Assembly: GCA_001632435.1 (NCBI GenBank)
Contig: KV424102.1
Location: 3,315 to 51,492 of the forward strand
DNA: 48,178 nucleotides
Direction: 5' to 3'
From: Calocera cornea HHB12733
Lineage: Eukaryota; Basidiomycota; Dacrymycetes; Dacrymycetales; Dacrymycetaceae
Numbering within the stretch: the stretch's first letter is position 1; each line of letters opens with the position of its first letter. Below the pieces are notes generated by a model that searched no databases, had not been told where the DNA came from, and saw nothing but the letters and a program-made list of their open reading frames with translations. This document shows positions 1 through 48,178 of this stretch, piece after piece. Position numbers and translations under genes: made by a program.

Positions 1-24
1 GATAGCTAACTACTTGCTCTTTAG

Positions 25-462
25 GACTCGGTTCGCAAGGCGTTCGCCCAGAGTGGCTTGTCGCCCCAGCGGAGGATCACGGACTTCTCCAGCGAGGAGT
101 TGAGCACGGTTTTCAAGCTTGTAAGTACTAACTTCTATTTTCTACATCTACTAACTACTTTACAGGCCGAAAAGAACTCCCCAGAGCTAGCTGCTTATGA
201 CAGGCAGTGGGCTTCAAAGGACCTGCTCATGCAGTACCTGAAGAACCTCAAGATGCGCCAGAAACGGGCTGCCGCTGTTGCAGCCAACGGGAACGGGAAC
301 GGGAACGGGAACGGGAATGGGAATGGGAACGGGGACGGGGACGGGGACGGGGACGGGCAGGGCGCAGCTGAGGAGGACGAGGAGGGTGAGGATGAGGGGG
401 AGGGCGATGATGATGATGATGAGGACGAGGACGAGGACGAGGAGGACGAGGACGGCGCGTAG
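25..462 (+). CDS. 3'-terminal exons of an unidentified gene (partial at the left edge)
   Basis: The window opens inside an intron that ends CTAAC...TTTAG at 24. An open frame then runs through a second, in-frame 45-nt intron (121-165, GTAAGT...CTAAC...TACAG) to TAG at 460-462. The exon after 25 reads DSVRKAFAQSGLSP; the next contains a Lys/Arg-rich stretch (LKNLKMRQKR), then about 11 Gly-Asn/Gly-Asp repeats and a run of some 40 residues that are mostly Asp and Glu. The VRKAF..SGL.P pattern is vaguely like the region just after the catalytic domain in fungal pogo/Fot1-type transposases, but this is a weak resemblance and the diagnostic part lies outside the window. The function is not assigned. 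The Gly-Asn and acidic tails are products of repeat expansion and may carry little specific function. Confidence 0.45.
   Translation, partial: DSVRKAFAQSGLSPQRRITDFSSEELSTVFKLVSTNFYFLHLLTTLQAEKNSPELAAYDRQWASKDLLMQYLKNLKMRQKRAAAVAANGNGNGNGNGNGNGNGDGDGDGDGQGAAEEDEEGEDEGEGDDDDDEDEDEDEEDEDGA
288..357. repeat. GGGAAC/GGGGAC hexanucleotide microsatellite
   Basis: About 11 hexamer units start as GGGAAC and drift to GGGGAC. In the coding frame they give Gly-Asn and then Gly-Asp dipeptides in the tail of the partial gene. All three forward frames stay open across the repeat, which explains the overlapping spurious ORFs here. Confidence 0.9.
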
Positions 463-1200
463 GATAGGATCCCCCCAAGGCTTTCATTATCAGCAACTAA
501 CTAAATGAATTCAATTACTATTTTTCAACCCCTCAACCCTCTACTGGCTGTCTTTCAGCCGCAGTATCGTTGGCAATCCTCAGCAAAGGAGCTGATGTTC
601 AGCACGCAGCTGCTTATAAGCAAAGGCTTCGCGGCTTTTAAAAGTTAGTTAATAAATTTCTTATATTATGTACCTAAACTACTGAAAATAAGCAAACTAC
701 TCTTTACTTATCACTTTCTTCTCATTAGCAGCCCTTTTGCCTCCCAAAGCAAGGAGCTGATAATAAACTATATCTACAAGGTACGCTAACTTCTACTAAT
801 CAACCACTCCTAGGGTCCTAGTGTCATCATCACGATGAGGGCAATGCACGTCATCTCTGAGACATTAACTCTCCAGCAGTACTCTTAACATACACTCCTT
901 TGTGGCTGCGTTTACCTGCTCGAGCGGTTATCCAACACAGCCAGGTAATTTGCACCTCTCGTGAGATGCATTACCTGCTAAACGGGAACCTCGGCGAAAA
1001 TGTCTTTCGGCCTCTCACGGTAATTTTCAAAACCGCATTGCCATGATGCTCCTGTTCATGGCTCAGTTCTTTCCGCGTCGGATGTCTATCAGCTTCTGAT
1101 CACTACAGTGCCCGATTCACCATCTTTCTGCACGGTCAGCTCTGTGGCCTGGAAGAAGTAGAAGCGAGGCAACTCCATACCTCAACCCAAGCCGGTCACC
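463..1200. other. intergenic, no gene seen
   Basis: No convincing coding frame was found. The stretch at about 600-790 is AT-richer than its surroundings (TAATAAATTT, TATATTATG). The last 100 bp act as upstream region of the secreted precursor gene that follows. Confidence 0.6.
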
Positions 1201-1201
1201 G

Positions 1202-1251
1202 TATAAAATATGTGCAAACGCAGTAAATGCTCGTCAGGCTGGTCCTTTCCC
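1202..1251 (+). promoter_or_regulatory. core promoter of the first secreted precursor: TATA box plus block shared with the second
   Basis: TATAAAA lies at 1202-1208. A block of 18 bases (1234-1251, beginning TCAGGCTGGTCC) lies 32 bp downstream, where transcription start or early leader would be expected. The same block with one mismatch occurs at 2990-3007 ahead of the neighbouring paralogue, also downstream of a TATA-like element, so the two genes probably duplicated together with their promoters. Confidence 0.6.
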
Positions 1252-1355
1252 TCTTCAAGTTCTTCAGCATACCCGTCTCAAGAAAGTGCTGGTCACTCCT
1301 ACTTGCAACACTACACACTCCTACACCTAATCACCAATACCATTCGCATACCACC

Positions 1356-2411
1356 ATGCAGATCCTCTACTCTACTCTGCTGGTTTCGGCCCTCGCTTCC
1401 ATTGCCACCCTCGCCGCACCTGTTCCAGCACTCGGCGGAACCGATCTCGAGCTCACTGCACGAGATCCCCAGCAGCAACTCGGGACCTTCAACCTTCGAA
1501 GCTATCACGGCCCAAGTGATACCGAAGCACTTTACGCTCGCAATAGTGGGAACAACGATTTTATTGTGCTCCGCAACTTTGACAACGATGACGAGTTCGA
1601 CCTTGACGACCGCAGCTTCAAAAACGCGGTTGCCAAAGGAAAGAACTTCGTGAAGAAAGTTGGGAAGGGACTTGCCAAAGTCGAGAAGGGGCTCGAAAAA
1701 GTCGACAAGTATGCCCAGATTGGCATGAAGGTTGCCAAGGCGGGCATGAACGTTGCTAGCAAGATACACCGCCGAGATGATGAAAGCGACAACGACTACG
1801 AGTTTGTTCTGCGCGACAACGCTTTCGACAACGAGAGCAACACCGTTGAACGTGATCTCGCGACCGATGATGACTTCGAGCTCTACGAGCGGGGCTTGAA
1901 AAGCTTCGCCAAGAAGGTCAGCGGCCAGATTGGAAAGGCCGCCCACGGGGCCAAGACTGCGTGGAACGTCGCCACTGGCAAGACTAAGCTTATCGACGTT
2001 GTTATGAGGGATGTGGACGACGATGAGGAGTGTGAGGTTGTTCTACGGGACCTTGAAATCGGAGCGGAGATCGAGCTTGACGACCGTAGCTTCAAGAGCG
2101 CGGTGGCGAAAGGCAAGAACTTTGTCAAGAAAGTGGGCAAGGGTCTCGCGAAGGTGGAGAAGGGCCTCGAGAAGGTCGACAAGTACGCCAAAGTTGGCAT
2201 GAAGGTAGCCAAGTTCGGCATGAACGTCGCCAGCAAGATTCATCGCAGGGACGAGGAAAACATCGGTGAATACGAGCTGACCCTGCGTGATTTCGAGTCC
2301 ACGGAAGACGATAATGTCCCCATTCTCCGCGACCTGGCGACGGGGGAGGAGATCGAGCTCGACGAGCGCAGCTTGAAGAGCTTCTATTCAGACCAACAGG
2401 CTCTTCAATAA
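1356..2411 (+). CDS. secreted repeat precursor with alternating acidic spacers and Lys-rich amphipathic modules (351 aa)
   Basis: I chose ATG 1356 (ACCACCATG) because it directly starts a signal peptide (MQILYSTLLVSALASIATLA, cut near residue 20-26); the open frame extends 43 codons upstream but into the leader. After the signal come acidic segments rich in Asp/Glu with [LVE]RD motifs, alternating with cationic modules at residues 87-140, 180-212 and 245-298. The first and third modules are 54 residues each and identical at 50 positions; each has 13 to 14 Lys and ends HRR, a dibasic Kex2-type site. Module starts follow DDR, YER or DDR. A fourth module begins at 339 (RSLKSF) but is cut short by the stop. 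The architecture resembles Kex2-processed fungal repeat precursors and antimicrobial or membrane-active peptide precursors. I do not recognise the family by sequence. The neighbour at 3082 is a paralogue. No intron is needed. Confidence 0.85.
   Translation: MQILYSTLLVSALASIATLAAPVPALGGTDLELTARDPQQQLGTFNLRSYHGPSDTEALYARNSGNNDFIVLRNFDNDDEFDLDDRSFKNAVAKGKNFVKKVGKGLAKVEKGLEKVDKYAQIGMKVAKAGMNVASKIHRRDDESDNDYEFVLRDNAFDNESNTVERDLATDDDFELYERGLKSFAKKVSGQIGKAAHGAKTAWNVATGKTKLIDVVMRDVDDDEECEVVLRDLEIGAEIELDDRSFKSAVAKGKNFVKKVGKGLAKVEKGLEKVDKYAKVGMKVAKFGMNVASKIHRRDEENIGEYELTLRDFESTEDDNVPILRDLATGEEIELDERSLKSFYSDQQALQ
1614..1775 (+). repeat. cationic module, copy 1 (54 codons)
   Basis: This encodes residues 87-140 of the precursor. 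Its partner at 2088-2249 encodes the same 54-residue module with four amino-acid changes but about 23 codons that differ only silently. The copies are therefore old duplicates under protein-level constraint, not recent copies. Net charge is about +12. Confidence 0.85.
2088..2249 (+). repeat. cationic module, copy 2 (54 codons)
   Basis: This encodes residues 245-298, beginning SFKSAVAKGK and ending KIHRR. The four differences from copy 1 are N to S, QI to KV and A to F. Confidence 0.85.
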
Positions 2412-3081
2412 GATGAGAAATGTATAATCAGCTCTGCTTGACACATGTATTGTTGTTGTTGTTGTTGTTGTATGGGAGGGGCGAGAATGCGTAGCATGGT
2501 GATTGTGACCGAGGCGTGGCAACGACGTGGGGCCGCGTGAGCAGGACTGTTTTGGCACGTGACCTCTAGCACATAGTGCCGTCATCCCGCATCAGATTGG
2601 CAGTGCAAAACGAACCTCCGTGCGACCCAACGCAGTTTATGAAATCACGTCTCCGGACACTCTCTTCCACCGCAATCTACTATCATAAGGCACTGCACGA
2701 TGACGTTGGCCCCTGGTGATGCAGTCACATCAAAATCTAAGCTCTGCCGATTGCTTTCCCAACGCGCAAGACTACGAGACCTCATGGGGGGGCATGAAAC
2801 AATCCATTTCATTTCGACACACGGGCATTCGATGTCTACTCTGCGCCACGTCTGGGAGCTATCAGGAATTGTGTTCCTACATCATTGTCGGTATCGTGCT
2901 CGGCGTCGAGCGAAAAGAGGTCCAATTACAGTTGCGGTGCCCAGCCAGAGGGGTATGAAAGCCCGGTGTGTCGGATCTTCCCAAAACGCTCAGGCTGGTC
3001 CTTCCCCATCATCTTCGCTCACCAACTACTAGTGCCGGTCCGTAGCTCTTTTATACGATTGCTCGTCTACCATCTTGCATC
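2412..3081. other. intergenic between the two secreted precursors, with TATA-like and shared promoter block
   Basis: It holds a short TTG microsatellite (about 2450-2470) and no convincing gene. TATGAAA at 2954-2960 and the shared block TCAGGCTGGTCCTTCCCC at 2990-3007 form the probable promoter of the downstream precursor. The spacing from TATA to block (36 bp) is close to that in the first gene (32 bp). Confidence 0.6.
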
Positions 3082-3363
3082 ATGAAGGTCATCTACTCCA
3101 CCCTTCTGCTTTCGGCGCTCGCCTGCGTTCTCGTCACAGCGGTGCCGATCCGAGGACGCGACACAACCGACCTCCAACTCAATGCCCGGAACACTGTAAA
3201 CGACGTCGACGTCATCACGGACTTCTACTATCGTGACTTAGACGAAGACGAGCGCCTCGACGAGCGCGACAGCGTGGGTAGCAGCGTCAAGCATGGCTTC
3301 CATAAGGTCGGCCAAGGCATCAAGAATTGCGGGCAGAAGCTCGGGAAGATGATCTGTGGATGA
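3082..3363 (+). CDS. second secreted precursor of the same family, short (93 aa), ending at a TGA
   Basis: It begins MKVIYSTLLLSALACVL, clearly homologous to the signal peptide of the gene at 1356. Then come a basic RGRD, an acidic segment ending LDEDERLDERD, and one basic module of about 30 residues (SVKHGFHKVGQGIKN...) ending with two Cys separated by eight residues (C-GQKLGKMI-C). TGA at 3361-3363 stops it one residue after the second Cys. Unlike the first precursor, this module contains Cys and could form a disulphide loop. The same frame stays open after the TGA with a typical acidic spacer, so the gene is either genuinely short or a truncated version of a longer precursor. Confidence 0.7.
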   Translation: MKVIYSTLLLSALACVLVTAVPIRGRDTTDLQLNARNTVNDVDVITDFYYRDLDEDERLDERDSVGSSVKHGFHKVGQGIKNCGQKLGKMICG

Positions 3364-3763
3364 GATCGCAATGACGAGAGCGACGAGTACCAGCGGTTCA
3401 TGCGCGCGGATGAGATGGTGGCAGCTCGTGGGGAGCTTGCTCTTCGAGAGTGAAAAAAAAGTCAGAGTACCGCCACGAACATTGGCACTCATCCACCGCA
3501 GTGTCAGCAGCCAAATTAAGGGCAGCGCCAGAAAGGCGGGAAGCGCAGTCAAGCAGAGCGCCCGGGCAGCTGGGCATGCTGTCAAGTCGTGCGTGAAGAA
3601 GCTGGGTCAGATGGCCTGCGCCAGGGACGTGGAAGAGGATGTTTACGAGCTCGTTCTGCGGGAGGATGAATCGGATGAAGAGGTCCTCGGGATGCGCGAG
3701 TCGGGATCTGGAGGATTGGAGGAGCGCCATTGGCTGTTGTTTCAGCCGCTCTTGCAGGAGTAG
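3364..3763 (+). pseudogene. continuation of the second precursor beyond the TGA: acidic spacer plus second Cys module
   Basis: Directly after the TGA the same frame reads an acidic spacer (DRNDESDEYQRF...) like the DDESDNDYEF spacer of the first precursor. It stays open to TGA 3451. A plausible 52-nt intron at 3450-3501 (GTGAAA...CGCAG) has the right phase to join a frame running to TAG at 3761-3763. That frame holds a second basic module with the same Cys pair, spaced C-VKKLGQMA-C, followed by another acidic spacer. Only the TGA at 3361 separates it from the upstream part. It may be a nonsense-mutated half of one gene, a readthrough product, or a separately expressed fragment; the sequence alone cannot decide. 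Confidence 0.5.
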
Positions 3764-6093
3764 ATGCATACGTATAACTCGGCTGTTGAAAGAGAATTGT
3801 ACAAAGGTGCTGTCGGGTACATTTTGAGAGAAAATGGTCGGGAAAGCGACGGGACTTGGGCTGGGCAGTTATGCAACGAGCAACAAAACTACGTTCACCG
3901 GCACGGATTTGCTGGCTTCGCTGCATAGTCGAGCGGCAGCGAGACGAACCCTCCGTCATCGTCTCACGTGGCTGCAAGTCAACCTCTTCCTGGCCAGCCT
4001 CCCCGGCCCTGGCATACAAAGAGTAGTCGTCTCCGGCCCAGGGACGCTTTACATACAGCGCGGCGCCGGACATGTTTCCCACACTCCGAAGTCGGGTACC
4101 GTAGAAGCTTGAGCCCTTGAACCCGATTGTGGACGAGTCTATCCATTCCTGATCTTCGATAAGCCGTACGAAAGTACAGTCATATCGCTGTTAAGAACGT
4201 CGTAATGGCGTACGTAATCCCCTGTCAAGCCATATCCGCTCCTCCGGCGCCGGTACCGGTTCTGCGACCGCCGACTGTGGAAGTAGGAAGCAGGTCGCGA
4301 TTCGGGCGCATGAGCGCCTGGCGCAGAAGCGTTCTTCCCGGAAAGCAGGAAGGCAAGATGGGGCGTGAGAGCTGATTGACAACGAGTAACAATCACATCA
4401 GAGCTCTGAGACAAGTAGGACAGAGTCAGGAGCAGGAAGGAGCGGAAGAAGCGCGTGTGGTCGGTCGCGCAGGTGGGCGATAAGCCCGCGCGCATGGGCG
4501 CCGGCGCCGGAGTGTGCCAGCGCATGAAGGGTATATATAGTCCGGCGGGCGCGGGCACCGGTCACATCAGCGAGGCATCCGTCAGCGGGGCAAGGCCGCA
4601 CCCCGCGCGCCTCGGCATGGGTGGTTGGTCGTACGAGCCTTCCGCGCTGGCAGCGATGTCACGGAAGCGTGACACCCTGAGAATAGAGATTTGCTTCTTT
4701 GAGAATCCGGCTTGCGGGGCGTGGAGCGGAACTCACAGCCGTCATATATACGCCGGCAGCGTGCGTTCAATTTCCACAGAAAACCCGTATCGCGATAGCC
4801 GGAAGGATCCAGGAGACGGAATTCGAAACGCCAAACGCGAAAACGCGAGGGGTTCGGGACGTTCGGAGGGGGATGGAACGCTTCCAGCTTCCCCGCGCCG
4901 GGCTAAACAAACAAGGAAATCGCTTTGCATTCTTCGGGCATTTTCACGCGCCTGGAAGAGGCGGAGGCGGATTGGTAAGCCGGGAGGAGCGTCGCGTCCG
5001 GCGCGGTATGAGCTGAGATCAGGGTCGTCCGGCGTGGCACGTCACGCACGGTCGCTCGAAATGTACAGCTTGTTCTTTACATGTCCTACCTCACAGCCCG
5101 AGCGTCCCAGGCCCGCACTCTGTGAGCGGGGGGAGCGACGTCAGCGACAGTCCAAACTGCTGGCGCACATCGGTCGGGACGCAACTGTGTTGTCTGTCTG
5201 CAGCTGCGGGAGGAGGGGCGGGGCGATCAGGGGGGGCGGTTACGGCACTGCGGCTGGCAGTGCTCGCCAGCACGTTACGCCAGTGGATTTGCGTTGCGTG
5301 GCCGGGAAGAGGGGTGGAACAGATGATCCCTGACCCATCTCCCGTGGGCGTCGGTACTGTCGCCAGACCCAGCGAGGTCTGCGTGACGGTGACGTCCGTG
5401 GTCTGCCAGGCCCGTGCGCACGGACTCACCCCCTTGCCCCCTTGCCCCAACCGCGGCCGATCGGCTTCCGGAGACCGCGACCTCTCTCGCCTGGCGGGTT
5501 CTGCCTGCTGCAGCCAGACCGTCGGTGCGCTGTCACCCTGCCCCCGACCTCTCGCTTCGCAGACTCACGCTCACGCTCGCTGGTCTCACCACAGCTGTCC
5601 GCCTGCTACGACAGCGAGCCGTCGATCCCCTCCCCATCCGCTCCGCCCCGCCATACCAGCTGGCCGTCACTCTTTTGCCCTCTTCCCTCACCCCTTCCCG
5701 GCCCCTCAGTTCATCCAACAGTTTACGCCCCACATCCACACCGACAGTCACGCCCACACCCACGCCCACACCCACACCCACAGGACAAGGCACCCTCGAT
5801 TCGACTTTACGACTTTCAACTTCACCTTGCACCACCACAGCACACCACAGCAACATACACGCAGCAGGGCTAGGCAGAGGCAGAGGCAGAGGCAGAGGCA
5901 CCCCACCTTCGACGCCTGGAGCAGAGGCTGCTGAATACCACCCGTGGCAACGTGCCCACCCTGCTTGCTCTGCCAGAAACTTGCAGGCCGACCCTGCACT
6001 TGGGCTGCCAGTGACTTGCCTCCAGCCCCACTGGTTGCCTGTCCACCGACGATCGGTCATCGACAACCTCCCCACCAAGCAACGACCACCACC
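3764..6093. other. long intergenic / leader region upstream of the DUF4203 gene
   Basis: No gene can be supported with confidence. TATATATAG at about 4530-4538 is a strong TATA-like element usable on either strand; on the minus strand it precedes an open frame at 4139-4558 that I list only as a weak candidate. From about 5400 the sequence becomes pyrimidine-rich with CACACCC-type repeats (about 5747-5786) and AGGCAG repeats (about 5873-5900), typical of a long basidiomycete promoter and leader. Several long open frames in 4455-6154 have no protein-like composition. Confidence 0.5.
5747..5786. repeat. CACGCC/CACACC hexamer repeat
   Basis: Tandem CACACCCACGCC-like units lie about 310 bp upstream of the DUF4203 start codon. 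It is probably a simple repeat of the promoter or leader. Confidence 0.7.
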
Positions 6094-8936
6094 ATGCGCG
6101 CACCGACGTTCCCCACGCTCCTGGCGCTGCTCGCCCTCCCCACCCTCGCCCTAGCGCAGAACACCACCGCCAACGCTTCCTACGCCCTCACAGCCGTCAT
6201 CTCCACCATTCCCCCTTCGCCCGTCCCCTCCGCCTCCTCCGCCTACCTCACCGCTGCGCCTACAGGCACGCGCACGACCATCATCTACACGGTGTTCCCG
6301 ACGCTGTCGGCCGGCGCGAATGGGACATATAACGCTACGAACGGGACGAGCACGGCGGACGAGGGACCGGTATTGAACCCGATCGGGATCGACCCTGCAT
6401 ATGGTACGCCCCGTATCCTTCATAAACGCAGCATGTATGCTAACCCCGGCGTGTGTAGGGATCCTCGGCGCGCTCCTGATCCTCTCGCACCTCCCTCTCC
6501 TCCTGCTCGGCCCCAAACTGAGACTGTACACCCCCCTGCTCCTCACCTCCCACATCCTCAGCATAACCACCCTCATCCTCATCCTGCACTTCGGTGTGGA
6601 GCCGAACCTCTCGCTCCACCCGCCCGACCAGATGCTGCGCGGCCTGTACCTCCTCGCCTGCCTCGTCGCCGGCGGGGTAGGAGCGGGGCTGGCCGCGCTC
6701 TGGCGGGAGTACGCGGAATGGGGGTGCGGCGCCGTGGCAGGGTTCGCCCTGGCGTGCTGGATCGAGGCGCTCAGGAGCGGCGGTGTCGTCCAGGGGGAGT
6801 GGAGATGGCTGCTGTTTGTAGGGCTGACCGTGGGCGCATTCGTTTTGACCACGGTGAAGGTCCTCAAAATGGCTTGTCTGGTTGCGGGCACTGCTATTGT
6901 CGGCGCGAGCGGGGTGATGCTCGGGATTGACTGTTTTACCGCTGTTGGACTCAAAGAGGTGCGTCTGGACCCTCGACATATGCGCATATATGCTGACTTA
7001 GCCGAAGTTCTACGTCGCCAACCTCGGGTTCACCGACCTCTTTCCCCAACTGCCCGACGGTCCCATACCCCTGCTCCAACCCGTCGTTGTCGAGCTCTCC
7101 CTCATCGCCGCCCTCTTCCTGATCTCCCTCGCCATCCAACTGCGTGTCGTTCCCATGCTCAAAGCAGCCAAGGAGCGGCAGGCAGAGCAGCGCGCGGCCG
7201 CCGCGCGCGAGGAGGAGGAGGAGAAGGCGCGCCAGGGGCTCGAGGGCGACTTCCTCCGCGCGGAGAGGGACGAGTGGGAGGCGCGCCATGGGCGGTCTGG
7301 AGCCGGGACGGGCGGGACGGGTACGAGTGCGAGCAGCCCCGCGCTGGACGACAAGAAGGACGGGAGGCCGAGCAGCCAGTTCTCCCTCCTGCCGTCGTTC
7401 GTCCCTTATACGGGGAACGCGGCCACCAGCCCGGGGGAGGCAGATGCACGACACTCGAGGAGCCTCAGTATCTCTAAGCTCCAGAACGGGGCGGACTACT
7501 TCGACAGTGCTAAAGCTGGGGATAGGCGGAGCTCTACGCTCTCTGCGCTGCCCACGCTCAACCTCGGCGGGCTGACGGAGCCCACCGGCTCCCTGGGTAT
7601 CCCCATTGCCACCACCACCTCCACGCCGTCCCTCCCCACGCCCAGCCCGTCCCCCGGCCCGAGCTACCGCGACCCTGATACCGAAGCCGCTGTCGCCGAC
7701 CTAAAGGAGAAGATGGCCCTTCTCGACGAGATCCGGACGATTCGCGCGAGCATCGGCAAGCTCAAGAGTGAGACGGGAAGCATCAATCTGGCAAGGGAGG
7801 AGAGCCGGCAGACACATGCGTCTGACGCCAGCCGCGCGCGGACGTTGAGTGGGTACACGCTCGACGTGCCGCGCGGGGAGGCGAGGAGGAGCAGCTCTCC
7901 CACCCCTGCTCCTGGCGCGGGCGGGGCGGGGCCGAGCAGCCCCACCGCTGGCCTAGGGCCGGAGTGGGATGCCTACCTCAAGCAGCGCAAGCTGTATGTT
8001 CCCCCTCCCTTCCCCCAAGTGCCGGCACCACCCCGCGCCGAAAGGATACGGCAGAGCGACCATGTGCAGCAGGCAATTGAGGGCCGTCGGCGGAGGGAGA
8101 GTATGCTCGAGCTCGGGGTGGTGGACGCGCCTGCGCCTGCTCCTACCGTGGCGCAGACGATGGGAAGGGGTTACAGCTATTACGACGCTGCCGGTGCCGG
8201 TGGGCTGCAGGTGCCCGGGATCGGAATGGGTAGCCGCCGTGCGAGCGCGTACGACATGCCTGTTGCTGCTGGGCCACACGTGCCCGAGCAGCGCGCTTCG
8301 CCCCAGCTCCAACAGCAGCAACAACGGCTCCCGCACAGGATCATCTCCCCCCCACCGCCGATCAGCGAGAACGCCTCCCCGCAGTCCCAGCAGAGCGCGC
8401 AGTTCACAGTCCTGCCCGACCGGCCCGCGCGCGTCGTCTCCCCTCCTCCGGCTATGGCCTCCCCGACAATTGGACCGGATACAAATGTCCTTTCCCCCCG
8501 GCCACAACACCCGCCGCACGCGCGCATCCTCACCACCGGCCAGCTGGAGGCGCGCCACCGCGCCGCGCTGAGTGGGATGCAGCGTCCTGTTAGCCAGATG
8601 CTGCTTGCTACGCAGGCGATGGCCAGCCCCCAGGGGCACCGGAGCGAGGCGAGCTCCAGCTCCGGCTCGGGGCAGGGGCGCAGCTCGGAGGAACAGCAGC
8701 GCCGGCGCCGGGAGGGAGCGCGGGACAGGGAGCGGGAGAGGCACGGGAAGGAGCGGAGGAGGAGCACGAACGACATTGATCGGCTGGCTGAGGGGAGGTC
8801 CCCGCCTCCCCCTGCTGCTGCTGGGGAGCACAGGGAGCACAGGCGCAGGGGCACGGGCACGGGCTCAGGCGAGGTGCCGTTCCCTACGCAGAACCAGAAG
8901 CAGGGGGAGAGGGAGAGGACGAAGGGCCGGCACTAG
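6094..8936 (+). CDS. multi-pass membrane protein with DUF4203 (TM7S3/TM198-like) domain and long disordered tail (914 aa)
   Basis: Exons are 6094-6403, 6459-6958 and 7002-8936; the introns are 55 and 43 nt and the frame closes at TAG 8934. ATG 6094 (CACCACCATG) starts a signal peptide (MRAPTFPTLLALLALPTLALA) followed by a short Ser/Thr-rich, N-glycosylatable extracellular segment (NTT, NAS, NGT sites). Residues from about 105 to 330 contain at least seven hydrophobic helices in the arrangement of the fungal DUF4203 domain, including GxxxG-type helices and the conserved stretch VMLGIDCFTAVGLKEF. After the last helix (VVVELSLIAALFLISLAIQL) comes an Arg/Glu-rich coiled segment and then about 550 residues of Pro/Ser/Gln-rich, presumably cytosolic, disordered sequence ending in basic low complexity. 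The biochemical role of the family is not established. The domain call is strong; the tail is lineage-specific. Confidence 0.85.
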
Positions 8937-11679
8937 TCTGCTTGATCGCTCATGATGTTCTCGGACGGTATGGCCAGGTGATGCTGCGACGGTGACGGCA
9001 TGAAGTGCAGACGGACTCGATTCTCGGACGCTGTGTTTTATTATTTCTCTTTTATTCCCTCCACTCGCTCGTCATCTCATCCCAACGACTCGCTCCCTCC
9101 GGTCCCTCGATCGTTCTGCGACACGCACTGCACATGAATTCGGACGCCCTCTATCACGCGCTTGACGCTTCTTCACTTCCTCCAGTTCTTTATTGCTATT
9201 GCTCATCGTCGCATCTTAACAAAGTCAACTCATCAACTCATCATGCATACCCCTGAACGGCTACGATACACACGTTTTCAAATTAGATGTTGCTGGTTGT
9301 GGATTATGAACGAACGTTTGAAGATATGCGTGCGCTGGTTGGAAAGCCGATGGGAATGGGGAGTGGCGGGCGTGGCCGACGACCTTGGAGAGTGACACGC
9401 TTCGGCGGTGGCTGATGGTGGATAGAAGCCCGCTGAAAAGCTGGCGAGTGTAAGCACGGCCAGCACAGCGTACCGGCGGCCAATCTCGCTGGTTTACCAC
9501 AAGCTATTACGAGTTGTGGGTAGGGGCCGTAGTCTGTAGTGCGACCCTGTTGATGTGGCACCAAAGGAGCCGTGACCTGTGGGAGCGTAGGGGCAGACGA
9601 ACAGTGCATCAAAACCAGACTGACAGCAGCCTGTCGGATAGGGGCGCAAACCAAAGATACGCTCAGAGTGATGACGAGAGCTTGAGTCCGGCTCCAAATT
9701 TTGCCACATGCGAACAGATTGCGTCGATGACACCCGGCGCACCGAGACAACCAGATGGCGCGGGCTGTCGAAAAGCCATGGAAATCTGATTCTATCCATG
9801 AGTTTCCATCTAATGTAGGTGTATTGGTAGCAGGATGTTGGGATGTGGTGAGGAAGTAGCCCCATTCGGTCACCCGTCGTGGTGTCCTTGGGTCAACGAC
9901 TCCAGCGACATTCCGAAGCTTGCTGATAACGTAGAGCGCTTTAAAACCTTTGATAAAAAAATATGAAAAGAGTCACTGAGAGTTATGCGGACAATGTTGA
10001 AGGGTGGCATACATATGTCTGTCTCCTGAGGACCCCGCGGCATGAGTCCGAAAGACCCAGCCTCACTATGTACCGCGATTATGGAAGCAATTGGTTTGCG
10101 AGGAAATATTTTGACAGCCGGTCATGTGGCGTATCTCACAAAGCTAGAAAGATACCAAAATGGATTGCCAAATCACTTGAGCCGGCCGAAAGATGGAAGC
10201 CACAATTTGTTTGAGACGGCTAGGCCGTGAAGTGTGTGGCAATGACGTTGAGCAGAGCTATGCAAGCGACGGATTTGCTGACGAGCCTCTTCAGAACTTG
10301 ATTCGTGAGACGGGTCCATGGTCTAAATTTGACGGATTGGTGCCCTCGCCCCGCGGCTCAAAGCTTTGCTTGCGTAAAGAGTACCGCCAAAGTAGCAGAC
10401 CGGCCATGCAACAACTTCGACCGGTTCAACCCAGGATGGCTACGAAGAGACCTGGTGCACTTTCTGGAAGTCCCAGAACATTGCTGTACCCACAATAACA
10501 CATTTATGGGAAGTTGACTCTGGAATCAAAACTTGGATAATTCAGATTTTGGCCAGAAAGTCAACCACAGACACTAGACACGGACAAGGGTCCAATTTTA
10601 AGCAAGTTAATTGCTTATGCATTGGTCAACAGCCGGTAAGTGGCTGTATGCTGTGACTGGCGGATAGGGGGCTGATTTGCTTCCATCCACTTCTGTGCTT
10701 GAAATCAGCATCCGACTTTGCGTGTCATGCCATCAACCCTTGAGAGCAGCTGAGTTTTGCCTCCGCTCCAGGGGACTCAGTGCGTCTAAGTCCGTTGGTC
10801 CCTGGCTCCCACCTTGGCTGTGACCACCACCCCATCGTGCATCTGCCACCCTGCTCCTCACCTCTCCCCTGCCCCTGCCCTGCCTACTGCAGCCTGCCCT
10901 GCCCTGCGTGCTCTGCCTGCCTTGCCTATGCCTGCCTTGCCTGCCTTGCCTTGCTTGCCTGCTGTGCTCGCCACACCCATCCGGTCTGTGGTGCCCGCCG
11001 TGCCTGCCCATCTGCTGTGCCCTCCTGGCATGCTGTGCCCTCCTGGCCCAGGCAGTGTGCGTATCTGCTACTATCTGTTGCGGGACCTCCTTTTGGAGGG
11101 CCACAGTAATGGGATTAGGCGCATATATGCATGTATTGTTGACTAGACAATGTCAACAGATGAATGGGTGACGAGGTGAGTACATGACATTGGCATGAAT
11201 GTTTGTCTTTCATTGACCTCTGACGGAACACACTGGTTATCCTGACTGTGCAAGACTATGATCAGTGCTTTCACTAGCGTTGTAGAGTAGTCGCAAAAGT
11301 AATGAAAATAAGCTGCTTTACTACTGAATATGCTAAGTGCAGAATATGTACCACTTTCTGCGCATTATAAGCCACTTCATCTAAGAAAGCAAACAGCTAA
11401 AAATAAGCCATTTTTGTGTGGCCTTGCAAGTGCTGGTAATCAGCACGTCTCGCGGTTCTAGTGAGAAGAGCGCCACAACCTGTGCGAAGCAGAAGAGTGT
11501 CAAGGGACCACGCGCCCCGCGGCGAAGGCGGGACGGAAGCAGATGATGCACATATTTTGGTCCCTCGCTGTGCGGTTCACTGGGATCCGCTCTGCGGAGG
11601 GGAGCCGATTATCTCGTCGCTTTGCCCTCCACCACCACCACCAAGGAGCTTCAATCCGCCCTCTTTCTAAACTGCCATC
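8937..11679. other. 2.7-kb gap without a recognisable gene
   Basis: Open frames here are short, in conflicting directions and without recognisable motifs. It contains the 3' flank of the DUF4203 gene, an imperfect TGCCT repeat at about 10860-10975 and, near the right end, the promoter of the zinc transporter. A decayed mobile element is possible but I see no recognisable piece of one. Confidence 0.5.
10860..10975. repeat. imperfect CCTGCC/TTGCC pyrimidine-biased repeat
   Basis: Many interleaved CTGCC, CTTGCC and TGCCT units occur here. They keep several frames open on both strands and create spurious Cys-Leu-Pro or Gln-Gly-Arg proteins. Confidence 0.7.
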
Positions 11680-13711
11680 ATGGCGTGGTCAATAAAATTC
11701 ACGTATTCGAGAGTGGCGAGGATCATCACCCTACTCGTCATCGACACCATCTTCTTCTTCATAGAACTCATCGTCGGTACGCATAGGCGCCATGCATAGA
11801 CGCTTGCACTGGACTGACGGGATGTACAATAGGCTATGCGATTGGATCTCTCGCGCTCGTTGCAGACTCGTTCCATATGCTCAAGTAAGCGCTGCATACA
11901 TCGACGAGAATCGGACACGTATTGATGCCGTCATTAGTGACATAATCAGCTTGATTGTCGCGCTGTACGCTATCAAGGTGCGTTATATTCTGAACGCGTA
12001 TATGCGATTAGAACTAACCATGCGCGCCTCCAGTTGATGAAGAACAAGGCGTCGAACAAGTACTCGTACGGATGGCACCGTGCTGAAGTCTTGGCTGCGC
12101 TCGTCAACGGTGTCTTTTTGCTGGCGCTTTGCTTCTCCATCTTCCTGGAGGCAATTGAGCGCTTCTTCAGCCAGCCCGAGATCACAAACCCGAAACTGGT
12201 GGTCATTGTGGGCTGTCTGGGGCTCTTGAGCAACTTTGTCGGGCTGTTCCTGTTCAATGGTGCGTCGGAGTCCTTCGGATATGGGCTGAGACATCTTATC
12301 TGATTGCGGCTGCGCAGAACACGGTCATTCCCATGGGGCCGAGGAAGGCCACGGCGACCACGATCATGACCATGAGGGACACGAGCACGCCCATGAGCAA
12401 GTACCGAAGCCGACCGAGCGATCTCCGCTCATCCGCTACGAGGGCCTGCCCCTGCCGACCGCAATTCGTCATCGCACCAACTCTATGACATCCACCATCT
12501 ACGCCCATCCCGCTATTGCCCAGCGTGCCGCAGTAATGGAGGAAGCCGAGGAGATTGAACGCGCCAAGTCACCCGAGCGCCGAGAGAACTTCGTCAGCCC
12601 TGCCTTGGCATCCAGGCGCCAGAGCTTGATGAGCCCAAGCGCGGCGAGCATTAGCACACAGAAGCGGAACCACGACACCGTGCACGAAGGTGAAGAGGAC
12701 GAGGAGGATGATATCGCGAGCGAGGCTGTAACCGTCGAAGATGTTCCTCAGTTGACGAGGACCAACAAGAGCACACATCCTCACGACCACGCACACCCCC
12801 ACAATCCCGACCATGAGCATGCCCACGCTCACGACCACCCGCATGACCACCCGCACAAGCACGGCGATGGTCACCCTCACACGCACTCGCATGACAGTGA
12901 GCCCGAGTACGACATCGAGCGGGGAGCACATGATCATTCTGCGTTCCACAAGGAGAAGAAGAGCGGCGGGCACGGACACTCTCACGGCAACATGAACATG
13001 CGTGCGCTGCTCCTCCATGTCATGGGCGACGCACTGGGCAACATCGGTGTCATCGTCACTGGCCTTATCATCTGGCTCACCGATATCCCGCACAAGTTCT
13101 TCGCCGATCCCATCATCTCCCTCGTCATCACCTGCATCATATTTTCTTCCGCTATGCCGCTGTGCCGAAGCGCATCTATCATCCTTCTCCAGGCTGTCCC
13201 TCAAGATATCGACCTTGACGATGTGCGCGACGCCGTGCTCAAGGTGCCCGGTGTCTTGGCCATCCATGAACTCCACGTTTGGCAGCTCTCGGAGACCCGT
13301 GTAGTGGCTTCCGTCCATGTCTGGGTCTCCAAGGCAAAGCAGTACATGAACGTCGCTGCCAAGATCAGAAAGGTCTTCCACGAACATGGCATCCACAGCT
13401 GCACCATCCAGCCCGAGTTCCACCCCGAGATCGAGGTATCTGACGAAGGTCAGATAAGGACGGACGTCGATACGTCCTGCTTGATTACGTGCGGACCTGG
13501 AGAGGTTTGCGAGGAGCAGCTTTGTTGCCGTAAGTCGCTTTGCAAGCCTGGTATCTCAGATGCTGACTCGGTTGCAGCTCCTATTGCGCCTATTGCGGTC
13601 AATCCCACAGCGGCAGATGAAGGCGAAGAACACGAGCACGCGCACGAGCACGAGCACGAGCACGAGCATGAGCACGAAGAGCATCTGACTGGCCAAGAGC
13701 CACCTGAGTAA
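11680..13711 (+). CDS. ZRC1: vacuolar-type zinc transporter of the cation diffusion facilitator family (586 aa)
   Basis: It would export Zn2+ (perhaps Co2+/Cd2+) from the cytosol into the vacuole or secretory lumen by H+ antiport. Exons are 11680-11776, 11833-11884, 11938-11977, 12034-12259, 12318-13529 and 13578-13711; phases close exactly at TAA 13709. Helix 2 carries the metal site ADSFHMLND (H47, D51) and helix 5 the matching HVMGD (H372, D376), the CDF catalytic pair. Between helices 4 and 5 is a very long His-rich loop with two clusters (about 139-165 and 292-332, HxH repeats) separated by a Ser/Glu-rich linker. The cytosolic C-terminal domain follows, with CGPGEVCEEQLCC and a final His-Glu repeat tail. 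The 48-nt last intron (13530-13577, GTAAGT) is in frame, so retention would also be translatable. The family call is secure; the ZRC1 versus COT1 name is by analogy. Confidence 0.93.
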
Positions 13712-13816
13712 AGCTTCACGTAGATGATGATACCCCTGATATTCTAATGCCTGTCTGTGTTTTTGTTGCTATTATGACCCATGCCTGTAATTGTACAACT
13801 GAAATTCATCCGAAGA

Positions 13817-16800
13817 CTAATCATTAAGGACTACATGTAAGCGCTTAGAAAGTAAATGGCTAGATGTGGCAGAAGAAGCTTCCAGCCGCTCTGCCAGCGC
13901 GTTCAGCCATACCCGTGGTTGTAGCCTACTTCGCAGCTCGATCGAAAGCGGTGCACCGTCCGCGGTTTTGAGGAACGCACGTTCCAGCTGGAAGGACAGA
14001 TGACATGCAGAGACGATGATGCTGACGAGGGTATCCATGTTCGCGGTCATCTGTGGCCTGGGGATCCAATCCAGGTCGAGCAGGAGGCCTGGCACGAAGA
14101 CCAACAAGAAGTACGGCAAGAGCGGGGGGGAGGTAGGCGAGCGCAGCCCGCTGAGCGAAAAGGCGGTGACGATCCTGCATCCGTCCATCGCGCCCATGGA
14201 CGCTCCTGCGACGCACGAGTCCCAAAGTATCTCGATGAACTCGCGCGGGCGGAGCACGTCCAGCCACCGGTCCACCTCGAGGGTGGTCACCTTGTTCATC
14301 TGGGCTTGGGTGAACGCCTCGCGCACGGCCGACTGGCAGTTGTCCGACCAAGAGGGGAGGGTATGGCGGTAGTTGCAGTTTACGTCGGTGAATGCTGCGC
14401 AATCGTCAGCAGGACTGTCGCCATCGGTGTGGAGGGACATACGATCTTCGGTTGTACCGAGCGCCTTGTTGACCACATCCCGCATCGCCTGCACGTTGAC
14501 CCCTCCCGCCTGCATGGCGTTCGCGAGCCGAGCGTTCGTGAGCACGCGGAGCACGCTCGCTCCTGTTACGGCGAGCACCGGCTTGGGACACGACTCGGAG
14601 ACGAGGATCATCTGGAGGATCTCGAAGTGCAGTGATGAATACGGGCTGAACTCTGTCAGCTACGCTCTGCGTGGCAAGTGGGCTACGCACCCCTGGCGCT
14701 CCGCCTCCGCCGCCAAATACTGCACGATGCCGACGAGCGTCCAGCTGAGCAGGCCGCTCAGGAAGTAGCCGACGCCATTATGCAGCGTCTCGCTGTCGAT
14801 GACGTCCAAGCTCCTGGCCAGGATCGCCTGGTGGAAGAAGGTCGTCGTCAGGCGGAGCAGCATCGCCGGGTCCGTCGCGCGCAGCATGGGGTCGTCGATC
14901 CCCTCGTTGGGGGAGAAGAGGGCCTTGAGCCAGCGCGCGAGGAGCGACCGCTCGTCCTCTGTGAGCGTGCGCAGGGGGTGCGGGCGCGAGGGGGTGAGCA
15001 GCGCTGACCAGGGCGCGGGGTCGGAGGAGTCGGCGTGCTCGGGGAACTGCAGCTGCGCCCAGGTCAGCACCTGCCAGCTTCTGCATGGTGCACATACACG
15101 AGGAGAAGAAGGACGGACGTTGAACTTGCTCAGGGCAAACTGGCAGAACAGCACCACCTCCCCGTACAGCCCCAGCGCGGACTGCGGATCATTCACCGCG
15201 TCAAAGTCGAACTGCCCGAGGAACTCGCTCGCCGTGCGCACGAACCCGTCCACGGGCGTCCAGAGGCTTATCAGCTCCAGGGCCAGGCGGTGCGAGTAGA
15301 GCAGCCTGCAGGCACCCGAGAGCTGCTCAAGGTCCGCCTCCCCGCTCTTCGCCGACGCACCGAAGCGGTCCAGGAACCACTGTGCGAGCAGGCGGTGCGC
15401 GCGCCAGTCGCCCTCCATGCGGGTGAGGAAGGCCAGTGCGTCCTCCGCGGATGCGCCCCCCAGGCGGTCCTCGACGTACTCCTCGGGCGTGGACATGTTC
15501 TCTGCTGCTTCGATCGAGAGGGGCGAGTCTTGACGCGTGAAGGAGGGGCAGACGCGCGTCGCTGCTTCCTCGGAGAGCAGGTCGGAGCCCACTAGGGAGC
15601 GCAGCAGGTCGATGCGGAAGGACGGGGGCCTGGGGGTGCGGGTTTCCCATCAGCGCTGCGCAAGAGCATCCAGGGGAAGGCGGGAAGAGGGGAGGGGAAA
15701 GAAAAGCGCACCGAGCCTCCTCATCCACCGGATCTGAGCTTCCGAAGCCCGCGCCAGCGGCGGCCCCCGCAGGCCCAGGCGGGTTACACATATCCAGCTC
15801 CCTCCTCCACTCGTCAAACACACCCTTCACCGCGCCCTCCATCGCCTGCCTGCCCTCTTCTCCGCTGCCTACGCCGAGCTCAGCGAGCAGGAAGGGGAGG
15901 CGGCCGAGGACGAACGCGCGCCAGAGGACGGCTTCGCCGTACCCTGGTGGGGCGGGCTCGGAGGGGGAGGTGCTGGCGGGGGAGGCGGAGGCGGGCGGGT
16001 ACGGGTGGAGCGTTATGAGGGAGATGGAGGACTGGAGGAGCGAGGAGTAGGAGGCTAGGAGCTGCTCCGGCGGGGTCGGGTCGGTCGGGTGCAGGAGTTG
16101 CAGCAGGGAGAGCGAGGCGGGCGTCGAGCCCGCGCCGAACGGCGTGCTCCGGTGCTCCACCTGCCAGGCATCAGCATCGCCCTACAGGAGGAAAATATCT
16201 GGAAGAAAAAAGGGGAGAGGGGAGGCGCACCATACTGGATAGCAGGAGGGACATGAGCGGCAGGCTCGGGGCTAGCTTGTCCCGCTCCGTGCCAGCCCAC
16301 TGTGCCTGCCCCTGCGCGCCGCCCTCCTGCGCGCCGACCAGCTCGCCCACCCCCACCCCCATCCCCATCCCCAGGCCACCCAGGCCGCCCCAGATGCCCC
16401 CCTCGCCCGCCTCCTGCATCCTTATCAGCTCCTGGACGCGCACGAGCCCCTTGTGCGCGATCAGGAAGACGTTGGCGAACGCGTAGCTCGCCTCGATGGC
16501 TTGCAGGATACTGTGCTTCTCCCCCGGGGTGAGGGAGGAGATCTGGTGGTCGACCTGCAGGAGGGAGAGGGTGTATAGGAAGAGCTCTGGGACGGCCGTG
16601 GGCGTGGGCGTGTTGGGCTGGGGGTGGGCGGCGAGGGCGGAGAGGAGGATGACGAAGGGCGGGATGAGCGGGAGGGGCGATGCGGCGGGGGCGAGCATGG
16701 GGTTTGGGGCGGAGGGCGCGGGGCCGAGCATGGGGTTGTGGTACGCCTGGTTTGCGAGCAGCGCGAGCTTGCACAGGGGCTCGGCGAGGGGCAGCGGGAG

Positions 16801-17253
16801 GCGGGAGGGGAATGTGCCGAGGGCGTGGGTGAGCGTGCGGACGTAGACGTAGAGCGGGACGAGCGGGGCGTCGGTCGTGCGCTGGTAGGACTGTGTCAGG
16901 TCGAGTGGCGCTGTCGCGGGCAGGCCGAGGGAGAGGGCGAGGTAGGCCAGCAGCGAGGGCGAGGCCGTGTACTGCGAGAGCAGGTCGAGCAGCGTCTCTG
17001 TCGGGGGGGAGGGGGTGTCAGCATACCCCTTCCTCGTGCAGGAGTATATCGCGCACCGCAGATCTCGGGCCCGTACAGCGCACCATGGTACGGTGCACCC
17101 CCTGTCGCCGTCCTGACGAGCTTAGCCCACTGTCGCCCAACCTCACATTAGCATACACGCGCTGGAGTGGGAGGGCAGGAGCAGGCGCAGACACACCGTG
17201 CTGGGGGAGACGCCTGTCGCGAACGCGGCGCGGGTCACGTCCGCTGCGGACAT
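13817..17253 (-). CDS. MED5: Mediator complex tail-module subunit 5 (1009 aa)
   Basis: Probably the Med5/Nut1 subunit of the RNA polymerase II Mediator. Exons, 5' to 3' on the minus strand: 17253-17157, 17101-17057, 16997-16231, 16160-15712, 15629-15119, 15070-14691, 14645-14443 and 14394-13817. Introns are 55, 59, 70, 82, 48, 45 and 48 nt and all phases close. The N-terminus (VTRAAFATGVSPSTVCLRLL) and the C-terminal helical repeats (LLSWTLVGIVQYL, LHFEILQMILVSESCPKP, VDRWLDVLRPREFIEILWDS) fit basidiomycete Med5 as I know it: an all-helical protein without a catalytic motif. Very small second exon (45 nt). Two introns (15118-15071 and 14442-14395) are multiples of three without stops and could be retained. 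It shares a 267-bp divergent promoter with COX13 and ends 105 bp from the convergent zinc transporter. The gene structure is well supported; the family assignment is moderately sure. Confidence 0.75.
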
Positions 17254-17520
17254 TGTTGTCCTCTCTCAGTCCCGCAGGCAGCCGCCCCAATTGCGAGCTA
17301 CCGGCCCAGACGATTCCAAGAATGCAGCACCGATCTACAATGCCCAGCAACGATGGCAATCGTCAACGATATGGTTGGCACGTGCCACCGACCAGGGCGC
17401 GGACGGGTGGCGGTACCGGCATCAATCGCCCGTCACCTCCGAGTCCGCTTCCTCCCGCTCCTCCTCCTCCCACCACCTACCTACCCCACCTCCTCGCATC
17501 CCCCCCAGCAGGCAAGCAGC
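17254..17520. promoter_or_regulatory. 267-bp divergent promoter between MED5 and COX13
   Basis: The two start codons face away from each other across this interval. A CCAAT pentamer sits at 17287-17291. The COX13 side is strongly pyrimidine-rich (CTCCTCCTCCCACC), a usual leader feature in basidiomycetes. No clear TATA box. Confidence 0.6.
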
Positions 17521-18257
17521 ATGCTCTCGCGCCAGCTCGCCCGCGCCGCCCCCGCTCTCCGCACCACCACCACCACCACCAGCAGCGTAGCGCGGCGCAC
17601 GCTCGCGACCGCCCAAGTCGACCCCGTGCACCACACCGAGGCCAACTCGCAGTTCCTCAAGGACAGGGAGGCCGTCAAGCATCATGCGGAGCGTGCGTCC
17701 CCTTCTACCTACCTGGGATATAGCAGTGGTGGACAGAGGTGCTGATGCGATGGGTCTGTTGCGGGGCGTAGAGACGACCAGGCTGTGGAGGAACATCTCC
17801 TACTTCGTCTGTGTGCCCGTCAGTGCGTACCCTCCCCTCCCCTCGCCAGCACCTCGCTAACCCCCACCTCCACCCCCACCCCGACCCCTAGTAATCGGCG
17901 GCTACTTCTGGGTCCAGAGCGTCGAAGGCGAGCACGAAGCGCACCAGAAGCACCTGGCCGAGGAGGCGGGCGGCCACCTGCCCGAGAAGCCGCGCTACGA
18001 GTACCTGAACATCCGCCGCAAGCCCTTCCCGTGGGGGAACAACTCGCTGTTTTACAACCCTCACGTGAGTGCGCTCCCTGCTCCTGCTCCTGCCCCTGCG
18101 CCGGCGCCTGCTCCGTCTGCGTTGGCCTGCCCCTCCCGTTCGGTGGGCGCTCCCCCCGCGGCCAGCGGGGGTGTTGCGTGTTTGCATCTGGCACAGCACT
18201 GACTGATCGGTTCGCACGCAGGTTCAGAGGGACATGGACGCCAAGGACGAGGAGTGA
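17521..18257 (+). CDS. COX13: cytochrome c oxidase subunit VIa (143 aa)
   Basis: A small nuclear-encoded subunit of mitochondrial complex IV in the inner membrane. Exons are 17521-17692, 17772-17822, 17892-18064 and 18222-18257; all phases close at TGA 18255. The N-terminus (MLSRQLARAAPALRT...SVARRTLATAQ) is an Arg/Ala/Thr-rich mitochondrial presequence without acidic residues. The diagnostic segment follows: HHAEQTTRLWRNISYFV, one membrane helix at about residues 62-85, then EHEAHQKHLAE, YEYLNIRRKPFPWGNNSLFYNP and a short acidic tail ending KDEE. These match the COX6A family (PYxYLRIRxKPFPWGDGxxSLFHNP type). The last intron (157 nt) is long for this genome. Confidence 0.95.
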
Positions 18258-18470
18258 AACGGTCAATCTCGGAAAAATTAGCCACTCTAAACCCTCTCCC
18301 GCTCCATATTTCCTGTGCAATAGCGTTCAAAATGCAAAGCCATTAGAAACTCTGCCCGCGCTCCTCCTCCTCCTCTGCTGCGGGACGGTATCTCCCCGTG
18401 CCCCAGTGCCGATGCCGCTTACGCTGCATCGCAGCAGGAGCACTGCGCCTCCCCCCGGCCCGCGCAGCCC
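18258..18470. terminator. shared 3' flank of COX13 and the helicase gene
   Basis: The two genes converge with 213 bp between stop codons. Both 3' UTRs and polyadenylation signals must fit or overlap here, so antisense overlap of transcripts is likely. Confidence 0.5.
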
Positions 18471-20818
18471 TCACTCCTCCCCCTCCACACTCTCCCACCG
18501 CCCAGGAACGACCTTCATCATCCTATAAAGCCTCGCGACGGACCTCTCCTCGCCCCAAAGCTGCCCTTCGCCACCGCCGTGCCTGAGCTCGTCGGCCCAC
18601 GGGGGCCGCTCAACCTCGCGCACAACCGTGATCACCTTGCCCGTCCCCGCGCGCGCGGCCCGGCCCAGCCGGCCACACATGTGCAGGTACGCGACGAGCC
18701 CCGGCGCGGCGCCGAGGATGAACACGTGCGTGAGGTGGGGCAGGTCGAGCCCGCGCGCGTGGGGGAAGGAGGTGATCAGCAGCACCGGGTCGTCCGTCTC
18801 TGCCTCTGCCTCTGCCTCTGCCTCTGCCTCTGCCTCTGCCTCTGCCTCTGCGCCTTCCCCTGCGACCTTTCCCACCCCTCTCCCTTTCCCTTTCCCTGAA
18901 CCGGGCGCGGGCGCGGGCGCGGTGCGCACTCCCTGCTCAGCCGCGCCCGCAAGCTCGGCCACATCCGCACCGCTCAAGTCGAGCGCGCGCGCGCTCACGC
19001 CCAGCGCACAAAAGGCGGCCACGAGCCTTCGTGTGCTCAGCTGGGGCGGGACGAACAGCAGGGCGAGGCGCGGCACGTCCAGCGCGAACACTTGCGCGAT
19101 CAGCTCGAACATCGCCGGCGGGTAGAGCTGGGCGGAGGGCGAGCCCGTCTCGGCGTCCGCGGCGGGGGAGGAGCCGGCGGGGGGCGCGGAAAGCGGCCGC
19201 TCGTGCTCGTCCAGCGGGGTGGAGTAGAGCTCGCGCTCGTGCAGGATGAGCGCGTCCGAGTCGGGGTCGGGGTCGGGGTCGGCCTGCTGGGAGCGGGAGC
19301 GGGCGCGGGGTTGGCCGCGGGAGTCCGGCCCGGGGGGGAGCGCGTGCGCGTGCGCGTCCTCGAGCTCATCGACGGGCGCAGCTCTGCGCGCATCCGCATT
19401 CCCGGCGGCCCCAGCGGTTGCGGCTGCCCGCCCCTGGCCCTGCTCCCTCTCCCTGTCGACCTCCGCGGGTGTCCTGGCGCCCCTGACGTCCCTGACCCTG
19501 CCCCCCTCGCCCACGACCAAGCAGTAGTGCTCGACCCTGCCCTGCATGCGGCGGCCGAACTCCTTGCGCGTGTTCACCACGTCCAGCCGGGCGACGCGGC
19601 CCTCCTCGCGCGAGAGCGCCCCGAGGTGCATCTTGATGTAGTCGCGGACGGGGGCGTTGAGCGTGGCGGACATGAAGACTGCCTGGAGGGGGTTGAGGGC
19701 GCGGCGGGGGACGCGCGCCGAGGGCGCCTTCGGCCGCTCGTCGAACAGCGCGCGGAGGAGGGAGAGCGCCGGGGGCGGGTGCGCGAGGAAGTTGCGCTCC
19801 TCCTTCCGGTCCGCGTACTTGCCCGGCACGCCCAGCAACAGGTCCGCCTCGTCCACCGCGACGGTCCTGAGGCGGGGCACGCCGAGCGCCGCCCAGTCCG
19901 TCTCGGCGAGCTCGGCGAGGGCGTGCGGGGTGCCGACGAGGATGTGTGGCGGGCAGGCGCGCAGCGCCCGTGCCTGGGCGGCGATTGGCTGGTCCGGCCC
20001 GCGCAGGACGAGCGTGAGCACGGGCGCGAGGTCCGGGAAGACGCTGGGCGGGAGCAGCTGCCGCGCCCAGTGCTGCAGCTGCAGGGCCAGGTTCGCGTGC
20101 GGCACGAGGAGCAGCGCCGTGTCCAGCGGGACGTCGGGGGGCACTGGGGCGCCCGGGGGCCGTCGGCCTGGCGGAGGGCCCTTTTTGAGGCGGGATAAGA
20201 GGGCGAGCAGAAGGCCGAAGGACCTGGGCTCGGTTAGGATACCGCGGTGGGCGGGATGGGACGAGGAAGGGACGCACTTTCCCGAGCCGGTGATGTCCCT
20301 CAGCAGCACGTCCTTGCCCTGCAGCACGGCGGGGATGAGCTGCGCCTGGCACTCTGTGGGCCGGACGATGTCGGGGAAGGCGTCCCTGAGCGCGGCGGCG
20401 ATGCTCGGTTTGACGCCGATGGCCTGTGCATGTGCATCATCGTCGTCAGCGGGGGAAGGGGAAGGGAGGGGATGCGCACCTCGAAGGCTTGGCTGTCCTG
20501 CTCCTGCTCCTGGGGCTGCGGCTGCGGCTGTGGCTGGGGGTGTACGGGCGGGTGTTGCAGGAGGGGGGAAGCGGCTGCGGCTGCGCGCCATGCCCTCCTG
20601 TCGAGGGTGAATGCCTGGGTGGCAGTTGCCTGTGCGGGTGTGAGTGGCTGCTGCTGCTGCGGGTGGGGCAGGGCGGGGTCGTCGACGTAGGGCGAGTGGG
20701 TGATGCGGGCGGCGCGGGCCGACGCGTGCCGGGTCGCTGTCCGTGCGGCGGCGGCGGCGGGGCGGGAGGGGCCCGCGGCGGCGTTCGGCAGGGGGAGCGG
20801 GAGTCGCGGGAGGTGCAT
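18471..20818 (-). CDS. DEAD-box RNA helicase, probably mitochondrial (745 aa)
   Basis: An ATP-dependent RNA helicase. Exons on the minus strand are 20818-20480, 20423-20278 and 20223-18471; introns are 56 and 54 nt and phases close at TGA 18473. The first 60 residues are rich in Arg/Ala/Ser with no acidic residue, fitting a mitochondrial presequence. Motifs in order: PTECQAQLIPAVLQGKDVL (Q-motif and motif I lead), ITGSGKS (Walker A, about 157-163), VGTPHAL, DEAD at 286-289, MSATLN (347-349 = SAT), then a large low-complexity insertion, ITSFPHARGLDLP (motif V region) and HMCGRLGRAARAG (motif VI). Motif VI has Met where HRxGRxGR has the first Arg. An (EA)n run (18797-18852) and other repeats sit in the insertion. 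The overall layout recalls yeast Mrh4-like mitochondrial helicases, but orthology is not proven. Confidence 0.82.
18797..18852. repeat. TCTGCC hexamer microsatellite inside the helicase gene
   Basis: About nine perfect TCTGCC units on the plus strand; on the coding strand they read GAGGCA and encode Glu-Ala dipeptides between helicase motifs IV and V. Confidence 0.9.
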
Positions 20819-21306
20819 CCGATCCTACAGCACTATGCAGAGGAGGAGGGCACGAGCGGTGGTGCGGTGGTGCGGTTGATGCAGGCGGATCAGGGACTCG
20901 CAGGCCGAAATTTGGTGAGCGGCCCCGCGGAATCACGTGCACATACCGCTACCGCCGACCGCCCACACGCTACCGCCGACGCGCCGCGGGAGTGGATTGG
21001 ATTCTGGCGGCTCGTTCTGCCACTCAGGCTGGCGGCGTTGCGTTCGCTGGAGGGGATCCATTCACCCAACACGCTTATCGGACACCGTACCGTGTGCACG
21101 GGACTTGCAGGCACCTGGATTGCACCGGGCTGCAATGGCATGCATGCACTGGCAACCATGGGCCACCCGTCCACCGAGGATAACCACGCAGCGACGACTC
21201 CACTGGGCCGGTCCTGCTTGCGCCCCAGCAGGCACGCTCCAGCACCCATATATCCCCCGCCAACTGCAACCCCGCCCCCCCCCCCGCCACTGAGTGCACG
21301 TTCCTC
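20819..21306. promoter_or_regulatory. 488-bp divergent promoter between the helicase and DUR3
   Basis: On the DUR3 side there is a TATA-like CATATATC at 21247-21254, about 55 bp before the ATG. CTTATC at 21074-21079 is the core of a GATA-factor site, which would fit nitrogen-catabolite control of a urea transporter; it is a single site, so this is only suggestive. A C-rich leader precedes ATG 21307. Confidence 0.5.
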
Positions 21307-23690
21307 ATGTCCACGCCCGCGCCGATCCTCCCGCAAGCCGCAGGCTACGGCGTCGTGCTCGGCATCGGCTTCTTCTTCGCAGCCTTCATGGCCCTCCTCG
21401 CCCACCTCCAGAACCGCTACACCCACTACTCCACCCGCACCAGCGAGGAGTTCAACACCGCCAGCCGCAGCGTCAAGCCCGGCCTCATCGCCAGCGGCAT
21501 CGTCAGCGCGTGGACCTGGGCGTGAGTGCCTCTTGCCCGACCCTCGTATGTTGTTGTACGCAACCTGAGAGGCTCACCGTCGCGCAAGTGCAACTCTTCT
21601 CCGTGAGAGATATGCCCCAGGGGGAAGAGCGTCCTTCTGAATCGTGTCCAGAGAGCTCCACCGTCGCCTACGAATACGGCGTCGCCGGCCCCTTCTGGTA
21701 CGCCGCCGGCGCAACAGTACGTCCCCCCCTCCCGCCTTCCTTCCCTGATCCCACCCGATCCCACGCGATCCCCCCCCCCAGGTGCAAATCCTAGTATTCT
21801 CGATCCTGGCGGTAAAAGTGAAGCAGAACGCGCCGCGGTGCCACACCTACCTGGAGATCATCCACACGCGGTACGGGCCGGGCGCGCACCTCGTGTTCAT
21901 CTTCTTCGCCATCTTCACCAACATCCTCGTCGGCTCCCAGATGCTCCTCGGCGGGAGCGCCGTCGTCGCCTACCTCACCGGCATGGACACGTACGCCGCT
22001 GTGTGGCTGATCCCCGTCGGCGTCGCCATATACGTCGTGCTGGGCGGGCTGCGCGCGACCTTCCTCTGCGACTACACCCACACCGTCATCCTGATGATCA
22101 GTGCGCCTCTCCCTGCCCTTGCGCCCCCCCGCTGACCCCCCTCTCCTTCTCGCCGCAGTCATCCTCTACTTCATCTTCACCGTCTACGCCTCCTCCCCGC
22201 TCATAGGCTCCTTCAGCAGCATGTACGCCCTCCTGCAGCGCGCGGCCGCGCAGCGCCCCGTGCAGGGGAACGAGGCCGGCTCGTACCTGACGCTGAAGAG
22301 CAACTCCGCGCTGCAGTTCGGCGTGATCCAGCTGTGCTCCGGCTCGGGCACCGTCTTCCTCGACCAGGGCTACTGGCAGCGGGCGATCGCGAGCCGGCCG
22401 ACGACCGCCGTGCGCGCCTACCTCCTCGGCGGCCTCGCCTGGTTCGCCATCCCCTTCGCGTTCGCCACCACGCTCGGGCTCGCAGCAGTCGCGCTGAGCG
22501 ACAGCCCGGCTTTCCCCACGTACCCGAGCCCGCTGTCCGCGGACCAGATCAGCGCGGGCCTCGCCGCCCCCAGCGCGGCCACGGCCCTGCTGGGCAAGCA
22601 GGGCGCCGCCGCGCTCCTCATCGTGCTCTTCATGGCCGTCACGTCCGCCTCCTCCGCCGAGCTCATCGCCACCTCCTCCATCCTCACCTTCGACATCTAC
22701 AAGCTGCACCTAAACCCCGCCGCGACGCCCGGCCAGCTCATCCGTGTCTCCCACGCCATGATCGTCCTCTTCGCCGTGGTCATGGCCGTGTTCGCCAGCA
22801 TCTGGCAGGCCGCCGGCATCTCCCTCGGCTGGCTCTTCCTCTTCATGGGCGTCGTCATCGGCGGTGCAGTCGTCCCCGTGGCGAACACGATCTGCTGGAA
22901 GAAGCAGACGCGCGCCGCAGCGGTGACGGGCGCCGTGGTCGGCTGCCTCGCGGGCATATTCGCCTGGCTGCTCGTCGCGCGCCTCACGGGCCGCACCCTG
23001 TCCGTCGCGACGACGGGCACCGAGTCGGCCACCCTCGCCGGCTGCGTCGCGTCCATCTGCGTCGGCGGCATCTGCACCCTCGCCATCTCCCTCTGGAAGC
23101 CGGACGACTTTGACTGGGAGATCACCCGCGCCATCAACCCCGCGCCCGAACACGGGGCCATCGACCCCGCCACCCCGGCCCCCGTCTCCTCCCGCGCGGC
23201 GCGGGAGGAGGAGCTGCAGGAGGACATTGAGCGCGAGCGCGAGCGCGCAGAGAAGTCCAAAGATCACGACGGGACGCGCACGGCCGCTGCGGAGGTGCCC
23301 GAGCCGGCGGCGCACGCGCCGCTCCCCGGGCTGCACTTCTCCCCCGCGGAAGACCCGCACTCGCCCGCGCTCAAGCAGGCGCTCAAGTTCGCCATCATCG
23401 CCTCCCTCGCCCTCGTCGCCGTGCTCGACATCATCATCCCCATGCCCATGTTCTTCACCCACTACCTCTTCTCCTACCGCTTCTTCACCGCCTGGGTCGT
23501 CATCAGCATCATATGGACCTTCTGCTCCGCCCTCATTACCATCATCATGCCGCTTTGGGAGTCGAGCGAGGCCCTGCTCGACGTCTCGGGTGGGTTCGTG
23601 CGCGATGTCTTCCTCGGAGGAAAGGGGAGCAAGAAGCGGCGGATGGAAGAGAGGGAGAAAGCGGCTCACGAAGAAAGGGCACACCAATGA
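21307..23690 (+). CDS. DUR3: urea/polyamine active transporter of the sodium:solute symporter family (714 aa)
   Basis: Plasma-membrane proton-coupled urea uptake, feeding urea into nitrogen metabolism. Exons are 21307-21521, 21589-21602, 21652-21716, 21782-22100 and 22159-23690; phases close at TGA 23688. Exon 2 is a 14-nt micro-exon; it is needed to restore the conserved AATLLQSSTVAYEYGV segment across helix 2. Family segments seen: GIGFFFAAFMALL (helix 1), SGIVSAWTWA, GPFWYAAGATVQILVF, HTYLEIIHTRYG, FTNILVGSQMLLGGSAVV, DQGYWQRAIASRP (near residue 272), AVTSASSAELIATSSILTFDIYK, and a last helix pair after an Arg/Glu-rich cytosolic loop. About 15 membrane helices, as in DUR3. The short Lys/Glu-rich C-terminal tail is cytosolic. 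Confidence 0.95.
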
Positions 23691-23828
23691 GCACATGAAT
23701 ATTCTGCACCCGGGGTATAGAGTATAGCTTGTACAGTACCGGAGCATGTACACATTCATAAGGGAAAGTGACAGGTGCTACGGCATTTGGTATGAGTTAT
23801 GACTAGCACACCTCAGCTTGCCCGCCGA

Positions 23829-25313
23829 TCAACACAACATCCTCTCTCCTGGTAAAAGGTCCCGCAAGTTGAGCTTGCGCAGGCGCGGAAAGACCTGGCT
23901 TGCCCAGTGCGCCGCAAATCGGTGTTCCCAGTTTGCGAACCTCCGAATGGTCGTCAACTCGCACGAGAGGGTGAGCTCGGAGACTGACAGATGCAAGGGA
24001 CGAATTCCATGGTCTTTGGGAGGTGGGACGGTATGGACGCAAAGGGCCGTCCAGGTTGTGTCGTCCAGTATTACGTGCTCCAGATTGGGTGCCGCTTCGA
24101 GGAATAGGGGCGAGAGGGTGGGACTCCAATGGCCGTGCAGTGTCACCCGAGCCAGCTTCCGGAGGCGCTGTATTCGAGGCAACTGAGGCATGTGTGCAAG
24201 ACGACGACGCAGTGCCTTTGAGCTCGGGATCTGGACCGCAAGATGATCGAGGTTCGGCATTGCCATCAGTGGAAGCCAATATAGAGCATAGCGCGGATGG
24301 CAGATTGTAAGACTTTCCAGCACCGGAAGCTCCAGCAGTGGAGGTCTTATGCCAACCGGATCGACCTCGTCATCTGGCAAGTAGTCGGTGTGTTTCAGGC
24401 GGAGTCGTACCAGCGAAGGCATGCATCGTAGAAGATTGAAGATGGAGGATATTGAAGTGTGTTCTTCGGGATAACTCCGGGTTGCGCTCCGCCTCATGTC
24501 TTCGACTCTTGACAGACCAATTGGAAGACGGGATACGAAGACGTCGTCCATCCAACGCGACTTGAGTTGAGAGGTAGTGGGCAGGGTGGGCTCGACGGGA
24601 ACGGGCGCCTCATGCTCCTCGGCGGGAGCCGTCCTATGGCAGAGACAGGTGGTGATCAGCCTTAGAGAGAGTGTTTCCAGCGCGTTCGATTGAATCCATC
24701 GTCGGTACACTGGGATGTCGGAAATCGCTTTGGCACATAATTTGAAGTGCAAGTGCCTAATTCGATACTCGAAGTCCGTCTGGTGGGGAAGCTTGCTGAG
24801 GCCGCAATCATGATCCTGCCAGCTCATGTCGATCATAGGGGGTTTGCAGCGAGCAAGGAGTGCTTCTGCCATGCGCAGTGCTCCAATGGTTGTGGGGGAC
24901 TGATCCTGGATATCGTTCACCACCACGCTGATATTCGACCACATTGAAGACAAGCCGAGCGCCGCGGATCTCCAACTACGGCATACATGGGATACGGCGA
25001 TCTGGGGGGATCTCAAGATCTCACGATCTAGGATCAAGGAACGATCACCGGAAAGAAGACTGAATATATGATGCAGGAGCTCGACAGGCAGGAGCTGCGC
25101 TGAAGAACAGCATCGACGAGTTAGGTTTGGTTGCTCAGGCTTTGGTAGTCCATGCTCCCAGGCCGGAATCACGAGCGCTGCTTGCCGAGCGGAATAGATC
25201 TCGCACTCCAGATCTCCCCTGTTTGGAGGACCGGTTGAAGATACCGACATTGGTTGAATGGCTGAAATGCTAGTCGAGAGTTGTGGTCGAGAGCGAGCCG
25301 TGTGGATGAACAA
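23829..25313 (-). CDS. F-box protein (494 aa), single exon
   Basis: Probable substrate adaptor of an SCF ubiquitin ligase. The F-box lies at residues 74-127: LLPVELLHHIFSLLSGD, then VSHVCRSWRSAALGLSSMWS, the usual spacing and WSNI ending of Agaricomycete F-box-like proteins. The rest has LRR-like hydrophobic repeats (MPSLVRLRLKHT, LPVLESLTICHP, MPNLDHLAVQI, LRKLARVTLHGH, APNLEHVILDDT, FPRLRKLNLRDL) of about 25-60 residues each. It is intronless and ends 138 bp from the convergent DUR3. Such genes are in large, rapidly evolving families in Agaricomycetes; the substrate is unknown. Confidence 0.85.
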   Translation of the reverse strand: MFIHTARSRPQLSTSISAIQPMSVSSTGPPNRGDLECEIYSARQAALVIPAWEHGLPKPEQPNLTRRCCSSAQLLPVELLHHIFSLLSGDRSLILDREILRSPQIAVSHVCRSWRSAALGLSSMWSNISVVVNDIQDQSPTTIGALRMAEALLARCKPPMIDMSWQDHDCGLSKLPHQTDFEYRIRHLHFKLCAKAISDIPVYRRWIQSNALETLSLRLITTCLCHRTAPAEEHEAPVPVEPTLPTTSQLKSRWMDDVFVSRLPIGLSRVEDMRRSATRSYPEEHTSISSIFNLLRCMPSLVRLRLKHTDYLPDDEVDPVGIRPPLLELPVLESLTICHPRYALYWLPLMAMPNLDHLAVQIPSSKALRRRLAHMPQLPRIQRLRKLARVTLHGHWSPTLSPLFLEAAPNLEHVILDDTTWTALCVHTVPPPKDHGIRPLHLSVSELTLSCELTTIRRFANWEHRFAAHWASQVFPRLRKLNLRDLLPGERMLC

Positions 25314-25778
25314 GGCAATGGATCAGACATCCATCGTCGCGTCGGGACTCCGATAGGGACTAACTTCATCACTCGACAGCAACCTGGCTATCAGACCCTA
25401 TAGTGGCTGTGTAGATGCGGTAGCAAAAGTAGCCAAGCCCTATGCTACATATGGCGACGTACTCACAGTCCTCCAGTACATAAGACAGCCCCTGTTACGT
25501 AGCCACGCAATAGATTATGTAGCGCGACAATGTGTATTTGGGCTCTCCATGAGCTCTATAAGCAACTTGGGCTCCAGTTAAGCGCTTGTTAGTGGGAGAT
25601 TGCCCACGGGAGGGCCCCCGCGGTTGTGCAAGCGGATTCGAACTCAGCGTGCGCTTCCGAGCAGCGGGGTCAATCCCGGTGATCAGGGACGCAATGCCCG
25701 ACCTGGTCAACGCATGGTGAAAGCCTACAGTACACTTTTAACTTGCACGCTCTTGTGGGGCACTCCAGACCTCTAACA

Positions 25779-25811
25779 GCAAAAGTCACTCTGAAGCAAA
25801 AGTCACTCTGG
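25779..25811. repeat. tandem 16-bp direct repeat
   Basis: AGCAAAAGTCACTCTG occurs twice with one intervening base (period 17). Confidence 0.85.
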
Positions 25812-26091
25812 GAGCTGCTCCCTTGTATAACTCTACAGCACAATATTCTCACTATCAAAATCCCTTGCGATGATTGACTTTGAACTTCTGTTGTCTGATA
25901 CGTGGCTTTGCCTTTTCGCCTACGGACTGTTTCGTCCGTTCTATCGCCGCGACTGCTCATGCTACTGTGTAAGGAAGTACACCGCCAATCTCAGTGTGCT
26001 CCACCGTAACTGTGGGTGCATGATACTGCATCATTCCAGGTGGATTGCAGTCTGGCGTTCATGTCGGATGGATGTACTACTGAATATGTGC

Positions 26092-26170
26092 GTGGACTGC
26101 AGGTCCACTATCGGACGACCGTGAGGATGTCAGGTCAGCAGGCGAAGACTGTTGCGGACCTGGGGTCCAC
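26092..26170. repeat. two palindromic GTGGAC-N5-GTCCAC elements
   Basis: GTGGACTGCAGGTCCAC at 26092-26108 has perfect 6-bp arms. GCGGACCTGGGGTCCAC at 26154-26170 has one arm mismatch. Both resemble the cluster at 35466-35596. Confidence 0.7.
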
Positions 26171-26573
26171 TCATGCTGTACTTTCGATCTGTGGTCCATT
26201 TTGGCCTCAAAGTAAAGGTCTGCTTTGAACCACGCGCAACAGTCGACGTATCAGCAGCTATTCCTGTATACGTGCTTGTAAGATCGATATATTACTCTGA
26301 CTGAACAGACACTACCATGTGAGTCAGCCTTGCCCGTGTCAACGTAATGATGGATGCTTATACTACTGTCTAGCAAACACGTTTGAATTTCGCAGATCCG
26401 AATCTGCGCGAAGCAAATCGGGACCTGCCCTAAAGCGATCACCGGCTTCGTCATACCCATCAAGGAGCGTAATCTCGCTGCTCTACCCTTTTATCAATAA
26501 TCACTACATACTACGAGGATCTGTAATCACAGAGACACTATCCGACAAAACGACAGTGCTGTCTAAGCCAATT

Positions 26574-29500
26574 ATGGCGCATATATCGACTCGGACCTCA
26601 CCTGGCGCTTCGGAGACGCCATCTCGAGATGGCGCAGAGAAGCATATAGCTCGTTCCCGGTCGGTACTGCATTATGAAGATACTTCATACTCTCATCGTA
26701 CCGACAGAGAAAGACAAGATAACGAACTGCCATCGAATGTTGCGAACCTGCCTCCTGCTCTGGGAGCATACAACCCCTACCCCGCCTTTGGGACTCAACC
26801 CATCCCAACCCAGTCCTCGACGATTTCGATGTTTACAGAGCCTTCACCACGGGTGCGTGACTGGGATAGTCCGCAGAGGGGACGAAGAAAGGCGCCAGAG
26901 ACGGTGAAACTGGGATCTAGGATGCAGGGTGAGCACCCCATCTTCCACGCATCGGAGCCTTTCTCATTGATGTACAGGACACCATAACCGGATGCCACTA
27001 TTCTCAGTCCCCGATCCAGTAGCGGAGCCAAGCGGTCCCCAGCTGCCCCTTGCCAATGTCAACCGAACAGCTGTTCCGCTGACCGCAGGGGCGTCGTCAA
27101 AGGTGGGTCGATCTCTCAGCCTTGGTGCATATAGCTAAAGGACACAATATCTGAGTAGCCTAGCATTGCTATGAGAAGTAGACCACAGCCGCCGCCACCG
27201 CCTAGACCCGTCAAGCGTCCACTACTCAGCGGGGGGGAACTCGCAGATCGGCATGGCTCTGAGAAACGACCACGGATCGACGGGACCGCCAAAGCTCCGC
27301 AAGCGCAACCATCGACCGGCCCCGCCCAGACCGCGCACGGAGCACACAACACATCTACAGTAGCTTCCGATCCCGACACCGCGAAGCGCGGACAGGAGGC
27401 TGCACCCGGGAGACCTCCACTCGAAGTATCCCAGGCTGCTCCCCAAAGACGCCTGTCTCCGTCTGTTCCGCGTACGATCCAGACCAGTGGCAACAGAGAG
27501 ACGCTTGAGGCTGAGAGTAATCGCCTCCGCATCTGGGCCGATAATTTGGCCAAGGCAGAAGATTCTCTCAGGCGTGCAGAGGCCCAAGTGAAAGACCGGA
27601 AGAAACTGCAAAAGGAACTAGATCAAGCACAGAGGCAAGCATTCAATCCGTCTCTCATCATATGGTATCTGACGTCGCCTCCCAGCAAGATAGACGTTCT
27701 TTCAAACAAATACGAACGCAGTAAAGTAGAGCTCAGACAGAAGAACCGGGAACTATTGGTGCTCCGGTCCACAATGGATCAAGAAAGGCGCAGAGATGTA
27801 GCTCAACGTCCGCCGGTAAATTCAGGTCCCAATGACGAATCAAGGATCTTGCCAAGCTCCCCGACTCTCGTACCACAATCTGAATATCGAAGCGATCCCG
27901 ACGATGGCCAGAGTCGCCCGGGAGGAACTGAGGGCGAGGATGAGCTCGGAAGTGGGGCAAGCAAGGGTGACCGAGGGAAGAAGCAGGGGAGGAAGAAGCA
28001 AATCCGGTTCGATTTCACGGAGGATGCCGACGATGAGCAAGACATGATACCAGAAGCCCTCAAGCTTTGGTGTATGGTACGTTATGATTTTCATTACGAG
28101 ACGGGTTTCTGATCTTTCTTCAGTCTGCGCTGAGTCGCACATTTTGGTCGGCTATGGGAGCTGAGCGATCGAAGATCATTCCGAAGTACAGCGAAGACGA
28201 CGCTAACGTTGAAGATACAACAATTCTAGTGCCCAACTTCGAAGCCCCAGTCAATTCTCAGGAGAATCGTCGAATACGGAGGGAGATCGTTGAGAGAGTC
28301 CTTGAGATTGCCAAGGTGTGTCCTCTACTTCCAGTGTTCGAAGCCAATGGTCTAAATCCTATAACCATTCTCTAGAAAACGCGCGATGGTAACGTGCTCA
28401 CGGAGCACAATGTGAAGCTGATCACCAAGGATCTCTTAAGCGATCTGTTTAAAACCGTTACATGGAGAAGTATGAGTCGTGCATGGAGGTCACAAACCAT
28501 TCCTGCTGTTCAAAGTGTTACAGACCGACACAATCAGAAAAGGCGTCGCACCAAGCGACGCGCTGCGGTAAGTCATATCTGTTACATCCGGGATGAACGA
28601 GGCTGATTAAGCGCTTTTCAGAAGCTCGCCCTGCGGAAACAAGCGTGTGGGGCATTCAAGACTATACACCAATGGGATCCGTCTCCGCTGCTCACTGAAG
28701 ATGTCATGTCTGATGAATACTCGACCTCGGGCGAGGGAGATGACGAAGAGGCAGCAAAAGTGTGGCGGAAAACTATGGCACAGCAAGCTGGTGTCCGCCT
28801 ATTTCACCTTGAGAAGAAGTACGTTACGGTGTGGGAGACAGTGGTTCCGAAATTCAGAACGCCAGGGGTGAGCTGCCTGTTTGTGGACCATATCCATCCT
28901 AATTTGATCAACTAGATCGATCATATCCTTTACGAGCTAGACGACCTCGCACTACCCAGTCATAAACCCATCGCGATACGAGTGTTCCTCGGGGCCTTCC
29001 ATACCCGGATACCTATTAAAAAGATTCCTTCATGGGTTGTAGGCACGGGTCACCTTCATGAAAGCTCTGCATACGACATCGCAACCTTCACACTCGTGGG
29101 CAAGTTCATCAAGCCAGTTACGGGCATCGAAGACAATATTCGCCGGAAGATAGAGGGATGCTGTCTTGTCTCCGCGAGCTGGCACCATGTAGACAGCGGT
29201 GTCGTGTTCAGGCATCTAAAATGTGGGCATCATGATGTACGTCTCATCCAGTACCTTAGGTACTCTTTCAACGCTTATCGCCCCGTAGAATTCTGAAGTT
29301 CCTGAAGCTACGCGTCGCGAAAGGATCGTACTTATGCAGCACATTGACATACTTCCCGAAGACAGGATCATTGTAAGGCTGTGAACGTTCTCTCGCAGTG
29401 CGATCCCTAATCATCATGTGGCAGGATTTGTCATCGGACTTCGAAGAGGAGGAGGAGGTACGGCTTGTCTCAGGTACAGGAGAACAGCACTGACAGATGT

Positions 29501-29892
29501 CGCCATAGCGAGAGGCTGAGTCCTGGTCAGATGCTGGTGCTGCAGACGGTCTCGGACTTGACGTTTCTCGGAAGGAGGAAAGCCAAGAATATCAGCGTGA
29601 TCCATCGTTTGAGCTGGACCTGGCCATGCCGGATTATATGGGTCCACCAGAGCATTGGAACGGCTCAGAAGATCTGGACATCCAAGACTATGGGCGCGAC
29701 CAAGTGCACGACAACGAAAGATACAGCAATCAAGACTATCTCTCGATGGATGGGGGGCGTGAACCGTCGCTTCTCTATCAGCCAGGAGAAGGTCGACATC
29801 ACGGCTCCCCATCAGCTGAGCCTTTCTATCCGCAAGCCACTCTGGCGCCAATGTTCTCCAATGATGATCCGGCATCAATGCAGGTCGACTGA
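26574..29892 (+). CDS. unrecognised nuclear-looking protein with coiled coil (949 aa)
   Basis: A ten-exon model: 26574-26928, 26978-27102, 27159-28076, 28124-28315, 28376-28567, 28622-28867, 28916-29236, 29289-29372, 29425-29457 and 29509-29892; nine introns of 46-60 nt and exact phase closure strongly support a real gene. Residues 1-270 are polar and probably disordered. About 276-365 is a predicted coiled coil (LEAESNRLRIWADNLAKAED, NKYERSKVELRQKNRELLVLR). Basic clusters at about 430-443 (GDRGKKQGRKKQ) and 583-594 (QKRRRTKRRAA) look like nuclear localisation signals. The region 595-830 looks globular (FLGAFHTRIPIKKIPSWVVG, SAYDIATFTLVGKFIKPV). A Glu-rich segment and a polar tail end it. I do not recognise the family. 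Its position inside a motif-bracketed block leaves open that it belongs to a mobile element. Confidence 0.7.
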
Positions 29893-30136
29893 ATGCTCTC
29901 TATGGCTGCGTAGTGCAGATGGATCACTGGTCTATTTAGTTACGGAGATAGACTCAGTGATATACAGGCACACATGAGCACGGATATCGTTGTTTCCCTA
30001 TCTGACATACTAGGTGTATCTCGTTGCGGCAGGGCCATTGCTGAACGGAAGGAGCAGGACGCGCAGTTCGGATCCAAATCTCTTCTTCTGCCACCAGCAG
30101 GATCCGAGCTGTTTCACTCTCAAACGTACCACCACT

Positions 30137-30584
30137 ATGAACGACTCCTCACCTGAATGTATGCGCTGTGTCCTGGCTTGTATTGCCATTCCTCACCTAG
30201 CTGACCACATGCCCCAGGGTCTAAGCGTATCTGGAGGGGCTCTGGCTATATCCCTTATGATCGACAGCTCCACTGCCCCAAATGGGTTCGCGACGAGACT
30301 ATTCCAGTGCCGTGGGGCGGATGGGTGAATCCCAACAAAGAAAATCGCTGCATGGCAACATGGCTGCTCAACAACTCGTTTCGCATTACGGGGAAAGTCG
30401 AGGGTTGGGAAACGCTTGCCCGACGCGTAGGTACTACTACATTCGTATTGACTTACATTTGACTGGGTAACAGATTCGACCGCGCCGTTCCGCGAGCTGG
30501 TGGTGTCAGTGGTTCCATAAGCACAAGTTGCGGCGCAGCATGATTCTGGATCATGCGCGGAAGAAGCAGTTGCAGTGGGACTGA
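30137..30584 (+). CDS. small Trp-rich basic protein, unrecognised (113 aa)
   Basis: Exons are 30137-30158, 30218-30426 and 30474-30584. The introns (59 and 47 nt) have good GTATGC and GTAGGT donors, the first a GCTGACC branch site, and phases close at TGA 30582. The protein has many Trp, Arg and Lys residues (SKRIWRGSGYIPYDR, CPKWVRDETIPVPWGGWV, SWWCQWFHKHKLRR) and no signal peptide. It lies 245 bp after the stop of the 949-residue gene on the same strand. It could be an independent small gene or belong with that gene in one transcription unit. No family recognised. Confidence 0.5.
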
Positions 30585-30996
30585 GATTCTGAAACGAAGA
30601 ATGTATCACCTCTTTCAGACTGGAAGAGAAGGAATCTGATAGATACCTTCGTGACATTCGACAGCTTTGATGCCTGTAAAGTCTAATGTTTCATTCTCGT
30701 AGTTCAAATGACTGTGCCCGAGCATTAGTATGAGATGACCATCACCAGCCCGGCCGGCCTGATAAGACACTTATCACGATTGCTAATACTTGATATATGC
30801 ATAAGAAGAGCTCTGGACGTTCTTAGCATGAAGAACCGTCACATTCTGATGATATACGACGAGGGAATTCGGGGAGCGCTAGAAATTACGTAATCCAGAG
30901 ACGCGGCACGGGACGGCTCCGAGTCGTGTCAAGCGCGTGCAGCGTAGACCCTTCCTCCCCACAACGGCGTCCACAGCGCTCTGAAGCGCGTCATCA
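30585..30996. other. 412-bp intergenic, nothing recognised
   Basis: AT-richer spacer between two plus-strand genes. It carries TATATGCATAAG around 30792 but no coding frame of note. The last 100 bp should hold the promoter of the next gene. Confidence 0.5.
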
Positions 30997-32609
30997 ATGG
31001 CGGCTTGGTATCAGAAGTCCTTCTTTACCAAAACAGGCGATGAGGTTTTGGGTCCATTTTATTTGGTGGATGATTCTGACGTATTCTCAGGTCAAAGACT
31101 GGCTCCAAGTCAGACTGAAGGAAACGGGCGCCTCCGGCACGCAAACTCATCTGCTCGACTGTTGGGTCGATCGCGTTCTCCTCAAGACCAACGACGCGCG
31201 AGAAGCATCAGAGAGGGTCGAAGAGGCAAAAAAAAAGGAGACAACCGAGACAGCTGCGACAATCAAGAAATCGAAGGATATCATCACTAAAGAAGGCTAC
31301 ATATTCACAACACCCGAATCCGTTCATCCCTTCATTCGTCTGACTCCAGAACCACCTCCCAAGACTCGTACCCCTTCGCAAGACGCATCGGCACCGCTTC
31401 TATTGTCTGGCGAGCTCGATCAATTGGAGGCAAAGAAGAAGGACGCCGATCTGAAGGAAATGGATGCGGCCTTTGAGTTACAGCGTGGAGAGGCGAGTGG
31501 CACGAAGAAAACGAAGACCCCCGGCGGGCTGCTGAAGGACGACATCAAAGTCCTCCATACCGACTTTGCTCTTACGCACTTCCTGTCTTCGTTTCGTGAG
31601 TCGGTTGAGCTTGCAAACTCGCCTTGCGGTCTGAGCACGTTATAGTCGCCTTCACGTCGGGCTTGTTTGCACCTACCTCTGTCGACCAGGTGCTGATATG
31701 GCTCGCAATCGTGCTCCGATGGTGTCAGTTGGCCCCGGAGAAGCGCCTGGAGAAAGACGCCTTCCCCAACGTGTTCTCTGTGGCGTTGGTGAAAGAGGAG
31801 GGGAAGGTCGCTGCAGTGGATCTCTGGCCCGATCTCAGAAAGTCGGATGTGAACTTGACGCCGTGCGGGTGCAGCAATCCTCCACGCAAGGGCGGACCAC
31901 CCCAGTCCGCACAAGGCCAAGCTAAGGTTGCCACGCAAAAGGAATACTGTCGGAGGTTGGCGGACGTAATCACACCAAGGCGCGTTGCTTGGATCATGCG
32001 GTGCTTGACCGCCATGGTCTGGTACGGTGCGTTGGGCGAGGTATTCCAGGGAGTGCGGGTTGGTACGGGAAACTGCATCCCGCCGGGGAACTGTGGTGAA
32101 GCGTGCTTCTGGCTGTGGTAAGCCCACTTCTCACGTGGTTTCAAGTCGCTTAATGGTGAACTAGTCTTGCGACGGACCTCTTCAACATGGCCAGAGGCTT
32201 GCTCAAGAAGCCGTCGACATGGTCGAAGATCAAGATCCACTTGATTACCATTCAAACTGCTCAACTGCGCGCTAAGGTGGACGAATGCCTGGGAGGCGAA
32301 GAACCTTTGGAGGATCTGACGGCGAAGCTGAAGCGCGTTCCTTGCTCCATGGGCTGCTGTGTTTGTTGTCGACTCGTACTCACGATGATCAAAGAGTCAT
32401 TCGGCGAGTTCATGCGAGGTATTACTGTTCTCCACATGGATCCGCTCGAGAACGACTGGGTTGAAGTCCCCACTTTCGATGTGAAGGCTCTCAACCAGTG
32501 GATTGCAGATATGGAGGCTAAGCATAAAGAGGTTCCGTCCGACTGGCGCAGCCAGTTTGCGGAGATGGAAGAGGCACGAAAGAAAGCGGCGGCGGCGGCG
32601 GCGGCATAG
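30997..32609 (+). CDS. unrecognised protein (489 aa) with SAP-like N-terminus
   Basis: Exons are 30997-31044, 31091-31595, 31646-32117 and 32165-32609 (introns 46, 50 and 47 nt; GTGAGT and GTAAGC donors; phases close at TAG 32607). The N-terminal 55 residues (FTKTGDEVKDWLQVRLKETGA...LLDCWVDRVL) could form two short helices like a SAP-type nucleic-acid-binding motif, a weak guess. A Lys/Glu-rich helical segment follows. Around residues 180-207 is a hydrophobic stretch (FLAFTSGLFAPTSVDQVLIWLAIVLRW). Then come Cys-containing segments and an Ala-rich end (KKAAAAAAAA, from a GCG repeat). No known family is recognised. Confidence 0.62.
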
Positions 32610-32866
32610 CATGCAGGTGTTGAGTTGGAGGGCGTGGCGATAACAGTGGGCGAGCTTGACCGGAGTGGCGGCTCTTGAGGAGGAGAGTGAAAGAGTCGTG
32701 GCTGCATACAGCAGTGCATATGGCATGGTACCTGCTTGTTCACTTTGACTTGATGCGGAGTAAGACGTTCGTGCAATTGAGGACGGGTGCCGCGGGTGAC
32801 GGATTAAAAGAGACGAATGGATACCGGCATTGGCGGTGAGGCAGACAGTGCGAGATGCCAGCCAGA

Positions 32867-35295
32867 TCATGGCAGCTCATCAGCTGCGGTCGTAACCCAA
32901 TGCCCCAGGACATCCGCATACGCGCGCCAGCGCTCTTCACCGACCAGAAGCCGTTCTTGCAGGTACGCCCTCGCCCTGTCTTCACAGATATGATCTAAGT
33001 TGAGGCGATTAACTGCATCCGTTGTCCAGGACGGCTCTTTGGAGGACAGGTCGTCGAGCGGGGGAGCGATGACAGGGATGGGTGGCGTGTGTTCGGGATA
33101 CAGATCGACAGAATATTGCAACTGCGGATCGTCCGAAGCTTCACTGTTGTCATGGAAGACAACAAACCGCCAACCGCGCGCGAATATGAGAATCATATAC
33201 GACGGGTTAACGAGGTCGTATCCGATCAGAAATGGCTCGGCTTGCAGATCGAAGCCACGCCTCGAGAGATGAGCGCCACCCCAAAAGGAATGATAGAATG
33301 TAGTCTTTACTGACTCATCCGGTTTTAGCCAATGATCTGGGAGCTTCGTCAGAGCCGCGACTACGCCATCCGGGATCGGGGGGAGCGAAAGACCAGGGAC
33401 TTGATGGAAACAGCTCGCAGCATCCTTTGACCAAAATAAGATATGACGTTATGTACAGCTTCAACGTAGACTTACAAGAACTGTAGATTTCGATGCTCCT
33501 TCGGCAGTAAGGTCTTTCGGAGTGAGCTTGGCTCTGAAGGTCGAGGAATCGAACATGAGTGGTGGCTGCTCGTGGCCAATCGATGTCGTGTCAAACGTAT
33601 ACACGATATGAATGGCCAGCCTTGAGTACCGTGGTGCCACGATGATGCCGGAGTTCGAACCGCTGATAGACATCGAGTCGCACAGAGTGAGTAGGCCACA
33701 CTGCCCGTCTTCACAAAGCGTACTTCTACGACCGGCCTGGGTAGCTTCCATATTGTCTTTCGGAAAGTCTTCGAAAGGCGAGAATATCAGCCTTGACCCG
33801 TTTGGACGCCATTCTTCGCCCAGCGCTTCTTCATAATCCTGCTCCATCCATAAAACGCCAGAGTTCTGAGGTACCAATCTGAGTGCCGAGACCCAACTTT
33901 CTGCAGGTACGCTGATGCTGGAAATCCGCTGTAGGTTGAATTGTCCTTCTGCCCATCTGGAGAGCTTGTAAATTTGTAAGCCCGATTGGTTACGGCAAGC
34001 GATCCGAACAGAAACAGAGCGGCCAAAGTCGAACATTGGTTTGTACTCCAAGATATCTGCCATCCAGACGGTATTGGGTAAATGGATGACTCTGGTCGGA
34101 TTGACTGGTGGAGCTTTGGCTGTGTTCACTTCTTGAACATCGTTAACCAGAAACAACTCGATGCTGCGTGCTTTGACAACGACAATTACGTCTTTTGTGG
34201 CACGAACAGCTCTTGTGGGTTCCTTGACATTGTGATTAGTCCATTAGAAGTGGTCAAAGGGAGAAACGACGTACTAATGGGTTGGATTTAAGATCTACTC
34301 GAAGATCTTTCTTCCAGACGAAGGCGTGCAGGCATCCGGCTCCGTGGAGCATACTGAAGATCGCAAGATCTTCATTTGTAGCGAGTACATTGCTTGAACC
34401 CGGAGCCGTGCCAACATAAGCCAGTTTATTCGACAAAAAAACCAGCTGATAACTGTTTGTCGCATGTGCTGTTGTTGCTGAGACCGAAGGCAGCCTTTGA
34501 GTATCCGATGGCGGACCATATGCCACGACAACAGATATGACCTTGTTGCCCATGAGAAAAGCGCAGCCACTTCGGATCATACAATGGGTATTGCCGCGTA
34601 TCCTCGAATCGCCGGTGATCTCCTTGGGATGCCAGCGAGTTACAACGGTGCTGAGAGAACCAGGGCTACCGGGGGATAGAATACATTCCAGATCTCCACC
34701 GGAAGTGCCTCGGAATATATATCCGTCGATTTCAGCGATCCACGTAACTTGGTCATCGCGTCGTGACGGTGGGTCGAGCAGTGTCGGCTCCCCACGGAGA
34801 CGGAAGGCCAAAGGTGTATGCGCGGTGTCGGAGGGTACCACCGCGACGGCTTCCCCTGCCTTCCTGGAAGAGCCCCTTCGGGTCTGACTCTTTGATGAAG
34901 TAGAAACAACCACAGCTGTCGAGGAGAGCCATTCGCCCTTCCTGGCCGAGTTGTGCTGCGGCGCCAGGAGGAGATCTGCGAGCGCCGTCCGGGAGGAGGC
35001 TGTATGGCTTCGGTTCCTGGTAGAACCCATTGCAGTCATCCCTATTCGTGTCGATGACAATCACCGTGACAGAGATTACGCGAGATGGCGACAAAGATGA
35101 GCTTCGTTCTTCCAAACAAAGAAGGTCAACCTGTAGGTGTGTGGTCGAGCAGAGATGACCAGGAGCCTGCCGAGGGGCCCACTGCCCCACAGGGTTTACG
35201 GATGCAAATACTGACGCGCTGGTAGCCTGAGGACAGTTGGAGGGGGCGGGCCAGTGCTCGGACCATGGCCTCATCCGAGTCTTCGGGCTGTGCAT
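32867..35295 (-). pseudogene. beta-rich fungal protein interrupted by a one-base frameshift
   Basis: The 3' part is solid: exons ending at 34275, then 34222-33476 and 33424-32867, with introns of 52 and 51 nt and in-phase joins, stop at 32869. It encodes repeated beta-strand/Gly-rich segments (WIAEIDGYIFRGTSGGDLEC, RSGCAFLMGNKVISVVVAYG, LCDSMSISGSNSGIIVAPRYS, SFWGGAHLSRRGFDLQAEPF). The 5' part from ATG 35295 reads well in another frame (VISVTVIVIDTN, GRMALLDSCGCFYFIKESD) up to about 34810. The two frames must be joined by a one-base shift close to 34809, where no intron fits. The likely explanations are a recent frameshift mutation or an assembly error. It reminds me of multicopy Agaricomycete proteins often linked to F-box genes, but no F-box is seen. 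Confidence 0.6.
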
Positions 35296-35857
35296 TTTGC
35301 TTCCGTTTCCCCTCTACCTAATGACAATTGAATCATGCCGTCCTACCATATAAGGATATGTTAAGCTGTCCTGGAATCCTTCCATATTTTGAGTGAGAGG
35401 AGCCTTGTGAGTCTTCGACGATATGCCACTACAGTAGCGCAGCTGTCAGTGGGCAGGCCCGAAGCGTCGACCTGAGCTCCACGCTTGGATACCGCGGTCG
35501 ACCTGAGCTCCGACCGCGGTCGACCTGAGCTCCACGCTGAATTCGGGGGTGGACCCGAGGTCCACCACTCGATTTTTGTGTGGACCCTAGGTCGTCAGTG
35601 ATGAATTATCCCCGCGCGGTACTGTGACCTGCTAAATAGGTCGCCACGATCCTGCCCCACCCCATGGGCATCACACACTGACCTGCTAGTAGCCAATATC
35701 TATGCTGAAGTGGAGTATCCCGGTAATGATAGTTCAATGATTATGTGAACGCAAGCTGTGTTGTTGTGCTGGGGTAATATGCCGGGTTCGCTCTCACTCT
35801 TGTCGGATGAAACGCTGACGTAGCTATATAGAGTTGTCTTGATGAATTAACCATTAC
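35296..35857. other. intergenic with motif cluster, between the frameshifted gene and the Plavaka transposase
   Basis: It holds five related motifs at 35466-35596 and otherwise nothing coding. It should contain the 3' end of the Plavaka element; I could not identify terminal inverted repeats by eye. Confidence 0.5.
35466..35596. repeat. cluster of GTSGACCYGAGSTCC motifs
   Basis: GTCGACCTGAGCTCC occurs exactly at 35466-35480, 35497-35511 and 35519-35533. The variant GTGGACCCGAGGTCCAC is at 35549-35565 and GTGGACCCTAGGTC begins at 35580. Short, clustered, partly palindromic repeats of this kind are typical of subterminal transposase-binding regions. Confidence 0.75.
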
Positions 35858-38800
35858 CTATAACGCAAATCGCTCGCTATCCCGGGTGAACATGTCGTTG
35901 TCTAGATAGTTATTGACAAAGAATTTTGAGCACAGGTCAAGAACATTGGTTGAGTCGCATGAGCTGGCGAGGTCGGTAGGCTGAAGCATGCAATTGCGCA
36001 CAATCTCGCGTGCGTATATAATGCTGACAGCGACGTCTCCCTCATGGTTCCGATGCAAGGTTACTGTTCTCATGCCTGTAGAATGCGTCGAGCGGGGCGA
36101 GAAAGGCGAGAACCACTCGACATAGGCCAATGGCTCCACCTGTTCCGCATGAAACACGGAGTTGCTGGCAGCACTGGACAAGCAAAAGATAAGTTTGAGG
36201 CGAGCAACCCGCAGAGCTACCCACAGATAACATTAGACAATGCACATCTGCGGACGACTTGGAGAACACGGGAAAGGAGACGTACAACGAAGTCCGGCGC
36301 TGTTGGCCCCGTTCACGCGAACCAGCACAGTATCAAATCTTGCCCCACGGCCGCTTCTAAGTCGCTGCTCATTAGTTGCTCGCTCCCGGCAGCTGGTTGC
36401 CGAAGTATTGTGAGTGTCGTTCGAACTTTGAGTCGTGAATTTACATTTGGACCAGACCGAAACCGAAGAGAACGCAAGGGAACTAGGCCCAAACTCCCCT
36501 GGTTTCTGCGATCCGGTGGCAGCCCCGCATCGTTTGGCAAAATCTTGCAGTGCCTTTGTAAAGTGCACACAGCCCCATATCTTCTGATCGATGATGTCTC
36601 TCACCAAGACCGCAGGGAAGGTAGGCCGTATGGATAAGCGATAGGTTGGGCAAAGAGACCGGCCCTCGTCTAACGGAACATAATTCTTGGACAGACGAGC
36701 ACGCTCCCGAGAGCCTGCAGGATACAAACTATTGTCAGTACGGCAGTGCACGCTATCGGTAACACTATATTTACCAAGGTTCCAACATACGAATGACTGG
36801 AAGTCAAGGAGCCTTTCCCTTCGCAAGACCCACATCGCCATTTCCTTAGTGGTGGAGTCTTTCTTGCCACTAGTGTGACGAAATGGCAGCTTGGCGAAGT
36901 CGATGTGAAGCCTCTCCGTGATAGATGTCGTCCAGTTGTCCAAGGATCCACCTTCATAAACAGCCCACATATAGTGTACCAACGAATGGAACTTTGGAAT
37001 GCAGATCCAGTTGTCTAGAAGCTGCTCGTGAGTATACCCAGCATGGGCATTGACAAAGAGTACATCACCTCGCTCTTGGGTCTTTCTGGCACCAAGCTCT
37101 ACAAAGCCATGCTTGTTCGCATGGAATTCTAGAAGACATTTGCGCAATAATAAAACGGTTCTTTCAGAGTGTTTCTCCATCGAGGCTAGTTGCATAAAAT
37201 CCAGCATTGCTTTAGTTGCTTTGATCACTCTCTGACCGGCTTCTCCCGCTTTCTTCAGCTTGGGGCAAGCAGCAATAACTCCCAGCAGCACACGAGCTAT
37301 CGCTTTTCTTTCTTGACCCATCAGCTGTTGCAGGTTCTTGAGACCCTCCGGGAATTGCCTAACACCGTGGGTTGGTGGAATAGTCTGGAACCCCCGATCC
37401 AGCTCTGCATCTCCGACGATGTCCCCAAGCCAGTCAAGTATATGCTTCAAGACGCCTTGCAGCAATTGATGAAGGATGTCGGGATACATACTTGTATGTA
37501 TCTGTGCCAGGTGAAGCTTCGACCAGAAGGGCTCACGAACGGCTGTCATCGAGAGGGCTTTCATGAGAACGTTGTATGAGCGCAGGGCGCCTTTCTGCGT
37601 GTGGGTTGATATGTGCCATGGGATCTCCAGAGGTGGTGGCACGGTATCGCCTTGTACCACATCGCTTTCACAGTCGGAGTTGTCGGAATCTTCATCGGAT
37701 TCAACGTGATCTTGGCCCCAGTCATCCTGATGTCTTTGTTCCGCCTCGTAGTCTTTAATGCTGTTCGTGGCGTGCTTTGCCCGTACCGCTTGCTTCTGTG
37801 CTGCTGCTATGGAGCCTCGTCGTCCGGCAGACGGCACTGGAACTTGAGCCAGGGATGTGTCAACGATGGTGCTGGTTTTGAAGTTGCCAGTCAAAATCGC
37901 CAAAGTTGTCGCTTGGTCACGCGGTGCACATGGATGTCGATATACATCCTCACAAAGTGATTCGTCCCCATTTAGCTCATTCCCGATCTGTCTCCAGTCG
38001 ATGTTGCAGATGGGGCATCGAAGAGAGCGGGTGCATGTGAGGAGGCATTGCTCCGGATAATCAGCCATCCATGCACCTAGCAATGGATGACACATCCGCA
38101 CACAACCGTCGCCTGATACCAGGGGTATCCCTTTCTTCCCAGGAGTTATAGTGGGTTCCAACAGATGCGATAGACATTGGTGTATTATTCGCTGCCGTGC
38201 TGCACGAGCATCGTCCTCCTTCAAGCCGAGATGCTCCAGCTTATTTGTTGGAAGATAACCGACCAACAACATTGCCCGCTGAGTTGGAGATCGTCGTATC
38301 GCTTTTGGTATGTTGCCGATCGTGAGATATATTGGGTACCCATACCGATCACCGCTCATTTGGGTTAAGAGGGTTTTGTCTGAGCCAAAAATGAGCGGAA
38401 CCACCGTTGCCCCCTCCGGAAGCGCCTTCTACGAGAATTCTATCTCAGCGGGTCATTACCGAAGGAGGAGGCCTTACCTGAATGCGCCACCACCAGTTCC
38501 CAGTCCACATTTCATCAAAAATTCGATTTTCCCCTTCGTCGTCGCAGAAGTGCTGCTCCGGTGAATACTTCAGGACACTCGCAAAGCGGGGTTCTCCATA
38601 CAATGCACGAATGGCCTGTAGAAGGTCCCGATGCCAGAATATGCATTTCTCGGCTGTGCCCTCCAAGGAGAACTCAGTTCGTGTCCAAGGAAGACCGTCA
38701 CTGGGGAGCTTGCAGTCAATGATTGTGTTGAGAGCCCGGGAACTCTTGAAGGAAAGGTTAAGAAGCTTGACGAACTGTACCGAGACATTAGACAGTGAAT

Positions 38801-39389
38801 CAACACCCGAGATATAGGGCTGCACCTGTGGAGTCAGTAGCCTGTCGATGGCTGCTTGTGATATGTTCTCCAGCTTCAACCAGCTCCCGATATGAAAGTC
38901 AACTTCCGATTGGAAAGGGTGGTAGGCGTTTTCCTGGCATGCACTTTGCCACTCCTGATAAGGAGAAGGGCCGTTTCGGGACAGTACTTCTCCTGCTCGA
39001 CGGTCACCAAACTTACGGATACGGCGAGGTTGGCCGTCAATGTCGCGAAAAACATCATCGTCTTCGCATGGAGCTCCCGTAAGAGGTACACGGCTCGCAG
39101 CCATTGATGCTTCTTCGTCGCCTTCTGAAACCCGACGATTGAAGGGAAAGTCCTCAACAGCATGTGGCTCCCTAATGGCACTGTCCAGCTCATTGCAGAA
39201 GGTGGTCTCATTGATCCGGGAAGGAGGAGCCGGAGGAGAATTGAGATCCATACAAAGGGAGTACTCTTCGGACTGCAGATAGTCGAGCAGGACATCATGA
39301 CAAGCGGAGTTTTTCTTTTGAGCAACGTGCCTCTGAAGCTGGATCTCGGATTTGAAAGTAGTGCCGCAGCCGCGACATGTAAGAAGCAT
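35858..39389 (-). mobile_element. Plavaka-type DNA transposon, coding body (ends of the element not located)
   Basis: Defined here by its transposase gene. Terminal inverted repeats and target-site duplications should lie outside the coding region, within about 35300-35857 and 39390-39700, but were not found by eye. Confidence 0.75.
35858..39389 (-). CDS. Plavaka transposase (1137 aa), apparently intact
   Basis: Exons on the minus strand are 39389-38478, 38428-36286 and 36216-35858; introns are 49 and 69 nt and phases close at TAA 35860. The N-terminus is a zinc finger (C5, C8, H21, C30/H31: CRGCGTTF...LQRHVAQKK). The catalytic domain begins just after intron 1 with LPEGATVVPLIFGSDKT, then GYPIYLTIGNIPKAIRR, VGYLPTNKL, CHPLLGAWMADYPEQCLLTC and RCPIC, all characteristic of Plavaka. 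A long Asp/Glu linker is followed by PFWSKLHLAQIHTSMYPDILHQLLQGV and WTTSITERLHIDFAKLPFRHT. The last exon gives LAYVEWFSPF and NVLDLCSKFFVN, the usual C-terminus. No stop or frameshift interrupts it, and its length is normal for the family, so it may be recently active. Confidence 0.87.
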
Positions 39390-39697
39390 TTGCTGAATCA
39401 GAACCGGGATGATGATGCAGGCGCGAAGGGTTTGGGGCGGCGAGAAAAAATGTATAAGGGCCCTGACATCATATGGCGGTGCAGCTTCCTAGTCTTCTGG
39501 ATAAAGCCGCGGCAACGATCAACGATGACAATGCTGTCATTTTTCAAACCGGAAGACGCGACAGCCAGTTAAACGAATGCATGCATTTCAGACCAATATG
39601 TACGTTGATAAGATGGGCTGTCTATACCCTCATCAATCACCTTGTAAATAGGAAGGAGCGAGCGCTGTCGAGCAACGCAAGCTGCACAGATCACCGC
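39390..39697. other. 308-bp spacer between Plavaka and the DUF6532 gene
   Basis: No gene recognised. It should include the promoter end of the transposon and the 3' UTR of the minus-strand DUF6532 gene. Confidence 0.5.
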
Positions 39698-42600
39698 TTA
39701 CTTGGCACGGGCAGGCTGCTTACGTGACGGCATCGGTGGTGAGGATTGGTCGAACCTCTTGGGTCGTTTTATGACGCGTTGCGAGCGAGTGGAGCGTACT
39801 ACGTGTTCCTGTACCTTGATTGAAACCTTCGCCTTGGAACGCTGCGATTCGCTAACCCTCTTGATCGGAGAATACACTTGTAGCGGTCTCGCATCAGGAC
39901 TGTTCGTCTCTGATGCTATGTTGACACTCGTAGGCACATCTATCGGAGTCGGGGCTGGAAGGGCCGACTTGACAAGGGTGCATGTTGTTGCGGAAGACTG
40001 CGGCAACATAGGCACATCTACCGGAGTCGAGGTTGCCAGGGCCGATTTGATGGTGTTAGGAGTTGCCATGAGCATGGCCTCCGAGGTTGCGGGAGACTGC
40101 GGCAACGTGAGTGCATCTACTGGAGTCGAGACTGCGAGCGCTGAGTTTGTTGCGGAGGACTGCGGCAACGTAGGCACATCTACCGGAGTCGAGGTCGCCA
40201 GGGCCGATTTGATGGTGTTAGGAGTTGCCATGAGCATGGCCTCCGAGGTCACGGGAGACTGCGGCAACGTGAGTGCATCTACTGGAGTCGAGACTGCGAG
40301 CGCTGAGTCGGCGCGGTTGGGCATTGCCATCAGCATTGCCGTCGAGGTTGCGGGAGACCGCAGCACGGTCACATCGGAAAGCGACTTTTCGACCGTGGTA
40401 AAGGATAGCTTAGAGCGCTCCAAAGCACTTGCGGCGGGGGATGGTGGGATTATGCCGTTGTGTCGAACGACCTTGAGGCTTGGCGTTGTTGTTCCCAAGA
40501 AACGAAGTTTCTGGATAGCTCGGTGTCGCGGTCGTCCTGACAACTGCGGAGGTGCTTCATCGCGGTTGTTGATGACACCGTGTGAAGCCAAAGGAGAACC
40601 AGCGTAATCAGTCGGCAGATGGTGGGAATGTCCACCCGTGGATCTCATTCGTTTGTCTGCAAACGTTGGAGTCACGAAGTGATGGTCATTTGGTTGAGGG
40701 ACATCGCTTGGATGGGTTGTATTCGGGGTGGTATGTGCTTCCCCTCAGAGCGATCAGGGTGCGGTACAAAGTGATCGGCAGGAATGAGCATACCAGATTT
40801 TATGAGCGTTGGTACGAGCTGATCTCGCTTCGATATGTAAAATGGCGGTAGCTCCCCGAAGACATTATCGGCCTTGCTATGTTCGGTTGGGATAACGGGA
40901 CTCCTTGCAGAGCCACCTCCCTGAGAGGCGGAATCGATGTCTTGTGGCTCTGGATGGATCACAGGCACGGATATGCGCAACTCGGATATTGCTTCCGCAG
41001 CTGCCGAGGGACTGCCCGGGCGGATTTTCTCCCGAAACATCTCCGTCGGCGAGGGCAATGAATCGACATCCGAGGCGCCATCGTTTCCGCGAGCCGTCGC
41101 TCGTGTCCCTTCTACATGGACAGTCGAAAAGTTGATACTGTTGACACTTTGCGGTTCTGAGTGGAATCCCTTCTCGGGCCACTCCCGCATCCAGCCTCTG
41201 TCCGAGAAATGGATGATGTTCCCAACCACCGAATCGTTGATCTCTGTGTCGGACCGCGTGGCGACGACAGCCTCTTCCCGCCCTGGTACTACACCGCTTT
41301 GATGGCTTCGTCCATCAATAGACTCATCCTCGTGGCCTGTGGACTCATCGGCCGCCGTACCCTCAGCGTGCCGCTTCTTAATCCAGTCCATAACATAGTC
41401 GTCGTCTTGCAGGGGCTTGGACAAGATAACTACACCACTTTGAATCCTTCACATTTGGTCAGCAAGCAGTGCATTTTTGTGGCAAAGTGTACTCACATTC
41501 CCTGTCGGAAGAGAGAAGACATGATCCGCGAGAACTTCCTTGGAAATGACTGCTTGAACACGCAAATGTTTCGCAAATGTTTCGCATAGATTGGACCGAA
41601 TGTAGCTCCAACGAACTTGTGACTGGCCCCGGATCGCTTTACCCCTGTGGAGAACTGGTCAATGCCACACTGGATCTATTATGGCTTGTGAGAAAGAACG
41701 CAAGATAGAGCATACTACACGGACCGCGGTGACGACTAGAGCCAGCAGAGCGGGAGGACCCTTCTGGAAGACCTGTTGAAATCGAACACCTTCACTCCTA
41801 GCATCTCGAAACCACATCTCGCAATATACAGCTTCGATACAGTCATTCTCATAAGGCTGCAGCAGGTTAGATCAATCAGTGCAGCAAGACGGCGGACTCA
41901 CATTCGCATCACGAGTATCGACATATATAAACTTTGCCCCCGTTAAAAGCCGGGTCGCCTCTCTGGCAGTTGCGGCCACATCGTCGCGCGTGCCGACCAC
42001 TGGCAGCCTGTAATGCTGGCCAATTGATCTAGCAGCACAGTCCTTCATCTGACCTCTGAGTTGAGAATCCCGCTGTTCGATCTGCCAGAAGACATCAGCT
42101 GGAAAATCCTGACAGAGTGAACAGCGATCGCACGATGTTACGCATCTTATCGGCAAAACCGCTGCTGTGTTTGAAGCGACCATCGTAGTACTTATTGGTG
42201 AACCCCAGCGCTTCACATGCTGCCTTCCAACATTGACGTACCCACGCGGTCCGAGTCTTCAGATCCGGAAATGCGTTCTGGGTGCTGAGGAGGATTCGGT
42301 AGTATTGGTTTGCTGACGAGCAGATGTTTCTTGTGCATGGGCTGTGATCACCCATTCGAACATGTGCACTTGTTCCCTTGACCTTCCTTGGAGTGTGCGG
42401 TGGGGAGGGCTCAAGCGGTCTGCCTGGACGCCCATGTCTCCGTGGCAGCTCGATCACCTCGGAAGACGTAAGCCGATACTGTCATGGACGATGAGTCTGT
42501 GAGTACGAGAGGGGAGCAAGTCACACGACACACTTGAGGACCATCATTTAGACCGGCCCGCAGATGCCCAGACTTGACACCGTCACGACCGGCTCTGGGT

Positions 42601-43590
42601 ACGCGTTCACGTCTCTTGTCGACTGAGAGCGTCGTGAGTAATGGAAAAGACGATGCCAGGATTGTAGGACGCACCTTGTGCCTGACACGATGCATGGGAA
42701 GATCGCTTTGTGGTGATCTTGTTGTCATCCCGAGGGTATCCTCGCCCCGCTCCTCGCTTGTTCGACACTGGCGCTTCAAAATTCTCGCTACTGGCTGAAT
42801 CGTTCAGCCCCACTTCCGTCATATCCAACTCTGATCGCGGTCGATTGGAGTTTGACCCAGCCGTCTTCTTCTGCACTGCAGAACGTGCTCTTGCTGATTG
42901 TTGGTGCTGGCGCTGGCCAGGTATGATGTGCTCAGAAGGGCCTGCGCGTGACCTTTGCGTTGCGACGTATCGGCGGGTAGGACATGGAGAGTCGAGGTCG
43001 TCGTTCTCCTCGTTGTCATCATCCAAGCTAGGATCATCGTCGGTTGTCTCGTCGCCGGATTGGATATCGAGGTTGCTATTTAGAAGGAATTTCTCTATAC
43101 TCAGAATGGCGTACAGAGGGTAGTGAGCCATATGATCCAGCCTGAGGCGCTTGGCGCGTAGCTTTGTACGCACCCGTGGACAATAGACTATCACTGGCCC
43201 GCGCCACCGGCGGGCCGGGCCTGGCTCTCCTGACCGCTTGTTCCGTTCGACTACTCCTCCCAGGCATGTGCGCGAAGTACCGTGCCGTGGACTTTCAAAC
43301 AATGCACCCGCTTACCGGCTTGTTAATTGGGGATCGCGACTGGAGAAAGTTCGAGTTTGGACATACCTATCGCTGTCTCCAAGATGATCGATCGATACCG
43401 CTTTGAAAGTCGTGCGTGACAGATTGCGGTTGTTGCCCAACGAGTACCGCAGCTTGTCTGTCGTTTCGTGATCCCAGCGATGAATTCTTGGAATTCGACG
43501 ATGTTTTGTGCTCTTGTGCGCTGTGCGTGTGGATCTCAGGTCCGTGGAGCTGATGAACTTGGTCTGGCGTATACTATTGTCGACCTTCAT
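39698..43590 (-). CDS. DUF6532 domain protein with long repetitive C-terminal extension (1122 aa model)
   Basis: Exons on the minus strand: 43590-43367, 43291-42675, 42622-42534, 42478-42134, 42081-41902, 41856-41719, 41669-41497, 41437-40794 and 40656-39698; introns are 45-75 nt except the last (137 nt), and phases close at 39698. Residues 1-310 are basic and acidic low complexity. The DUF6532 domain covers about 410-590: IEQRDSQLRGQMKDCAARSIGQHY, PYENDCIEAVYCEMWF, GVRFQQVFQKGPPALLALVVTAV and CGIDQFSTGVKRSG, in the order typical of this basidiomycete family of unknown function. The extension has a repeated STPVDALTLPQSPAT/STPVDVPTLPQSSAT pattern from a 162-bp tandem duplication. The last intron is less certain; without it the gene would end at 40672 (871-residue protein). 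Confidence 0.68.
39986..40326. repeat. 162-bp tandem duplication within the DUF6532 gene
   Basis: GGCACATCTACCGGAGTCGA starts at 40011 and again at 40173, and TGTTGCGGA at about 39986 and 40148, a period of 162 bp (54 codons). Each unit also contains two diverged half-units (CACATCTACCGGAGTCGAGG and GCATCTACTGGAGTCGAGAC). It preserves frame. Confidence 0.85.
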
Positions 43591-44325
43591 TCAACCCTCA
43601 CGTCAGCTGCCAGCATAAGCTTCTCTGTCGTAAAGCCAGCTTACCTGTTGCGGTTGGTTCGTCTATACGCGTGTATCTTGTTCACTGGACAGTGAGTGAT
43701 AAACGGGCTACAAAGGTAAGACGGGCTGCGAGGCCGTTTTTGCCTGCCACGCGATTATCAATCATTCGTGGCTATACGCGATTTAGGGCCAGATCCATCA
43801 AATAGGAGACTCTAGGAGAGCTCCTTCATCAGGAAATGTACAAGGATCTATCTAGGTAGAGTTATGCGGTTTCGAATACAAGTTTCACATACTCTGTATT
43901 GAACCTGGGGGTTATATTTTAGCAATGTATGCAACTGTTTTGGAACACTATAAATTGACTTTTTTATAAACTGTTTTATAATTCTTGACTATTTGTAACA
44001 TGTAAAATAGCCTCTAATTTAGCAGAGTTATGCCATTGTATTATGCAGTAATGCTAAATAATCTTCACTAGGATCTTCGAAGTATAAGGTAATCAAGCAC
44101 CATCTATGCTTATGTAATCCATGTGAGGGCACTGTAAACTGGCAGATGCTGTTATTGCTGGTTAGGACTTGGGTGGTATATTTTCCTGACCACATGGGAT
44201 CTTCAGGACCTAGTTGGTGTTGCTGGCAGAAAAGGCTTATCTAATCCATGTGCTCAGCTGGGCAATGGAATGAGGCAATGACAAGCCACACTATATGATT
44301 GCATTGGTAGGATAGGCTAGATTGA
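43591..44325. other. 735-bp AT-rich spacer between two DUF6532 genes
   Basis: 43900-44080 is strikingly AT-rich (TTTTTTATAAACTGTTTTATAA). No coding frame or TE domain seen. The left part is the promoter of the 43590 gene, the right part the 3' flank of the 44326 gene. Confidence 0.6.
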
Positions 44326-47047
44326 CTAATGTTTCCTTTTGGACCGATAGAAAACTTCGGGGTCATCATCTGCAATACTTCCCTCCTCATCAGGATCCTC
44401 CTCAACCGCATGCCCAGCATTAGACTTGTCCATTAGCGCCCTGATGTTTATGTCAGCCCTGTACCAAAAATGTCTGGAACCACTCACCGGGCCTTTGTGG
44501 CTACTGTCGTCTGGCTTGTCTTGCACGTCTCTGGATCATCTTTGCGGAACATACGGAAGTTCTTGCGAAGAATGCGCTTCGCCAGCTTGTTCTTCCTGCT
44601 GGCTTGAAACTGTATAGGTTCTTTCTGACCGGATTGCCACTCTGATAAGGCGTGGAAGAGCTGCTTCACATCAATAAAGAACACTGAACAGGAATGATGG
44701 CCTACCGCTGTACAGATAGCCATGATACCTTCCGATGGAAAGGGTGTGAAGAAATTGGGAAGAGCCACCGCATCTCCGGTAGCTCGGGGTTTGTTGTAAA
44801 AGCAGTGGCCTGCAACATAGATGATTGCCTCATGGAGGAACATACCATCCAGCTCGACCTCCTCGTTCAACACCTCAACATTTGCATAGATGAACCGGTA
44901 ATTGGGACGCTCCTCTGTCCCTATCAGCCACTGTATGGCCTCGGCAATGCCCTTCTTGTGGGTACCGTGGGGTATGATGAAGTAGGCGTGAACGGCTTCT
45001 TCTGCTTTCATTTTCAAGCGGCTGCGGGCCGACAGGAGGCTTTGGTGAATCTAGACGAAGGTCATGTATGCTTCCTCCAGCTTAGCAGGATGGAACCATA
45101 CCACTTTCTGAATGCCCTTGGCCCTTTGTCCTTCAATTAGAGGCTTGCCGTTCTGCTTTGCCCATCGGTTAGCATATGCCACAGCAGTCTCCATGTTCTG
45201 TTCCCGCTTCACTCTGTCTGGCCAAAAACCTCCAGAGGGCACAACGTGCAATACACGGTACATCCGGCTGGCGGTCATGATTGTCAACTTCATAGTGCTC
45301 GTATATGCCCCGAGGAGATTTTCTCTCTTCCCCGGGACCATGTGGGGATCTGCACTCTGGGCTGTATTCGCACCATCCAGTTTCACCCTCTTCTTGGGTC
45401 TTTCATACATCTGCGCCAGCCGGAAACGACTTGAGTGATGTGTGGATCCAATAAGACATGGTATTCCTACCTTCCCGCTGTGCTGCCCTGCTGAGGACCC
45501 CTTCTGTTTGCCTGGGCGTACAACTGCCGGCATATCCTCACTGCTGTGCCCGCTTTCATCCTCAGTCTGGATGATGGCCAAGCTCTGGTGCCTATGCCTT
45601 GCCAATGGGCGTACTGCGCGTTCCTTTCCCTCCCAGCGCCATCAGATATGTGACAACCAAAGTAGGATGATCAGGCGCACCTTTCCTGCAGTTTTAGAAT
45701 GAACTTCTTGGCTCATCTCTTGTAACATCGCAGTCAGCTATGCCATGATTAGCTCACAACGTTTGGCATACAGCGCAGCGGTGCGCACCTGGCCAAACCC
45801 ATCCGACTCGTCTCCATCATCCACTGCATCAGTGGCCTCCTCTTCTCCATCTTTGTCTCTCTGCAGATCCGCCTCCTCACTTGTGTTGTCTCCGTCCTCT
45901 GAGGGTTCCAGAACAGGACGACCTAATTCACCAGTGAGACTGACATTCTTAGACTGTTGTGCACCAGAACATGTACTTGACCCGTCTCGCTGTAGCGGAG
46001 CACAATGACCAGTCAATGTGAAGACAAACAGAGCCATGCAGTATAAGGGGTACTGACGGCAGCGAAGCTTTGTTGCAGCTTGGTTTGACTTGTCCCTGCC
46101 GACTTTTGAGAGACCTTCGCGTCTTTGCCGTACCGGGGCTGAGCCACCCAATCAGCTTCCGTACCGACAAGCGAGACAGCTCTGACATGGGCGTTGTTCT
46201 TGACAATATCCGTACGCACGTTTGTTGGTGGTTCGTCTATGAAGCGATACATAAGGCGCAGTAGGGAATGGTTGGTAAACTCGGCTTACCAATATCTTCT
46301 ACCCCAGCATCGGTCTCTGTTCCTTCTATCTCATAGTGCTTGCCTCCACCCCCTTTTCCAGCATGGGTCTCATACTCGTCTTCCCCCTGAAATTCGTCTT
46401 CTATCCGACTGTCTGCAGATTCATCTTCTTCGTAATCCTCTTCATAGTCGGACTGTATCTGTGCAGCCTTCTTTGTAGCTTTCGTGTCACCGCCGTGTTG
46501 TACAACGCGTGATGGAGCCCTTGTTTGCGGCCTCCGTGTCTTCGGTGCAGCTGCCGGGGCCTTCTCTTTGGGGGTTCCGGTTTGATCTCGTCAATAGGGT
46601 TAATCCTGTTGCCATAGTTGTCATCATAGCTCACTTTTCTGTCTACCCGTCCGCCCTTTCTGGTTCAGCATGCGAAGGTCATAATGTTTCATGGGCTAGA
46701 GATGATCAGATTACTCGCACAAGAATGAATGTGAAGGGACACACCGCCTCTGTGCAACCCGCCTTCTGAGGTCCTGTCTTCCGTACTCCACCTGGCTGAA
46801 CGACGGATGCCACTGCACGCCTTTGCCTCCCTCCGCTTGAACCATTGGACGCCTCCCGCACCGGAGAGCATGGGTTTCCTACTGCAAATTGCAGTGAAGC
46901 AGGTTGTGTCTCCACTATGAAGGCAGAATGTACCTTGTAGCCGCCTCGATCGTCTAAGCCGTTGTGTGCTGCTTGCCTTGCAGTGCGTCAGTATTGTGCC
47001 TTGCATATGGCAATATAGCCGCTACTTACCTCATCACTGTCCTCCAT
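44326..47047 (-). CDS. second DUF6532 domain protein (699 aa model)
   Basis: A twelve-exon model on the minus strand: 47047-47030, 46976-46934, 46881-46745, 46695-46647, 46586-46290, 46236-46058, 45989-45789, 45716-45681, 45623-45471, 45410-45102, 45050-44488 and 44440-44326; total 2100 nt with every phase consistent. The first 360 residues are charged and probably disordered (acidic run DYEEDYEEDESADSR; KTRRPQTRAPS). The C-terminal half carries the DUF6532 features: TIMTASRMYRVLHVVPSGGFW, LLSARSRLKMKAEEAVHAYF, KKGIAEAIQWLIGTEERPNY, DGMFLHEAIIYVAGHCFYNK and FFTPFPSEGIMAICTAVGHH, ending in a Lys/Arg-rich helix and an acidic tail. Function unknown. The small exons near the 5' end and the GAG acceptor before 46586 are the least certain parts. 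Confidence 0.65.
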
Positions 47048-47233
47048 AGAGCTGTGGTACCTTTGAGTCCTCGGACAGAAAGAAGGTGGACGACGTAGGA
47101 GGCAGAACTGCTGTGGTGGGCGGTCGACCCTGATCAACATACTCTCTACCCAAGGCTGTGCAGAAGCCCCGGATTCTAAATGCGCTAGTTCCGCAGTGCT
47201 TTTAGATTAGTGCTACTACAAAATCATGAGTTT

Positions 47234-47275
47234 AGTACATTTACGTCTACTCAGAGTACATTTGTGTCTACTCAG
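47234..47275. repeat. 21-bp tandem direct repeat
   Basis: AGTACATTTACGTCTACTCAG at 47234-47254 is followed at once by a copy with two changes (GTG for ACG region) at 47255-47275. Confidence 0.85.
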
Positions 47276-48053
47276 TGTGCAGCTATTATGGACCTCTGCA
47301 ATTCTTGCCAGATGCGGTTCCCATGCGCCACAACAGTCCCTCGGGGGCCCCTGAAATGGAAGTCCAAGTGTGTGAAACTAATGATGGGAAATCACAACAT
47401 CCTCAGCTTCTACTTCGCTCCAGGACAATGCAACAACAGATTGACCACAAAACATGGGGCAAAGGCAGCCGGACAGCCACCTTCTCAAGCTGCATTGCTG
47501 CACTAGAGCCACTAACAGGTAGTGTTCTTGGGCAAGACGCAATCGGAAATCGGACCTAAACAGCTTTGAGAAGCTTGACATTACTAGGACATGGCTGACA
47601 ATAGTGAGGCCTACCAAAAGCTTCTCAATATTTCCCATTCAACCCGAATTACTGCTGCTGCCTCTCTCGTGGCATCTGCGCTTCCCTGCACCCGTGCCTC
47701 TTCTGTTCACTCCTTCCGGCCCTCCTCGGCTCATCCAGCAGTCTCATGTCTTGATGAAGACACCTGATCCCCAATGATGCGTGCATGCTGGTTTGTTGTT
47801 GATGAGCCAGCCACAGCGCAGCAGCCGCCCTCCGCACCTCTTACAACACATTTGTGGTGACTGGTTAGTTTAGTATTGGTTGCACAAGGTCTATGAGTTT
47901 GAGAATACTAGGATAGTGTCTTGAGTGGGGATGTACCTGCGTCATAAGTACAGGAGTATGTTCAGTATTCAGAACCAGTTGAAGCGTTGCAGGATCGGCA
48001 CCCTGCTGAGCGCGTCCTGTTTTGGCTTTGAGGTGATCACGTGGCTGTGAAGT

Positions 48054-48117
48054 GACCACTTGCAGTGCAAGTGGTCAACCTGCAAGTGGTCAATCTCTTA
48101 ACACCGCAAGTGGTCAA
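48054..48117. repeat. palindrome plus three GCAAGTGGTCAA direct repeats
   Basis: 11-bp inverted arms (GACCACTTGCA / TGCAAGTGGTC) around one base form a hairpin at 48054-48076. GCAAGTGGTCAA recurs at 48067-48078, 48082-48093 and 48106-48117; the last two are followed by CTCTTAAC. Confidence 0.85.
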
Positions 48118-48178
48118 CCTCTTAACATTGATCAGACTGCACTCTTACTGATCTGCATTTCCGGCCACAGGTACCTAC

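Follow-up and report, generated by a model that had tools for sequence, protein, structure and literature searches.

The window, a 48,178-nucleotide stretch of contig C189 in the 32.1 Mb genome of the wood-rotting jelly fungus Calocera cornea HHB12733 (class Dacrymycetes), carries two adjacent genes on the forward strand. Gene 1 (1356..2411), which has two paralogues on contig C25, is an intronless open reading frame of 351 amino acids encoding a putative multi-module precursor. Its product starts with a signal-peptide-like leader, MQILYSTLLVSALASIATLAA (1356..1418, read by eye), and contains a lone copy of an XPQ peptide, DPQQQLGTFNLR (residues 37-48, 1464..1499), of which the C25 paralogue P0001 has six. 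Module 1 (residues 87-140, 1614..1775) is a Lys-rich amphipathic segment of 54 amino acids with a net charge of +10 and a C-terminal IHRR. Module 2 (residues 180-218, 1893..2009) carries +6, and module 3 (residues 245-298, 2088..2249) carries +11 and is 93% identical to module 1. Acidic spacers follow each module: residues 141-179 (1776..1892), with a net charge of -14 and several internal Arg sites; two 13-residue units, DVDDDEECEVVLR and DLEIGAEIELDDR (2010..2087); and residues 299-338 (2250..2369), with the cut-like sites ELTLR, VPILR, and ELDER. A first-pass annotation of the window had described a tandem family with a leader, alternating acidic spacers and basic modules, a layout typical of peptide precursors, and module starts at S87, G180, and S245, all of which the sequence bears out. 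It had also assigned HRR ends to the gene 1 modules; two of the three do end in IHRR, but the middle one ends in VVMR.

Lys and Arg are sharply partitioned along the gene 1 product. The modules (147 residues in all) contain 34 Lys, 5 Arg (all terminal), and 7 Asp plus Glu, and the non-module residues from position 22 onward (183 residues) contain 1 Lys, 13 Arg, and 59 Asp plus Glu. Hence 34 of the 35 post-leader Lys lie inside modules, and no Arg occurs within a module interior. Simulated cleavage behind [LIVM]xxR or dibasic sites gave the module charges above, spacers of -5 to -14, N-terminal fragments of -1 or -2, and a neutral last fragment (0). Charges alternate likewise in most relatives, and acidic inter-Arg fragments from ten proteins are mostly 12-15 residues long (59 of 73). 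The exceptions are C107a, with two presumed modules of net -1 and +2; C107b, in which SSR- or QQR-type sites close two His-rich modules and the LxxR rule leaves two modules joined to acidic spacers; and P0004, with one module of only +2.

Modules 1 and 3 have retained their 93% protein identity despite change at about 26 of 34 synonymous sites (25.7 of 33.8, against 5.3 of 128 non-synonymous sites). This conservation, together with relatives in the same genome and in other fungi, argues that the layout is not due to chance. The many synonymous and few non-synonymous differences further suggest an old repeat under purifying selection, with no homogenization by gene conversion. The region upstream of gene 1 (825..1355) is about 69% identical to that of a C25 paralogue (match 825-1502 to 5731-6404 of locus L013), and on this alignment the promoter region is duplicated together with the gene.

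Gene 2 spans 3082-3763, with a stop at 3763 and a leader-like start (read by eye) similar to that of gene 1. Its uninterrupted frame (3082..3363) encodes 93 amino acids and a single Cys-pair module, C-GQKLGKMI-C (3268..3360, net +4), and ends at the TGA at 3361-3363. Family-like sequence continues in the same frame beyond this codon, and the second module, C-VKKLGQMA-C (3503..3625), is reached only across the TGA and an inferred 52-nt intron (3450..3501, GTGAAA...CCGCAG), placed by the frame and by the LR|D boundary that it restores. The Cys-pair modules first read in gene 2 are present as two C-x8-C motifs (CGQKLGKMIC and CVKKLGQMAC), but in this assembly they do not form an intact two-module frame; the first-pass annotation mentions neither the TGA nor the intron. 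None of 16 alternative in-frame introns able to skip the TGA is compelling, which makes truncation, decay, a base error, and splicing all possible; gene 2 may be truncated or decaying.

Module boundaries are mostly single Arg residues with an aliphatic P4 residue (LxxR), not dibasic sites. Eight proteins together supply 106 Arg: Leu occupies P4 at 48 of them, and one of Leu, Val, and Ile does so at 72, while the P1' residue is Asp after 43 and Ser after 24. Of the 18 Arg in gene 1, 12 are preceded by Leu, Ile, Val, or Met at P4 (5.4 expected), and the charge around Arg is -2.94 (-0.27 expected); neither value was reached in 5000 shuffles of the K/R labels. Across 13 usable rows, which are related and hence not independent, the P4 preference was significant (p<0.05) in 10, the exceptions being P0006, P0008, and P0009, and the charge effect (p<=0.01) in all 13.

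LxxR is described as an extended Kex2 motif in the available text of PMC8528282, and the accessible part of PMC9769878 reports that mushroom KEPs (Kex2-processed repeat proteins) expressed in Pichia gave products ending at single Arg. A kexin P-domain is found in one place in the C. cornea genome, adjoining subtilase-like sequence and a membrane anchor (by eye). Release of the modules by kexin fits the sequence well. Counting against it, 6 of the 18 Arg in gene 1 lack Leu, Ile, Val, or Met at P4, and Arg occurs inside modules of P0005, P0008, P0003, and gene 2 (module 2). Many boundaries also have Asp at P3 (ELDER, ELDDR), a residue given as unfavourable for Kex2 in the same available text (PMC8528282).

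The C25 paralogue P0001 points to a second peptide type. It contains six R|XPQ starts, e.g. DPQTANFVGQIR, bounded by single Arg and spaced exactly 24 residues apart; gene 1 retains one such start. XP at the N-terminus of a freshly cut peptide is a Ste13 signature according to the portion of PMC9769878 available, and a DPPIV-family gene is present in the C. cornea genome. Taken together, the XPQ starts and this gene suggest that one or more of the precursors may yield long helices as well as short KEP-like peptides.

The modules had been called amphipathic from the outset. Among cationic fragments of net +3 or more and at least 18 residues, drawn from members other than P0006, P0007, gene 2 module 2, C107c, and C123, amphipathicity exceeded that of composition shuffles in 17 of 18 (p<0.02), but not in gene 1 module 2 (p=0.18). 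In each of nine modules analyzed, the peak of the hydrophobic period fell at 95-103 degrees. An AlphaFold model of gene 1, a check proposed in the first-pass annotation, places one helix at each module (84-138, 171-206, and 243-296) and coil in the spacers, but with a mean pLDDT of 43; the two models obtained are both of low confidence (pLDDT 43 and 52). The periodicity and these models suggest that the modules may be helical. In the closest pair, gene 1 module 3 and its C25 copy, the 54-residue module has a dN of 0.024, a dS of 0.563, and a dN/dS of 0.04, and the spacer that follows has a dN of 0.090, a dS of 0.289, and a dN/dS of 0.31. In this pair, over few sites, constraint is stronger on the module than on the spacer.

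The family has about 11 loci on six contigs of the C. cornea genome, some weakly linked: two each on C189, C25, and C208, three on C107 (one partly hidden by N), and one each on C34 and C123, the last a single giant, mostly N-masked open reading frame with RDxDGNEYELDER spacers. The two C25 frames are identical to database proteins of C. cornea HHB12733, and the C34 gene, spliced by hand, equals P0005 of the same strain. Strong links join gene 1 to C25 (E at most 7e-39), the metagenomic protein P0003 to gene 2 (E 1.7e-18) and to C25 (E 2e-10), and P0005 to C208 (E 7e-10). Links between the group of gene 1 and that of C34, C208, and C107 are weak (gene 1 to C34, E 0.089; P0003 to C34, E 0.003; P0005 to gene 2, E 2e-4, and to gene 1, E 0.009), as are that of P0005 to C107 (E 7e-5), that of the second C208 locus to C107 (E 0.0096), and that of C123 to gene 1 (E 7e-6, a value that composition may inflate). 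The common layout supports the weak links, though it does not prove them. Matches to C54 (E 0.10; L019), C74, and C97 were set aside, the precursor layout being absent from the frames viewed; further weak matches fell on C10 (E 0.96) and C89 (E 3.5).

Sequence searches found family members elsewhere in C. cornea, in C. viscosa, in Dacryopinax, and in metagenomes. Among the matches listed, the relatives outside C. cornea are P0006 of C. viscosa, P0004 and P0008 of Dacryopinax primogenitus, and the metagenome proteins P0003 and P0007, and all seven named protein matches come from Calocera or Dacryopinax, which we take to belong to the Dacrymycetes. These counts are lower bounds, the candidate list having been saturated at 7999 in two of the three protein searches, and some relatives may be missed. 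The single-module member P0005 has relatives at 65-86% identity in C. viscosa and Dacryopinax. The P0003 chain contains a linear module as well as two of the Cys-pair type (C-x9-C), a combination that connects gene 1 with gene 2. Thirteen modules align on [ED]LxxR...K-x-F-x-KK-[VI]-G-x-G with Leu, Arg, and one Lys invariant, the Leu and Arg partly by choice, since the modules were cut by hand at that boundary.

The searches agree with the view that these genes belong to no described family. None of 13 query sequences matched a Pfam family above its curated cut-off, and matches below it (DUF5089, HBL, RimP, ACT, and others) were scattered and taken as chance. PDB sequence searches gave no credible relative, the best match of the module profile being a leucine-rich repeat protein (E 0.018). 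No description of such a family appeared in titles and abstract openings among the fungal literature matches listed, a set mostly outside subscription journals. The sequences most likely form a family of secretory precursors, each with several peptides, that has to date been seen only in Dacrymycetes.

The closest likeness in layout is to the complex precursors of spider venoms. As described in the available parts of PMC7889660 and PMC8290080, these consist of a leader, an anionic propeptide, cationic linear helices, and anionic Arg-bounded linkers, mostly 11-13 residues long in Cupiennius salei, and some transcripts also carry Cys-bearing peptides. In spider precursors (cupiennins, latarcins), anionic linkers start and end at Arg between cationic helices, and the same arrangement is found here, with predicted helices. 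The spider products are animal venoms, however, and their cut sites, according to the same available text, have Glu at -2 to -4 before Arg (PQM), whereas the rule here is an aliphatic P4. Counting Glu only, the PQM precedes 3 of 18 Arg in gene 1 and at most 10 of 14 (in C107a). Asp is a rare spider substitute for Glu in the PQM. Spider Cys chains, as described there, have a single Cys and join in twos to form two-chain peptides, whereas the modules here contain two Cys. We infer that the likeness, a comparison of layout and not of membership, reflects convergence.

KEPs resemble the present precursors in having a leader and several peptide units between basic sites, and, in P0001, XP starts after the cut. 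KEP survey pipelines (Le Marquer 2019, Umemura 2020), as outlined in the accessible text of PMC6339444 and PMC7329392, require KR, RR, KK (or RK) sites and at least three repeats. By contrast, gene 1 has two RR sites and long, partly dissimilar, charge-alternating units. In a simplified check, KR/RR cuts gave 1-3 fragments in all 13 usable rows (three in gene 1), short of the four fragments sought; KK cuts gave four in 6 of 13 rows including gene 1, but the KK pairs lie inside modules. By inspection, two of the gene 1 modules are nearly identical and the remaining one is divergent, which does not make three similar repeats between dibasic sites. With sites mostly of the single-Arg LxxR type, these genes would probably fail dibasic survey filters. 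Neither Calocera nor the Dacrymycetes is named in the available main texts, as distinct from the supplements, of PMC6339444 and PMC7329392.

K2PP (Kex2-processed pro-domain) effectors such as SnTox3 also use LxxR, given as an extended Kex2 cut motif in the available part of PMC8528282. An aliphatic P4 with Arg at P1 likewise marks the boundaries here (12 of 18 in gene 1, 0 of 5000 permutations), but K2PP effectors have one N-terminal pro-domain and one mature protein, unlike the many cut-like sites and several helices of this family. C. cornea lives as a saprotroph and is no plant pathogen. Ece1/candidalysin, compared by description only, is a fungal multi-peptide precursor processed by Kex2 and then Kex1, with one membrane-damaging peptide (PMC5784256, PMC7329392, parts available); unlike the present family it is cut at KR motifs (PMC5784256), and the available portions of both texts make no mention of acidic spacers. 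As to dikaritin-type RiPPs, UstYa/DUF3328 sequence was found in one place, on C16, and on none of C189, C25, C34, C107, C208, and C123.

The observation itself, a family of precursors with alternating acidic and cationic segments, is confirmed; any biological activity of the modules is presumptive. We favor, with a probability slightly above one half (about 0.52), a reading in which cationic amphipathic helices are freed by kexin and act on membranes. The leader, as read by eye, would bring the precursor into the ER. The acidic spacers, mostly 12-15 residues between Arg, offset the charge of the modules and leave the whole precursor net acidic, which would keep the helices harmless to the producer cell. 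Kexin, for which there is one candidate, would then cut after single Arg of the [D/E]-L-x-x-R and x-L-R|D types, a pattern evident at the boundaries; spacers would be cut several times, and the gene 1 modules, having no basic residue other than Lys in their interior, would escape cleavage. A Kex1-type carboxypeptidase may remove the C-terminal Arg, and a Ste13-type dipeptidase may trim the XP ends of the C25 paralogue. In the last and least certain step, the freed helices, some with a Cys pair, would disturb the membranes of rival wood microbes. The membrane activity presumed here is weighed down by two points: a very low module dN/dS is unusual for arms-race antimicrobial peptides, and synthetic KEP peptides of C. 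cinerea were without antibacterial activity in the available account (PMC9769878), which counts against a role as membrane weapons. More tentatively, and with the odds clearly against so broad a statement, Dacrymycetes may have evolved, independently of spiders, a combinatorial library of ribosomally made, membrane-active helices housed in charge-neutralized polyproteins and released by kexin at single-Arg LxxR sites.

The precursors might instead be cleaved likewise to yield signals or self-assembling surface peptides (KEP pheromone-like peptides, Rep1-like fibres, or coiled coils), an alternative that we consider unlikely though the most serious of the rivals. Strong purifying selection on the module would suit a receptor ligand or an assembly interface, and the inactive C. 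cinerea peptides (PMC9769878, as available), the six evenly spaced R|XPQ starts of P0001 with their single counterpart in gene 1, and the DPPIV-family gene all agree with it. The hydrophobic period of the 54-mer also peaks at 102 degrees, near the 3.5-residue coiled-coil repeat, and designed coiled coils occur among the weak hits that the module profile gave in the PDB (E 0.045 or poorer). The period is not specific, however, since short Gly-containing cationic modules (P0009, C107b) also peak at 100-102 degrees, and high net charge combined with amphipathicity in many unlike modules favors a physico-chemical role over a receptor-specific one.

It is improbable that the products remain uncleaved as secreted polyampholytes, structural or matrix proteins of the wall or gelatinous fruit body in which blocks of opposite charge would attach to one another or to polysaccharide. 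C. cornea does form gelatinous basidiomata, blocks of opposite charge extend over hundreds of residues, and the giant C123 frame with its RDxDGNEYELDER spacers would suit a matrix polymer. Yet if no protease acts, it is difficult to account for the placement of Arg in spacers and Lys in modules together with the aliphatic P4; in the pair measured, moreover, conservation of the module exceeds that of the spacer, and the single-module P0005 has close relatives in C. viscosa and Dacryopinax. Decaying or unexpressed duplicates with no present function are a very improbable explanation: the TGA in gene 2 and the absence of gene 1 itself from the database proteins among the matches listed would suit it, but the reading frames of gene 1 and of four paralogues, a pair each on C25 and C107, are uninterrupted, dN/dS is 0.04 to 0.31 in pairs with unsaturated dS, and P0005-like proteins are retained in C. 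viscosa and Dacryopinax.

If release by kexin of membrane-active helices is the correct reading, the family would represent a type of peptide arsenal that KEP surveys based on dibasic sites would miss. Fungal peptide-precursor surveys may be incomplete because they filter on dibasic sites, and the sites here are mostly single-Arg LxxR. The family supplies candidate linear cationic helices of fungal origin with exact predicted ends, and may be a case of convergence on the precursor design of spider venoms. Should the peptides be weapons, their likely targets, given the saprotrophic lifestyle of C. cornea, would be competing microbes.

Three precursors adjoin one another on contig C107 of the C. 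cornea genome, two in stretch L049 (1240–1956 and 3531–4418) and one on the minus strand of stretch L050 (from approximately 3964). Two of the three carry modules rich in His and Gly, such as NIFGVVKKIFHHGGKHA or GIFHAIGKLFHHGGKHA, together with a basic C-terminal peptide, e.g. SKIGNFFKKIGRGIKKAVGAIL. Contig C123 may hold a giant family member, a very long open frame (L073, 1–8382) that reads as N over most of its length; at its readable end, repeated RDxDGNEYELDER spacers alternate with Lys-rich stretches.

Gene 2 contains an in-frame TGA (window 3361–3363), past which the same frame still encodes family-like sequence. Enumeration gave 16 candidate in-frame introns that would remove this codon, none of them convincing. 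The last part of an upstream frame (window 25–462) encodes a C-terminus with NGNGNG, DGDGDG, and Glu/Asp runs.

Adjoining the paralogues on contig C25 is a protein, perhaps secreted, that is packed with KTPKTPKT repeats (L013, approximately 335–2305), and its end, RFVPRDFDDDEMYWARDYSENLEELD, is similar to the acidic spacers bounded by Arg. In P0001, a C25 paralogue of gene 1, residues 37–168 contain six copies of an XPQ peptide at intervals of exactly 24 residues; sequential processing by Kex2 and then Ste13 is predicted to convert these units to short peptides starting with Gln.
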